Of a stretch of 64,000 nt of DNA, positions 1 to 64,000 are shown one piece after another. Both the position numbers and the translations under genes were made by a program. Source of the stretch: Icerya purchasi. Taxonomy: Eukaryota > Arthropoda > Insecta > Hemiptera > Monophlebidae. Location of the stretch: contig CM077116.1 of assembly GCA_039619475.1 (NCBI GenBank), positions 248,195,440 to 248,259,439 on the forward strand, in the 5' to 3' direction. Under the pieces are notes generated by a model. The model searched no databases, was not told the origin of the DNA, and saw only the letters and a list, made by a program, of their open reading frames with translations. Within the stretch, counting starts at the first letter, position 1, and every line of letters starts with the position of its first letter.

Positions 1-285
1 ACATCCAAACGGTTTAACTCAACAAATCCTATCAATACTTCTTGGACTTCACTGTTCTCGTCATAGAAATAACATATTCCAACAGATAATTGCTCTTTTC
101 TGGAAATTTCAGCTGTTACGTCGGCCAATATACTATATGCCTCTGTTTTTTTTTTACTTTCATCGCAATATCTGCCTTCACTGCAATTGCTGATCATTTC
201 ATTTTATATGTTAACAGATTGACTATTTAAATTTTTTTCTCCACGTTCAAAGTGTTTCCTCAAGACTACATCACCCGCTTCAACT
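1..285 (-). pseudogene. ZMYM1-like hAT transposase, part downstream of the RTE insertion
   Basis: On the minus strand this stretch reads as the start of the hAT catalytic region of ZMYM1-like (TTF-finger) transposases. A piece resembling GDVVLRKHFERG is followed by AYSILADVTAEISRKEQLS, matching the family's typical 'S(I/V)LADET.DIS..EQLS' block. The conserved D-E of ADET is mutated to ADVT, and a stop lies between the two pieces. It is the continuation of the fragment at 4037-5190: the two halves are separated only by the RTE element at 299-4023. The transposase continues off the left edge of the window. Family known; orthology to a particular element not determined. Confidence 0.7.
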
Positions 286-314
286 CATAACTTGTATACG
301 ATCACGATCACGAT

Positions 315-3300
315 ATGCCTTTGTCAATCCACTCCTGGATGAAGGGTTTCCCCAATATCTTCCATCCACTTCTGTTCCGTGCATTCCTCAACCAGTTCTT
401 TCCAGCTACCTTTACTATATCATCCTGTCAACGCATCATTGGTCTTCCTTGGTTTCTTTTTTTGCCTATTGCCTACCATCGCAAGATACGCTTCGACCAT
501 CTATTATCGTTTCTTCTAGCTACGTGACCAGCCCAACTCCATTTCATTTTGGCCATCTATTCCACTATGTCGTCTAGCCCTGTTTGTTCGCATATCAATG
601 TATTACGAATACGATCCATTTGCCTTGTACATATTTAGCATTTTCCTTTCATGCGCAGTTTGAGTTTATCTGATCCTTTTTATACCCGTTTTTGTGAATG
701 GTCACGTTTCTGAACTGTATGTCAGGACCGGAAGTACACATTGGTTATACAATTTTCTTTTCAAGTTAATCGGTATTTGTTTAATCCGAAATACACCGCT
801 TAATTTTCAAAACGCAACCCACGACAGTGATATTCTCCTCGTTATTTCCGCTTTCGTTATGTTCTTTTTATTTGTCGTGATTTTCTGACCTAAATAAATG
901 TAACTATCCACCTGTTCTATTTTTTCCGAATTTATTGTTATTCTTATTCGTCTTTCGGTGTTTTCTCATTATTTTTGTTTTGTCTAGGTTTATTTTTAAT
1001 CCTATTTTGTTAGAATGTAGATTCAGGTCTGTTATCATCGTCTGTAGTTCTTCTGCGCTTGTGCTCACTAATGCTATGTCATGCGCGAATCTGAGGTGAT
1101 TTAGATATTCGCCGTCTATTTCGATACCTGCTGTAACCCAATTTAAATTCTTGTATACGATTTCCAATACGTAGATAAATAATTTTGGAGAAATGGTGTC
1201 ACCTTGTCTAACTCTTCGTTTTACTGGGATTTTTTCCCTTTTGTTCCGTAGACTTATTCGCATTGTAGCGGAGCTGTTAATATTCCTAATAATGTTAATA
1301 TACACTTGTCATTAATCCCAGTGAGATTTAACGAATTTAGTACTGCCCAGACCTCTTTTGAATCGTAATCTATGAAGGCTATGTATAATTCCATATTGTA
1401 CTCACTTCTGTATCAATGTTGTAATTGTTAATAGGTGGCCATTTGTACTAAATCCTCACCTGAAGCCAGCCTGCTCTCTCGGTTGATTAAGGTCAATTTG
1501 TTCTGTTAGTCGATTCGTTATTACACGAGTAAATAATTTTTGTATATTTGCGACAATAAACTAATTACTCTATAATTATTCAAATTTTGCGCATCTCCTT
1601 TTTTATGTGTAAGCACTACTTCTGCTTCAGGCCATGGTGCGGCGGGAAAGTGTTTCTTTCTAAACATCGATTGAAAAGTTGACAAATAACATTAGCAGCA
1701 TATTTCCACCATGTTTAATCATCTCTGCCAGGATCCCGTCTGGTACCGGTGCTTTGTTATTTTTTAATGCTCGAAGCGCATTTCTTACTTCATCTTTATT
1801 TATCTTAGGGATATTTTCAATGTTTTCATTCTGACTTTATGTGTATTTATCATTATATTTGGCTGAATTCTTGCACTGTACAGATTTGTAAAATAGTTTT
1901 CCACTTCTTCCGTTATTTTACATTTGTTTATTATAACCTTTCCAGTAGCACTCTTTATTTTTGTTAATATTTCGTTACCGCGCGCCAATGCTTTTCTAAA
2001 TATTTTCAGACCTCTGTTGTTTTCGACATGGTTTTTTGTATTAGACGTGCGTTAAGTTTCCGAGCATCACTCCTCATTTTCTTTCTCAATTTTTTATTCA
2101 ACTCTGCCCACTGAATTAGATTTTTATTCTTATCAACTTTTAGCATTCACCGTTGTTGTAGTAACAATGTAGCCTGTGCACTTAATTTACTGCTGACTAT
2201 TTTGTCTTTCTGTGCTATTTTAATCGCACACTACTTCATTGTTTCCGCTATGAACTTAGCTTCATCCTCAATTGATATTGATATTGTTGAGCTGTTTAGT
2301 AGTGCAGTTTGTAAGTCTACCAGGAGTGCTGCATTGCATTTTGTGCTAGTTTTTCTGGATCTATTTTGACTGACGTCTGTTTCGCTCTATATTGGTCAAT
2401 ATGCTTCAGATTAATTTTTAGTTTGCCTCTTACTAATCTGTGATCGCTACCGGTATTAACAGTATTTGACACTGTAACATCTTGTATAATGTGCAAATTA
2501 TTTGAAATAACATAATCGATTTCATTTTTGTATATGAACTCAGTGCTTCTCCACGTCCACCTTCCGTTTTCCCTCTTTTTAAAGAATGTGTTCATGGCGT
2601 AGAGTTTGTTCATTTCGAGGGAGCTAGTTAGTATTTCTCCTCCTTCATGACACCTGTACCATGGATTCTGATTGCTGTCTCTTTTTCATCACAACGGATC
2701 CCGATTATAGCATTGAAGTTTCCAATTATAATTGTATATATACATTTGTCCTCGTTTAAGCTATCTTGTATTTTGTTATATAAGTTTTCTACTTCTTCAT
2801 CGTGGTGATTTTTTGTCGGTGCATATACTTGTATGATTTTGAGTTTCTGTTTCTCATTTATTTGTATCATAATGTATGCGATTCTGTCAGATATTCCGAC
2901 ATACTTTTCTATTTTGTCACACCACTTCTTGTTTATTAAAAAACCTACTCCATTTATACGATTATTGTCTTGACCGTGATATAGTACATGTTGGGATTTC
3001 AATTTTATTACGTTCTCACCAGGTCTTCTTACTTCGTTTAACCCAAGTATGTATGTCCCATTTAATCTTACCTATTTCCTCTTCTAATTCAATTAATTTG
3101 TCTTCTGTTGATAATGTTCGGACATTATATGTACCTATGTACACCTGGCAGTAGTTCTTTGTCTTGTAACTTTGAAATCCACTTAGTTTTTGCCCATATC
3201 GAGGTTTTTTGTCATGTTCAGGTAATTTATTCAGCCGGTTTTTGCTCCCTCTATTTATGTTTATACTAGGCGATGAGGGAGCTAGTGTCGTATCCGGTTG

Positions 3301-3348
3301 CCCATTATGTCCTTGACTGCTATGGCCTTTCCTTCTTTTTGCTGCCAT
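315..3348 (-). pseudogene. EN-RT polyprotein of RTE copy A, inactivated
   Basis: The endonuclease part (3348-2317) shows TYNVRTL near its start, then GNFNAIIG where the family has GDFNA, and GSDHRLV near its end. The RT part (1305-904) has VRQGDTISPKLF, the palm motif FAHDIAL instead of FADDIAL, and an I-DKTK motif. The region 527-315, read in reverse, gives the usual C-terminal 'W.ELVEECTEQKWMEDIG' tail. Changed catalytic residues in both EN (GDFN to GNFN) and RT (ADD to AHD), plus frameshifts near 1310-2310 and 2620, make it non-functional. Confidence 0.8.
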
Positions 3349-3826
3349 GTTGAGGAAATTAAAAGCTTAATCGCCCGTGCTGTCCAAGCAAATTGGGAGA
3401 TACATTTTATCCCTACTACCAGGTTAGTTATTATATAGCTGTACGTGTTCATCTTTTATAAATATTATTGTAATTATTGTAATTATCTATTTCATTTTTG
3501 TTGGTTTCTTTATCGCGTTTAAAACTATTTAATTTTAATTTGTATAAGTGCTTTATTGTAGGAGCAGAGGTAGTGAGACTGTGTTATTCTGCTTCTGTTT
3601 TTCTGCCAGGGTTTACTCCCTTAGCCGAAAGGACCCGGTTTGTAGGCGCCGGATATTCGCCTTACTCTCTCCAGATTGATATGGACCAATCCGACTGGGA
3701 CACGTTGTCGTGAGAGAGGTGCTGACAGCTTGCTAGTTATAAATGCAGTTGTATCTTAACGGTATTTATGGTAGGAACACCTTCGGCAGATGAACGTCTC
3801 CCATTTTACTGTCAGCGATTTGTTGT

Positions 3827-4023
3827 ATGAGTTCTGATTTAGCCTTTCTCATCAAGCCTACGCCCGCCGAAAAGGAAGTTACCAACCCGCACGACGTGAA
3901 CGTACAGAACTCACTTGGTCGTGGTTTCGTTTCCCTGCCGGTGGGACTAGCACCATACGGCAGTCGAATGACTACTTACTAAAGAAGGTGACTCTAGTTA
4001 CAACGACCTGTGCCCCGCGAGTC
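3827..4023 (-). ncRNA. HDV/CPEB3-like self-cleaving ribozyme at the 5' end of RTE copy A
   Basis: On the minus strand the first seven bases of the element, GACTCGC (4023-4017), pair with GCGGGTT (3890-3884), giving a 7-bp P1 with wobbles. P2 is GTGAGTTCTG (3914-3905) with CAGAACTCAT (3836-3827). P3 is ACG/CGT around a loop TTCACGT (3900-3894), the same loop as in the mammalian CPEB3 ribozyme. GG (3883-3882) follows P1 as expected for P1.1. P4 pairs CCTTTT with GAAAGG. The joint after P4 reads CTAA, fitting the catalytic CNRA rule. A large extra domain lies between P1 and P2. The 5' base of P1 abuts the target duplication. Such ribozymes are known at 5' ends of RTE elements; activity here is inferred. 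Confidence 0.85.
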
Positions 4024-4036
4024 CATAGCTTATGTA

Positions 4037-4736
4037 AGTCCTCAAGAATTCCTTCGGAAGAGATTTTGCCTCGTAGCGCTAGGTCATGGAACCACAAAAT
4101 ATAATTCAAGATATAATCGACTTAATAACTTTTCTGTTTTCTTCAATAGCGCTCTGCGAGTATTTATTGAATTGCACATTCGCTGGCAAACTTTCAAGAA
4201 ATAATTCAGCAGCTTCCAGTGCCACCTTGTGGAATTGTGTTTCCACATGTTTTTTGCATTGCTCGTTAAATCTGAAAAATTGATTTTTTATGAATAATCC
4301 CAATACCCCTCTAACAGAACTTGGATTTAAGGGAAATAAGGTACCATATTTGCAAAAGGCACCTTTTTGGAGTCTGAAGTACACCAATCATGGTTAATAA
4401 CCATGAATAATTAAATTTCCTCTTCAGATGCTTTGCGTCCTAGGCAGTCATATGTCTTGGGAGACGTCCAACATTTTTCAAATAATTGTTTCTTCTTTTC
4501 GGTTGATAACATCGACACTCGATTAATGAAGTGGCCAATGTCTTTTCCGTTACAGTCATGCATTGTTGAATCATGATTCTCGTTAAAATATTTGGACAAC
4601 GTCGGTCTTGCCACATTACTTACACAATCATTTTGATTCTGCGTTTCCGAGGCAAAGGTGGTAGCTTGGGGCGCATTCTCAAATTTTCTCCTTTCTGCTC
4701 CTTCCTTCTTGTCACTATCTCTGCTTGATTCGTTAT
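4037..4736 (-). pseudogene. ZMYM1-like hAT transposase, N-terminal part with TTF-type finger
   Basis: Minus-strand frames give an N-terminal basic/acidic region, ARPTLSKYFNE, GKDIGHFINRVS, FEKCWTSPKTYDC and then KGAFCKYGTLF. Next come FNEQCKKHVETQFHKVAL and AAELFLESLP, the TTF-finger layout of ZMYM1-like hAT proteins. The last codons before the RTE insertion read about DLALRGKISSEGILEDLHKLW. A stop after KASEEEI and a frameshift near 4110 break the frame. The coding sense continues across the MITE at 4737-5140 (NDNESSRDSDKKEG spans its target duplication) and resumes at 1-285. Confidence 0.75.
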
Positions 4737-5140
4737 TAGAGCCAGATTTAAGGGGGACCAGAAGGCCAGTGCCCCCGGGGCCGTCACCAAAAGGGGCTCT
4801 TCACTAAAAAGGGTCTACTTGTTAATCACTCAAAAATTGAAAAATACAAGTATGAAAAGTACGCGCACTCAAACGGTGAAACGATACATCATTCTGATTT
4901 CCATGGTAATGTTGAGTTCCGAATGCGACATACTTCGTGATGATCTAATTGAAACTTTCGCTATTAAAAAATCTCGACGCATGTCTCTCGTTTAGAATTA
5001 ATTATTAAGGATCGATTTTATTAATTTACCGAATAAATAAAATAAAAAATGTGTACTTCAATTATTGGGGGGGGGGGGGATTAAGGAGGCCTTCAGCAAT
5101 TATTTAGCCCCGGGGTATTTTTTTCCTTAATCCGGCCCTG
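4737..5140. mobile_element. 404-bp hAT-type MITE
   Basis: Perfect 8-bp direct repeats TTCGTTAT lie at 4729-4736 and 5141-5148. The inner ends are inverted repeats: left TAGAGCCAGATTTAAGG; right end, reverse-complemented, CAGGGCCGGATTAAGG. Internal C/G-rich stretches (CCCCGGGG near each end, G run at 5068-5080) resemble other arthropod hAT termini. No coding capacity. It sits inside the hAT transposase reading frame. Confidence 0.85.
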
Positions 5141-5148
5141 TTCGTTAT

Positions 5149-5200
5149 CATTCGTTCTCTTTGAGTTCACTAAAAACCAAATGTACACATGTTTATAAAT
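5149..5200 (-). pseudogene. Upstream edge of the ZMYM1-like hAT reading frame
   Basis: The minus-strand codons VNSKRTND directly precede the NESSRDSD stretch found on the other side of the MITE, so coding sense continues here. Immediately upstream lies TTTTTAG, which could be a splice acceptor or simply the fragment's limit. Confidence 0.45.
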
Positions 5201-6055
5201 AACATTTACAAACTAAAGAGAAGATGATTGAGAAAATTGAGAGAATAGGATGAAATCTAATATTGAGATTGAATTAAGAATCATAATAAATTGATTATAT
5301 CACAGAATAAGGATAAAAATAGTCTAAACTTGGGTACTTTTTTAGAAATTATTTTGGATAGAAATTTCATCCATTCTTGGGGCAATTTGATCTCTAAAAG
5401 TACCCCATTTAAAAAATTCTCAATAATCGAAATACGATTATTTCAAATTGTAAAATTTAGTTTTTCTTTAAACTGTTGCAAAACTCAATTCTTCACTTTT
5501 CGTTGCAATTAATATGTGAGGAAATTAATAATCAATGCAGAAGGCCTTAATTAGTGAATTTGGAAGCAAGCAAAATATATATTTCAGCATTTGTATAACA
5601 GTTAAAATAAAGTTAACCAACAAATAAAACAAGAAAACAACTTCCCGTATTATGCTTTACTTATTCATGGCTGTAAGGAAAATACGCAGTTTGCAATTAA
5701 ATAACGAGACTTCATTTTGCACGTAGCTCCTTCTTCATTCTTAATATGTGAGAGCACTATTAGTTTTTATGGAGGGCACCTACCCACCCCTATAATTATA
5801 TCGATAAGTATCAGTAAACACACATACTCAGGAGTCATTACGTTAAAAAAAGTACATTTCTTTAGAAAATTTTTTAGTAACATAACAAATGCAAATATCA
5901 CTTAAAACATTATCAATTTTATTTACTATGCTTAACCTCCCTGAGAGCCTTTTATGATCTCTCCTAATCCTCGTGTAGAATTGTCTCCCGAAATTTTTTT
6001 TCATCACTTTTCAATAATCGTTTTTTCTGAAATTATCATTCGTACCGTTGATCGT
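5201..6055. other. AT-rich spacer, nothing recognised
   Basis: No open frame with recognisable protein similarity, no terminal repeats and no RNA signature were seen. Short open stretches are low-complexity. Confidence 0.5.
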
Positions 6056-6425
6056 ATCGTCGCGGTGCCTAGTTGCTAAAGCGCTTGGCTTCCGTTTCGG
6101 AAGTCTCGAGTTCAATCCCGGGCGATGACAGAAAATATTACGAAAAATTTTAATTTAAATACTCGCTAATATTCATGTGGAAACCAATGGCAAACATGCA
6201 TACCATCATATGTGCGATAGTTAGTACACAATAAACGTACGCGGTATTGCAATTGTAGCGCGATAAATCAAACATTTACAGTCAGTTCCGAATGTAGTCT
6301 TGCGTGTGCATTAACGTTGCGTATAGCAATCGCCTAGTACACTACCTATATCGATACAGCTAAAATGTACGAATAGGTAGTCGCCGACTCTTAGAAGCTG
6401 AGTATGGCACTATATAACGATGATG
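6056..6425 (+). mobile_element. tRNA-derived SINE, near full length
   Basis: The head (6056-6130) is tRNA-like, with an A box GCCTAGTTGCTAAAGCG and a B box GAGTTCAATCC, and the ends TCGTCGC and GGCGATGAC can pair. The body (6131 to about 6425) matches, in reverse complement, the body of the SINE at 50085-50463: shared blocks include ACCATCATATG, GTTAGTACACA, AGCGCGATAA, CAGTTCCGA and GTGTAGTCT-like runs. The 3' limit is approximate; no clear target duplication found. Confidence 0.8.
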
Positions 6426-6522
6426 GTTTAATGTGATTTGAAAAAAAAATAGTAATAATTTTTAATGCAGCCGAACAAGAAATTTATAATTAATGTTATT
6501 TTACATTAGAAATGTAGATTCG

Positions 6523-6995
6523 AATAAATAAAATTAAAACCCCCGTAACATCATTTACAAGCTCATCACGGACAGAAATTTAACATTACCGCTTGTAATT
6601 TTTTACAGTGTGGACTAACTCCATTGATATCCGTTGTTTATTAAAAATGGCGCCGACCAGTGGCGGTCCCACGTGATTACCAATGAGTACTATTAAGTGC
6701 ACTCATTAGTCAATAAAATAAACGTTTAAAAAAATGGGGGGTCTGTTATTTGCTTAATATAACCAGACAAAAATTAGCCAAATATTATCATTAGAATATA
6801 GGGAAAAATGAACAACCAAAATTTTAAAATAAAGTGGTCGAATGAATTATTAACGTTAGTTTATACAAATGGAACTTTCAATAAATTTAATTAAAGCCTC
6901 CAAAGCGTGATTTACAAACTCATCACTGCCGGAATTTGAACATAATATCTTTAACCAATACCCAACTCTGCATTATTACTCAATGATATTTACGC
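6523..6995. repeat. Two diverged direct repeat units about 115 bp long, 360 bp apart
   Basis: Unit 1 (6523-6640) and unit 2 (6880-6995) share the order AATAAA-AATTAAA, CATTTACAA/GATTTACAA, CTCATCAC, GAATTT-AACAT, and end near CAATGATAT/CATTGATAT. Similarity is clear but diverged. Origin unknown. Confidence 0.5.
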
Positions 6996-7014
6996 AAAAA
7001 ATTGTGAGAGAAAA

Positions 7015-7300
7015 TAAAAACAAAATATATCGACTTCAAGATTTACCTCAAAAATCGAATAAAAATGCCCTTAAAAGTAAAAAATAATTATTTAATATAA
7101 AAAAACGTACATTGCCAAAGAATATTATGGTTATTCTTAAAAAACATTTCCAAATTGTAACAATAATTAAAAACCGCGTTAAATATTTCTGTTTCGAATA
7201 CTTTGCATATAGAAAATGGTGCGATTGTATTCGTTATACTCATTTATTGTGATTCCCAATTGTTGTTGGAATTTAAATTCGATGCCAACTCTGTCTTGAC
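7015..7300. repeat. Decayed copy of the foldback repeat seen at 33195-33605
   Basis: ATATCGACTTC, then AAAAATGCCCTTAAAAG and TAAAAAATAATTATTTAAT, followed by ATTATGGTTATTCTTA, occur in the same order as in each arm of the 33-kb foldback. The far end has AATTCGATGCCAACTCTGTC, like AATTCGATGCCGACTC there. Confidence 0.6.
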
Positions 7301-7435
7301 GTGACTTTCGATTTGAGGAGTTCCACGGTATCGGTTTTACTTTTAATTCCCGAAGCTTATTACTTTTTATTTTATATCAATGGTGCTTCCATAGAGAGAG
7401 TATTAGCTGTTTATAATGCTGCTTGAAGTATTCAG

Positions 7436-7553
7436 CAGTAGGACGAGTAAGAGTAGGAATTGTGTTGTTGAGTGTGGCAGTTTTGGCGGTCACATCCACC
7501 GTATCATGTTCAGGGATTCCTGCATGACCTAGGATACAAATGAATTTTGTTTA
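7436..7553 (-). pseudogene. RNase H fragment of a Jockey/I-type LINE
   Basis: The minus strand reads LGHAGIPEHDTVDVTAKTA followed by TLNNTIPTLTRP. This matches the 'VPGH.GI.GNE.AD..AK.A' end of LINE RNase H domains. About 40 codons; no RT is visible on either side. Confidence 0.65.
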
Positions 7554-7554
7554 A

Positions 7555-8768
7555 ATAGATTTTAGATACATTGTGTTTAAGATCACGTTAATGCGGGCAA
7601 AAATTCAAATTCACAAGCAATAAAAAACCGGTATGTTTTGTAGTCGCTTATTTCAAATAAGGAAGCGAATAGCTTTCGGAACATTTTTAAAGACGGAAAT
7701 AATGAGGAACTAAGTAATGTTAACGGTAGGGAAACTAAAATTTTAACATGAAAAATAGCTAAAAATTTAGTAGTAAAAATGGAACAAAAGGAAAAGAGCT
7801 CAAAGAAGTTTGGAGGAAGGAGCAAAGAAGACGGCACTAATTCCCCACGAATCTCTGGAGTCATTCGATAAAAGTAATATGGCGAGAAGAAAACAAAGAA
7901 TGCAAAGTATGATTAAATTCGTTTTAAATAGAAGCACTGGAAGGGGGGAGCATAAAAGAAAAAAAATATTGAGAGAATTTAGAAAATTGTAATTAGGGAT
8001 TAAATAAAAAAGTTTACTAAAGAAAAACGTACGCAGTAAGAATTATTCGAGACGAACTGGAATTTTATGAAAAACAAAGGGCTAATTATGATAAAGAAAT
8101 ACGTGGTTGTGAATCAAACTGGAAAAAGATGTGACGAGAAAAGAGTTATGATAGTCTTTGAAAGGACTACAGGGATACGAAACGATCTTAAAGGAGAAAA
8201 ACAGTCGAACGATTTAGTTTAAAGAGAGCAGATTTATAAGTGCTGACACACCAAAACGAGCAGTAGTCAAATTTACGATGAATAATTAATTAATGTAAGA
8301 CGGTAAGAATAAACGAGTCATCCCCAACTGGTACGCAAAAAGGGCATTAAGAAGGTTTAACTTTTTGGGAGTACAATTAGGCAAATAATTAATGTTTATG
8401 GAAAGAGAGGTAATTGATAACAAAGGGATCCCAAAGTAACGGAAATAGATTACAAGAAAAGGGCGCATTTGTTTAGGGACATCGTTTAATAATCGAAGTG
8501 TTATAGTAAAAATAACGCATGAAAATTCGAAAGAATATGTAGATAGAAAAACATTAAAAAGAGTAATTTCAAGGGTTCTTGGAGGGTTATTTAGATTTGA
8601 GTTTGGAGAGGAATATAACGAAATTCCATCAGCGAGTAATAAAGAAGAGGGTTTCAGAGAAACGAAAGCAATATTTAATAAATACATATTAAAAAGAATG
8701 AAACCAAGGTAGGAACTCTTGCACTAGAATATAAGGGAGTAAAGAGATGAACTACTTTTTTTGGAAGG
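7555..8768. other. Unrecognised stretch containing an 87-codon open frame (8449-8712, +)
   Basis: The + frame 8449-8712 is open for 87 codons after an upstream TAG. It is charged (VKITHENSKEYVDRKTLKR, then FRFEFGEEYNEIP) and ends KRMKPR-stop. It has no early ATG. A second short frame at 7810-7992 is basic. I do not recognise either. They may be remains of the N-terminal part of the MULE just downstream, or of another element. Confidence 0.35.
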
Positions 8769-8769
8769 G

Positions 8770-9500
8770 GAGGTATTTTTCAACCAGAAACAATGATGAC
8801 AGACATGAAAAATCACTTCTAGAAGGGAATTATGGGCACTCTACAATTCCGTCTATTTTACATTTGGTGAGTTAGAAAATCATGGCAAAAAAATGTTTAA
8901 AAAATCAATAATTCAGATAAACGTAAACTAATCAGAAAATCATTATATAGTCTTTTTTTGAGGCTGATAATGAAGCAATAAATTACTCTCATAATGAAGA
9001 TATTAATAAGTTTTTAATTCATTTTTAAAAGAAATAGGTTAACTATGTTGATTACTGGGCTTATTATTACAAGCAAAATACAGGAGTTAATACAAACATG
9101 CATTTAAAGGCCTTCCATAGAAACCTTAAGTATATACACCAACAGGATAAGGAAGTGAAAGAATTATATTTTGAATTAATTTTAATTGGAACATTAAAAC
9201 AATTCAGAAATAAAATGTGTTGAAGTACAATAGCACCAAAATTAAGACTTAAGGAAAATGTATCTATGAAAAATTTGCATGTGAACATTGTAGTTCAAGC
9301 AGAACAATGGTTAGTGGGATCATTTTAACAGTCAGATAATCTCATAAAAAAATATATGATGTACAACAATTGTGTCAAATGTATCTCGTAAAAGAAGACA
9401 TAGGTAATAGAGTTTAAATAAATGCAATTTATTATGTAAAAAATCACGGTATGTGTGCCTACATAATTATTGTAGATAAATTAAAAATCTAATAAAAATA
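8770..9500 (+). pseudogene. MULE-type transposase fragment with SWIM-like end
   Basis: Broken + frames reproduce the arthropod Mutator-like transposase order. PETMMTD leads into GIMGTLQFRLFYIW-VRKSW, then QKNV-KINNSDKRKL. Next come DYWAYYYKQNTGVNTNMH and LKAFHRNLKYIHQQ. A SWIM-upstream piece follows (AEQWLVGSF, then MYNNCVKCISRK). Frame changes and stops occur throughout, so it is inactive. The N-terminal half is not identifiable. Identification rests on the 'WAYCYR...GINTNMH.E..HK..KYIY' signature of this family. Confidence 0.6.
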
Positions 9501-10215
9501 ACACGTGCAAACATGTACTCTTTGTATTCGTATTTAAAAACAAATAATAAAATGGAAACTAAAAACAATAACTCCTTACAAATTGATGTAACTGATAATG
9601 TCAATATCATTATAAAATTCGAACGCTCATTCTGTTGAGAATAATTTTAAAAATGATGTACCGGAAAAAATTGTTAAACTAATTTCAAAATACATTAAAT
9701 ATTCTATCATCTATAGAAAAGATGAAAGCTATAAAATCATTTTTAAAATCAGTGATACTAACAATTTTAAGTGAAAGGACGGCTACATCATTATCAGACA
9801 CTTTTTTTTTTATTTAGTGTAAATAATACAATTCTAACATTTTATTTTACTTTCTTCTTCAATATAATTTGTGGTTTGTAGCAGTTCAAAACAAAAGAAC
9901 AAGATATTAGAAGTAAAACATGCACATTAAATTGATATCGCAACTGAATAAATACACAAGCTGAACTGATTTTCCATAATTTTAGGTGTATTATGTATAT
10001 ATAATATATATACACGGACGTATATATAGCTTTTGAATGGGAGGGTTCAAATCTGAAATTTTCATAAGTTTTTTTAAGCAAAATATAACAGTAGGTCGGT
10101 TCTATTTTATTATATTATACTATTATTTATTATATTAAATAATACAATCTTATTTCATTCTTTGCTTATATTTTTATATAATAATATAAGAAAAATGTAA
10201 TTTAAAATTTAAAAT
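9501..10215. other. AT-rich spacer, nothing recognised
   Basis: Only low-complexity sequence and short AT runs (TATATATAATATATATAC near 9993) are visible. Confidence 0.5.
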
Positions 10216-10219
10216 TGAA

Positions 10220-12320
10220 ACATTTATGTCTTATTTCCAACTTATTTGCAATTTCTTTAGAATCTAGTTTTACCGCAGGGTCATGGTGAGTGCTCATAAG
10301 AGTAAGACCAATATTTTTTCGTCGCACATTCGATTCCTAATGTAGTTTCTTAATTGGAGAAACATCTTTCTGAGGTCGCAGTGGACACTGGAAGTGTGGC
10401 TAATATAGGAAGAAGCTTTTTTATCAAAGCAAAAAAAGTGTTCATCCTAATGATCGATAGCTTCTACTGCAGTGGTAAGTTTTCGCGTAGCAGATTTCCA
10501 GTGATTGTGCAGTATCTTATATTCACTGAGAAATATCATGCCTTCATTTTCACCAAGAAATGTTTGTACTATTTTTTTTAGCTTTTCTTGTGTGCTCTCG
10601 GGTAAAAATATTTGAATCCCTTCGATCGTTTCTTCATATGATTTAAAGTGGACATCGAGTTCTGTAATGACATGGTCAACAAAGGGGTAAAATAAATTTC
10701 AGCAGTAATATATTTTGCCAGCTTCTCTCGGTGCATTACTACGCTGGGTTTTCTATCTGTTTGTTTTTGAGACAACTATGTCATTTAAACTCATCTGCTT
10801 TGCTTGCTCGAAAAGGACTGAGAATTGACTTTCATTCCGAATATTTTATGATATCTTCTTTATAGTTTTTGCATAATTACAAGTGTTGGTCAAATCGATA
10901 TTAACTTTTTTCATTGTTTTGTTTAGCCTTGTTGTATATGAGAAAATTGTTTTCAATATAACTAGCGACACAACAAACTGGCTATTTTCTATAGCGGTTT
11001 GCAGTCGGTATGCTTAAGAAGCGACATCCCTACCAACAACTTCCTGTAGTGCCTTAAGTGTTGCGCGTATTACGGAAATAATTTGTGCAAACCGTTCTAC
11101 AGCCGCATGCTTTTCGGTCCACCATATTTCATAAAGAGAAATAAACGTTGAATGAGATGAATTAATCTGATCAGCAATTTTCTTCAAAATGCTGTCTCGA
11201 AGTGAAAATTGTCGAAAAAAGTTTACTACGCGTTTTGTGATCCTTACGCAGTAGGTACCTCGCATAAATACGCTAGAACTAAGTTGAGAATGTGATTTAC
11301 ACAGTGCACGAATTGCGCTCTCAGGTATTTCCCTACGATTATTGTTCTCGCGCCTCGTAATCGACCGCTCACTAGTGCAACGCAATCAATCCCCTTTCTA
11401 ATGAATTTATTAATATCCAAGGTATAGGATAAGAGATGCATTATAATTGTCGTCGCCAGTGTTTAAGCTGAAAGATAAATTCAAGAAAATCCTCCCGGAT
11501 AACTGATTTTTCAAATGAGCAGTCTACATATTATAAATATAACGCTAGTTGTTCTCACCGGAATATGTCTTGAGTTTCGTCTGCCAATACCGTAAAAAAA
11601 AAACGTCTCTTTGACCCTTTTACATGCACTGGAATAGCATTACCGCATAGTTCGATCATTTCATTCTAAATTCCTAATGAAGTATATATAGCTCTGCTAT
11701 GGATACTTTGTGTAAGTAAATGACTCTTAAATGCTTCATCACCAGATCGAGCACAAAAATGGAGAAGTACTCGAAAATTTCCGTCATTATGAGCAGGTTC
11801 CTTTACTCCAACTTCATAATCATGGTTTCCTCTTAAGACCATTTTCTGTCTTCTGCACAAAAGAACTGTTTCTACAATAGCTTTTAATCTCTCGTGGTTA
11901 TAAGCAATTTTATGACCTTTCAAGTTCATGGACTCCTCAACATCAGTAGATTTGCCTTCCGCAAACTTTACAAAGTTTGCTGCTTGCTCCAAAGTGAATT
12001 TATAGTATTTTGTATTTGCGTGATGACTAAAGTTCTCTAAAGCGTTTTTCCAGTTAGTAAATGGCTTATTAACAAAGGCTCCAAAATCTTGATAACCATG
12101 TCCGCCTTGGCCCTGTTCAAGTAGAACACATAATGACGTTTGAATACACGAGTCATGGGTGTTTCGCAGTTCAACGACGTTGAAAAGAAAACTTCCTCTT
12201 GCCAGTGACTGAAAACTTGAAAGTATCCGGTAGGTTCCAAGGCTCTTTTAAAGCTTTCAGCTTTTCCTCATCATTATTTGAAGGACTTAAGACAACATCT
12301 CCCTGTATACACGTCGGTAT
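10220..12320 (-). pseudogene. Degenerate ZMYM1-like hAT transposase
   Basis: Read on the minus strand from 12320 down, the pieces are: DEEKLKALKEPWNLPDTFKF; CVLLEQGQGGHGYQDFGAFV; NKPFTNWKNALENFSHHANT; EQAANFVKFAEGKS; NHERLKAIVETVLLCRRQKM; HNDGNFRVLLHFCARSGDE; AQFVHCVNHILNLVLAY; a TRW-like WWTEKHAAVERFAQII; and C-terminal NYIRNRMCDEKILVLLLMS, the hAT dimerisation end. Order and motifs are those of ZMYM1-like hAT proteins (TTF finger, catalytic core, C-terminal dimerisation). Many frameshifts and stops show it is dead. No terminal repeats or target duplication located, so limits are approximate. Confidence 0.75.
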
Positions 12321-12330
12321 ATATATATAT

Positions 12331-12407
12331 GTCGTCGCGTTTGGCCTAGTGGCTAGAGCGCTTGACTTCCGATCCGGCGGTCTCGGGTTCGATACCGGGC
12401 GACGACA
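12331..12407 (+). mobile_element. tRNA-like SINE head joined to a truncated mariner
   Basis: The ends GTCGTCG and CGACGAC form a perfect 7-bp acceptor-like stem. The A-box region is TGGCCTAGTGGCTAGAGCG and the B box is GGTTCGATACC. The overall layout resembles tRNA-Arg. It is the same head as in the SINEs at 6056, 50463 and 62415, but the SINE body is missing: mariner coding sequence begins a few bases later. No T-run terminator follows, so a functional tRNA gene is unlikely. Confidence 0.75.
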
Positions 12408-13392
12408 AAAATTGTGTACGGTGACTCTTCTCCTTCGATGGCGACCGTCAAAAATTGGTTTAACGAGTTTCAACGTGATCGCACGTCAGTTTTTGATAAG
12501 CTACGCCCAGGTGCCCCAAAAACGGCTACCACGGAGGATAACGTGACAAAAATCCACTATCTAATATTGGCAGACCGCCGATTAAAGGTGCGCGAGATAG
12601 CTGAGACAATAGGCATCTCAAAAGACCGCGTGGATCATATCCTGCATGAAATTTTGGACATGGGGTGCCGCGTTTGCTCACTCCGGATAACAAGCGCAAC
12701 CATGAGACCACTTCAGAGCAGTGCTTGACGCTGTTTAAACGCAATCCGAAGGAGTTTTTGCGTCGTTTCGTGACCTTCGACGAAACATGAATCCACTGGT
12801 ACACACCAAAAACCAAGGAACAATCGAAACAGTGGATTTCACCTGACAATCGTGCTCCGAAGAAGGCGAAGACTGTCCTATCGGCCGGAAAGGTGATGGC
12901 CACCGTTTTCTGGAATTCACAAGGCGTGATCTACAACAGGGCTGTACTATGCCGAATTATTAGGCCGATTTGACTCCAAATTGCAGAAAAAATGGCCCTA
13001 TTTGACGAAAAAAAAAGTGCTCTTTCACCATGACAACGCACCGGCTCACACCTCCGCCCTCGCCACGGCCAAATTGGTCGAATTGGGCTACGAACTGCTG
13101 CCCCATCCACCGTATTCTCCAGATTTGGCCCCGTGCGACATCTTTTTGTTTCCAAACTTGAAAAAGTCACTAGCCGGGCAAAAATTTGAGACGAATGAGG
13201 AGGTCATCGCCGCCACGGAGGCCTACTTTGCAGACCTCGAGAAAACGTATTTTTCAGACGGATTAAAGAAGTTGGAACATCACTGGGTAAAGTATATCGA
13301 ACTAAAAGGTGACTATATTGAAAAATAAATCGCCACGTTTCAAAAATTTTCGTTTTTTTTTTGTAGGCTAAGTACTTATCGGACCAGCCTCG
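12408..13392 (+). pseudogene. 5'-truncated mariner transposase (DD34D), inactivated
   Basis: The coding sense starts abruptly with VYGDSSPSMATVKNWFNEF (second helix-turn-helix), so the first about 45 residues and the left terminal repeat are absent. The catalytic triad is visible: VTFDET, then HHDNAPAH, then SPDLAPCD 34 residues later. Stops or frame changes occur after FDET (12788), near 12660-12690 and near 12940-12975. The right terminal repeat is intact and, read inward, begins CGAGGCTGGTCCGATAAGTA, ending at 13392 next to a TA. Mauritiana/irritans-like by motif. Confidence 0.85.
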
Positions 13393-13394
13393 TA

Positions 13395-14360
13395 TATATA
13401 TATACATATAATATGTAGATTACCAGTGTATAATCTACATAACATGAATTGAACGATACAAAATTAATATAAGTTGGAAAAGTAAAAGAAATAATATTTT
13501 AAAAAAAAGAAAATACATGTCCAAAAAATGTAACATAACGAAATAAAATAAGTAAATGATATGATCACCTATAAGTGCGTTAGTTCATATTTTTAACACC
13601 TCCTAATAAACTCAAAACCATTTATTTACGTTCAAAAATTTTTTTTACTAACTTTTCTAATTGCGGTTTTTTAAAATTATTTTTTTTGAAGTTATTAGTT
13701 TTTAAGTTAAATTTTTATTAGTATGCGCTATGTTTCGTCAAATACAACACAACTCGATTTTAAAATTTAATTTTTGTATTAAAAACATTATTTTTACGAT
13801 TTATTCTTTATTTTATGACTTATTATGTATAATAAGGTTAATAATAAAATAAATACTTACATACCTATATATAACATTGCCGATTAAAGCAGCAATCGTT
13901 ATAATATTTTGGTAAACGTTAATGCACTTCCCAATTTTATAAAAAATGTTAGTTCTTTTTTTGTTCCATAAAACAATAAATTTTCATACTAAAGGGACTT
14001 TGTTAATTTTTTTTTTTTTTTTTTTTGTATGTTACAATAAATTACCACATAAATGTATAAATTTAATTTCAAACTAAATTTTATGAAACTTATTTATATT
14101 GATCCGCAAGTTCAAAACGAAGGTCCAAGCAAATCGCAGTCACCAAGTATATTATTAAATGGGTAATTTTTATATATACATATGCAATCGGATTTCAAAA
14201 ATAACTAATAATTTTAATAAAATCCACAAATTAAGGATATTTTGTATCTAAAAATGAATTGGTTAAGGCTTTTGTTCTTGAAAAAATTCCATTAAACAAA
14301 CAATTTTAGAAGAAAAGAGACCAGCCCTAATTTCATAGCGAATAGAAAATTAAAAACAGA
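13395..14360. other. AT-rich spacer, nothing recognised
   Basis: Poly-T runs and low-complexity AT only. No element ends or coding sense found. Confidence 0.5.
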
Positions 14361-14368
14361 TAAACGTG

Positions 14369-14679
14369 CATAGGCGTCGCCAGCGGAGGGCAGGGGGGGG
14401 GGGGCAGCTGCCCCCCCTGGAGCCTTGAAACTTTTTAATCAACTGGCCATAATGAGTATTCATACGCATGTAATCATGAATAATTTTCCAGAAACCCGCG
14501 AAAATGATGTTTTAATTAAGATTTTATTCTTGTTTAATAAAATATTAAGCCTTTACAACTTATAAATTTTATTTTTTCTATAACTTATATCCTTTTTCTA
14601 TCATCTTGCCCCCCCCCCCCCCGGCGGCTGGAAAGGCATCTTGCCCCCCCCCCTGGCCCATCGGCTGGCGACACCCTTG
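14369..14679. mobile_element. 311-bp hAT-type MITE with G/C homopolymer arms
   Basis: Perfect 8-bp direct repeats TAAACGTG lie at 14361-14368 and 14680-14687. The inverted ends are CATAGGCGTCGCCAGC (left) and CAAGGGTGTCGCCAGC (right, reverse-complemented). Each arm contains long G or C runs. No coding capacity. Confidence 0.85.
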
Positions 14680-14687
14680 TAAACGTG

Positions 14688-15286
14688 TAATATCCTTTTA
14701 ATAATAAAATGTTTGAATTTATGATTTACACAATAATATTAAATATTTCAACAATAAAAATATATAGGTCGTTATTGTAGAACTTTATGAATGGTAATTT
14801 TAATATTTCTGACATGTGGGAAGGGATCAAGATTTTTCTTCCAATTTATATTATTTAGTTAGACTTTTTCGAAGTTGTTTTTTTATTTGTACAAAAAAGT
14901 ACTATTTATAGATATTCAACATATCTTGAACGTTACATTTTATTTTGCAAATGACGTAAATATAAATTATGATTTCAGCATTAGCAGTCAAAAGATAAAT
15001 AACGATTGTTTTAATAAAATCTGCGTTTTTCATAAAAAATCAATTCAAATTATGTTTGCAGTAATTGTCGATGTTATTTTATTTCATTCGATATTCAATA
15101 AGTCGACAATACATTGTTTTCACGGTTGGTGACGTGAATATGAGGAACCGGCAATCCTTCCTATTACAAATAGCACCACTAAAAGTAGTACGTCACCAAC
15201 ACCTGACAACGTCCATAATTGAATGATCATCATTTTCTTTACTAAGTCACCAGTTTATTTCTGACTGTTATATTTCTTTTTGCTTC
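14688..15286. other. AT-rich spacer, nothing recognised
   Basis: An 85-codon open frame at 14875-15132 (+) is low-complexity (Phe/Ile/Asn-rich) with no recognisable domain. I treat it as chance. Confidence 0.4.
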
Positions 15287-15294
15287 ATTGTTGT

Positions 15295-17101
15295 CATGGG
15301 CGCCGGGAGCAGGGTGCAAAGAGGTGCACTTGCACCCCCCTGTTGGGAAAAAAGATTAAGAATTTTTTTTATTAAGTCACCGTTTGAATAAAAACTTAAG
15401 GCGTCTGGATTTCTGTCCAAATTTGTTTATCACCTTGTCGATAAATCCAGTGTCCTCCTCTGCTTTTTTCCTGTGAACATTGAGCATGCACAGGCCGCTT
15501 AGCCTTGCGTCTTCCATCGTTGACCGATTCCAAGTCTTGACACGTCCTAACGTTCTAAATGTTCGTTCAATGCTGCATGTTATTTGCTGGAATAGTTAAA
15601 CCAATTTTGATTGTCTCACATACCGAGAAGTAAAACAGGGTGGCTCGAACAATCAAATATGCGTATTCAACGATGGATTCATTTAAAGCCGCATCACTTG
15701 CTTCATTTATCTTCAATATCGCATACCATGTGATAGCCTCGGCAATAAAATTATGCAGAAAACCTCCATAAAGGTTCTGTATATCTTCTGCTACATCTAA
15801 AAATTAAAATTTATCTAATTTTCTGATATTTTCTGGGTGAAGCTGCATAAGTGAAAATGATTTTTTGTGTGTTGAAGAAAATCGATTTCTCAGAGTGATA
15901 GAATCTGATAATGGGATGAAGATAGATATTCTGAAAAATTCGTTTACATTTTCAGATGGTTGATTTGATCTCTGAGCCTGCCTTGCCACTACTCGAGGAC
16001 GCTTAAATTCAACATTCAATTCTTCGCAAATTTTTTGAATTTTCTCGAAAATGACTGAAAACTCCATGGAGGCATTACCCCGATGAAACTGAAGCACGTC
16101 CATTAATTTATTTACGTGATCATGTATCGGCTTTATATTCATATTTACTTCTTGTAATTGGTTGCGGCAGACGGGTTCAAGTTTGGCAGAATAGGAAGCA
16201 ATTACTAGGAGTGTCACAGTATATGTTGGAGTTGTTGCAGTCGTGTATAGCTGATATGCTTTGGTTTTCCTTTTTTAAAAGTTCAGTGCGTCATGTGAAA
16301 GTTCTTCTAAAACTGGTACAAAAGTTAGAAAGTTTTTAGAAAATTATCTGATACTTTTGTACTTTGCTGTCCAACCCGTTTCACAAAAGAGAAGTATATT
16401 TAGAATTTTATTTCGCCGCAATGTACTCTCTCTAAAAAAATGTATTATGTTCTTTCTCTAGTCCCAGCGGTATTTCTTACTTCACTGACATCATTCAGAT
16501 CATTGATGACAAGATTCAATGTATGGCTTGCATAGTGGAAAAATAGAGCTGAAGGATATTTGTCAATAATTTTCTGACCACCTTCGTATCTTGCCATTAA
16601 CTGAACGTACAGTAAATCCCAACATATATTTTTATAGGAAATTGAACACTATACAAAAGAGGTATTTAGAAAAATATATATTGTTCATATTATGAGTTTT
16701 ATTAATTAGCGAGTTATAAAATTAAGAAGAAAAAAAAAATTTTCCTCAGTTCTTCAAATTTTGACCTTTAATATCTTTTAAAAGGTTAGATTAGTGGAAA
16801 AAGTGTAAGAGGACATCTTTTGTAGAGCATTCAATTTCCTACAAAAATATGTGTTGAAATTTTCTATACGTTCAATTAATGAATTTTTTCATATGGGACT
16901 GAGGTAAAAATGGAAAACTTTGTTGAGAAGGACCTTCCTATTATATTAAGAGCTCATATTTGGAGATAATTTTCTAGGGGTGCATAGCAACCAATTTTTC
17001 GGTATCGAAAGTAAAAAAAAAAAAAAATAGTCGATTGTTTTTACCCACCGTAGTGTAGATGCAGATGCACCTCCCTGAATATAATCCTAGCGGCGCCCAT
17101 G
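15295..17101 (-). mobile_element. hAT element, copy 1 (8-bp target duplication)
   Basis: Flanked by perfect direct repeats ATTGTTGT at 15287-15294 and 17102-17109. The ends are inverted, CATGGGCGCCG at both sides. On the minus strand a broken transposase shows the hAT core end (PSALFFHYASHTLNLVIND, near 16540-16480). A long region at 16217-15804 follows (KPIHDHVNKL, CEELNVEFKRPRVVARQAQR). The C-terminal dimerisation region sits near 15600-15430. The N-terminal DNA-binding part is absent, so it is a deletion derivative. A palindromic MITE lies inside at 16617-16858. Sister of 18406-19861. Confidence 0.85.
16617..16858. mobile_element. Palindromic MITE nested in hAT copy 1
   Basis: The left arm contains CAACATATATTTTTATAGG and then AAATTGAACACTATACAAAAG. 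The right arm, reverse-complemented, reads CAACACATATTTTTGTAGG and then AAATTGAATGCTCTACAAAAG. The block has no counterpart in the sister copy at 18406-19861, but that copy also lacks neighbouring sequence. Exact limits and target duplication not resolved. Confidence 0.6.
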
Positions 17102-17117
17102 ATTGTTGTGTTATAAA

Positions 17118-17264
17118 ATGTTTGTGTGTGAATTTTGTTTTAAGCAATATTCTAACAAAAGTAATTTGAGACAACATTATCATAACCGTCATGCTGAATT
17201 ATTGATTTGCATAGAATATAAATGGAACGAGTGCGGGAAAATTTTTAATTATAAAAAAAGATAA
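17118..17264 (+). CDS. Orphan C2H2 zinc-finger fragment (48 codons)
   Basis: The frame from ATG 17118 to TAA 17262 reads MFVCEFCFKQYSNKSNLRQH followed by YHNRH: a complete C2H2 finger with C-X2-C-X12-H-X4-H spacing. A second half-finger follows (YKWNECGKIFNYKK), where the first cysteine is replaced by tryptophan, and then a stop. It begins nine bases after the target duplication of hAT copy 1. It is either a broken piece of a host zinc-finger gene or part of a domesticated/transposon finger array. No promoter or further exon recognised. Confidence 0.55.
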   Translation: MFVCEFCFKQYSNKSNLRQHYHNRHAELLICIEYKWNECGKIFNYKKR

Positions 17265-17269
17265 GTGGT

Positions 17270-18397
17270 GTCTAGAGGGGGACAGTCGGTAGGAACGAAG
17301 TTCCTTCCACTTTTTGGTAGATATACAAGTATAAAATCATTCATAAAGTATATGATAAAAAATGACACAGTATAAATCCCGTATGAATTAAAACAAAAAC
17401 AAAAAATGTTATACAGCTGACCACGCACAATACTTCCTGCTCGAATCTCGATACTCGCACGCACACACATACACACACCCGTATATAATAGAAAGAGACA
17501 GCGAGAAAAAAAAAGAGAGTGAAGGTCGCCTTGAGGACGTCTAACGCTTTTTCCTTACGTGACGATTTCTGCCAGTTTACTCTTACCTCCAAGCCGTTCC
17601 AAAATTTATCGTGTCTCGTTTGAAATTAAATTTTCCGACCATTTAATTAAAAATCGTTTAATTTGACTTGGCTTATAAACACACTATGTTAATAGAGAAA
17701 CAAAAATTATTTTATAACGAATATGATATTATGTTAAAATAAAATTGAATTATAATATTTAGAAATTAAATTTGAAGTTTTACTGATAATAATGATAATA
17801 CTAATAAAATATTTTAAGCTTTAACGGTAATGACATCGCATTTTAAAAAATTATTTATTAACCAAACACAAAGGAAATTGTAAAAAAAATGTATATCCGA
17901 CAGCGTGGAATAACATTTTCAAATTATAATTTCTATCGCCATCATCTGAAAGATCGCAAACCGTTGTCACAAATGGCTTAATGTTTTCTAGTTTTATACT
18001 AAGATAATGATTAGTAAAATTAATTTAGCAAAATGTTCCTACTTTCTATATATTGAAAACCGTTTCTTAATTTATACTGCATACCGCAAACATAGCACAT
18101 TTCTAAGCATCGTTTCCAAACAAAGAAATCGCTTATAATAATACAAACCATGTAAATTTGACTAAATTACCATAACAACTATTTGAAAAACAAAATACGG
18201 TAAATAAAAATACATTTAATACTATGAACATTCTCACTACCACACATTAAAGAAAATTTTTAAAATACTAACTATATGATGTCACAATGAAATGGACCGT
18301 TTTGTGTGTTTTACATCTATCTACCCGTGAAAATTATGATTGTAGAGTAGACAGTCGTTATTTTTATATTATGTTAATATTAAAGATGATTCACAAG
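17270..18397. other. AT-rich spacer, nothing recognised
   Basis: A short CA-type run (ACGCACACACATACACACAC near 17460) and AT-rich sequence; no coding sense identified. Confidence 0.5.
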
Positions 18398-18405
18398 AGA
18401 AACTG

Positions 18406-19861
18406 CATGGGCGCCGGGTGCAAGAGAGTTAACTTGCACCTCCCCGTTTGGAAAGGAAAATACACAGAAAAAGATTAAGAATTTTCTTTTATGAAGTCAC
18501 CGTTTGAATAAAAACTTAAGGCGTCTGGATTGCTATCCAAATTCGCTTATCACCTTGTCGATAAATTCAATGTTCTGCTCTACTCTTTTCCTGTGAACAC
18601 TGAACATACACAGGCCGCTTAGTCTTGCGTCTCCCATCGTTGACCAATTCCAAGTCTTAACATGTCGTAACGTGCTAAATGTACGTTCAATGCTACATGT
18701 TGTTGCTGGAATAGTTAAACCAATTTTGATTGCCTCACATTCCGCAGGGTAAAACGGGGTGGCTCGAGCAATCAAATCTGCGTATTCAACAATGGATTCA
18801 TTTAAAGCCGAATCACTTGCTTCATTTGTCTTTAATATCTCGTACCACGTGGTAGTCTCGGCAATAAAATTTTATAGAAAACCTCCATAAAGGTTCTGTA
18901 TATCTTCTGCTACGTCTAAAAATGAAGATTTATCTAATTTTCTAGGTGAAGCTGCATAAGTGAAAATGCGTTTTTGTGTGTTGAAGAAAATCGATTTCTC
19001 AGAGACGAAATGATAGAATTTAAATATGGGATAAAGATAGATATTCTGAAAAATTCGTTTACATTTTCAGATGGTTGATTTGATCTCTGAGCCTGCCTTG
19101 CCACTACTCGAGGACGCTTAAATTCAACATTCAATTCTTCGCAAATTTTTTGAGCTTTCTCTAAAATGACGGAAAATTGCATGGATACATTATCGCGGTG
19201 AGACTGAAGCATGTCCGTTAGTTTATTTACGTGATCGTGTATCGGCTTTATATTCATATTTACTTCTTGTAATTGGTTGCGGCAGACGGGTTCAAGTTTG
19301 GCAGAATAGAAAGCAATTACTACGAGTGTCACACAATATATGTTGCAGCGGTAGCAGTCGTGTATATATGCTTTGGTTTTCCTTTTTTTAAGAGCTCAGT
19401 GCGTCGTGCGAAAATTCTTCTAAAACTCGTACAATAGTTGGAACATTTTCAGAAAATTTTCTGATACTTCTGTACTTTGCTATCCAACGTGTTTCACAAA
19501 AAAGAGAGGTGGTATATTTGGCATTTTATTTCGCCGCAATGTATTCTCTCTAAAATAATTGATGATGTCTTTTGTAGTAGTAGCAGTATTTCTTCCTTCA
19601 CTGACATCGTTCAGATCATTGATATGGCAAGATATGAATTTTTTCATATGGGATTAAGGTAAAAATGGAAAACTCTGATGAGGAGGACCTTCCTATTAAT
19701 ATTAAGAGCTCATATTTCGAGATAATTTTCTAGAGGTGCGTAGCAACCAATTTTTCGGTATCGTAAGTAAAAAAAAATAGTCGATTGTTTTGACCCCCCC
19801 CCCCCCCTCCTAATGTAAATGCAGATGCACCTCCCTGAATGTAATCCTGGCGGCGCCCATG
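18406..19861 (-). mobile_element. hAT element, copy 2 (8-bp target duplication)
   Basis: Perfect direct repeats AGAAACTG lie at 18398-18405 and 19862-19869, with ends CATGGGCGCCG in inverted orientation. The minus strand carries the same broken transposase as copy 1. Region 19332-18934 has NIKPIHDHVNKLTDML and FKRPRVVARQAQRSNQ. The frame at 18775-18533 is a well-kept hAT C-terminal dimerisation domain (IGLTIPATTCSIERTFSTL, then RLSGLCMFSVHRKR). A deletion relative to copy 1 removes the core near 19630. Non-autonomous. Confidence 0.85.
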
Positions 19862-19869
19862 AGAAACTG

Positions 19870-21972
19870 AATAATTATTCATCAGTTTGTAACTGCCTGT
19901 TACGATTTTATTGCACATACATTAATTTTTTTATACTTTATTAAATAAACTTACGAAAAAAAAAAAAAAAAAACGATAAATAAGTTCAAAACATTAAAAC
20001 TGAAAATTAGATAAGTATAAATTTTTACATCTAGTACATACATAAAAATGTTTTTAATAAATGAATTCAAAATAAATTAAAGTAAAGAGTGAGATAAATA
20101 AAATGAATCTATTACAATCATAATTCAGAAGAATTTACGATTTGTTTTATTGAATTAATAAGTCAAAAGAATTACTGAGTTTTTATTTGCGCTGCTGTTT
20201 TCAATTATTCGAATCAATGGAGTGATTCGAATCAGCACTGAATTACACAGGATACAATTAAACAATCTCGACATTTGCGACCAAAGACAACCACAACCAC
20301 GATAGACTGTTGAGGAGTAAATAATTGTAATTTAGTATTGTGGAAAACATAAAAACTTACTGGTCAAATCTTAGGAGTATTTGTTTTTTTAGATTTAACA
20401 TTATGCGTGTTTTATAGAAATTTTATATAAACTATTTTCAAAATACTTGTCCTTTTCGTTGTAATGTACCATAAAAGTAAGTTGTCACCAGGGCTTAAAA
20501 AGCTAGATAAAAATTTTATCCATTTTACAATCTTGTACGCTTATTTTACAAATGGTAGACCAGAAAAGGTAGATGCTTGAGCCAATAAATTAGCATAATA
20601 AACGTACAGCAATGTTAAATAGATCAAATTTCCATTAGCTTTTTAAATTCTGGTTGTTACATAAATTTCACTACTTTACACACGATAAAAAACTAATACC
20701 GTTTCATTAAAAATTTAATTTTTTCAAAAGATAAATTAACATTAAATAAATTTATTTAATTTTGTGATTCCTAACATTAATAACAATTTAAGAGTATGTA
20801 TACAGTAATTATATTTACTTCACTTTATTTTAAATAAATGCATTCGATGTAGCATATAACATTCATTTAAATAAATTTAGGTACAAAATGCATCGCGATA
20901 ATGGTATTAATAACTTCACATTCATTTTCTTTTATTATTTGCCGGCCTTTTATTATAGAATTGAAAAATTTCAACAACTCTATAATTTATAAACAATGGT
21001 TGAATTGCCTTTTCCAGTCTAGTTTTTGTAAAATAAACGTACAGCGTTGTCAAATGGGTAAAATTTTTATTCAGCTTTCAATTCCTATTTCTGAGTTACA
21101 CACCTCCAGTTGCTTTTCATATTTCACTATATAGAACAAAATCAAGAATCAACTGTCATTTTCTGTTACAATAATTATTGTTTTATAATTGCAATTCAGC
21201 TTTTTTCGGCTCCTCCTGAAACTTAACTTCTAAACGCTTTTTGAAAATTTAATGTTTTGTATATTTCACAAAATTGAATTCTTGAATCATATTACGAATT
21301 ACGACTTGAATTGAATTGTAAAATCTATTTATGGATTATAAGTTGTACTTTTGTTTACTGATCGTAAAATTAAGAAAAACTTCAAACATTACGAAAAATG
21401 TAGTTCTTTTCTGATAATGAAAGAGTAATTTTGCTACTACTATATTTCGTGTTAAAAAAAATGAATTGTTATTAGAGTAAGCTAACTAATGAAGAATTGC
21501 ACTTAATTTACTCTACTTTCGGTTTCTTATTGATATCGCTTAAAAATTGGTGAGTAATAAACTTGAATTTTTAAATGATTATGATCACATGTTTATAAGT
21601 TTCTTTAATATAGAAATATAAATGAACTTTATGGACCAAAAATTCACTTTATTTTAATTTTAATATGTGAAAAAATTAAAGTTTTTATACATTTTAAATC
21701 TCCCTTTACCTTTTATTCTTGTTAACTTTTATTAATTTAAAAAAAGCAATGATTACAAACGTGTTTGATTGTATAATGCTTACTTTAGTTTATATTCTAA
21801 GTAATGTGTATTAAATACATCAATATTTTATACCGCTCTAAAATTTTTGTTACATTAAATATATATTTTGTAATTTGCAGTTTAATGTTTTATATTTTTT
21901 AATGTGAAAATTGTCCTTTTTATTGTTTTATTCAGGTAAATAAATTCGGTTTATGAAATATTTAATAAGGAA
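19870..21972. other. AT-rich spacer with two diverged repeat units
   Basis: Two stretches, 20595-20670 and 21029-21110, share the order ATAAACGTACAGC, GTTAAATAGAT/GTCAAATGGGT, AAATTT and TTAGCTTT/TCAGCTTT. Otherwise no recognisable content. Confidence 0.4.
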
Positions 21973-21988
21973 ATGGATGGAACTTCAC
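21973..21988 (+). CDS. FNBP4: Candidate first coding exon of FNBP4 (tentative)
   Basis: ATG GAT GGA ACT TCA C is followed by a good donor GTAAGA. It has purine at -3 and G at +4. Its phase (one base left over) joins exactly to the WW exon at 24178, giving MDGTSP-W. An acceptor-like TTATTCAG lies about 45 bp upstream, compatible with a 5' UTR exon. Vertebrate FNBP4 has a much longer N-terminus, so additional or different upstream exons are possible. The evidence is only phase, donor and start context. Confidence 0.25.
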
Positions 21989-24177
21989 GTAAGAATTTCA
22001 TATCTGAATCTTGTAGTTATATTAAAATATTTTAATTTATCATTATAATATAGATAGTAAAATTTTCGCAAATGTATCTAAATTATGTAAATGTGCTGTA
22101 AGTAGAACAAACTAAATATTGTTGAAATCATTCCCTATTTCTGTTAAGATTATAAATCATTTAATTTTCACCTTTCCACAGATCAATAAATCTTTTAAAT
22201 TAATGCTTTGTTTCGTTAATTCCGGTATTGTTTAGATAGGAATAAAATCAATTTTCTTTAGATGCATTTTACTATCTTAATTTTTTTTAAATGTAAATAT
22301 TTATCTTTAAAAAAAAGTGATGTAGTACAAACCGCTTTGTATAAATTGATTTAGTACTTACTAGAATTAAAATAATTTATTGTTTTATATTTTTAAGTTT
22401 TTTTTTACGGCATGAACTAGCGAACAGATTATTATTATTCTATTTTTTAATGTGCAGTTGCGCAATGTAATTTACAGAATAGTTAAATTGTTCATACAGT
22501 GATTGCAGATGTAAATTCTGCCTGTATACTACAAATTGCATCAAATGTAATTATTAATTTTTCCCTTTTCATTTAGAATATTAATATTTGTCAGCATAAA
22601 CTTGTAGAATATATAAAACGTGTGAACTAAAGTTTTAAGTTTAGTAGAAGGAAATATATTAAAATATCAAAATCAATACCGAGAGTAATGATAATAGCAA
22701 TTAAAAACTACTTTTTACGAATCAATAAATAATTATATTTTCCAGTACATTTATTGTGATTTCATGTTGTTTGGAAACGCGAAAAATCTTAAATTGCATG
22801 TATCGGAATTTATATTGTAAATATTTACCTTAACCTCCGCGGTTCATTTTACAGTTTACATTCATTTTATTTTGCTTCTTTCGATTGCATTGGTACGTTC
22901 GTTTTTAATTCAGTCAGTAAATGAATTATGTGTCTTATGGAAAGTTAATTTAATGGCACACATTAAGAAAAATTCTGCCCATATATATCTAAAAACAAGA
23001 TAATTCTACTGGCTCATTAGAAAACGATCATAATTAGATGCGAACTATAAGCGCTTAATTTACAAGCAAATAATATTTCCCATCTCGACATATTGTCTGC
23101 AACTACAGGGCTGTCCACAAAGTCCAATCTGCAGTGTGTATGCCAGACTAAACAAAATTTATTTCTAATATCAGGCCATACGAACGGAATTCTGAACTCT
23201 ATTGCGATTTACAGACTGAGTTTATTCACTTCATCACCTATACTGTCGTATCTAAATATGAATATCATCTGCATGAACACATAAATGTAGAAACAATAAT
23301 TATTCTTAACATCGGACAAGATCTTTGACACCTCAAGCGTATTAAGCCGTAAGATCTTGTCAATCTGTAAACAGTCCATATTACGTAGCATTTAAATAAT
23401 GATAAGAATTTCTGTTATCTCTCTTATACGTTGCTTATTTGGTTTTCCAAAATCGTAACCTGACAAAAAAAATTAACAATTTAAAATTATTTACAAGTAC
23501 ATGGAATTTTAAATGTTCAAATAATGAAGTTCTTGGTTAGTTTTTTTTTTAGTGATTTTTATGTAATAAGTGAATTAAAAACATTTGGAAGTACGTGTAA
23601 TTTCAAATTTTTAAATTGCAAGATTTATGGTTGTGTATTTTTAATGAATTTTAAAAACTTTTATTAAACTTAAAAAAATATGAACTATTAAATTTATATG
23701 GCTGCTATTATATGCTTCATTAGATTTTTTTATAATCATCCTATTATCCAGAATTATTATTCTACGTATATCGGTCTGTGTAGAAGGTGAAATTTATATG
23801 GGTTTTGTGGTCTAACATGTTTTTTATTTTTTTTTTATTGATTTTTTGTTTTCCTTTTTGAGGTGACTATCGAAACTGTTTTTATCTGAAGCGTTTTGGT
23901 GCCTCTATTTTTTATTGTATCTGGCATTACATTTATGTATTTATTCTTTAAAACTCACAAAAGCGTATCCTACTTACTAAAGAATAAAAGGTATTTTATA
24001 CTTTTAATATCACTTTCAAATTTATTGTATTTTGTAAACTTCTGTGCTCCTTATTTATTCTTCGTTATTTTTTATATTTTACGTTCTTATTTATTTTTAT
24101 GTTATCTTGTTACCGGTTTAATTTTAATTTGTTCATTTACTTCTATTATGTATAAATTGATATTTAATTCTCTTTAG

Positions 24178-24300
24178 CTTGGCAATTATGCTACGATGAA
24201 AATACGGGTTACAATTATTATTGGAATATCGAGACAAATGAAGTTAAATGGCAAATAACAGAGTCGGAAATATTTCAAAATAATCGAAATATCCATCAAG
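24178..24300 (+). CDS. FNBP4: FNBP4 exon with WW domain 1
   Basis: The acceptor is TTCTCTTTAG and the donor GTACGT. It enters with two bases of a split codon (CT) and leaves one. It encodes WQLCYDENTGYNYYWNIETN followed by EVKWQI. Both signature tryptophans are present and the aromatic triplet YYW sits in the second strand; the usual final proline position is occupied by T (WQIT). This is the WW1 domain, with spacing as in FNBP4 (W-X4-DENTG-X2-YYWN-X4-NEV-X-W). Confidence 0.9.
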
Positions 24301-24412
24301 GTACGTTAAAATTGTTATTGATTCCATTAGAACTTGGCATCCTTTGCAATTTTCTTTAAAAAATTGTTTAAATATATTATTAGTAATAATAATAATGATT
24401 GTAATATTTTAG

Positions 24413-24494
24413 GGTTACCAGTGACAGTGGATACATCTAGTCAACAAAACACTGATAAATTTAATAAAAAGAATTGTGAAGATCTCGATCAAAA
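24413..24494 (+). CDS. FNBP4: FNBP4 exon following WW1
   Basis: Joined across a 112-bp intron (acceptor ATATTTTAG, donor GTAAGA). It encodes LPVTVDTSSQQNTDKFNKK and then NCEDLDQ. Low-complexity polar linker; phase leaves two bases (AA), completed by T at 28938. Confidence 0.85.
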
Positions 24495-25855
24495 GTAAGA
24501 AAGAAAGAGTAAAAAAGTATTAATATTTGTTTTCTAACTCTGTTGTAAACTTCGTTATTTTCTGCATTTATTTCGATTTGTAAATAATTTGTTCACTAAT
24601 TTGAAAGGGTTGATTTTTGAACTATAGTTGCGGTATAATCAAATAATTATGTATTGTCATTAGCCATTTTGCACCTGATATATGTGGCACAATTGTGTAT
24701 TTTTAGATATAAAATCCTAATTCGTTTTCAAAATTGCTGTAAGTAAGTTTTTATAGTGTTTTTGATTTTCTTGTTTTTTTTTTTTTTTTAATGAAATGTA
24801 TTGCAGAGAAAAATAGGTGTATCGTCTAATCATAATACTTAAAATAATGTTAAGCCTTTAATTTGAATTTGTATCAGGATAACAGAAACAGTCCGACTGG
24901 TCAAAATAATACTAGCTTTCCAAATTATGCTTTAGATTCATAATTCAGGTTTTCTATAATATCGATGTTGAAGTATGAATATTGATAGTTGCTTTGAACT
25001 TTTATTATGTCAGATTTATTTATGATTTTTATAATTTTATTTTTATATCTGTGTAAATGTCTTTTATTTTCTTAAAAAAACAATAAAAAAGTTGTATCTT
25101 CTCCTTTGAAAATTGAATGAAATAATTAAATTTCATCTTTTTTATATATCAATTTAAAAATGAAAATGCTGTAAAGTGTATTGCTCGTGAATATTCAAAC
25201 TAGCTTCGTATATGCTGATCAAGTTCTTTGAGACTAACCAAGAGTAAAACAATTTTTTAATTTATCGTATCCGTTTAGTATGTTTCATTTGCGTGCAGAT
25301 AAATTTTAAATAGTAACTTGAAAATGGTTATGAAAAATTACATTTTATATTCAAATAACTTCTCGAAAATGGCTCTAACGATTTTAATGAAATTCACAGA
25401 TCACTGGTTTTTAAAGGCTAGAAATCGATTAGATATATACTTATCTTTGAGAAAACTATCAAACGAACAGTTGTAAAAGGAAGGTAAGGTGACCAGTGTT
25501 CATTTTAGTAATCATTTTGTATTTTTAGGGTTTATTAAAAAGTAAATAACACGTTTATTTACCGTGATAAATAACAAACCGAAATCATTTAAAGGTATAA
25601 AACTTTATTTCGTAGTGAAATATATTATTTAAAATTTACACAATATTTTAATTAAAATACATAGGTTTTTGCTGTAGGTATTAAGAAAATTTTGAATGAA
25701 CATTATCACGTTAAATAGTGTGTCGATTGATTAGTATTAGTTGCGATTAAGACCCGGTAACTATCAGTGCGAAATAATAAAAAAAGAAAAGAAAAAAAAA
25801 GTGAAGAGGGAATAGAGTTAGCTAGTACATTTGTTGATGAAGATTTCATTACGAG
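24495..25855. other. FNBP4 intron sequence, nothing recognised
   Basis: AT-rich, no element ends or coding sense seen before the decayed transposase near 25860. Confidence 0.5.
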
Positions 25856-25859
25856 TCTA

Positions 25860-26780
25860 TTTGTAATAAATGTAATTAACTACTTTAATCCCGAAAGAAA
25901 ATGTTTTTTGCTCCATATCGCTTAAATGATAAAAGTAAAGCAATCCGCAGTAACCAAAACAAAACGTACTTAATAATAACAAAAGTATACGTTTGAAAAA
26001 ATTGTTCACAATGTATTTGCCTATTTTTGCGCAAGCAAATGGTGACTTCTCTCTCAACGATTCAATTGTCCAAAGAATTTCTCGATTTTCTTGTAAGCGA
26101 GCATAGGGACCTTGTTTCTCTGCTCCAACTGCTGCCAAGTCTATATTGGTTCATAATAGATGTGTCAACCATCATTCTTCTCAAAAAATAGAAATAAAGA
26201 TGCATTAAGTCAAAATTTCATGCTGGTCAGTGTGCTACTTAGTATGTCGACCTAACCCACCTCGTTAGATAATGTTCACCTAGCCAATATATCGTGCAAT
26301 CATCCATCTGGAAGCAACTATTTTCACTATTGGCCAATGGGATGTTGTGTAAAGCAGTCAGTAATTTGATTTGAAATAAATGAAGGAAAGCAGCTAAGTT
26401 GAAACAATTATGGTATCCTGCAATTGATCTTGAATTGTTTATCAATTGGTCTAGTAGTACACAAATTTTAATTTGTCCAAAATATAGCATCAACGTAAAT
26501 TTTGCTTATCAGTTCCCACATTTCGAACATTTTGATCTCTCTCTATCTTCTGTACATAGTATTTGTAGAATATGCTTATATCGAAATCTTGTTTTAACAT
26601 GTCATATACTGCAATGAAATGGAAGCAATTTCCGACTTTTTGTAAAGTTGGGTCAATGGATGAGAAACTTTATAATTATTGAGTCTTGGTTCACTTTCAA
26701 ATACGTCGATGATCGTGTTAATTTGCTGGTAGTTTACAAATTGATGTGAGATGTTGTGCCTATTTATCCTATACACTGGT
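25860..26780 (-). pseudogene. Possible heavily decayed Tc1/mariner-type transposase
   Basis: Minus-strand pieces such as FQMDDCTIYW, GEHYLTRWV, DLMHLYFYF and IVERE...CLRKNRQIHCEQFFQ follow the order of the DDE region and C-terminus of a mariner-type family (Q.DG..H, YL...W.G, DL..LDFFLW, and a final 'R...C....G..FE'). Very degraded; no terminal repeats found. Confidence 0.3.
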
Positions 26781-26985
26781 ATGTTAACCGAAAAGTTTTT
26801 CTCTGAAAATACTGCAGCATTACTATATAATATTCATACACTAACCAAATATCGCGGTTGCTCTGTATTTTGTGGGAAAATTGGACATTGCATTGTAACA
26901 AGCTTAATTAAACTTAGCATTAAAGATGGTGGTGTATCGATTCAGCAGTAAACGAATTGGGATTGTTATTTCAAGTAAGTACTTA

Positions 26986-28443
26986 CAGTGCGTAAAAAAA
27001 GTATTTGCACGCCACTAATAACGGCTGTATTAGTGTAATCAGATGCAAGGGGATAATGAAACATGTTGCAGGTAAATTAGTATGAAAGTTGTGGACCAAC
27101 TAACGGTGTACTCGTATATTTCAACAAAAACATAACAATACATCCTAGTAACAACAAAAAGCAAAATTTACGAACAAAAAAAGTATTTGCACGCTACAGA
27201 AAAGGAAGAAACCTCCAGTAAAGAAAGATGCTACGTACCTCGGTATAAGAACTAATATTTCGTGTAGAGACCTTTGGCATCAGTAATAGCATGAAGGCGG
27301 CGGAGCATCGATTCTACCAGTTGGGCCGTGATCTCTAGCAAAATTTCATTCCACGCAGCCTGGAATGCGTGTTGAAGGGTGGACTCGTTCGAATTTTATG
27401 TTTATGAACTTCCAGGCCAACAAAATACCACAAATTTTCAATTTGATTCAAATCTGCAGATTTGATGGGGTATGTAATCTCTGCGGAACATTGTACAAGA
27501 ACCATTCGCGGGTCAGCAATGCAGTGTGTTTTAGACTATTGTCTTGTTGGAAGCGAGAGGTCTGCCCTAGGTTTAATTTAGCCGCACTTGACTGCAGATT
27601 ATGGCATAACACGTCGATATATACCTCCTTTGTCATAATATCTTCGATAAACGCCAAGTTTCCAACCCCCCGTGAACCATTCAACCCCACACCATAAGAC
27701 TGCCTCCATCATGTTTCACTGTAGGCCTTACATTCTGTAGAGCAAATTCAGTATTTCGTTTTCTCCACGCGTATTTTTTTCTATCGGATCCGAACAGATT
27801 GAATTTACTCTCCTTCGAAAATAACACATATTTCCAAAACGATATTGGATGATTTATATACTAATTCACGAATTATAGGGGTTTAATGCGATTCGTTTCG
27901 GATATATACAATTTGTTTCGAAGGGTTCGCCTATGAATATTAGCCGATTATAAGATAGTTCGTACGGTTTGTCAATTAATCATCTTATCTGACTTTGTTG
28001 CAACCTGTGTGGCTGACCTTACAGCATATGTAAAGGGTGATTTATGCGATCTCTTGATGTGGTTCCGGTTTTTCTCTGGCTGTGATCTTCTGAGGTCTGC
28101 CTTTTCGCGGCTTATTTTTATTCTTTCCGATCCCGTGATATATTTTAATAACGTATCGCACGCCAAGAAACGTAAATTTCGTGTTGTTTGCAATTTCACG
28201 GTAACTTTTCCCACTTTTGTATATTTCAGTAATTTGCACATGCGTTTTAAACGGTATTTCTTTTGTTTTCGGTGCCATCATGCAACTGTATGCACTTGCA
28301 CTCGACTGACAACACCGACGAAGCATTTCAGTATCATTGTCTCTTCCTTATATGCACGTTTTTCCTGACGAATCACTCTCATTTGCATTATCTGTTGACT
28401 GACTGAGTCACACTGTGCACGTGCAAATACTTTTTTAACTATG
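26986..28443 (-). mobile_element. Tc1-like element, decayed
   Basis: It lies between TA dinucleotides (26984-26985 and 28444-28445). The left end is CAGTGCGTAAAAAAAGTAT, with TTTGCACGC following. The right end, reverse-complemented, starts CATAGTTAAAAAAGTATTTG. A second copy of the AAAAAAGTATTTGCACG motif lies inside the left arm at 27177-27200, as in IR/DR-type Tc1 elements. The minus strand encodes an N-terminal paired-like helix-turn-helix (KTHVQITEIYKSGKSYREIA, 28270-28200) and a C-terminal piece FQQDNSLKHTALLTREWFLY with NVPQRLHTPS (27560-27460). Frameshifts make it inactive. Confidence 0.85.
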
Positions 28444-28937
28444 TATGTAGACATTTTTTTATTGAGAACGACGTTGATGTTGGTTTTTATTGAAATATAT
28501 ACCTTCATTCGTCTCCGACGTTCTTTACTCTCACTGTTTACGATGATATTGCATTAAGAAGGAAAACATTTCCTTTTACCAATAGAGTCGCTGATCACAT
28601 TTATTACAAACAAATAAACATGCAATGAAATTTTCTTTGTAAATAAATGCGTTAGCTAACCTAAACTTTTTACTCTCATTGGTATTATAATCGCAGTTAA
28701 TTCGATACGAGTTGACGCACTATTTAATACTTCATGTAACGGTTTGTATTTGACTCAAATTCTGTGTGACTTTTTTACGATTCCATGTTTATAAGAACTT
28801 TTATTATGCGCGCTATGAAATTTTCCATCGGACCTTCCATTTTTGGCTTCATGCCCGTGAACACCATGTATATGGTTTTAATACTTTGCTATTATTTCAG
28901 CTTATAATGTATTCCATGTTGATTTTTTAAATTACAG

Positions 28938-29077
28938 TGAAATAACGCTGATCACTTCGTACGGCGGTAGTGGTACGGATGATTCTAGTTCTGAAAATAG
29001 TTTCGACGAACGCGCTGCTTCTAATCATGTGACAGAATTTAATAAACGCCCTAGAAAACGATTGAAAAAAAAACACG
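28938..29077 (+). CDS. FNBP4: FNBP4 exon, acidic/basic linker
   Basis: The acceptor is AAATTACAG and the donor GTAACG. It encodes EITLITSYGGSGTDDSSSEN, then KRPRKRLKKKH. It contains one of the L-x-x-YG-acidic motifs repeated in this protein and a basic cluster that could serve as a nuclear localisation signal. Entry phase 2, exit phase 1, both matched by neighbours. Confidence 0.85.
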
Positions 29078-30199
29078 GTAACGTATTAATTCTTTATGAA
29101 TTACAATTATTATTACATTTTAACCTGAAGATTAACAGAGAAAAATAAATAACAAGTAAAACGTATAAATTAATGAAATTTAATGTATTATTACTGAAAT
29201 CATTAAATTAGAAATACTAAATAAACATAAATTAATATAATACAAACGTTTTCGACAATTTCCGAACTTCAGCAGAAATAAAATTATATTAATAAAGATA
29301 GAAGTATTGAATGTTTGAAATCTGTGGGAAACCTAGATAATATGATTTTAGTCGGAAGAGAAAATCAAAAAATATTAAAAATTAATCTAAATGTTTGATT
29401 TTAAGTTTAAAAAATGAAAAAGAAATGTACATATAAAAATGATCAATATTAAAGGAATAGTGTGATTCAATTATCTAATTAAACATGAAGTGTATATGTG
29501 TTTTTCAGGAAAAAATAATATTCACTTATTTTCGATTGAAAAAGGAATCAAAGAAGTATTAATAAAGATAAACACAGAATACTTGTTTAAAATTTAAAGC
29601 AGACTTAAATCACACTGAATTAGAAAATAGTAGATAACTCAACCAGAACGAACTATAAAATAGAGAAACCGATTAATAAAAGGATTTATTCAATTAAACA
29701 AAAGATGTAAAAAAACAAATATTTGAACCTAAAAAAACCAAAAAATAATAAACAGAAAAACCAATAATGAAATAATAAAATGAAGAATTAAACGGGTGGT
29801 GGTGTAATAAACGATGAAAAGACCATGTTATTTGAAAATATTGATTTTTAAATGGTATTTGAATTTTGTGGCAGGAAACAGATTTGTGTAAATCAATATC
29901 TGATCGTTTAACAGTTTTCGTATCTATGTTTGATTGCATAGTAGATTTTAGCTATGTTTAAAAGTTTTTCCCCTTTTCAATTGTTTCTTAAGTATTACTG
30001 TAGATTTCTCCATTATATCCAGATTATATTTCTCTAAGTGTTTGGTGTAGGTAGATTTTTATGGTGCATTAAATATTCATAAATCTATTTGCAAACAAGT
30101 TGAAAATTTGCAAATAGTCATACCCCAGAAAGAGGTTTGCATTTATCCTCACATTCAACTCTCACTATCTTATAGTTGTATATTTTATTTATTTATTTT
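29078..30199. other. FNBP4 intron sequence, nothing recognised
   Basis: A-rich, with short open frames lacking recognisable domains. Confidence 0.5.
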
Positions 30200-32870
30200 G
30201 TTCTATATACTTTCAACTGAGATGCGTACACCGTACATATCATCTGCGTGCTTAATATTTTTTAAAGATACCGTATCCAATAGTTTTCGTAGATCTTTAA
30301 AAATATATGTCATCGAGGACGATAGGTCAGCATCCTCTAGTATTGTGGAGAACAAAGAGGAACGTGCTGCTACGTTGACCCGCATATTACGAGGCACTCC
30401 GATGTGCCGAGGAACCCAAATCATCGTCACATGGCTGTACATTTGATGTAGTTGATGTAAATAATAGTATATTTTTAATATTAGCGGGTTGTTATATTTT
30501 TGGTTTTTTAATATGTTTAAAGACTAGGAAATCATTAATTATGAGGATATTATTAGATTTGTTGTGGTCATAATGAGGTGATAGAAGCAGTTTGTAATTC
30601 CATGAAGTTCTGCATCGAATATAAAATAGGCATCATTAAGTCTAAATTCGTGTGTAACGCCCTGATTTTCAAACTCGCAGGCGGTTAACAATGCCTCTGC
30701 TTCACCATTTGCCTTTGCTCCATTATTGTCGTAAACTAGTTGGTCCAAATATTTATTAATTGCTCTAGCTGCCACTTTCGTCGTACATATAGGACTTATT
30801 ATTCCTGGATTTTGTTCTAGCAATGTATCGGTATTTACTTGAAAATAATTTCAATGGAGATAAGAATATTAGGGCTGGGTATTGGCCTTTCTAAACACGC
30901 GGTACCGTGTCCTCGTAAAGTCGCCAGTATTCTGGAGAAGGTCGCCTAAGAAAACAGGTTCGAGAGAATAGTGATCCAATTGTAGAAGAAAGTTTTGTAT
31001 ATAGTTGAGATAGAGATACATATTTCTCTGTATGCAATATTTCTAAAGGACGAAGGGTAACCGGATAAAGTACAAATAGTGGTAACTAATGAAGTTCGAT
31101 GGGCTCCCAGTGCACAAGGTCGAGGAGTTTTAACGGAGATTTACTGGTCGAAAAATACACCTGTTCTCCGTAGTTGATTTTTGAAAGATACGAGTATATA
31201 GATATTAAAAAGGAATTTAGGGTTGATGTTTACAAATCATATGCTTCAATATGGGGATAAATTTAGTGCATTTAAGTTTCAAATCAGCAACATGAGGCTT
31301 CCATGGAGTCAAAGGTTAAACTGCGAAATTTAACAAACATTTTTTGAAGAAGGAGAAGTTTTTTAGATGTAGGACAAACTCGGAGAGGAACGACGTCCCC
31401 TGTTAAAGTCGACATATACAATTTTACTAGTCGAGATGACTAGTCTGTTGTTTTCACATTAACTTTGTATTTATCAATAGTTTTCTGGACAATTTTCTGA
31501 GCGTTAGAAAGAAAGCCGAACGATAAGGAGCTGTTACGATCGATAAACAGTCGGGTGGATATGGGAAACAAGATACAATTAGCTACATCACTAATGGAAA
31601 TTATAAACAAGATTGTACTAAGGGCAGAGCCTTGTGGCAGTCATTCTCAGATGGAATGAGTGATACTGACGAATCTATCTTTACTCAGATCGCCTGTCGT
31701 TAAAAAAGCTGGTAATAATCTTGTACATTTGGCCATTTATTCCAGCACTATTGAACTTTAATAATAGTCTATGCTGTCATATGCGATCAAATGCTTTTTC
31801 TAAATTGAAAAAGACAGCATACATGTGTTGATGCCAGTGGACGCTTGTTAATATTTACGATTCAGGTGTATTAAGTGATAACCTGTTGATCTCTCAAGCT
31901 TGAATAAGAGAAAGGATATTTTTTTGTTCAAGGAAATGTAAAAGGTGTCCGTTCACTATTTTTTCTATTATTTTTGGTGGGATGCTTAAAAGAGAGACGG
32001 AGCGATAGCTTTCAGGACGGAATGCGTTTTTATTTTGTTTTAATATAGGATTAATATACTCCATTTCCCAGGATTAGGAAATATTTTCGGATGACCAAAT
32101 TTGGTCATATATATTTCGGAGAAATTCTTTTGCCTATGGTGATAGGTATTTAGCTTTATATGGGTGAACTTCAGACGTAGAAAAATTATTGTTGCTTTTG
32201 AAAACTGTCGGGGAAGACGTAGTTCTTTTTGTTTACAAAAAGCTTTTATAGAAGTAACCTCAGTAGGATAGACTAGGGAAGGGAACTTTTTTTGATAGTG
32301 TTGTGCGAAGACATCCGCAACGTCGCCTAAATCCGATATGACCAAGATATGGATTAAGGAGATTAAATGATTAGATCGGCTAAAACCGTTCATTAATTTA
32401 ATTTTTATCTGCGTCATTTGGTTGGATGTAGTTTGGATGATAGTCACAATAAAAGAATTCCAGGGTTTTTGCTTCTTCGCTTTAATTATGAAACGTGCTT
32501 TAGCACATAGCTTTTTGAATTTACAGGTATCTAAATGTACGAGTAATTTTAATGATTTGTATTTTTTGAGAGCTCGCTTGCGGTTTCGTATTGTCAGACT
32601 GACTTCAGTGCACCACCAAGGAACACGGCGGAAATGAGACAAAAGGGTATATTTAAGAATCGTCGTATCAACTACAGCCTTTTTAATATCTTTATGAGAT
32701 GTAACTATTACTATATTGCCAGCGAAGGAGAATAATTCATTGGATTTTATTTTCTTTTGTAGCCCGTTTGAATATATAAAGTATTGATTTACGCGTAACT
32801 CGTATTCATATGAACCGATTTTAATGATTCTTTTTCCATTACAAAGAGTACTATTCAACTGAGATACCAT
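30200..32870 (-). pseudogene. Jockey/I-like non-LTR retrotransposon, decayed and 5'-truncated
   Basis: The 276-codon minus frame 32870-32040 carries the linker between endonuclease and RT typical of Jockey/I-like LINEs (VPWWCTEVSLTIRNRKRALK, then KLCAKARFIIK). RT remains lie in broken frames below, including NLEKAFDRI near 31815-31790. An RNase H domain follows: FRLNDAYFIFDAELHGIT (about 30640) and VTMIWVPRHIGVPRN (30430-30390). Many frameshifts. No endonuclease upstream, no poly-A or target duplication identified. It lies antisense in an FNBP4 intron. Confidence 0.75.
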
Positions 32871-33194
32871 GTGAGTATTGATGAAAACCAGTAAACATAA
32901 ACTGAGTATTCGTTAAAGAACGTAAAAAAAATGTAATCTCTTTGAATCATTTTTTTTTTCTTATTTTTTATTAATATAACGGAGGCGATTGACTTAAAAT
33001 ACTATCAATTTGCCAAATTGCCATGGAAATGTAACTTTTAATATTTTTACCGTGGAAATGCAGTTCAAAATAAAGAAATCAATTTTTTTTTTTTTTAAGC
33101 ATAAAGATGGAGAATAATATGACAAAAAAGTTGATTTTTAGCAAGATAAATTGAAGTACAATGCTAAAAATTGTAAAATAAAATGTTTTTTTTT

Positions 33195-33605
33195 TAAAAG
33201 AAAAAACATCGACTTCCAGATTTATTATAAAGTTTAACAAAAGTGCACTAAAAAGTAAAAAATAATTATTCGATGAAAAATATATTCCAGAGTAATTGAA
33301 AAATATATTCCAGAGTAATATTATTGTAATTCTTATACAACATTAATAATTATTAGAGTCGGCATCAAATTCATATTGCAATATCTAGGAACAATTTAAT
33401 GAACATTTAATGCAGTTTTTAATTATTATTTTAATATAAATTCGATGCCGACTCCAAAAAGTTAATGTTGTATAAGAATTACTATAATATCACTCTATGT
33501 CACTCTGGAATACATTTTTCATCAAATAATTATTTTTTACGTTTTAGTGCATTTTTATTAAATTTTTATAATAAATTTGGAAGTCGATATTTTTTTTTTT
33601 TTTAA
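33195..33605. repeat. Foldback repeat with arms of about 165 bp
   Basis: The left arm (33210-33365) and right arm (33440-33590) are inverted copies. The left reads ATCGACTTCCAGATTTATTA, GTGCACTAAAAAGTAAAAAA, ATTCCAGAGTAA, then TTCTTATACAACATTAA. The right arm in reverse complement has the same blocks with few changes. A small tandem duplication (GAAAAATATATTCCAGAGTAA) occurs in the left arm. A related decayed copy is at 7015-7300. Likely a MITE/foldback element; target duplication not resolved. Confidence 0.75.
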
Positions 33606-33639
33606 AACATTTTTCTTTACTATGTATGATTGATTAGTT

Positions 33640-35700
33640 TTAAAATTTCCTCTGTAATATGGTTTTTGATCGTTTTTATATCCTTTATTCTTATTTCATC
33701 ACTTCCGGTGGCCTTTGTTTCCTTTAATCGCACAATTATTTTTTTTACCTGATATATGTTTGCTTTACGTATGTATATTTTTAACTCTATTGGTTTTTCC
33801 CTTTCTCCTAATAGCCTTTTATTACAATTATGTTCTAGTTCTTTATACCATTTTTAAATTCTTTACTAAAATTGTTTTCTATTATTCTTTTGTTGCTTAC
33901 AAAATTCTTTATTTACGATTTCAATCATTCGTAGTGGCTTTTCTTTTGCTATCGTCTTATTTATATTTATTCATGTTTTCTTGATATTTCCCTGTTGTAC
34001 TTTAAAACTTTTTTTTTGTAAACATATCTTTTTGCGATCTTATTTCTGTGTTTACTTGATTTGTTCATTGCTTGTACTTTATTCTTAATTTTACATTTCG
34101 ATTGGTTTTTTTTTTGGTTTTTTTTTACTTTATTGTGCAGTTTATCATGCTCTCTAATTATACCAGTTATTTTTCGAGTAATCCATTCTGTTTTTTTAGT
34201 ATTTCATCTCCTTTTTGCGTATTTTTTGTTTTTGAATACATTCTTTATATACTTCTTCAAATTTTCCCTTTGTATCTTTATATAAACTTTCAGCGTCAGC
34301 CACATTTTTTCCTTTTCATTTTATAAGTTCAAGTTTGTTTCTTATTTTATCTCCCATGAAAATCCTTCTACTTAATTGTGTTAATTTTTCTTCGATTTTT
34401 CGTAGCTCCCTAATTACTTCACACAAAACCATGTTGTGATTTGAAATTTTTATATCTGTGTTTCACTGGTTAAATCCATTTTTTATTTCTCCTTTTTACT
34501 ATATTTGGGTTTGCATGAATCTATTTTCCTTCCGTTCTTCTCTTGCGTGTCCTACCAATATTTCAGCCATTGTGTTCATGTATTTTGTTACTTTTGAATT
34601 ACATTTTTCAATATTTATATTAATGCTTTTTGTATTTACTATAGAACTAAGGATTTCTTAAATTTCTATTATTACACTTTCCGCTTTTTTAAAACTATTT
34701 TCAGCATTTGAACTAAAATATGGAAAAAAAACGAATTTAAAATATTATTTACCTGATAATATAAATATAACTTACACTAGCATAGAAAGCGAGGTGAAAA
34801 AAATATTGACACCCCCTCTTTCTTATCATTGTCATTTATCGTCCTGCTACTTTCCCTGCTACACTTCTAACCGTTTCCCACTTCGTTATTTCTGTCGCCC
34901 CTGTGACTTTATCGTCTTTTTCTTCTCTTTCTCGAGTGTTCCCTTACTTAACGTTTAACTTCTTTTCTTTTCAGTTCTTACCCCTGAGGTGTTCTGTTTG
35001 TTTTCATCCCGCCATTTTTTTGGGCCCACCACCAGATGTACTTTTTCCACCAATCACCACTATATCGTAAAATCCCCTACGCAAGATGCACGTAACCACA
35101 TACATCTAATAACACTCACACTTTGCTTGCGCTCACGGACGCGCATGCACACACGCATCTTTCGCGAATTTTTATCTGTTCTAAGTTTGTTTCTATAATT
35201 TAAAAGTAACGTTTATGTAGTACACATTAATATTCTTCTACAATATTTAATAATATTTATACTTAAACTACACGTGCTTTAGTTTTTTTATTTCCTTCAA
35301 ACTGCTCCATCTCTTCTTATATTAATTTTGTTTAAATCTTCTTAATCTTTTATCTAAATCGCTTGTTCCTGTGGATTTTTTTTCACGAAGATTTTTCCTC
35401 TTTTTACCTAAAACGAGATAACACTGTCTTTGCTTTCTGTTTGGCTTTCCATAAAAGTGTAGTATTTGGATAATTAAGTAACTTTTTCAGGTCGTTTTGC
35501 TCCATATGTCTTTATCCCGTATGTCCTGTTTTTTTTTTTCTGGTTTCAGCTGTTGGCTTCGTTAATTGCTCTTTTAGCCTTTTTACCTTTTGTACTAATC
35601 TTTCATGCATTTTAAACATTTTGCCATGTTTCGTTGATATAAGCTCTGTAAATTTTATCCTGTGAATACATCGTGAATGGTACAATTGAGAAATAAGCAA
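33640..35700 (-). pseudogene. Very decayed LINE remains (tentative)
   Basis: The minus strand of 33735-33690 reads AIKGNKATGSDEI, like the 'K+GPDEIP' motif at the start of LINE RT domains; DIKTIKNHITEEILKLI follows. Farther upstream, 35700-35512 encodes a basic coiled-coil-like piece (HERLVQKVKRLKEQLTK). The rest is T-rich on the + strand without readable domains. Confidence 0.35.
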
Positions 35701-36235
35701 AGCATAATAAATACGAAAAAAAAATTGAATAATTATTTTAGTTATTGTCTGTTGAAATTGGTAAATTCAGAGTTTTTGCTGTTAAATGATCTGTTTGAGT
35801 TTTAAATCAGAGTAAATAAAAGAGAATCTTCACGAAGTTCTCCAAATATCGTTATGTACAATATATTTAGATTATTTTTATCATACTTTTACGGTTTATG
35901 TAAGTTAATGTAGACTGACATTAAATATTTTTGTAATATACTAATAAACGGTTTTAAAATATTATCTGTATACTCGTATAAATCATTTTTTTATGTTAAT
36001 ACAGAATTACGAACGTGACAGTTTCTAGCAAATGCAGTACAGATCTTATATAATCAATTATTGGGTATAATAATTGATTATCAATCTTAAATCGTATATT
36101 GCAATTATCCTAATTATTATAATAACCTGAAATCATTTCTCAATGCTCATTTGAAACTGGAACTATTGCGGCTTTTTTTACTAATTGTTTACGCTTCATA
36201 CATAAGTATATAATTAAATAAATAATTTTGTTTAG

Positions 36236-36519
36236 ACCGTTCTACGAAAAATAAAAATGCACCGACAGTATTTGGTCCAATGCTGCCACCCGGATATGCT
36301 TATAACGATAGCAGTCCGACAGTTGGAAAAAATTTACCGAGCACAAAAAAGGTTTTTGGTCCCGAACTACCTCCAGATTTCTTCAGAAGCAATGACATCG
36401 ATAACAAAGAGTTAACCAGGGTGGAGAATAATGCAATACCTTCTCTAGTACCATACGGAGATGATGATGAGCATGTTAATTCTTTGAATAATAACTGCTC
36501 TTCTGATTTCCACAAATCG
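36236..36519 (+). CDS. FNBP4: FNBP4 exon with paired GPxLPP motifs
   Basis: The acceptor is TTTTGTTTAG and the donor GTAATA. It encodes TVFGPMLPPGYAYN, then KVFGPELPPDFF, then IPSLVPYGDDDEHV. The two GPxLPP units are proline ligands of the kind WW domains bind, and the third piece is another L-x-x-YG-acidic motif. An in-frame stop lies 19 bases past the donor, so splicing here is required. Entry phase 1, exit phase 0. Confidence 0.85.
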
Positions 36520-39161
36520 GTAATATCGCACAATGTTTAATCGTAATATTTATAAATATATTATTCCTATTTTGCTGTAAATAAGATTTTTTTTTTTTTT
36601 AATTTTTTCCCTGCAAATTCAACATTTGAATAAACTAATTTCGTATAAATGTTTACGTTGGTCTTCGAGTCACTCTGTGCCGATAAAATTTCTCTTTTCC
36701 AATTGTGTATTTTCGGAATAGGTATTTAAAAACAGTAATATTTTTAGAGATAGAGAGAAACCGTATTTCTTAAAGGCCGTAGGATTTGCAAAGAAACAAC
36801 TGTTAATGTACATAATTAATTAATATTCTTTTTTTTTTAATGGTGTTTTCCAGTATTTATTTTTTCTTCTTTTTTTGAACTTCTATATTATAAATAAAAT
36901 TACAAAATTCTCTTATCAACAAATTCTTGAAAGGAATTAAAGAATTTTTAAAATTTATGCGTGAAAATATTTCTGTATTATAATATCGTTTAATTTCTGT
37001 ATAACGATTTTTTTCCCAGCTTGATTAGTTAGAATAATCTTCCGGACAAGAGCTGAATTTTCATTTCATAACTATTTACTTGTATACGTTGGATAAAGAA
37101 GTCTTCAATTTATTTAAAAAACTGTATAGTATGAAATTAAATTTTCTAATAAATTCGTGATCTATGAAAAGCGTATTTTATTGAAAATTAGTTTTCTTCC
37201 TTCTTTTTTTCTTCTTCGTTTTGGTATTAGTCATTTTTATTTTATTGCTAATTGTTGCTCCCATTAATCAATGTAGTACAATTAATTGATTGATTTACTT
37301 TCTATTAGTGTAGTGTTTTATAGAATCTACTATAATACTCATATCGTCCTTTTCAATGACTTTTCCATATAACGAATTTTCCTCAATTCCTTGCTGCATT
37401 TTGTTACTTACTAATTCGATTGAATTAAAAGCTAAAGCTGATTAATATCATATTTTTCTGGTTTAGAAAAACTGAAAATATTATATCAATGCGTGTTGCT
37501 TGTAGTGATTAGGAATTTAACTGATCACAGATTTTTAACTTCTTTACTGTAACTTAAGTTTTACAAAAAAATAGAAATCAACTAATTAACCGATTAGTCG
37601 TTTTTTAAACATGCTATTACTAATTAGTCGATTATACTGGTCAGTGATGATAAAACTTGTGTTTATTTTTATTTTTTTCGATATCGCGGTTGTATAAATA
37701 AACCGATAAGAAAAATATTTCCTCGAAAAATTTTTCTAACCTTGCAAATTCTCGTATAATGAAATACTTCAGATAGCCCAGATGAGTCGTGCTCGCAGTA
37801 AAAATAAAAACAATGTTTTCCTGACTGTAGATTTTTTACTCAACATCCAACGCAATGAAATTATTGAGACGTTGTCAGTGTATTACGTACCGCATGATAA
37901 GCGAACTACTGGAAGATTCTATTAGTGTCTTTACTTTTATTTTGATAAAATTTGAATTTTAAATATTTCATAAAATAAAATTTTTACATATATACGAGTA
38001 TATAATTTATAACTTTTTATTTATTTTCTGCTCTTTATTTTAGTTACAAGACAAATCAAAAATTCTTAAATACTCGGTAATCCTAGATTATGTATCCAAT
38101 AGGACCTCTCTTTTCCTTAATATACGCATCCGAGCTAATTATACTACGGCTTTTGATTTTTACGGGTGTTAATATTTATTGTTTCATTCTTAGTTTTTGT
38201 CACAGTTTTAATGTAAGCAGTGTTTTAGTTGCCTTCTCTATTGTAAATATATTGATCATAGTAGTAATAATAACATTAAAAATTTGCCTATATTTTTAGA
38301 TATTTTTGGTTCATAAGCTAAATTAATGGTTCAGGAGTTACGGTGATGTTTTCTTGACGCGTAAAAATAATTCGAGTTAATCAGTTTTTCCCTTTTATTT
38401 GTTTGTATGAGAAAATTTGTACGGATTATAAGTATTACTTCTCTGCTGAGAACGAAACCAAATTTAGTTAAAAATGTGTAACACAAGAATCCTACTCATT
38501 TTGAAAAAATAAGCGACTGAACGCGAGGAAAGGAAGAATCAAAAAAAAAGCAGTGAAAAGAAAACGTGGAAAGTTGCTCTTAAAGCTAAAGAAGTCGCAG
38601 AAGAAATAGTACAATAGCCAAAAAAATAAAAAATGTTTGTTGCCATTATTTTTTAAAAGACGCTTAATTTCTGACAGAATGATTATAATTTAAATGAAAT
38701 GAACGGAACGGATAAATGCAACAAAAATTCAGGCAAAAAATTTGTTTTCAGATATTTTTTGATTTGTTCAGGGTATTTTGCTGCGGGTGGGGATGAACTT
38801 AAATGGTAAATTGTTTTGAAAGTGTGAAATTCTTTCTGTGAAATATAGTATTAATTACTTTACCTGCTGTACATTTGACCGACATTACCAGTTTGATTTT
38901 CTGCTCTAAAATATAGCATCTTTCGAAAGCGCGCATAAAATTAATGTTATCGAAATTTATTCTTGATTTATTGACGCACACTGTTTAAAAAGTATTAATA
39001 ACGATTAAAATTAAATGATGTTAAAAAGCTATTTAATTATTAAATAAAAAAGAAAAAAGTAAAAAATTTAACAAATTTTTATTAGTTCATATTTTGACTT
39101 GTGCAAGTAAGCTTAGTATGTTATTATTTTTCCTTGTCATATATCGCCTAAATAAAAGAGT
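36520..39161. other. FNBP4 intron sequence, nothing firm
   Basis: AT-rich. A short + frame ending at 38618 (ERKNQKKSSEKKTWKVALKA, then KEVAEEIVQ-stop) looks like the charged tail of a DDE transposase but is too short to assign. Confidence 0.45.
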
Positions 39162-39226
39162 TTTCTTTCCATTCTTCTTCTTCTTCTTCTTCGACGTGTC
39201 GTACGCAGTGTTCTGCGCGTAGACGA

Positions 39227-40948
39227 TCATATATTATGGCTTCTTGCCGCCTGCATCAGTTGTCCTATCGATGATTTTTTGGTCCACTGTCGGACATTTC
39301 TGGTCCATGATATTCTTCTTCGACCTCTTCCTCGTTTCCCTTCTATTTTTCCTTGAATGATCAACCGTAATAGTTCATATTTTTGTCCTCGTATAATATG
39401 ACCAAAATACCTAGTTTTTCTTGCTTTTATTTCTTCAATTATTCTCCTTTCCGTTCTAGCTCTCTTTAGCACCTCTTCATTAGACATTTTCTGTACCCAA
39501 GATATCTTCAAGGCTCTTCTATATAACCACATTTCGCACGCTTCGAAATATTTGAGTGTTCTTACGGTATATGTCATTGCTTCGACCCCATACATTAGAA
39601 TCGGATATATATAGCATTTTATGAAATTCTGTCTTATGCGGAGACTTAGTGATTGGTCCGTTAACAATTTTTTAAACTTCTCAAACGTTGTTTTGGCTTG
39701 CCCACATTTTCTTTTAACTTCAGTATTTGGATCAAGCTTCTCTGTAATATAACATCCTAGATACTTAAATTGTTTAACTTCTTCGATGTTTTTCCCATTA
39801 ATCTGAATAGTTGTGTTTCGATGTTGTTTGCGACTGACTACCATAAATTTTGTTTTGTTTTCATTTATCCCTAGTCCATATTTTTTACCTGCTTCATTAA
39901 CTTCGTTAATAATATTTTGTAACTGTTCACAAGAGTCAGCCAGAAGAACGGTGTCGTCTGCATAGCGGATGTTATTTATGTACTTTCCATTTATCTGAAT
40001 CCCAGCTCTGAGATTCCATAACGCTTGCTCAAAGATACTGTCTGCATATAGGTTAAACAGGAGCGGTGACAGTATACATCCTTGTCTGACTCCTCTATTT
40101 ATACGGACGCTTTCTGACATTTTGTTTTCTACTAAAATCTTGGCGCTCTGTTCCCAATACAATTTCTGGATGATTCTCATATCATATTGATTTATTCCTT
40201 TGTTTTTTAAAATTCGTATTAAATGGTCGTGCTTGACTCTGTCAAAAGCCTTCTCGTAATCCAAGAAACATACAAATACATCTTTTTGTTGATCGTAGCA
40301 TTTCTGTAGAGCTATATTTACTGCTACCAATGCTTCCCTAGTACCGTATCCTTGTCTGAAGCCGAACTGACATTCATCCATATCTCTTTCGCATATATTT
40401 CTTATTCTGGCGTGCACTATTCGTAGTAAAATTTTCAGAAGATGACTCATTAAGCTAATCATTCTATAGTTGTTGCAAGTATTAGAGTTTGTTGTCTTTG
40501 GTAATGTAATAAATGTTGATTCTAACCACTCTTGTGGTATCTCGCCAGTATTGTAGATTTTATTGTAGATTTCCGTTAATTTTTCAATATTCTCATCATT
40601 TAATAATTTAATTATATCTATTGGGATACCATCGGGACCTACTGCTTTTCTTACTTTTGCTTGTTGTATAGCATATTTTACTTCGGACTCTAGTATCTCT
40701 AAATGTTCTTCATCGTTCATCGTTTCAGTTGCTTGCTCCGTCCTTATATCACTAAATACTTTTTCTATGTATTGTGTCCATACCTTTATTTTATCCTCGG
40801 TATCTGTAATTAATGTGCCTTCTTCTGTAAATAACTTTGCGAGTACTTTCTTTTTGTAGATACCGGTAATTTCTTTAACTTTTTTATGCAGATTAAAAGC
40901 ATCGTGTTTTTTCTCCAGATCTTCCACTTCCTGACAGCGCTCAGACAT
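39227..40948 (-). pseudogene. Reverse transcriptase region of RTE copy B
   Basis: 573 codons are open. The RT fingers/palm motifs are intact: AVGPDGIPIDIIK, then FGFRQGYGTREAL, CFLDYEKAFDRV, NRGVRQGCILSPLLFNLY, catalytic IRYADDTVLLA, and NKTKFMVVSRK. The thumb and C-terminal LINE signature follows (KYLGCYIT, WLYRRALKISWVQKMSNEEV, TRYFGHIIRG, GRGRRRISW). The frame continues upstream of the first ATG (RSAKNKWMSERCQ) but is separated from the endonuclease frame by a frameshift near 40985-41010. Catalytic YADD is kept. Confidence 0.9.
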
Positions 40949-40952
40949 CCAT

Positions 40953-42310
40953 TTATTCTTTGCTGACCGTATTTTTCCTTTTATATTTCTCTGAATATCT
41001 GTATATTATTTTATTTCTTTTTTGTTTCCGTCGTTCTTCCATTAATTTTAGGATTTCATCAGTCATCCATGGATTTTTCTTCCTACCAGTGGTTCTTCCT
41101 ATATTTTGATTACATATTGTAACCATTTGTTCTGTGATTTTCGTAATTCTTCCTTTTATTCCATCTGTTTTTGTTTCTTCATATGCTTTTGTGAATGTTT
41201 CGTTTATCTTCATACGCATTTTTTCTTTCGTTTTTTCATCTTGTAGCCTGGTTACATCTATTACCGGGTTATTATTTGTTCCTCTCTTCTTCATTTTTTT
41301 CCAGTGTAGTTCAAACCTTGCCACCACTGGGTTATGATCTGATCCTACATCAGCACCTGGGTACGCTGTTACTCTTTTAATTGCGTTCCTGTATCTTTCA
41401 TTAATTATAATATAATCGATCTGGTTCCTTATTACCCTATTTTCAGTACTGCTCGGCGACTCCCATGTATATAATCTCCTTTTGGGCATTTTGTACCACG
41501 TATTGCTTACTACTAAATTGTGATGCTTGCAAAACTCAAATAATCGGTCTCCCCTTTCATTGGGATGTCCCAATCCGAACGGTCCTACCCAATTTTGTCG
41601 TCTGCCTTCTCCTATTTTCGCATTAAAATCACCCATTATTATCAAAATTTCATTTGGTTTTGTGACTGTCTTAAGCTTTTCTATATGGTTGTATTGCTCC
41701 TCCGTCTCTTCATCATATTTCGGATCGGCAGTTGGAAAATACACCTGTATAATATTCATGATGACGTTTCCGAATTTCGTTCTAATTAGCATCAGTCTTT
41801 CTGAGAATGGTGTAAATCCTATTACGAAGGGAATATATTGTTTACAGATAATCATTCCAACTCCATTTATGTGTTTCAAATTATTATTTCCGGAGTAGTA
41901 GAATTTTCCTTCTCTTGTATTTATTTCTAGTGATGTTCACTTATTCCAAGTATGCCAATTTCCATTCTTTCCATTTCTTCTAACACATTCTCTAATTTTC
42001 CCGGTTGATATAAACTTCGGATGTTCCATGTGGCGATTTGTATCTGTTGTTGCGTTTTCCTAGTATTATCCTTAGCAGACGGTGGTATTCTTCGCACCCT
42101 GTGCCCCCTAAAGGGCCGCACCGGACTCAGGGCCATTTTCTTGTGATTTTCTGCCATATATGATAACCTGGGAAAATTACAGCGGTGGTTTCCCTCTTGC
42201 CTTCCGCCGAATTTTTCTGTAGGGGTTGTCTCCCTTAGCACGAGGGGGGGGCGGACCCGGTTATAAGGCGCCGGGTGCTCGCCTACTCGCCCTGAGTTGA
42301 TATTCATCAA
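40953..42310 (-). pseudogene. APE endonuclease region of RTE copy B, split by a frameshift
   Basis: The N-terminal part (42310-41927) carries IATWNIRSLYQPGKL and GILGISEHH, the first APE motifs. A frameshift near 41930 separates it from the larger part (frame from about 41932; 41879-40953 after its first ATG). That part has GVGMIICK, IMGDFNAKIG, RRLYTWESP, NQIDYIIIN and GSDHNPVVA. All expected catalytic motifs (N, E, D-x-N, D, S-D-H) are present. A second frameshift at the 3' end separates it from the RT. Confidence 0.85.
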
Positions 42311-42446
42311 CTCGACTGAGGCACATAGTCACGGGCGAGCTTCTGGTAGTCTGCTAGATATATATGCAGAAAAAGCTTAACGGTATTTAAAAGCAGGCGT
42401 ATTATCGGCATCTACACCTCCTTCCGTTTTCCTACCAGCGTATAAT

Positions 42447-42641
42447 GTGAGTTCTGATTTAGCTTTTCTGATCAATTCTAAGCCCATCGAACAGAAAATT
42501 TCCACCCCGCACGACGTGAACGTACAGAACTCACGAGGTTGTTGTTTCGTATCTATGTCAATGGGACTAGCACTACAGACATAGAGTGACTACTTACTAG
42601 AGAAGGATGCTCTAGTTACAACAACCTGTGCCTCGCGGGGC
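42447..42641 (-). ncRNA. HDV/CPEB3-like self-cleaving ribozyme at the 5' end of RTE copy B
   Basis: On the minus strand the first seven bases, GCCCCGC (42641-42635), pair with GCGGGGT (42510-42504) as P1. P2 is GTGAGTTCTG (42534-42525) with CAGAACTCAC (42456-42447), 10 perfect pairs. P3 is ACG/CGT around TTCACGT (42520-42514). GG follows P1 for P1.1. P4 pairs TTTTCTG with CAGAAAA. The joint after P4 is CTAA, matching the catalytic CNRA rule. The predicted cleavage site is exactly the junction with the target duplication. Between P1 and P2 lies a 100-nt domain closed by GGTTGTTG/CAACAACC with two hairpins. Orientation is antisense to FNBP4, so it would not cut that pre-mRNA. Confidence 0.88.
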
Positions 42642-42653
42642 TTTCTTTCCATT

Positions 42654-43270
42654 AGGAAGTAAAAGTTATACTGTATTTCGTTTCTTAATTTATGGTAAAG
42701 GTTTTGTAAAAAACGTCAGGATACGTCAATGACCCGTTCAATACATTCATGTACGTTAACTTCATTTAAAATTAGTAGAAGTAATAGATTAAATATTAGC
42801 AAAAATCCGATAAAATCTTTTGGAAAAAAATACTTTAGCAGCGATCGATTAAAGTACAAAATTAACAACTGTTACTCGTAGAAATCATTGTAAAATTACT
42901 AAATTTGCAAAATAAACAAATAAAAAATTACCGGCTTTTTTTTTGCTTTTTCTTTCTCAGATCTTATTAACAATGCGCTGTAAAATATAAACTGCCACCT
43001 ACCTATGATTATGCGTAATGTGTTTAATTAAGAACTTTTAAATTTTAATTCGCTAAGTCTTGAATTCACGAAAATGCACAAAAACATTCTCGCATAAAAG
43101 TTGTATACACATGTATATGTGTGTGAGTGTGAATGTGTATGTGTATTAATATCGACTAAATTATGCAGTTATTGCTACAGGCACTTAACTGATATTAAAT
43201 TAATGTAAATACTAATATTGGTTTTACAGATTAATCGATATTATTATTTACTGATATTTTCTTGTTTTAG
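42654..43270. other. FNBP4 intron sequence, nothing recognised
   Basis: Contains a short GT-rich run near 43110-43143; otherwise AT-rich. Confidence 0.5.
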
Positions 43271-43703
43271 CAAGAGCAGATAGCCGATAATGACAAACGG
43301 ACTGTTACAAGTATCGTTAATGAATATAGCAGCTCTACAGAAAATGAAAGCAACGTCGATGACGTCGATGAAGTTACCGATAATGAAGGTGTAAGCGAAG
43401 ATGCGGTGTTTCTGAATTTAAAAAAGAAAGCTGCAGCGCTGAAAAATTCAAATAAAGAAGTAGCTAATGAATTAAGAAATGTTACTGATGAAACGAAAAC
43501 TGTAGAAGACATCATTGCCGAAATTGAAAACGAGCTGCCTCCAGATCATTTTTGCACTAATCATGTGGCTGGTAAAAATTCGAAAAATAATAGTTCATGC
43601 AATGACGTTGCATCAAATACAAATCATGTCTCCTCATCTTCGATTTCTTTGATAGCTGATTACGGGAATGAATCAGAATCTGAAACCGTCACAAATAGCG
43701 CCG
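43271..43703 (+). CDS. FNBP4: FNBP4 exon, acidic coiled-coil-like middle region
   Basis: The acceptor is CTTGTTTTAG and the donor GTAATT (leaving one base, G). It encodes an acidic stretch (ENESNVDDVDEVTDNEG), a charged helix (VFLNLKKKAAALKNSNKEVA, then TVEDIIAEIENELPPDHF), and ISLIADYGNESESE, the third L-x-x-YG-acidic motif. The reading frame stays open about 90 bases beyond the donor, but the next exon's phase and homology fit the donor at 43704. Confidence 0.85.
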
Positions 43704-43989
43704 GTAATTTGATCGATAGTTCGTATTATTTTTACGGACCTTTTAGAATATTAATTTTTTCATATCAGTTTGCATTAAGAAAACTAGTCCAGTAATACTT
43801 TTATTCGTTTGACAAGCCGTTAAAAAATTGTCTTTAAAAAGTTCATTGCAAACTTCAAAAATTAACAAAATTACGACCTGTTAAGTTAAATGTTCACCCT
43901 ACGTTGATGTAATCAAGGTGATACTGATGCAATTGCCAGAAACTTACGAAATTATGTACTCAAACTTACGTTGCTCATGTTGTTTGAAA

Positions 43990-44165
43990 ATCGTTATTAA
44001 ATATGCGGACACGATGTTGAGATAGTCCGGATACATCATATTGATCACATAGAAAAAGAAAAGCATTCAAAACAGTATCAACGCTTAAAAGTAGGTCGCA
44101 ATGAATTAACTGAAAAATTGATTGATAAATTATTAACTTATTATGAATCAGATACCGATATGTGA
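43990..44165 (+). pseudogene. Fragment of the TTAA-element transposase family
   Basis: The + frame reads HHIDHIEKEKHSKQYQRLKV and then GRNELTEKLIDKLLTYYESD. It resembles the 'G.NRLT+KVID.LQ.YYG' region of the Kolobok/MULE-like arthropod transposases, a part missing from the element at 45049-46669. Short and isolated. Confidence 0.4.
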
Positions 44166-45048
44166 GCGTTTTTTCTTTTTTTTCTTTTTCTTTTTATCAT
44201 TACAACTAAATGAATGGTAATTTACATCAGTTATGTCCGGATAGCAGAGGAGTTTGATATGTTATTGAAATGATACACAGCGGAATAAATATACAAAATA
44301 ACAATAGAAGGTCTCGATAGATTGATACAAAAAGTCTAAAAATTGTAGGTCTACTGTGGTTGAAATTGCTGCAAATATCGTTAATTTTTTTTCATTATTA
44401 CTGACAAGGCAAATACGTAATTTAAAAATAATGCGAACGATAAATAGCAGTGCTGAAATTAATGTCTGTTATTGGACTTTTTCGAAAACGATCACATTTC
44501 CAAAAAAATAAAAACAAATGGAATAGTGATGAGGCATCATCATCAACAAAAAGAGCTAATAGAACGTCAGTTAAAAAATCAAAATTGATCTTATACTTAG
44601 CTACTTTATCTATAAAAGAACAGCTACGTGGCTTAGAAATCGATTTTTCAGTATACTTATGAGAAAAAATGAAGTTTCATTTATCGTATCTGCCTCAGGA
44701 ACTTTAAATGAGTTTTTTTTGAAATCGCATTTTCAAAGAAAGAAATAAAAGGACCATGTGACAAGCATAGAACCTGTTGAAATTTCACGTAAAATTTTGC
44801 TACTATTATCTAATAAATTTTGTTTTGTAAAGGTGCTGTAATTGAGTTTTTTTTTTTTTTTTCACATAAAAGTGAAAGCGTTTTTACACAAAAATGATAC
44901 TTCATTTTCAAATGACCACTATTTTGGTGAAAAAAAATTGATACTTTAAAAATCAGCTACAACAAATAATGCTTTTGTGGACTAATTTAAAAGGGCTATT
45001 GGTTTTTTATAGTTTTTAATGAAAAACAACGGGCTTGATAGTTGTTAA

Positions 45049-46669
45049 GGGGGGGGGGGGGTAAAGTTTTTAAACTTTTTTTTTTGCATTTTTTTTTTAT
45101 TTGCTTATATGAATGTACAACATTTCAAGATTATTTTGTCAAAATTTGAAATCGATCGCAACAAAACTAACGGACCTATAGAGTTTTGAGTGAGCGGTGC
45201 TCCGCTCCGGTTTCGAACACCTACTGGGCAGCTACGTAGCGCGGCTACCTGGAAGCTGTTTCGTGCTCTTTTAAACTTCGTATTTTTTAGTTTCGCTGTG
45301 ATTGTGTATTTATTATTAGTAAAATGCCGAAGAAAATTAGCAGAGAAGATCTCAAGAGAACCTGTTCCAGATTAAATCAATCAAAAAAAGTGATACCTCC
45401 ACAAAAACGCAAGACAGACGATGTCGAAGCAAAAGGTACATCGTCCAAAAAAAAAAGAAAAACTGAATACTTTTGTGCCATTTGGGCTACTTACTACCAT
45501 TACTGTTTGATGGACGAGGAACCGCAGCACGACAAATGCCTGAGCGGCCAAGACTCGTGGTGTGAATGGCAGAAAGCTGCAGCTGCAAATGCCCTGAAGT
45601 AATTCAAACACAGTTACACTGCACTTGCAAGTGACGTTTCTGAAGGAATTAAACCGATATATGAAGACTTGAGTAAGGGGGCACTTCTGCAGCGATATCT
45701 TGGAGGATTCACTCAAAACAGCAGTAAGAGTTTGAATCAACTCATTTGGAAAATTACCCCAAAATCACTGAGTGGTACCTCAACTGTTGTTGAAATCACA
45801 GCTCATGTGGCTTCATGTATGTTCAATGAGGGCTGTTTTGCTTTGCTCTCATGTATGCAAGAGATAGACATCAGTACAGGGTCAAGTTCTCATGAATGGA
45901 CAGGCATGGTAGATTGAACGAGCATAAACAGAGTGGAGCAACAAGCTGCACTTGAAAGTAAAGAAGGCAGAATTCTACGTCAACAAGAGCAAAAAGCTGC
46001 CTTAGATTTTACAGCTGAAAGCTGTGAGCTTTATGGGCTTAACATCGATGACTCTGAATAAGTATATTAGAAGAAACACTCGCGTACTGATGTTTAAGTC
46101 AAATTTTTTTGTACACAAAACTTTAAAGCCTTTTTCTCGCACTTGACATTTTTAAAGTCCGTGGACACTGTAACTCGAAAACTAATGCACCGATTCTTTT
46201 GAAATTTTGTACAGTGTTTCTGCACATCAATTACGAGGTAACGCTGGGAGGGGTTTTTTTTTTTTTAATTATTACTTATTTTACAATAAAAAATTTGTCG
46301 ATTATGATGGCAAAAATCGCGTTTTTGACTTCCAAGTGTTAACAAAAATTAAAAAATCAAAAAAAAAAAAATCCTCCCAGCGTTACCTCAAGAAAATGAT
46401 TAACTATCAGTAGCATTTTGATTTTTTTGATTTCAGATAACCAGTGGTGAGATATAGTGCTCACCGCAAAACAACTTTTTTTTGAGGCTTCTTCGAAGAT
46501 TTGCTGCTAACGGCTTATTTTTTAATATTTCTTATTTAAAATTTCAGAAAATATTGTTCAAATGTTACTTTATTGTATTACACTTAATAAAATATATTTG
46601 CATTCACTGGAGCATGAAGAAAAATTATTGAAAATGAGCCTTTTTTTACCGAAATTAACCCCCCCCCCC
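45049..46669 (+). mobile_element. TTAA-flanked DNA transposon with G-run ends (Kolobok- or MULE-like)
   Basis: Flanked by TTAA at 45045-45048 and 46670-46673. The ends are a run of 13 G at the left and 11 C at the right (inverted). Inside is a + strand transposase relic at 45324-46061. A perfect 17-bp inverted repeat (GAGGTAACGCTGGGAGG, 46235-46251 and 46373-46389) flanks an AT-rich loop near the 3' part. TTAA targets are typical of Kolobok and piggyBac; the protein fits the arthropod Kolobok/MULE-like group. Confidence 0.65.
45324..46061 (+). pseudogene. Internally deleted Kolobok/MULE-like transposase
   Basis: One frame of 246 codons has two premature stops (45600, 45915). It opens MPKKISREDLKRTCSRLNQS, then FCAIWATYYHYCLMDEEPQH and SGQDSWCEWQKA. 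Next come KPIYEDLSKGALLQRYLGGF, TQNSSKSLNQLIWKI, and a C-terminal GRILRQQEQKAALD. This is the C-terminal half of a common arthropod transposase (family pattern 'IYEDLS.PELL.+CLHG.TQN.NESFN..IW'). Most of the N-terminal and catalytic region is deleted, with the basic N-terminus joined directly to the C-terminal part. Confidence 0.7.
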
Positions 46670-46673
46670 TTAA

Positions 46674-47217
46674 GTCAGAACCACGGTCTTTAGAAAATAA
46701 GTTCAAAATAACTTCTATACTTCGTTATAAATAAATTAAATACCACGATTATCGATCGTAATCGTCCGAAATTAGTCGACAATTTTTACATAGAAATATA
46801 TTCGGTTTCCTTTATATGTGATTGTGTTTTATAATTTATTTATTATTAAGTTCATAATACGTATATATATAATTCTATAAGTTAGTTTACTATGGAGCAT
46901 TAGAGATAACTTCTATACTTAGTTCTTTTATTTTTATTTTTTGAAGTCAATATCCATTTATTTTTCCCCAATAATATTAAAAGAGAAGTTACCCAAATTT
47001 CTTCTTTTCTTTAATTGTTTAGTAGTATGAACTTCTTTAAGTCAACTGTAGTCTTAAACTTATGTACATGCCTGCTAGTAACCAGAATCAAATATTAAAA
47101 AAGAATAATTATAAAAGAGCTAAATGGAAATAAGACCATTGAAATCGCATGCTATTCCATAGTTAACCACAACATAAATGTTTGTAAATTATAATTTTAC
47201 TGGAAAATTTGTTTTAG
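46674..47217. other. FNBP4 intron sequence, nothing recognised
   Basis: AT-rich only. Confidence 0.5.
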
Positions 47218-47478
47218 ATAAAGAAAATGAAAAAAAGAAAAAATTGTCGGCAATGAACACCAGTACGGTTGCTTTTAATGCGAAAAAACAAACGAAGCCG
47301 AACATGAAAGTAATAAAATTATCATCGAGAGCAAAAGAACTAATTAAAACAAGTATGTTAACTGCTAAAGCACGGCAGACTAATTTTGTGGAGACTGAAG
47401 ATGGTTTGAAGCCGATCGAAGAAATCATTAAACCAACTGAAATTACAAAGCAGCCGGAATCGGAATCAGAATTAGAAG
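47218..47478 (+). CDS. FNBP4: FNBP4 exon, lysine-rich linker
   Basis: The acceptor is ATTTGTTTTAG and the donor GTACTT. Completing the G left by the previous exon, it encodes a lysine-rich start (KENEKKKKLSAMN), KVIKLSSRAKELIKTSMLTA, KARQTNFVETEDGLKPIEEI and an acidic end. No named domain. Exit phase 1, matched at 54235. Confidence 0.85.
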
Positions 47479-49419
47479 GTACTTTTTTCCGAATACTTGT
47501 CATTCCATTTAACGCCTTTAATGAAATCAAATGAAGATAACACGGTTACGATCTTTTTTGTCGGTATTTTCCGAAAAAATCGTTATTATACTTTTGGCAA
47601 TACATTTTTTTATAGTTTTCAGTAAAATAATTATAATTTAGCTTAATATGAACGCAGTGGATCAAACGACATAATAATGTCAACAGGAACTACTAAATTT
47701 TTTTTTTAATTCATTTTTTTCTGTCAAATCTTAAAATCGATTAAAAACAGTTAATCTATCGAAAATCAAATGAGTTCTAAAAGCTAAATGAAAACTACAG
47801 AGAAATATTTGAGACACGAAAAACAAAAATCTATCGAACTCTTACACAAAAATTAATAATAGCAAGTGTAAAAATAAATGAAATCCGATTTATTTAAAAT
47901 ACGTTATTGAACTGAAAAAGCAGATCAACGGAGAATTGATTAAAGTGTAGCATTTAGAAATTTAGTAATATTTTAAGAAAACAAACTATTAGTTTACAAA
48001 CAGTTTTTACGAAGATAAACTAGATTGAAGATTAGTGTTAACGGAAAGAGGATAGTATTACATAATTAGGAGATTAAAAAACGTGAATGGGGAGTCATGT
48101 GTGAATGAAACGTAGAAGAATGTTAAGCACTAATAAAAAAAAAAAAAATCTAATAAGATAAAATAATTCATAATAAATCATTTTCGGAACAGCTGTGTAT
48201 AATGCAAATATTAATTTTAACGCGTCGGAAAGATTACGCTCTCTGCCATCGAAAAGCAACTATTTATTAAGTTGTTATGTTGCTAGTTTCGTTGTTTTTT
48301 TCTCTTTGTCGGTTTATTATTAATTTTATTATCCGAATGATGGTACTGACACATTGGTTAACACAAACAAATAATATTCGTACAGAATAATCACACAATA
48401 ATTACATCACTATGAAATAACACGCTTACATCAAACATCTGACAGATGGAATTCACAATGCGTTAATCAATCTTATACAAGTAGTACCAAAATTTAAGCT
48501 ATTTTGTTCTATTTCACATGACTCAGAATTCGATAATTCATTATATGTAATTTATTCAAAAAATTATATAATACGGTAATTATTGATTTATGTGCATATC
48601 CAAATTCGACACAATTCGTTAAAATTCTCTTCGACCGAACAAAATTATTAGTTTCCGGTTGTTTAGTCCATCCATTCGCAAACTAGAATGTATACTTTTA
48701 ACGCGCACGAAGGAAAGTGCAGGCTTGCGCCATTAAAACGATAATCGATCTCTGCTTGTTTTATATTAAATACATAAAGTTTCAAATAATAATTTAATAA
48801 AAAAAATTTCTATACCGTTTTTGTTAAATTATTCAACATATTTCATTATCCCAAATTCAACCGTGCTACTAGACTGGCCACGATAAAAATAAATAAATAA
48901 AATCAAATCTCCTATGCACACTATGTAATTAGCCTTTTCGCGCTATTTAAAATTTTTGGCGGACTGTTCAGTTAATATCTGTGTCGTATCACGGATATGA
49001 CGTGTTGGAGTCGACACTGATTAAGTTCAATCTATAACACTTTAAATTGTTTATTAGCAATATATTAAATTAACTAAATTATAACAACACGCGCGCGTAT
49101 TAGTGGTAGTGGAGCGAAAAATTGTAAAAGACACTTCACAAATTAGTGTAAAAATGTTAGAATAAACTACGACAATTGAAATGTACTTAACATAAAATAT
49201 TACTACGTGTAGCGTGTATAAAAATGTACTAAGTTACCTAAATTTTAAGAAAATAATTCTCCAATCAAGCCGATTTCCTTAGCGTCAGTAAAACCCTTTT
49301 GTTAAAAAATGTACCATTTTTTTGGAGTTCTATATTTAAACTAAATATAATGAACGTAACTAAAAAAAAATTTAAGTAACGTTTCCGCATAACTGTTCGC
49401 CACCAAAAAATTCCGAATA
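47479..49419. other. FNBP4 intron sequence, nothing recognised
   Basis: AT-rich. No element ends, SINE boxes or coding sense identified. Confidence 0.5.
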
Positions 49420-50985
49420 TTTAAGCCGCTTGTTCGCGTTGCCCAGGGTGAATGACGCAGACACGTATTCGGGTTCCTACGGTCTTCTACGGAAGTATGT
49501 TCAAGTATTTCTCTGTAAAACACTACGTACACTTGGGAATGAAATGCTACCAAACCGATTGTTCAGAATGCGGCTCACTGACAAAAATGACAGACTACCA
49601 CCACAAGGATTTGTGCTAGCCCCCCTCCTATTTAATTTACATACTTATGACCTTCCGAAAACTACTCCAAATAAATTTATTTATGCTGATGACATTATGG
49701 ATAGCAGTCCAAAGCAGAAATGTATCCGACTTGGAAGGGAAGCTTGAGGAAGACCTTAACAAACTTGCAGTGTATTTTCATCGAAGGCGCCTAATAAATC
49801 CAAAACGATTACTTCACCTAACTTCCCGTTGGCAAATAAGAAACTCAATATTCACTGCAACAATGAGTTATTTGAATACGAATCTTTTCCCAAATACCAT
49901 GGAATATACATGGATAGGCAATTGATATATCGAAAATATCTAGAAAACATAACGGCAAAAGTAAAGTCCAGAAATAATAAGCTAACTGGCACACTGTGGG
50001 GAGCTTCAGCGTCATCACTTAAAACAGCAGCACTAGCTCTTGTGTACACCATAGCATAATGCACAGTGCACCTGTATGGCTAAACAACTTCTTATCTTAT
50101 ATTTCGATAGCTCGATCTCGAGCGTCGAAATTACCTATCTGTATAGTCTAGCTGTACAGAAAAGGTAACGTTCTTGCCAATTGCTATATATACAATGCCA
50201 GTGTACACACGCGAGACTACACTCGGAACTGGTTGTAGCCACTTGTTATCGCGCTATAATGTGCAGCCCGTGTGTGTGTGTGTGAGGTGTGTACTAACTA
50301 GCGTGCATATGATGGTGTAAGTGGTGGTTTGCAACTGCCTTCCACGTGAATTACCGAGTATTTAATTTGAATTTTCGTAATCATTTCTGTCGTCAACCGG
50401 GATCGAACCCGTGACTTCTGTAACGAAAATCAAGCGCTCTAGCAATTAGGATATCGCGACGACGCCACACAAAAAAACTAGATGCACAATTTAATACCAC
50501 AACGAAACTTATTGCAGGAACAATCAAATCAACGCTTACTATCTGGCTTCCGGTACTTAGTAATATTGTGCCACTAGATATCCGTAGGAAAACTACTACT
50601 GTACGAAAATAGTTAAGAACCCATCTGAAGTCAAGGAAATCAGTCGGCCCGTATACAGCCTTATTGCAGAGAGCTTCGTGGCATAATGAAATGGCGGGAA
50701 AAATCGGAGTTATCGAACCCAGATAAGCGAAAGTTAATTACATACGCCGACGCAGCAATAAATGTATTTGACCTTACCCATAAAAAGAACAGGTGCAATT
50801 AAATCATATCCGCACTGAACACGGACGCTGTAATGAGCTCTCCAGCGAGATGGAATATAAAAAAACGACACTGTCTGTAACCGCAACCAGCCCCCAAACT
50901 ATTGAGCATATTGTACGTAACTGTCCAAAAAGAGCTATTGGACGTGTCACCGTAGTGTTTCCATGTCGACCTATACGATAAGAAG
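49420..50985 (+). pseudogene. Jockey-like LINE fragment interrupted by a SINE
   Basis: Broken + frames give the RT core and thumb: LAPLLFNLHTYDLP, then NKFIYADDIM, LEGKLEEDLNKLAVYFHRRR, and NKKLNIHCNNELFEYESFPK. KVKSRNNKLTGTLWGASA follows. After the SINE (50085-50463) the same protein resumes with LDAQFNTTTKLIAGTIKST, and the C-terminal Cys/His end LNHIRTEHGRCN ... QTIEHIVRNCPKRA. The YADD motif is kept, but several frameshifts and stops are present. No endonuclease upstream. Confidence 0.8.
50085..50463 (-). mobile_element. tRNA-derived SINE inserted in the Jockey-like relic
   Basis: The minus-strand head (50463-50389) has A box-like GATATCCTAATTGCTAGAGCG and B box GGTTCGATCCC. The body matches the SINE at 6056-6425. 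A (TG)n run lies at about 50272-50284. The flanking LINE protein continues on both sides, so insertion post-dates it. The 3' limit near 50085 is approximate. Confidence 0.8.
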
Positions 50986-50989
50986 GAAG

Positions 50990-52483
50990 TTTAAGTAACA
51001 ATAGTTTTAATCGAAACGATCGGTCATGTTTTTGTTCAATTCGGTATACGCGCAATAATCAAAAATAAAACTAATAAAAAGTTTCAGTTGATACGGATGA
51101 TGTTTAAAAAAAAAAAACGGTTTCCTTATGTTCGAACATTCTTCTATAATTTTTTTTTTTTTATAACAAATTGCTAGTCCGCAAAAAATTCTGCGTGTTT
51201 TGGTTAAATACGTATGAATTCGTTTTTGAATTTTGAAAAAAGATCGTTTAACGAACACGTCGTACTAGAAATGTTAAAAATACTCGTATGTTACTTAAAT
51301 TTAATTTGTGAAATTAATTTTTTTAAATTTCAAGTTATAACTGCAAAATTAGTTTATTAAAAGAACTTTAAAAAGATGTGTTTTATGTAAAACTTTTAAT
51401 TTAATTTTTAACGCTAAAACAGAAATGTTTAAGTTAATAAGTTTAAATAAGGTAATTGTTTTAACGAAGCTTATTATAACTGAATCAGATTTATAGTATA
51501 GCGAATAATTTTCATAAACTTCTATATTCACTTTTTAAGTTAATATTATACTTAGATCATTATCGCTTTCGTGAAAGTTCGCAATACTGGTTAATACTGT
51601 CAAAAATTACGACGATTTTTTTTTTTAAATCGTATTGATCCAGAACTGGCGCTATTTTCGGAACTAGATCTTCCGCGTTACGATTCAAATTAACATTAAC
51701 AAAATTCTTTCTTTAATTTTTCTGTCGGTTAAATACCGAAGTTAAATTTCCTATTTTGTTATAGCTTGTGTCAAATGTTTCGTCATCCAAAACATAAATT
51801 TTACTAATTTACATTTTTATTTTATCTCATATGAGACGTAGTTGTAACTATCTACTATTAGGTTATATTAATATAGTTTAAAGGCGGGAAAGAAAAACAT
51901 TAACCGAAAATAAGGAGCGCTATTCCAAATAAATTCTAAAGCTATTTTTATGTAAAATAAAATTTCTGTAGAATAATCGCAATAATTAGGGATGTATTTT
52001 TTTCATAATGATCTCGAAAACCTATCTCTCGTGTTTTATTAAAAGAAAAAAATGCATTTTTAATAAATTACTTTATTAAATATATTTACGTTCTACTGTT
52101 TTAGTATGTAGTACTCCAAAAGAGTCGCTGAATGAAAATTTAATTCTATTAGTACGAAATTTGTGGAAAGATAAACAGCTACGAATAAGTTTTTCTGTTT
52201 GCGTAAAGGGAATAAGAGATTGAATAGTTCGCCGGTATTATATTGTTATTTATTATTCCGGTTGTCTAATATTTTATAGACTTTCGAAGTAATACGTCGA
52301 TATATGTATTTATAAAGTATTATTGTATCGATATAATAGTTTCTTGATACAAGGTTGTTCGAAAATTCAAAAACTAGGTATTGTAGTGCAACTATTGAAT
52401 AGCTAATAAAATATTGTATTTGTAATTTGTTTGCATAGTTTTAAGCTAATGTTTAATCACTGCGGATCTGAAAGTATTTCAAT
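50990..52483. other. FNBP4 intron sequence, nothing recognised
   Basis: AT-rich with poly-T/A runs; no supported feature. Confidence 0.5.
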
Positions 52484-52491
52484 CACTAGAG

Positions 52492-54077
52492 CAGGAGTTC
52501 CCAACCAGGGATGCCCCATAGAGATATGTCAAGGGAGGCGCGAAAGAAAAATTAATTTGACGCGTAAATTAAACAATTATCACCATTTTCTGCATTAGTT
52601 GCGATGAATCCACCGACATCGTTAATTGTGCACAGTTAATAGTTTATGTTCATTACATCAGTGGAGATCACATTGAAGAAGAGATTTTGCACTCCTAATC
52701 TTTGACGGCAGACACTGAATCTGAAGATATATTTAATTCAATATCTGATTTCATCGCGAAAAAAATGATTTGGATTGGAATAAACTCATTGGACTTTGCA
52801 CAGATGGCGCCCCTGCAGTGATAGGTGTACGATCAGGCTTAGCTCAAAAGCTCAAGAAAAAGAATTCCGCCATGGTGTGTACTAATTGTTTTATTAATCG
52901 ACAAGCTTTGGCTTCCAAAACATTGCCACAGAAATTACGCCAGACTTTGGATTTCGTTATAAAGATCGTAAACTACATCAAGAGTAGCGCTTTGAACAGT
53001 CGATTATTTAGTTTACTTTGCGAGGATCTTGATTCTGATCACAGAGTCCTTCTATTTCACACAGAAGTACTCTCTGGTTGTCGAAGGGCAACATGTTGGC
53101 TCGCTCTTTATGAATTGAAAAAAGAGGTCATCCTCTTTCTTGAGTTCAAAGAAAAAAAAAGAGATTTTTTACAAATGTTCATCGATGAACAATTTCAATG
53201 GGGGTTGACCTATTTAACTGATATATTTGATGCCTTTAATCAGCTAAACTTGAAGCTTCAAGGCAGAAACGGCACTGTAATAAGTAACTATGATTATATA
53301 TATTCAAGGGTTCATATCTAAGCTTCAGCTTTGGAATCAAATGGTATCTGTTGAAAATGTAATAATATCTTTTTTTCGACTATTCGAAGCAATTAAAAAT
53401 AAAAAAAAACTGGACGAAGATTTCAAAGTTGAAATATAAACTCATTTGCAAACGCTGGGAAACGAATTTCACCGATACTATCGAGACATTAATTCAGAGT
53501 CACCAATATTATGTCACATGACCAGAAACTCATTTGTTGTTGATGTCTTATGATTACCAGAACAAGTTCAGAAAGAATTTCTAGAAATGAAGGTCGATTC
53601 GACAACGAAAGATGACTTCCATCTCTTGACATTGAAGAAATTTTGGATCAAACGATTCCTTGTTAATTCCAAAGTTGCCTCTCTTGCTTTGTGAATACTT
53701 GTTCCTTTTTCTTCGACTTACTTATGTGAGGCAGGGTTTTCAGTTATGGTTTTAATTAAAACTAAGCAGCAAAATCGTTTTGCCATTGATAGCGGCCTGA
53801 CGATAGCTCTGGCAGAAACTGAACCTAGAATCAACCAACTTGGGCAGAACATGCAAGCTCAAGTATCTCTTAGTACTTTAATTAAAATAAATTATTTTGA
53901 TAAAAACGTTTTAAAGTTGGTTAAAATTTATTTTCTACAACTTCGAATTAAAATAAATAAGTGTCATTAAAACAATGTGCGTTTTTTTTTTTTTTTAATG
54001 AAAAAATTAAGGGGGGGGCATAAAAATGTTATTTATAATTCGGAGAGGCTCGACGAAAAAAAGGTTAGGAAACTCTG
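52492..54077 (+). mobile_element. Charlie/ZBED-like hAT element with 8-bp target duplication
   Basis: Perfect direct repeats CACTAGAG lie at 52484-52491 and 54078-54085. The ends are inverted: CAGGAGTTCCCAACC and CAGAGTTTCCTAACC. The + strand carries a broken transposase. The pieces are DWNKLIGLCTDGAPAVIGVR (52770 on), FINRQALASKTLPQKLRQTL, VNYIKSSALNSRLFSLLCED and AYLTDIF-like TYLTDIFDAFNQLNLKLQG. The C-terminal end is STYLCEAGFSVMVLIKTKQQ (53715 on). The last is the hAT dimerisation end of the ZBED5/EPM2AIP1-like group. Stops and frameshifts; the N-terminal BED-finger region is lost. Its right end is 149 bp upstream of the next FNBP4 exon. Confidence 0.88.
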
Positions 54078-54234
54078 CACTAGAGGATGTAACAGTGTTA
54101 TCTTAGAAACTGGTGAAGGTTACATGTATAAATTATCTCATTGGACATAATACCAACAGGAAAATATTTATTAATTGTAAATATAAATTATTTTTAAATA
54201 AAATAATAATAATAATTTGCATTATTTCTACCAG

Positions 54235-55068
54235 GTGATAAAAATTTAAAGAGGAAAATAAAAACGAAGACAGAAATATCAAATAGAGCAGTTCCGGAAG
54301 TAGTCGATACGGCGGATAATTGTGTTTATACATGTAAGCAGTCTTCTTTTATCGACGGTAAAAAGATGTTAGCGCAGGATGAGGAAATTAAATTAACGGC
54401 CGGTAAAAAGAAGCCACTATTCGCTGCTTTTGCGGACGACATAGAAAAACCGGATAGTAAAATTAAATCATCATCGGTAGATTATACTTCAATATGGGCT
54501 ATTGATAGAAATCAAGTTATGGGTTTGAACTCGGATTTGAACGAGCAACGAAGGAAAGGTTTTGGATTCTCGGAGGAGGACGGTTATGATAAATGCGACG
54601 AAGAAAACGGAAAATTACATTCGAAAAAATTAGGAACCATTCAGTTCGTTAAATCGGAAACTATTAATCTGCATGCTTACTACGATGAGAACAATGGTGA
54701 TGTTAGCAACGCCGAAAAGCCAAGTAATGTCCCGAATGAGTCGATAGAAAATACAAATGAAGCGAGTATCGATATGGTGTCGTGTACTGAAAACGAAACG
54801 GAACAACAAGTGCACAGCGAAATGACTACAACTGCTGACACATCAAGTTCGCGGCAACAAATTTCAGATCACGAAGACGACGATGGTAGCGACAGTGATA
54901 TGGTTATCGACGAAAATTTATCCGACGTAGACGGTGAAGAAATAATCATTGGAAGTAATGTTGCGGGGCAGGTTGCGCAAAATTTGTATTCTAATAAAAG
55001 TGCATCGATCGAAGCATCTTATAGTAGTAGTGATACACGCGTTCCTAAAGATGATATGGATATAACAG
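54235..55068 (+). CDS. FNBP4: FNBP4 exon, longest (834 bp)
   Basis: The acceptor is TTTCTACCAG and the donor GTACTT. It is open for about 278 codons. It includes a basic start (KNLKRKIKTKTEIS), KKPLFAAFADDIEKP, VDYTSIWAIDRNQVMGLNSD, RRKGFGFSEEDGYD, then a long Ser/Thr/Glu/Asp-rich segment (HEDDDGSDSDMVIDENLSD) of disordered acidic character. No named domain. Entry and exit phase 1. Confidence 0.88.
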
Positions 55069-55373
55069 GTACTTTTAATCGAACATGACTAATTATCTTT
55101 TGATATCATTTTATTTGGTTTAATGTTTTTACATATTTATTAAAATGTTTTGCAGAGTAGATTTCTTTTTTTTTCTTTTTTTCAATCTCGACCACCTCTT
55201 TTATAGTTATAAATAATAATCTCTGACTATTTTAGCATTCGTTTTGTTTGTTTACAACATCTTTAATAATTTTTTTCAAACCGACATTTCAAAGAAGCTA
55301 ATTCCTATTTTTTCGTTCTTCAAAAAAAAAAACCTTCAAATTTCCACGTTACTCGCAGAAGTATCAGTACATA

Positions 55374-56692
55374 CACCCTGTCAAGAAAGTATCGGGAATT
55401 GTCAATTTAAATCTCCCGGGTAATAGCTAGGCAGATAATTTTTATTTTCCAGGTTGGTACAACTGTTTTGTATTATGATGCCTATTTTTAGCGCGATCTG
55501 TCAACCAGTGTGTTTACAGCAGCTGTTAAAATCAGTCGACCTTGAAGTGTTTTGTCGAAGTTTTACAATGAGTGAAAATATTGAACAACGTACTTGTGTT
55601 AAATTCTGTGTTTCGAACGAAATTTCTTGTGCCGATACACTGAAAATGTTACAGAAGGCTTTTGGTGAATCTGCTTTATCAAAAACGCGGGTTTACGAGT
55701 GGTACAGAGCGTTCAAGGATGGTCGGGAGACGGTCGAAGACATGCCTCGCTCTGGACGGCCTTCAACGAGTGTGACCGATGATAACGTCGATAAAATCAA
55801 GGAAATCGTTGCTGAAAATTGTCATGTGAGCTTGAGAGAGATGGCTCATGGATTGGGCATGTCACACGAGAGCGTACGTACGATTGTGCACGAAAAATTG
55901 GGTATGCAATGCGTTGCGGCTCGGCTTGTTCCGAAAGACCTGAATTTCTTTCAAAAAAAGTACCGAGAACAGGTAGCTGCAGACATGCTGGATCGAGCCA
56001 ATTTGGATCCTACCTTCTTGGAAAAGATAATTACTGGTGACGAGACATGGGTGTACGAGTACGACACGCTTACGAACCAGCAATCGTCCGAATGGCGGCC
56101 AATTGGCGCGCCAAAGCCGAAAAAACCTCGCCAAAGCCGATCGAAAGTGAAGATCATGTTGATTGTTTTCTTCGATATTCGAGGCGTGGTACACTATGAA
56201 TATGTGCCAGCCGGACAGACAGTCACCAAAGAGTTTTACTTAAGTGTTTTGAGACGTTTGAGAGAGGCTATCCGTCGTAAACGTAACGATTTGTGGGTCG
56301 ACAATTCTTGGATTCTCCATCACGATAATGCGCCGTCTCACAAAGCCATAATTGTGAATGAGTTTTTGGCCAAACACTCGGTAAATATCATCGAACAACC
56401 GCCGTATTCACCAGATTTAGCACCCTGCGACTTCTTCCTATTCTCAAAACTCAAATTTCCGCTACGGGGAATGCGCTTCGAATCGATTGATGACATCAAG
56501 ACGAATGCGACGCGAGAGCTAAAGGCCATCCCGGAAACCGCCTATCAGAAGTGCTTTGCCGAGTGGAAAAAGCGTTGGCATATGTGCATCGCTTCGAATG
56601 GATGTTATTTTGAAGGTGACAAAATAAATTTGGATGAAAATTAAAAATTGTTCGTTTTATTTAACAATTCCCGATACTTTCTTGACAGGGTA
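55374..56692 (+). mobile_element. Complete mariner element, apparently intact
   Basis: 1319 bp between TA dinucleotides (55372-55373 and 56693-56694). The terminal inverted repeats of about 28 bp match except possibly the first base: ACCCTGTCAAGAAAGTATCG, then GGAATTGT, at both ends. It carries one uninterrupted transposase frame (55568-56644). Near-identical termini and an intact frame suggest a recent insertion, possibly still mobile. It lies in the sense orientation in an FNBP4 intron, 305 bp after a donor. Confidence 0.95.
55568..56644 (+). CDS. Mariner transposase, 358 codons, intact
   Basis: The start at 55568 (MSENIEQRTC) is chosen because mariner transposases begin just before the first helix-turn-helix; the in-frame ATG at 55454 would add 38 residues from the 5' UTR. 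Two N-terminal helix-turn-helix motifs are visible (to about residue 110; KTRVYEWYRAFKDGRETVED, then the linker MPRSGRPSTS). The catalytic triad follows: ITGDETW, HHDNAPSH and SPDLAPCD, with 34 residues between the second and third Asp (DD34D). The WVP-like linker and the YSPDLAP motif are conserved. Length is close to the family's usual 340-360. No stops or frameshifts. Confidence 0.93.
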   Translation: MSENIEQRTCVKFCVSNEISCADTLKMLQKAFGESALSKTRVYEWYRAFKDGRETVEDMPRSGRPSTSVTDDNVDKIKEIVAENCHVSLREMAHGLGMSHESVRTIVHEKLGMQCVAARLVPKDLNFFQKKYREQVAADMLDRANLDPTFLEKIITGDETWVYEYDTLTNQQSSEWRPIGAPKPKKPRQSRSKVKIMLIVFFDIRGVVHYEYVPAGQTVTKEFYLSVLRRLREAIRRKRNDLWVDNSWILHHDNAPSHKAIIVNEFLAKHSVNIIEQPPYSPDLAPCDFFLFSKLKFPLRGMRFESIDDIKTNATRELKAIPETAYQKCFAEWKKRWHMCIASNGCYFEGDKINLDEN

Positions 56693-56867
56693 TATATATG
56701 TCTTTGAGATTTAATATATTCAAAAAAATAGCTACCTTGTAGAATTGTTTTTGTAAGTAAAAAAGAATAAATCTCAAAACGTACCGTTAATTTTTAAATT
56801 TTATTTTTATTTTGTATTATCTATCATCATTTACAACATTCGAATTAACAGAATTGCAAGTTATAGA

Positions 56868-57338
56868 TTATAATGGACGATGGCTGTTGCAGTATGCTAT
56901 ATATTCACGTGTTTCGAGATGATCGATTATAGAATCAATTATTTTTCTGCTTCGTGAAGTAGATATGGCGAGATCGTTGTTTAGTTGTAATCCTAACTCG
57001 GTGTGCATAAATCCAATAAATTCCGGTCTGTGCGGTCCTCTTAAATCCAAATTAAAGTCTCCACTAACGAGCATCGGTATATCGTGATAATTATGTTTTT
57101 CAGTTACCTTTAATTTAGGACTGTACGCTATAAGAATTAAGACGACGAATTGCTGAATTTTCTCAAACGATCTATTCGGTGAGATATAAACTGATGCGAG
57201 TATAGTTTTTTTAGCATTGATTGTTGTCTTGACCGAGCAAAAGTCGCCAACACCGTCATGACATGTCGCGAGTTGATCCACGCTCATATTATTTTGATCA
57301 AACTTCCGCAAATCGTTTTTGATATTGTTAGACTGCAA
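56868..57338 (-). pseudogene. Endonuclease/exonuclease/phosphatase-fold fragment
   Basis: The minus frame of 156 codons carries KKTILASVYISPNRSFEKIQ, IPMLVSGDFNLDLRGP, STSRSRKIIDSIIDH and YIAYCNSHRPL. This is the GDFN...(T/S)R...ID...(S)H layout of the EEP fold. The pattern resembles the endonuclease domain joined to PIF1-like helicases in Helentron-type elements as well as LINE endonucleases. No helicase, Rep or RT is visible nearby, so the parent element is uncertain. Confidence 0.6.
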
Positions 57339-57452
57339 TGCGTTGGAAGAACATGTCGCAAACTTTTATTAGTTTTCACAGAACAGTCAGAGCGTAAAAA
57401 ATTAGAATATGAGTATAATTTAAAAGAGTTGTATTTTAATGAACTTTTTTGA

Positions 57453-58798
57453 AAATTACGAAATTTTTATTAGGAACGCTTGTAGACCCAGATGTTTGTA
57501 CAGTATTTAATTAATTTATGTCTTCGAACGTACAAAAATCTGATCGAATCGTATGAACAAAGCTGTTTTTTTTTTTTTTTTCGAAATCGAAAGAAGAAGA
57601 AAACGACGTTTTTTTTATAACTAATAGAAACCAAAAGATGACTTTTTTTTATATATACAAAAGATTCTGAAAGAAGAAAAAAAAAAGGTGCGATAGATAT
57701 AAGACGAAGAAGCGTTCGATTAGATTTGTAGTAACGTACGATATCCTCCTCACCAATTCGTAAGACGCCATTGCTCAACTAATTCAATTTTAAACGTTTG
57801 CGGTATCTCGTTTATTTACGTAGAAACGGTGTAATGTAAAAAAAAAAAAAAGTATCTCGGTGTCTATTGGCATAAAGGAACGTCTTTTTTAAAAAATTTA
57901 GGGAAAAATAACAGGCCTTGTATGGAATCAATAATATTTTGATCAGAGTTATACTTAAGAGTAATCAGTTAATCTATTAAGTATTTTAAAAACGTTTGAG
58001 TCTAGAAGTGCTCTTAATTAATCTTTACAGATGAGAAAATTTTTACGAATTGAAGAGAAAATAAATCATTAGAATGATAAATTGTACATTTAAAATGGTT
58101 GTATTTCGAAAGAAAAGAAAACCCGCGAGTTTAATTATGGCTTGGGGAAGCTTTCGTACCGTAAAACCACCACAATTCATTTTTGTGACGAGAAGTAAAG
58201 ACTAACGCAGACGTATGCTAAAAGATATGGATGACGTCTTTACGCTGTTAAATGATACTTTATTTGTGTGCAAACACAGTGATTTTCTGTACGATTCCAC
58301 GTCAGCACATACAACATAGAGAACAGTTGAAATGTTTTCCACTTCATAGCTACAAACAATTGGCCATCCGTGAGTTCATATTTAAATGATTAGAATTATG
58401 ACCTAAGAAAGCTGTTTATATGAAATATGGACGAGAAAGCTCCGCTCTAAATCGTGAGGTTTCAGACTGAAGGCCAGCTAGACTTCTTCGTATTTACTTG
58501 TTAAAGAAAATGACTGTTTTTATTATTTTTTTAACATATATATATATATATATATATATAAAATACTGTATTATGTGCAAACCTTACTCGTTTTTCCTCT
58601 ATAGTTTTTACGAAATGAAATTTTAAAATACGAATGTAGTTTAGTTAGTGGTTGTAGCAGAAAAATTGTAAATGATATTATGTTCTGTTATGAATAGTTA
58701 AATCTTGATATTTAACCCTAAAAATTGTTCTAAATGCGTACGTAACTTTTTCAACATCAATTTCGTGTCATTTTATTATTAAAAAATATATTTTTTAG
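57453..58798. other. FNBP4 intron sequence with (TA)n microsatellite
   Basis: A (TA)n run at about 58538-58560; otherwise A/T homopolymers and no coding sense. Confidence 0.5.
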
Positions 58799-58944
58799 AT
58801 ATAATATTGAACGGTAATTCTTCGGAAGTGAACGTAGATTCGAAAATAGTAGAAACGGCGCAATTAATAATGGAAAAATTGCGATTTTTGAGTGCCGGCA
58901 CTGGTATCGTATCTTCGGTGCAGATAATGGCCATACAAATTGAG
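58799..58944 (+). CDS. FNBP4: FNBP4 exon, conserved helical block part 1
   Basis: The acceptor is ATATTTTTTAG and the donor GTATTG. With the G from the previous exon it encodes VETAQLIMEKLRFLSAGTG and IVSSVQIMAIQIE. This matches the FNBP4 segment just before WW2 (L...L..+FL......S..QVLLIQ.E). Exit phase 0. Confidence 0.9.
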
Positions 58945-61043
58945 GTATTGTAATATTACTTTCTTCAGGGCGTAATTAATATCGAATTCTTTTAGGGGCT
59001 CTTTTTTGTAATAATTAATAGAAGAAACGTTGTCGGAAATGTGACAGTATCTTTTGGCAAAGTGTTTTATTTTATTGTATTATAATAATTGTGTATTATG
59101 TTTTTAAATGATTTCGGTAGTAAAAGTAATTTAAAGTAGAGAAAAAAAAAAAAAAAAAAACGATAATATTATAAATGAAAGCGGCCAGTTATTGTTGTTT
59201 AAATGTACAAAGACACGGTAACTTTTAGCAAAGTATAATTTTTATCCTGTTAAATACTTTTAATAGACATAAAGTTAGCATGGTGCTAAGCGATTGATGA
59301 TTTTTGGAATAACTGAAGAATTATGATTTTAAGTTCTGAAAAAATGCGGAACAATCGAACATGACGTGATTCATGTTTTATCAGGTACAGCGCTTAATTA
59401 CGTAGACGAAATTTTGTTTGACAATCTTGTTTATACCAGTTGTTCGCTGATAAGTGGATATAGAGGAGTTTTTAAATTTGATAATATTTCCTTGTATAAA
59501 CCGGATGAAATTGTTTTCGTAAAATCTTTTTTCAATCGTAACTTTTAAATTTGTGTATATTTTTTCGTTCAAACAACAGTTCCGTAATGAATTAAACGTT
59601 TTCGCGCGTGTTATAGAACAACAAGAATTTCTTCACTGCGCGAACAATCAATTGCTATAATGAATTTATAATTAATCTCCTAAGCGATAAAAGTTACTGT
59701 TCACACTTTACAATATTTAAATTTACCTATCAAGAATTAACAAAAATTATTATTACGCAGAAATCAGCCGGGGACAAATAAATGTATACTTTTGTCCAAT
59801 ACAGCCCGCCGCGGTATTCTTGATAAAAATTCTAATTAACCGTCTGATTTAAATGTAGCGTTAACCGGACTTTTTCTATTCACGTCAAACAAACTCCCTC
59901 CTTCTATACTGCTTGAAGTTTATTACAACGGTTAAATCTAAATAGTATTTCCCTATTCTTACGCTTATAATTGTCACCTGGAATAGTGCCACACGAATGG
60001 CAGCGATACCTGATTTCGACTGCGCATTGTAATTTTTTTCGCATTTCGATCTACTATTCGAACTTGTTTTAACTGTTATTTGCTTTGTGCAAAAGCATAA
60101 TACAGATTAATGGTATCCGTTCTTTTTCGATTTTTTTTTTTTTTCGTTCTAAAAAAGTTTCGAATATAAGTATTCTTTAAAAAATCACACTTCTACGTAC
60201 ACTGTGATTCGACATATAGGTAAAGAGACTTTACCTACGTTTTTATTTTGTTAATTTTAGTTGCGCGCCTTTTTACAAGTTGATTGATAATTTTTCAAAA
60301 AAGTTACCGTATGCTCTTTTATTATTTAATTCGTGATCTAGAGAAGAATGGTCGAAATTGGAATTGTTCCAATGATTTGAGGTATTTCGTATTTTTGCGC
60401 GACAAGTAACCTCTACTGTCCTGGGGGAGGGGGGGGAGTGATGTGATAATTCGAGTTCAGTGTAATTCTATTTTTACGCATTATTTTGAAAACAGTCGCG
60501 CTCACTCTCTGTAAAAGCGAAACAAATAAATAGCGCGTAAAATCGTATAAAATTTGAAGGTCAACTGAAAAATGACAAGATCATTGAACGAAATTCGCTA
60601 ATAAAAAGTAGTCGTCACACCATTGGTGCGTATTTTTCGTAACTCGGGGCAAAATTATGAATCATTTCTTTCGTACTGAAAACTTGAAATGCTTTTTTTT
60701 TTACAAACAGGAGATGTTAAAACTAGCTTATAAATTACCGGTTACGCATTACAAATATGTAAAATTTACACGTGTACAATGCAGAATTTTCTTATTCTTT
60801 TTCTTTGCCTGACTAATTTTCACTGTTTACTTTTAAAAATGGCAATGTTCGCACAGCGCACGATTAAAATGTGACACAATATGATGTAACTTTTCATATC
60901 ATCCACAGGCGGCGGCAGTACTCTAGAACGATTTATTATGTAGAGATTTATCGATAACAACAACGTATATTTTCGCTAGTTTGTAATTTTTTCTTTAACA
61001 TTTCGGAAATTACATAAAACCAAATGTGTTCATTTACATACAG
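58945..61043. other. FNBP4 intron sequence, nothing recognised
   Basis: AT-rich, with a G run near 60422-60438. No element recognised. Confidence 0.5.
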
Positions 61044-61177
61044 ACGCTGATGGGGGCGTGGTACGCCAATGCGTTAGACTTGAAGTATCTAGAAGAGTGG
61101 CTAGAAGCGTCCGGTCATCAATTGAAAACGATAGAAAATGCAACAATCCCCGTCGGATGGGTTTGTGAATGGGATCG
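61044..61177 (+). CDS. FNBP4: FNBP4 exon, helical block part 2 and first strand of WW domain 2
   Basis: The acceptor is TTTACATACAG and the donor GTAAAT. It encodes TLMGAWYANALDLKYLEEWL, EASGHQLKTIENATIPVGWV and CEWDR. It aligns with the vertebrate FNBP4 'ADW..GALN..YL...L..A...L..YE...P.GW.CHWDR' segment. The exon stops inside WW2, leaving two bases (CG); the remaining WW2 strands must be in the next exon, which is not in the window. Confidence 0.92.
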
Positions 61178-62299
61178 GTAAATTTCATTTTTACAATATT
61201 TATGTGAACGTACTTCCTGCGCGTATCTTACACATTTACGCATTTTGCAAGTATCGAAGAACTATATCCGAACGGCAATATTATAATTGTTCGTTTTATC
61301 GAAATTCCGAATGTTAAAACAATTCTTATATTATTCGGCCTTTTTTTCAAAAATTTGTTTTCTATTCGTTTTAAGTTGCATCGAAATTGTTGAAGAATAA
61401 ATTCGCTCTATCGATAGCATCTCTTCACACATCATCGTGTGTGTCTGTCGCTTACAGCCCTCGACTTTAGATCGATTTCCTGTTTAATGAGCTTTTCTTT
61501 TCTACTTCCAGATCACATCGCTATATACGAGTTAACGAACATCCTTGTTGTTTGTTACACGTCATTCGGCTACACTAGCTTTAAACAATGTTACCATTTT
61601 TTGGTAAAATTGAACTATTTACGCTACATTTTTCGATGAAAAGTACAATAATACATTTTTAATTAATATCACGTCTACCGCGCATACGCTAAGAAAAAAT
61701 GTTATTATTGAAAATTATGCCTACGGTCAATATAGAGTTTATTTGATGAAAATAGTGATTTTTTATCATTTCTCATCAGAATAACACAAATTGTTGTTGA
61801 TCTGTTCGCAATGTTATTTTTCAAAACCACTATGAAGTTATTACAGGTGTATTTTTTATTAAAGTTTTTACAATAAACGGTGCTGTTTTATTCGCTGGTT
61901 TTTTCTAATGTAAGGGAATTATTTAACTTTTTTTTTTTTTTTGCGTTAGATCCTATTTACTTTTTTATTTATAACGTAAAAGAACTTTTTATTAATACTG
62001 TACTTCTTGTTACGTTACTCACAATGAATCATAATGTGCCGAACTATTCAAAAAATATGTGAAAGTAAACGGGGTACTTAAGTACGCTGATGAAATATTA
62101 CGAATGTACCCCACAGTATATCTGTGTTTTATTCTTACGTCATATGATTTTAGAGCATTACACGGTAAACAGTTTATAATTTGTAATAATAATCTCTGAT
62201 TATTGCTCTCAGTGTTATTTCTTCAGGAATTCCTATAGACAGTGTTATGGTCAACTTCAATTGTGCTCGAATAAACAACACGTTCTCATTGTCCGCGCT
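61178..62299. other. FNBP4 intron sequence, nothing recognised
   Basis: AT-rich; no continuation of WW2 was found. Confidence 0.5.
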
Positions 62300-62415
62300 T
62301 TACATTTCGATTATTTAATTTAACTTCTGTAATAATTTCTGTCGTCGCCTAGGGTTGAACACTTTAGACTTCCGCAGTAACGGGAGCCAAGCGTTCTAGC
62401 AACTGGGCTATCGCA
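62300..62415 (-). mobile_element. Partial tRNA-derived SINE
   Basis: The minus-strand head (62415-62340) has A box-like ATAGCCCAGTTGCTAGAACG and B box-like GTTCAACCC. The adjoining part of the body (TTTCTGTCGTCG, TAATTT, ATTATTTAA blocks) matches the other copies. The rest of the body is missing or too diverged. Confidence 0.65.
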
Positions 62416-62714
62416 AATTCGTTAATTATAATTCATCTTATTTTTTTTTCTTTGTCTAAAATTGTTTTATTTGTATCGAGAGTTCGGTACTGCATTTTCC
62501 TAGCAGATTTTTTTTTTTTTTAATTTTCCGCATTTATAAGCTTGCTGCACCGTTGCAGCCGTATATAACCATTTTTTCCCGTACTACAACAAATTCTTAA
62601 ATTTTTCAGTACTTGTCCGTTTTTTATCGGTTCTTATCTTTAATTCTATTTTTCGGTGCATATCTTTCACACTTTGGTATTCTTAGTCTTTACTTCGTTT
62701 TAAAGTTCTTCAAT

Positions 62715-64000
62715 ATAGAGCTATTAATGATATTATCGAAGACGTTCGATCTCCGGTAAAAGCTGGTCTTTTCGCAGGTGACTTGGTAGTGTTTCTTACA
62801 TATTCAAACATAGAACAAGGAGAACACATCAGCAAGAGACGGCCAACAGAATCACAACGAGAGCTCAAAACAGCGGTTGGAAGTTTTCTCTAAAAAAAAA
62901 AACAAAAAACAAAAGCAGTCTACTTCTGTTGAACAAGATCCTACTAAACACTTCACCCATTCATCGTTATTTGGGACTTCATTTCGACAATAAATTAATT
63001 TAGAGAAAACGTATAACTCAGCTAACTAAATCGTGTACAGCAAAACTAAATCTGCTAAAAAAAACCCCATCGCACGGAGCTGTCCACCGTTCTTTATTAA
63101 TGACAATTTACCGCTCGAAATGCAGCTATAGAGCCCCCCCCCCTGGTTTTCTTTAGCAGCCATGACAGATCTCACCAAACTGGACACCATCTATGAGATT
63201 TCTCTTCGCTTAGTTACAGGCGCGCTCAGAACATCCCCAATACCCAGCCTCTATTGTGAAGCCTCACAGAGTGGCGGCCCCCACCGCTTCGATGTGATTA
63301 CCTTACAGTGAACCTATTACTACGTACAGAAGCTAATTCGGGTCTTCCAGCAGCAAACAACGTTATGCGATCAATCCAGAGCCAATCAGAAACCAGACTC
63401 TTATGATCTCGAGTTAAAAGGATCTTACCCTACGCATCGAGAGTCTTTTCACACCGATTTACCAATGATTCAAGATTTCCTCAATGGAGACACAATAAAC
63501 CTGCAAAAATCTTTCCACCGTGGACAGTGAAACTAGCCTCATTTGACTATTCGCTGCTGCCGAAGAAGAACTCTTATTTTTTCATAGTTCATAAACTACT
63601 TTCCCTGCAAAGAAATAGATTATATTACTCAGAAAGGACAAAGCAGAATTTTCTGGTTGCGCGGTCGTTATTGGTCAAAACATTATTCTCAGATTTTCGC
63701 TTCCGCCGCTATTCTCCGCTCTGTTCGTAGAATTGTACGGCATCCGGCTAGCTTTGGAACACGCGGTTAAATCAAACCAACATATAATAACAATAGTCAC
63801 GAACGCAATGACAACCTTACAGAACATCCAACAAAAATTAAACCACCCGATAGCTGACTCCATAAATATATATAATCGTTCAGAATTCATCGCCCGGGGT
63901 AACCTTCTTGTAGGTTCCTAGTCACGCAAACATCCCAGGAAACCTCATGGCCAATCGTGACGCAAAAGAGGCATTCAAAATGCTTCCGGTTCTGCGATTT
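62715..64000 (+). pseudogene. Jockey/I-like LINE with RT and RNase H, running off the window
   Basis: Broken + frames read SPVKAGLFAGDLVVFLTYSN (palm motif ADD changed to AGD), KTKAVYFC, then KSCTAKLNLLKKTPSHGAVH and RSLLMTIYRSK. LDTIYEISLRLVTGALRTSP and IPSLYCEA follow, and finally an RNase H start LYGIRLALEHAVKSNQH with IADSI and MANRDAKEA-like remains at the edge. Several frameshifts and a lost catalytic Asp make this part inactive. The 5' part of RT is missing; the 3' end lies beyond 64000. Confidence 0.75.

Follow-up and report, generated by a model that had tools for sequence, protein, structure and literature searches.

The drz-Agam-2-1 ribozyme is linked to RTE elements, and HDV-like ribozymes of R2, R4, L1 and RTE elements were reportedly described by Ruminski et al. 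in 2011. Ribozymes of RTE elements that cut at the 5' junction of the element are already known (PMC3774820), and acceleration or activation of drz-Agam-2-1 of Anopheles gambiae by a base-paired J1/2 together with a long P2 has been described (PMC4908430). The RTE clade is characterised by a single ORF (endonuclease and RT), a very short 3' UTR, a simple-repeat end and a target duplication (TSD) of 6-12 bp or more (PMC2887409). Hybrid R2/R1 SIDEs of Drosophila, in which R2 ribozymes are joined to R1 ends, have been reported, as have template jumps (PMC3414825).

Here we describe a related arrangement in the window, i.e. the whole 64-kb stretch of DNA analysed. We consider it likely that the 5' end of the element concerned (element 1) consists of a predicted HDV-like ribozyme and a second RNA domain, which together form a cassette of about 430 nt that belongs to at least five RTE lineages and has probably been exchanged between them. 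The element is delimited by the following features:

39174..42641, minus strand: element 1 (family A), an RTE-clade non-LTR retrotransposon, identified from 12/12 TSDs on both sides, Exo_endo_phos_2, Exo_endo_phos and RVT_1 domains, and sister copies that match it in length and carry TSDs.
42642..42653, minus strand: 5' TSD copy of element 1, AATGGAAAGAAA, read from the sequence.
39162..39173, minus strand: 3' TSD copy of element 1, a 12/12 repeat of AATGGAAAGAAA placed after the (GAA)n tail.
42155..42157, minus strand: likely start codon of element 1 (MAEN..., as in P0001 MAENSRTTALSPVQPLNGHRV).

These limits follow from the recurrence of AATGGAAAGAAA (42653-42642) as a 12/12 copy at 39173-39162, behind (GAA)n, and the duplication lies directly 5' of the first P1 base (42641), as the original prediction had proposed. 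The exact TSD is 11 nt long in 11 of 15 sister copies, and the twelfth base (A) of element 1's TSD may be part of the GAA tail. A single ORF with endonuclease and RT, a very short 3' UTR, a simple-repeat end and a TSD are all present, as in the RTE clade. Length, TSDs and RTE-type domains agree with the earlier description of a full-length RTE, but the reading frame of the window copy is broken; in each of the sister copies L019, L020 and L022 one frame is open over 1013 codons.

Among 1494 protein matches, the 120 listed as best share 42-61% identity with the RT of element 1. RT trees place element 1 beside P0114, named as a Bombyx endonuclease-reverse transcriptase, and in a group with proteins from other sources, P0001 among them; family D, represented in the window by element 2 (below), groups with nematode RT proteins. 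P0114 and the nematode neighbours are presumably RTE elements, judging from PMC2887409 rather than from labels on the trees. Since element 1 and family D group with proteins from other sources and from nematodes, respectively, the coding lineages are likely to be older than the host genome. Two kinds of N-terminus occur among element-1-like proteins, RASQVV.KRNPC or APSPGQPL.GQGVLRI (P0005, P0006, P0049, P0062, P0068, P0072 and P0120 versus P0003, P0008 and P0010), and both may derive from a single stretch of DNA translated in two frames.

The window holds three further features of other kinds: a remnant of another LINE at 31702-32127 (minus strand), with a weak RT match to element 1 (24% identity, E 1e-5); a mariner-type transposon at 55439-56644 (plus strand), a long open frame whose domains are Transposase_1 and DDE_3; and a pair of similar open frames separated by about 3 kb, at 15804-16274 and 18934-19395 (both minus strand; KRKTKAY...EVNMNIKPIHDHVNKL...), which are probably a duplicated repeat.

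The cassette at the 5' end of element 1 was resolved into the following parts:

42447..42641, minus strand: predicted HDV-like ribozyme, from descriptor, covariation and the start of 20/20 fetched copies; predicted cleavage just 5' of 42641.
42635..42641, minus strand: P1 5' strand GCCCCGC, pairing with GCGGGGT at 42510-42504, the first pair being G.U.
42525..42534, minus strand: P2 5' strand GTGAGTTCTG, pairing with CAGAACTCAC at 42456-42447, 10/10.
42511..42523, minus strand: P3 (ACG/CGT) with loop L3 TTCACGT (42520-42514), from sequence and alignment.
42502..42503, minus strand: GG of P1.1, which pairs with bases of L3 in 31 of 32 cells.
42464..42498, minus strand: P4 (TTTTCTG/CAGAAAA) and P4b, 6 of 12 pairs changed on both sides.
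42459..42462, minus strand: J4/2 CUAA (DNA CTAA) with the presumed catalytic C42462; the C and both following A positions are invariant.
42535..42634, minus strand: J1/2 domain, a three-way junction of P1.2, P1.3 and P1.4, from covariation.
42627-42618 with 42545-42536, minus strand: P1.2, closing stem of J1/2.
42616-42610 with 42602-42596, minus strand: P1.3 hairpin.
42584-42578 with 42559-42553, minus strand: P1.4 hairpin.
42212..42446, minus strand: second RNA domain, with stems S1, S1a, S2, S2a and S2b, an H-type pseudoknot and a short hairpin, S4.
42284-42280 with 42270-42266 and 42276-42271 with 42260-42255, minus strand: H-type pseudoknot of the second domain.

On the minus strand from 42641 to 42447, P1, P2, P3, P1.1 and P4 could all be read in the nested topology of the HDV double pseudoknot that had been proposed, including the ten perfect P2 pairs of GTGAGTTCTG with CAGAACTCAC (10/10), and the assignment of this stretch as an HDV-like self-cleaving ribozyme fold is thus supported at the level of prediction. 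The CTAA joint, described earlier as being of the CNRA type, is borne out by C180, A182 and A183, which are invariant in 16/16 rows of the alignment described below. It is followed by A184, one variable base and then P2'; A184 (A42458) can pair with U118 (U42524), extending P2, and this pair is U-A in 16/16 rows. The loop TTCACGT, which we take to be that of the CPEB3 ribozyme, is present in element 1 as claimed, but it is not a family-wide feature, being found in 3/16 aligned copies; TCCACGT occurs in 10/16, and in this form of L3 CC can therefore pair with GG as P1.1. The J1/2 region is a folded domain of about 100 nt with conserved loops, and the base-paired J1/2 and extended P2 are traits of the drz-Agam-2 type, the comparison being one of architecture, not of sequence. 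The ribozyme forms the front half of the cassette of about 430 nt, behind which lies the second covarying RNA domain.

A related cassette is present elsewhere in the window, at the 5' end of a different element:

298..4023, minus strand: element 2 (family D), a decayed RTE-like element of another lineage, from RVT_1, a 9/12 TSD at 4035-4024 and 297-286, and trees.
3598..4023, minus strand: 5' cassette of element 2 (ribozyme and second domain), 73% identical to that of element 1 over 433 columns and matched by the descriptor.

Matching pieces of one reading frame flank element 2 on both sides, which, together with the 9/12 TSD, makes it most likely that its cassette and coding part are one insertion; the flanking frame matches DUF4371 at E 0.0042, a value below the curated cut-off and obtained on pieces joined with X. 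In both elements a frame of about 70 codons crosses the ribozyme core (42380-42589 and 3769-3975, both minus strand; 45% identity), and when this frame was used as bait no relative was found in proteins, viral_contigs or genome_contigs; it is probably due to chance.

Comparison of elements 1 and 2 over 107 pairs gave 76 unchanged, 9 changed on one side, 10 changed on both sides and 12 broken. When the same substitutions were dealt to random paired columns, the means were 2.2 double changes and 22.4 broken pairs, and 0/20000 draws were as good on either count. The signal is modest for the ribozyme helices alone (p 0.019 and 0.008), and for the downstream helices alone 0/20000 draws were as good on both counts, the second domain having 6 double changes and 3 broken among 50 pairs. 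Five of the 12 broken pairs sit in P1.4, where five of the seven element-1 pairs are broken in element 2 because other families pair P1.4 in another register. An RNAalifold fold of the two sequences was rejected as a model, as pseudoknots cannot be drawn in it.

The analysis was extended to a 16-row alignment of cassette copies of all families, in which 103 pairs were scored and in which L036 and the single odd copy E (L037, with no TSD found) were included, neither being counted as a family. Over the 16 copies 92.4% of cells pair (89.0% in shuffles, 34-41% in slid controls), and 24 pairs have double changes, as compared with 14.5 in shuffles (0/500 as high) and 4-9 in slid controls; the number of 'further pair types' in these copies, 58, was not above that of shuffles (62.3). 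Pairing of P1 and P2 was found to be kept in genomic copies, with 97.1% of cells paired in P2 and 91.7-97.9% in each of P1, P2, P3, P1.1 and P4. Changes on both sides affect 2/7 pairs of P1, one C-G pair being replaced by U-A in B, B2 and C, and a second one by A-U in element 2; six further double-change pairs lie in P4 and P4b, and three each in S1, S2 and S2b. In 13-14 of the 16 rows the outermost drawn pairs of P1.2, S2a and S4 do not form.

With the 195-nt ribozyme as query, a search of the host genome (1.10 Gb, 41 contigs) yielded 40 scored matches from 1872 first-look candidates, all 96-100% identical; 35/40 match from base 1, and 8/40, the window's own among them, are identical (100%) over 1-195. 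The best 20 apart from the window's were fetched, and 20/20 start at G1, the first base of P1, so that the element boundary coincides with the predicted cleavage site, as had been suggested from the window alone. Because these copies were full matches beforehand, the test lies in where the likeness ends rather than in the presence of base 1; their flanks differ, except for those of L012 and L014, which are alike. An exact TSD of 10-14 nt stands behind the GAA tail in 15/20 fetched copies (that of L019 being an AT repeat), and in 12 of these 15 the start is fixed, since the next base differs from G. The TSD search gave only chance matches for L015 and L017 and none for L009, L010 and L027.

The cassette of element 2, used as a genome query, gave 40 scored matches among 2189 candidates; apart from its own locus, nine are 86-91% and thirty 80-81% identical. 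Nineteen of these copies (L029-L047) were read and comprise families D, B, B2, B3 (L041 alone), C (L046) and the odd copy E (L037); a coding match is missing from four of the 19 (L030, L034, L038 and L040). Among 16 more C copies, nine have a coding match and three (L049, L052 and L060) are full length with a TSD, the frame of L049 being open over 986 codons. TSD-bounded copies with both cassette and coding region were found for A (L019, L020), B (L039, L045), B2 (L047), B3 (L041, the single locus read, with a broken frame), C (L049) and D (L031). A similar cassette of about 430 nt thus fronts at least five distantly related RTE coding lineages in one genome. This sharing, the second cassette in the window and the structured domain downstream of the ribozyme had not been noticed in the original prediction. 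In L044, L045, L049 and L052 the 3' TSD copy differs at G, which therefore belongs to the element; for the remaining TSD-bearing copies of B, B2 and C the start can be placed only to within one base. The same holds for D, where an A likewise follows the 3' TSD copy in L030, L031 and L032. The odd copy E (L037:97-2336) has a cassette 86-88% like that of family D and an RT only 21-31% like any other compared; it is a possible sixth lineage, represented by one copy. More distant cassettes occur in the host genome at 73-78% identity. Within viral_contigs, exact DNA patterns gave 0 matches and the element 1 RT as query gave nothing; all cassette families come from one genome, and no relative outside it was found in the above searches.

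Two of the copies are short. L030 (841 nt, cassette from 97) and L028 (868 nt, with the 5' cassette) are TSD-bounded and could be taken to suggest that the cassette originated in a separate short non-autonomous element, SINE-like and made of ribozyme and tail, whose 5' half was repeatedly fused to RTE coding regions, a scheme for which R2 SIDEs and R2/R1 hybrids provide a precedent (PMC3414825). The 3' ends of the two copies, however, match family D (L030) and family A (L028), so that both appear to be internally deleted derivatives of autonomous elements; an independent SINE was not noticed among the copies read, and we regard such a source as unlikely.

The reading in which the cassette was exchanged between RTE lineages rests on comparison of its history with that of the coding regions. 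Cassette identity between families is 72-90%, whereas protein identity between the same families is 25-39% (54% for B-B2), some of these values covering parts of 224-254 residues. When whole elements were compared in 15 family pairs, B and B2 aligned nearly throughout; in each of the other 14 pairs a long DNA match begins at nt 1 or 2 and ends at nt 419-477, and five of these 14 show additional matches of 25-132 nt. Across six families the tree distances of cassette and RT are uncorrelated (r = 0.04; 279/720 permutations as high): B-C and B-B2 are separated by similar cassette distances (0.138 and 0.121) and by RT distances of 3.71 and 0.80, respectively. On the cassette alignment the AU test rejects A+B+B2+B3 versus the rest (p 5e-5) and A+B+B2 (p 0.025), and on the RT alignment it rejects B+B2+C (p 0.009) and B3+D (p 0.0001), the clades tested having been chosen after one of the two trees was known. 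C and B3 have long RT branches, flagged by the tree software, and B3 is placed with B in RT trees at 94/92 and 87/99. Since the distances are uncorrelated and each grouping is rejected on the other alignment, the cassette has likely been exchanged between RTE lineages. Vertical inheritance of a cassette ancestral to these lineages, with the RNA under much stronger constraint than the protein, would accord with the strong constraint seen in the 16-copy covariation and with the position of all tree-examined lineages within one broad EN-RT group; it is nonetheless quite improbable given the uncorrelated distances, with their contrast between B-C and B-B2, and the rejection of a shared topology in both directions.

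Within the window, searched on both strands, the double-pseudoknot descriptor matches nowhere but at 42641 and 4023, whether the minimum for P2 is set to 6, 7 or 8 pairs, and it has 0 matches in 100 Markov-1 random strands of 64 kb (P2 of at least 7 pairs); as it was written after element 1 had been seen, only the match at 4023 is independent. Rfam scans gave no HDV-type match at gathering score or at E<=10, nor any in L039, L049, L031, L030 or L041 at E<=5, such a match being an aid to detection and not a defining property of HDV-like ribozymes. That the 5' region is instead a conserved structured leader for translation or RT binding, which resembles HDV without cutting itself, is very improbable, for although these Rfam results and the half or so of the cassette that is not ribozyme would fit such a leader, a whole double-pseudoknot core with an invariant C and a first P1 base that is the element boundary in 20/20 fetched copies are hard to explain without cleavage.

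For a cleaving, exchanged cassette the following mechanism may be envisaged. Cleavage by the ribozyme would release element RNA from host transcripts that read through it and would thereby restore the same 5' end in each round; the folded J1/2 and long P2 may speed folding of the ribozyme, as was measured for drz-Agam-2-1. The downstream domain could serve the uncapped RNA via the host, most plausibly, as a conjecture, by ribosome recruitment or by blocking exonuclease, and it probably does not depend on being recognised by its own RT, because the proteins behind the cassette are only 25-39% identical. Transfer would occur through template jumping between co-expressed element RNAs, near the cassette end. 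We lean, with less confidence than for the cassette itself, towards the view that ribozyme and host-facing translation or stability domain form a mobile part within mobile elements and have been traded as a unit between long-diverged RTE lineages, so that the 5' ends of these LINEs follow an evolutionary path of their own, dictated by RNA processing rather than by the RT.

These observations bear on how LINEs acquire HDV-like ribozymes and why such ribozymes recur across clades. With at least five lineages in one genome, and with similarity that stops close to where the structured RNA ends, acquisition by exchange becomes directly testable. The findings also suggest that the domain behind the ribozyme is portable and can function alongside many different proteins; in an engineered counterpart, PRINT, a Tribolium R2 ribozyme is combined with bird R2 proteins (PMC12222951). 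In a literature search covering largely open-access papers, no transfer of a ribozyme cassette from one coding LINE lineage to another was found, and what is new here is a ribozyme family with a branched J1/2 and a downstream domain that occurs, in conflict with the RT tree, in several coding lineages within one genome.

The cassette resembles several known systems and departs from each. With drz-Agam-2-1 it shares an HDV core, a structured J1/2 and a P2 longer than 7 bp (PMC4908430, PMC4513843), but it differs, in a comparison of architecture rather than sequence, in that its J1/2 forms a three-way junction whose loops are conserved and in that another conserved RNA domain follows. Like the ribozymes of R2, R4, L1 and RTE elements, it has its predicted cleavage site where a non-LTR element begins, at the 5' junction (PMC3774820), whereas here one ribozyme family and its downstream domain are common to lineages with a discordant RT tree. 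In the R2/R1 SIDEs, too, a 5' ribozyme from one non-LTR element is attached to a different element (PMC3414825); those are short and non-autonomous, whereas full coding families bear the cassette described here. Pr77 of the trypanosomatid L1Tc/ingi elements is also a 5' HDV-like ribozyme region common to many elements, but it comprises 77 nt in one element clade (PMC4035085), as compared with about 430 nt and discordance with the RT tree in the present case. Finally, exchange of ORF1 in CR1/L2 provides a case of reticulate, modular evolution of the LINE 5' part (PMC4120745), in which the exchanged module is a protein, whereas here it is non-coding RNA that is predicted to be catalytic.
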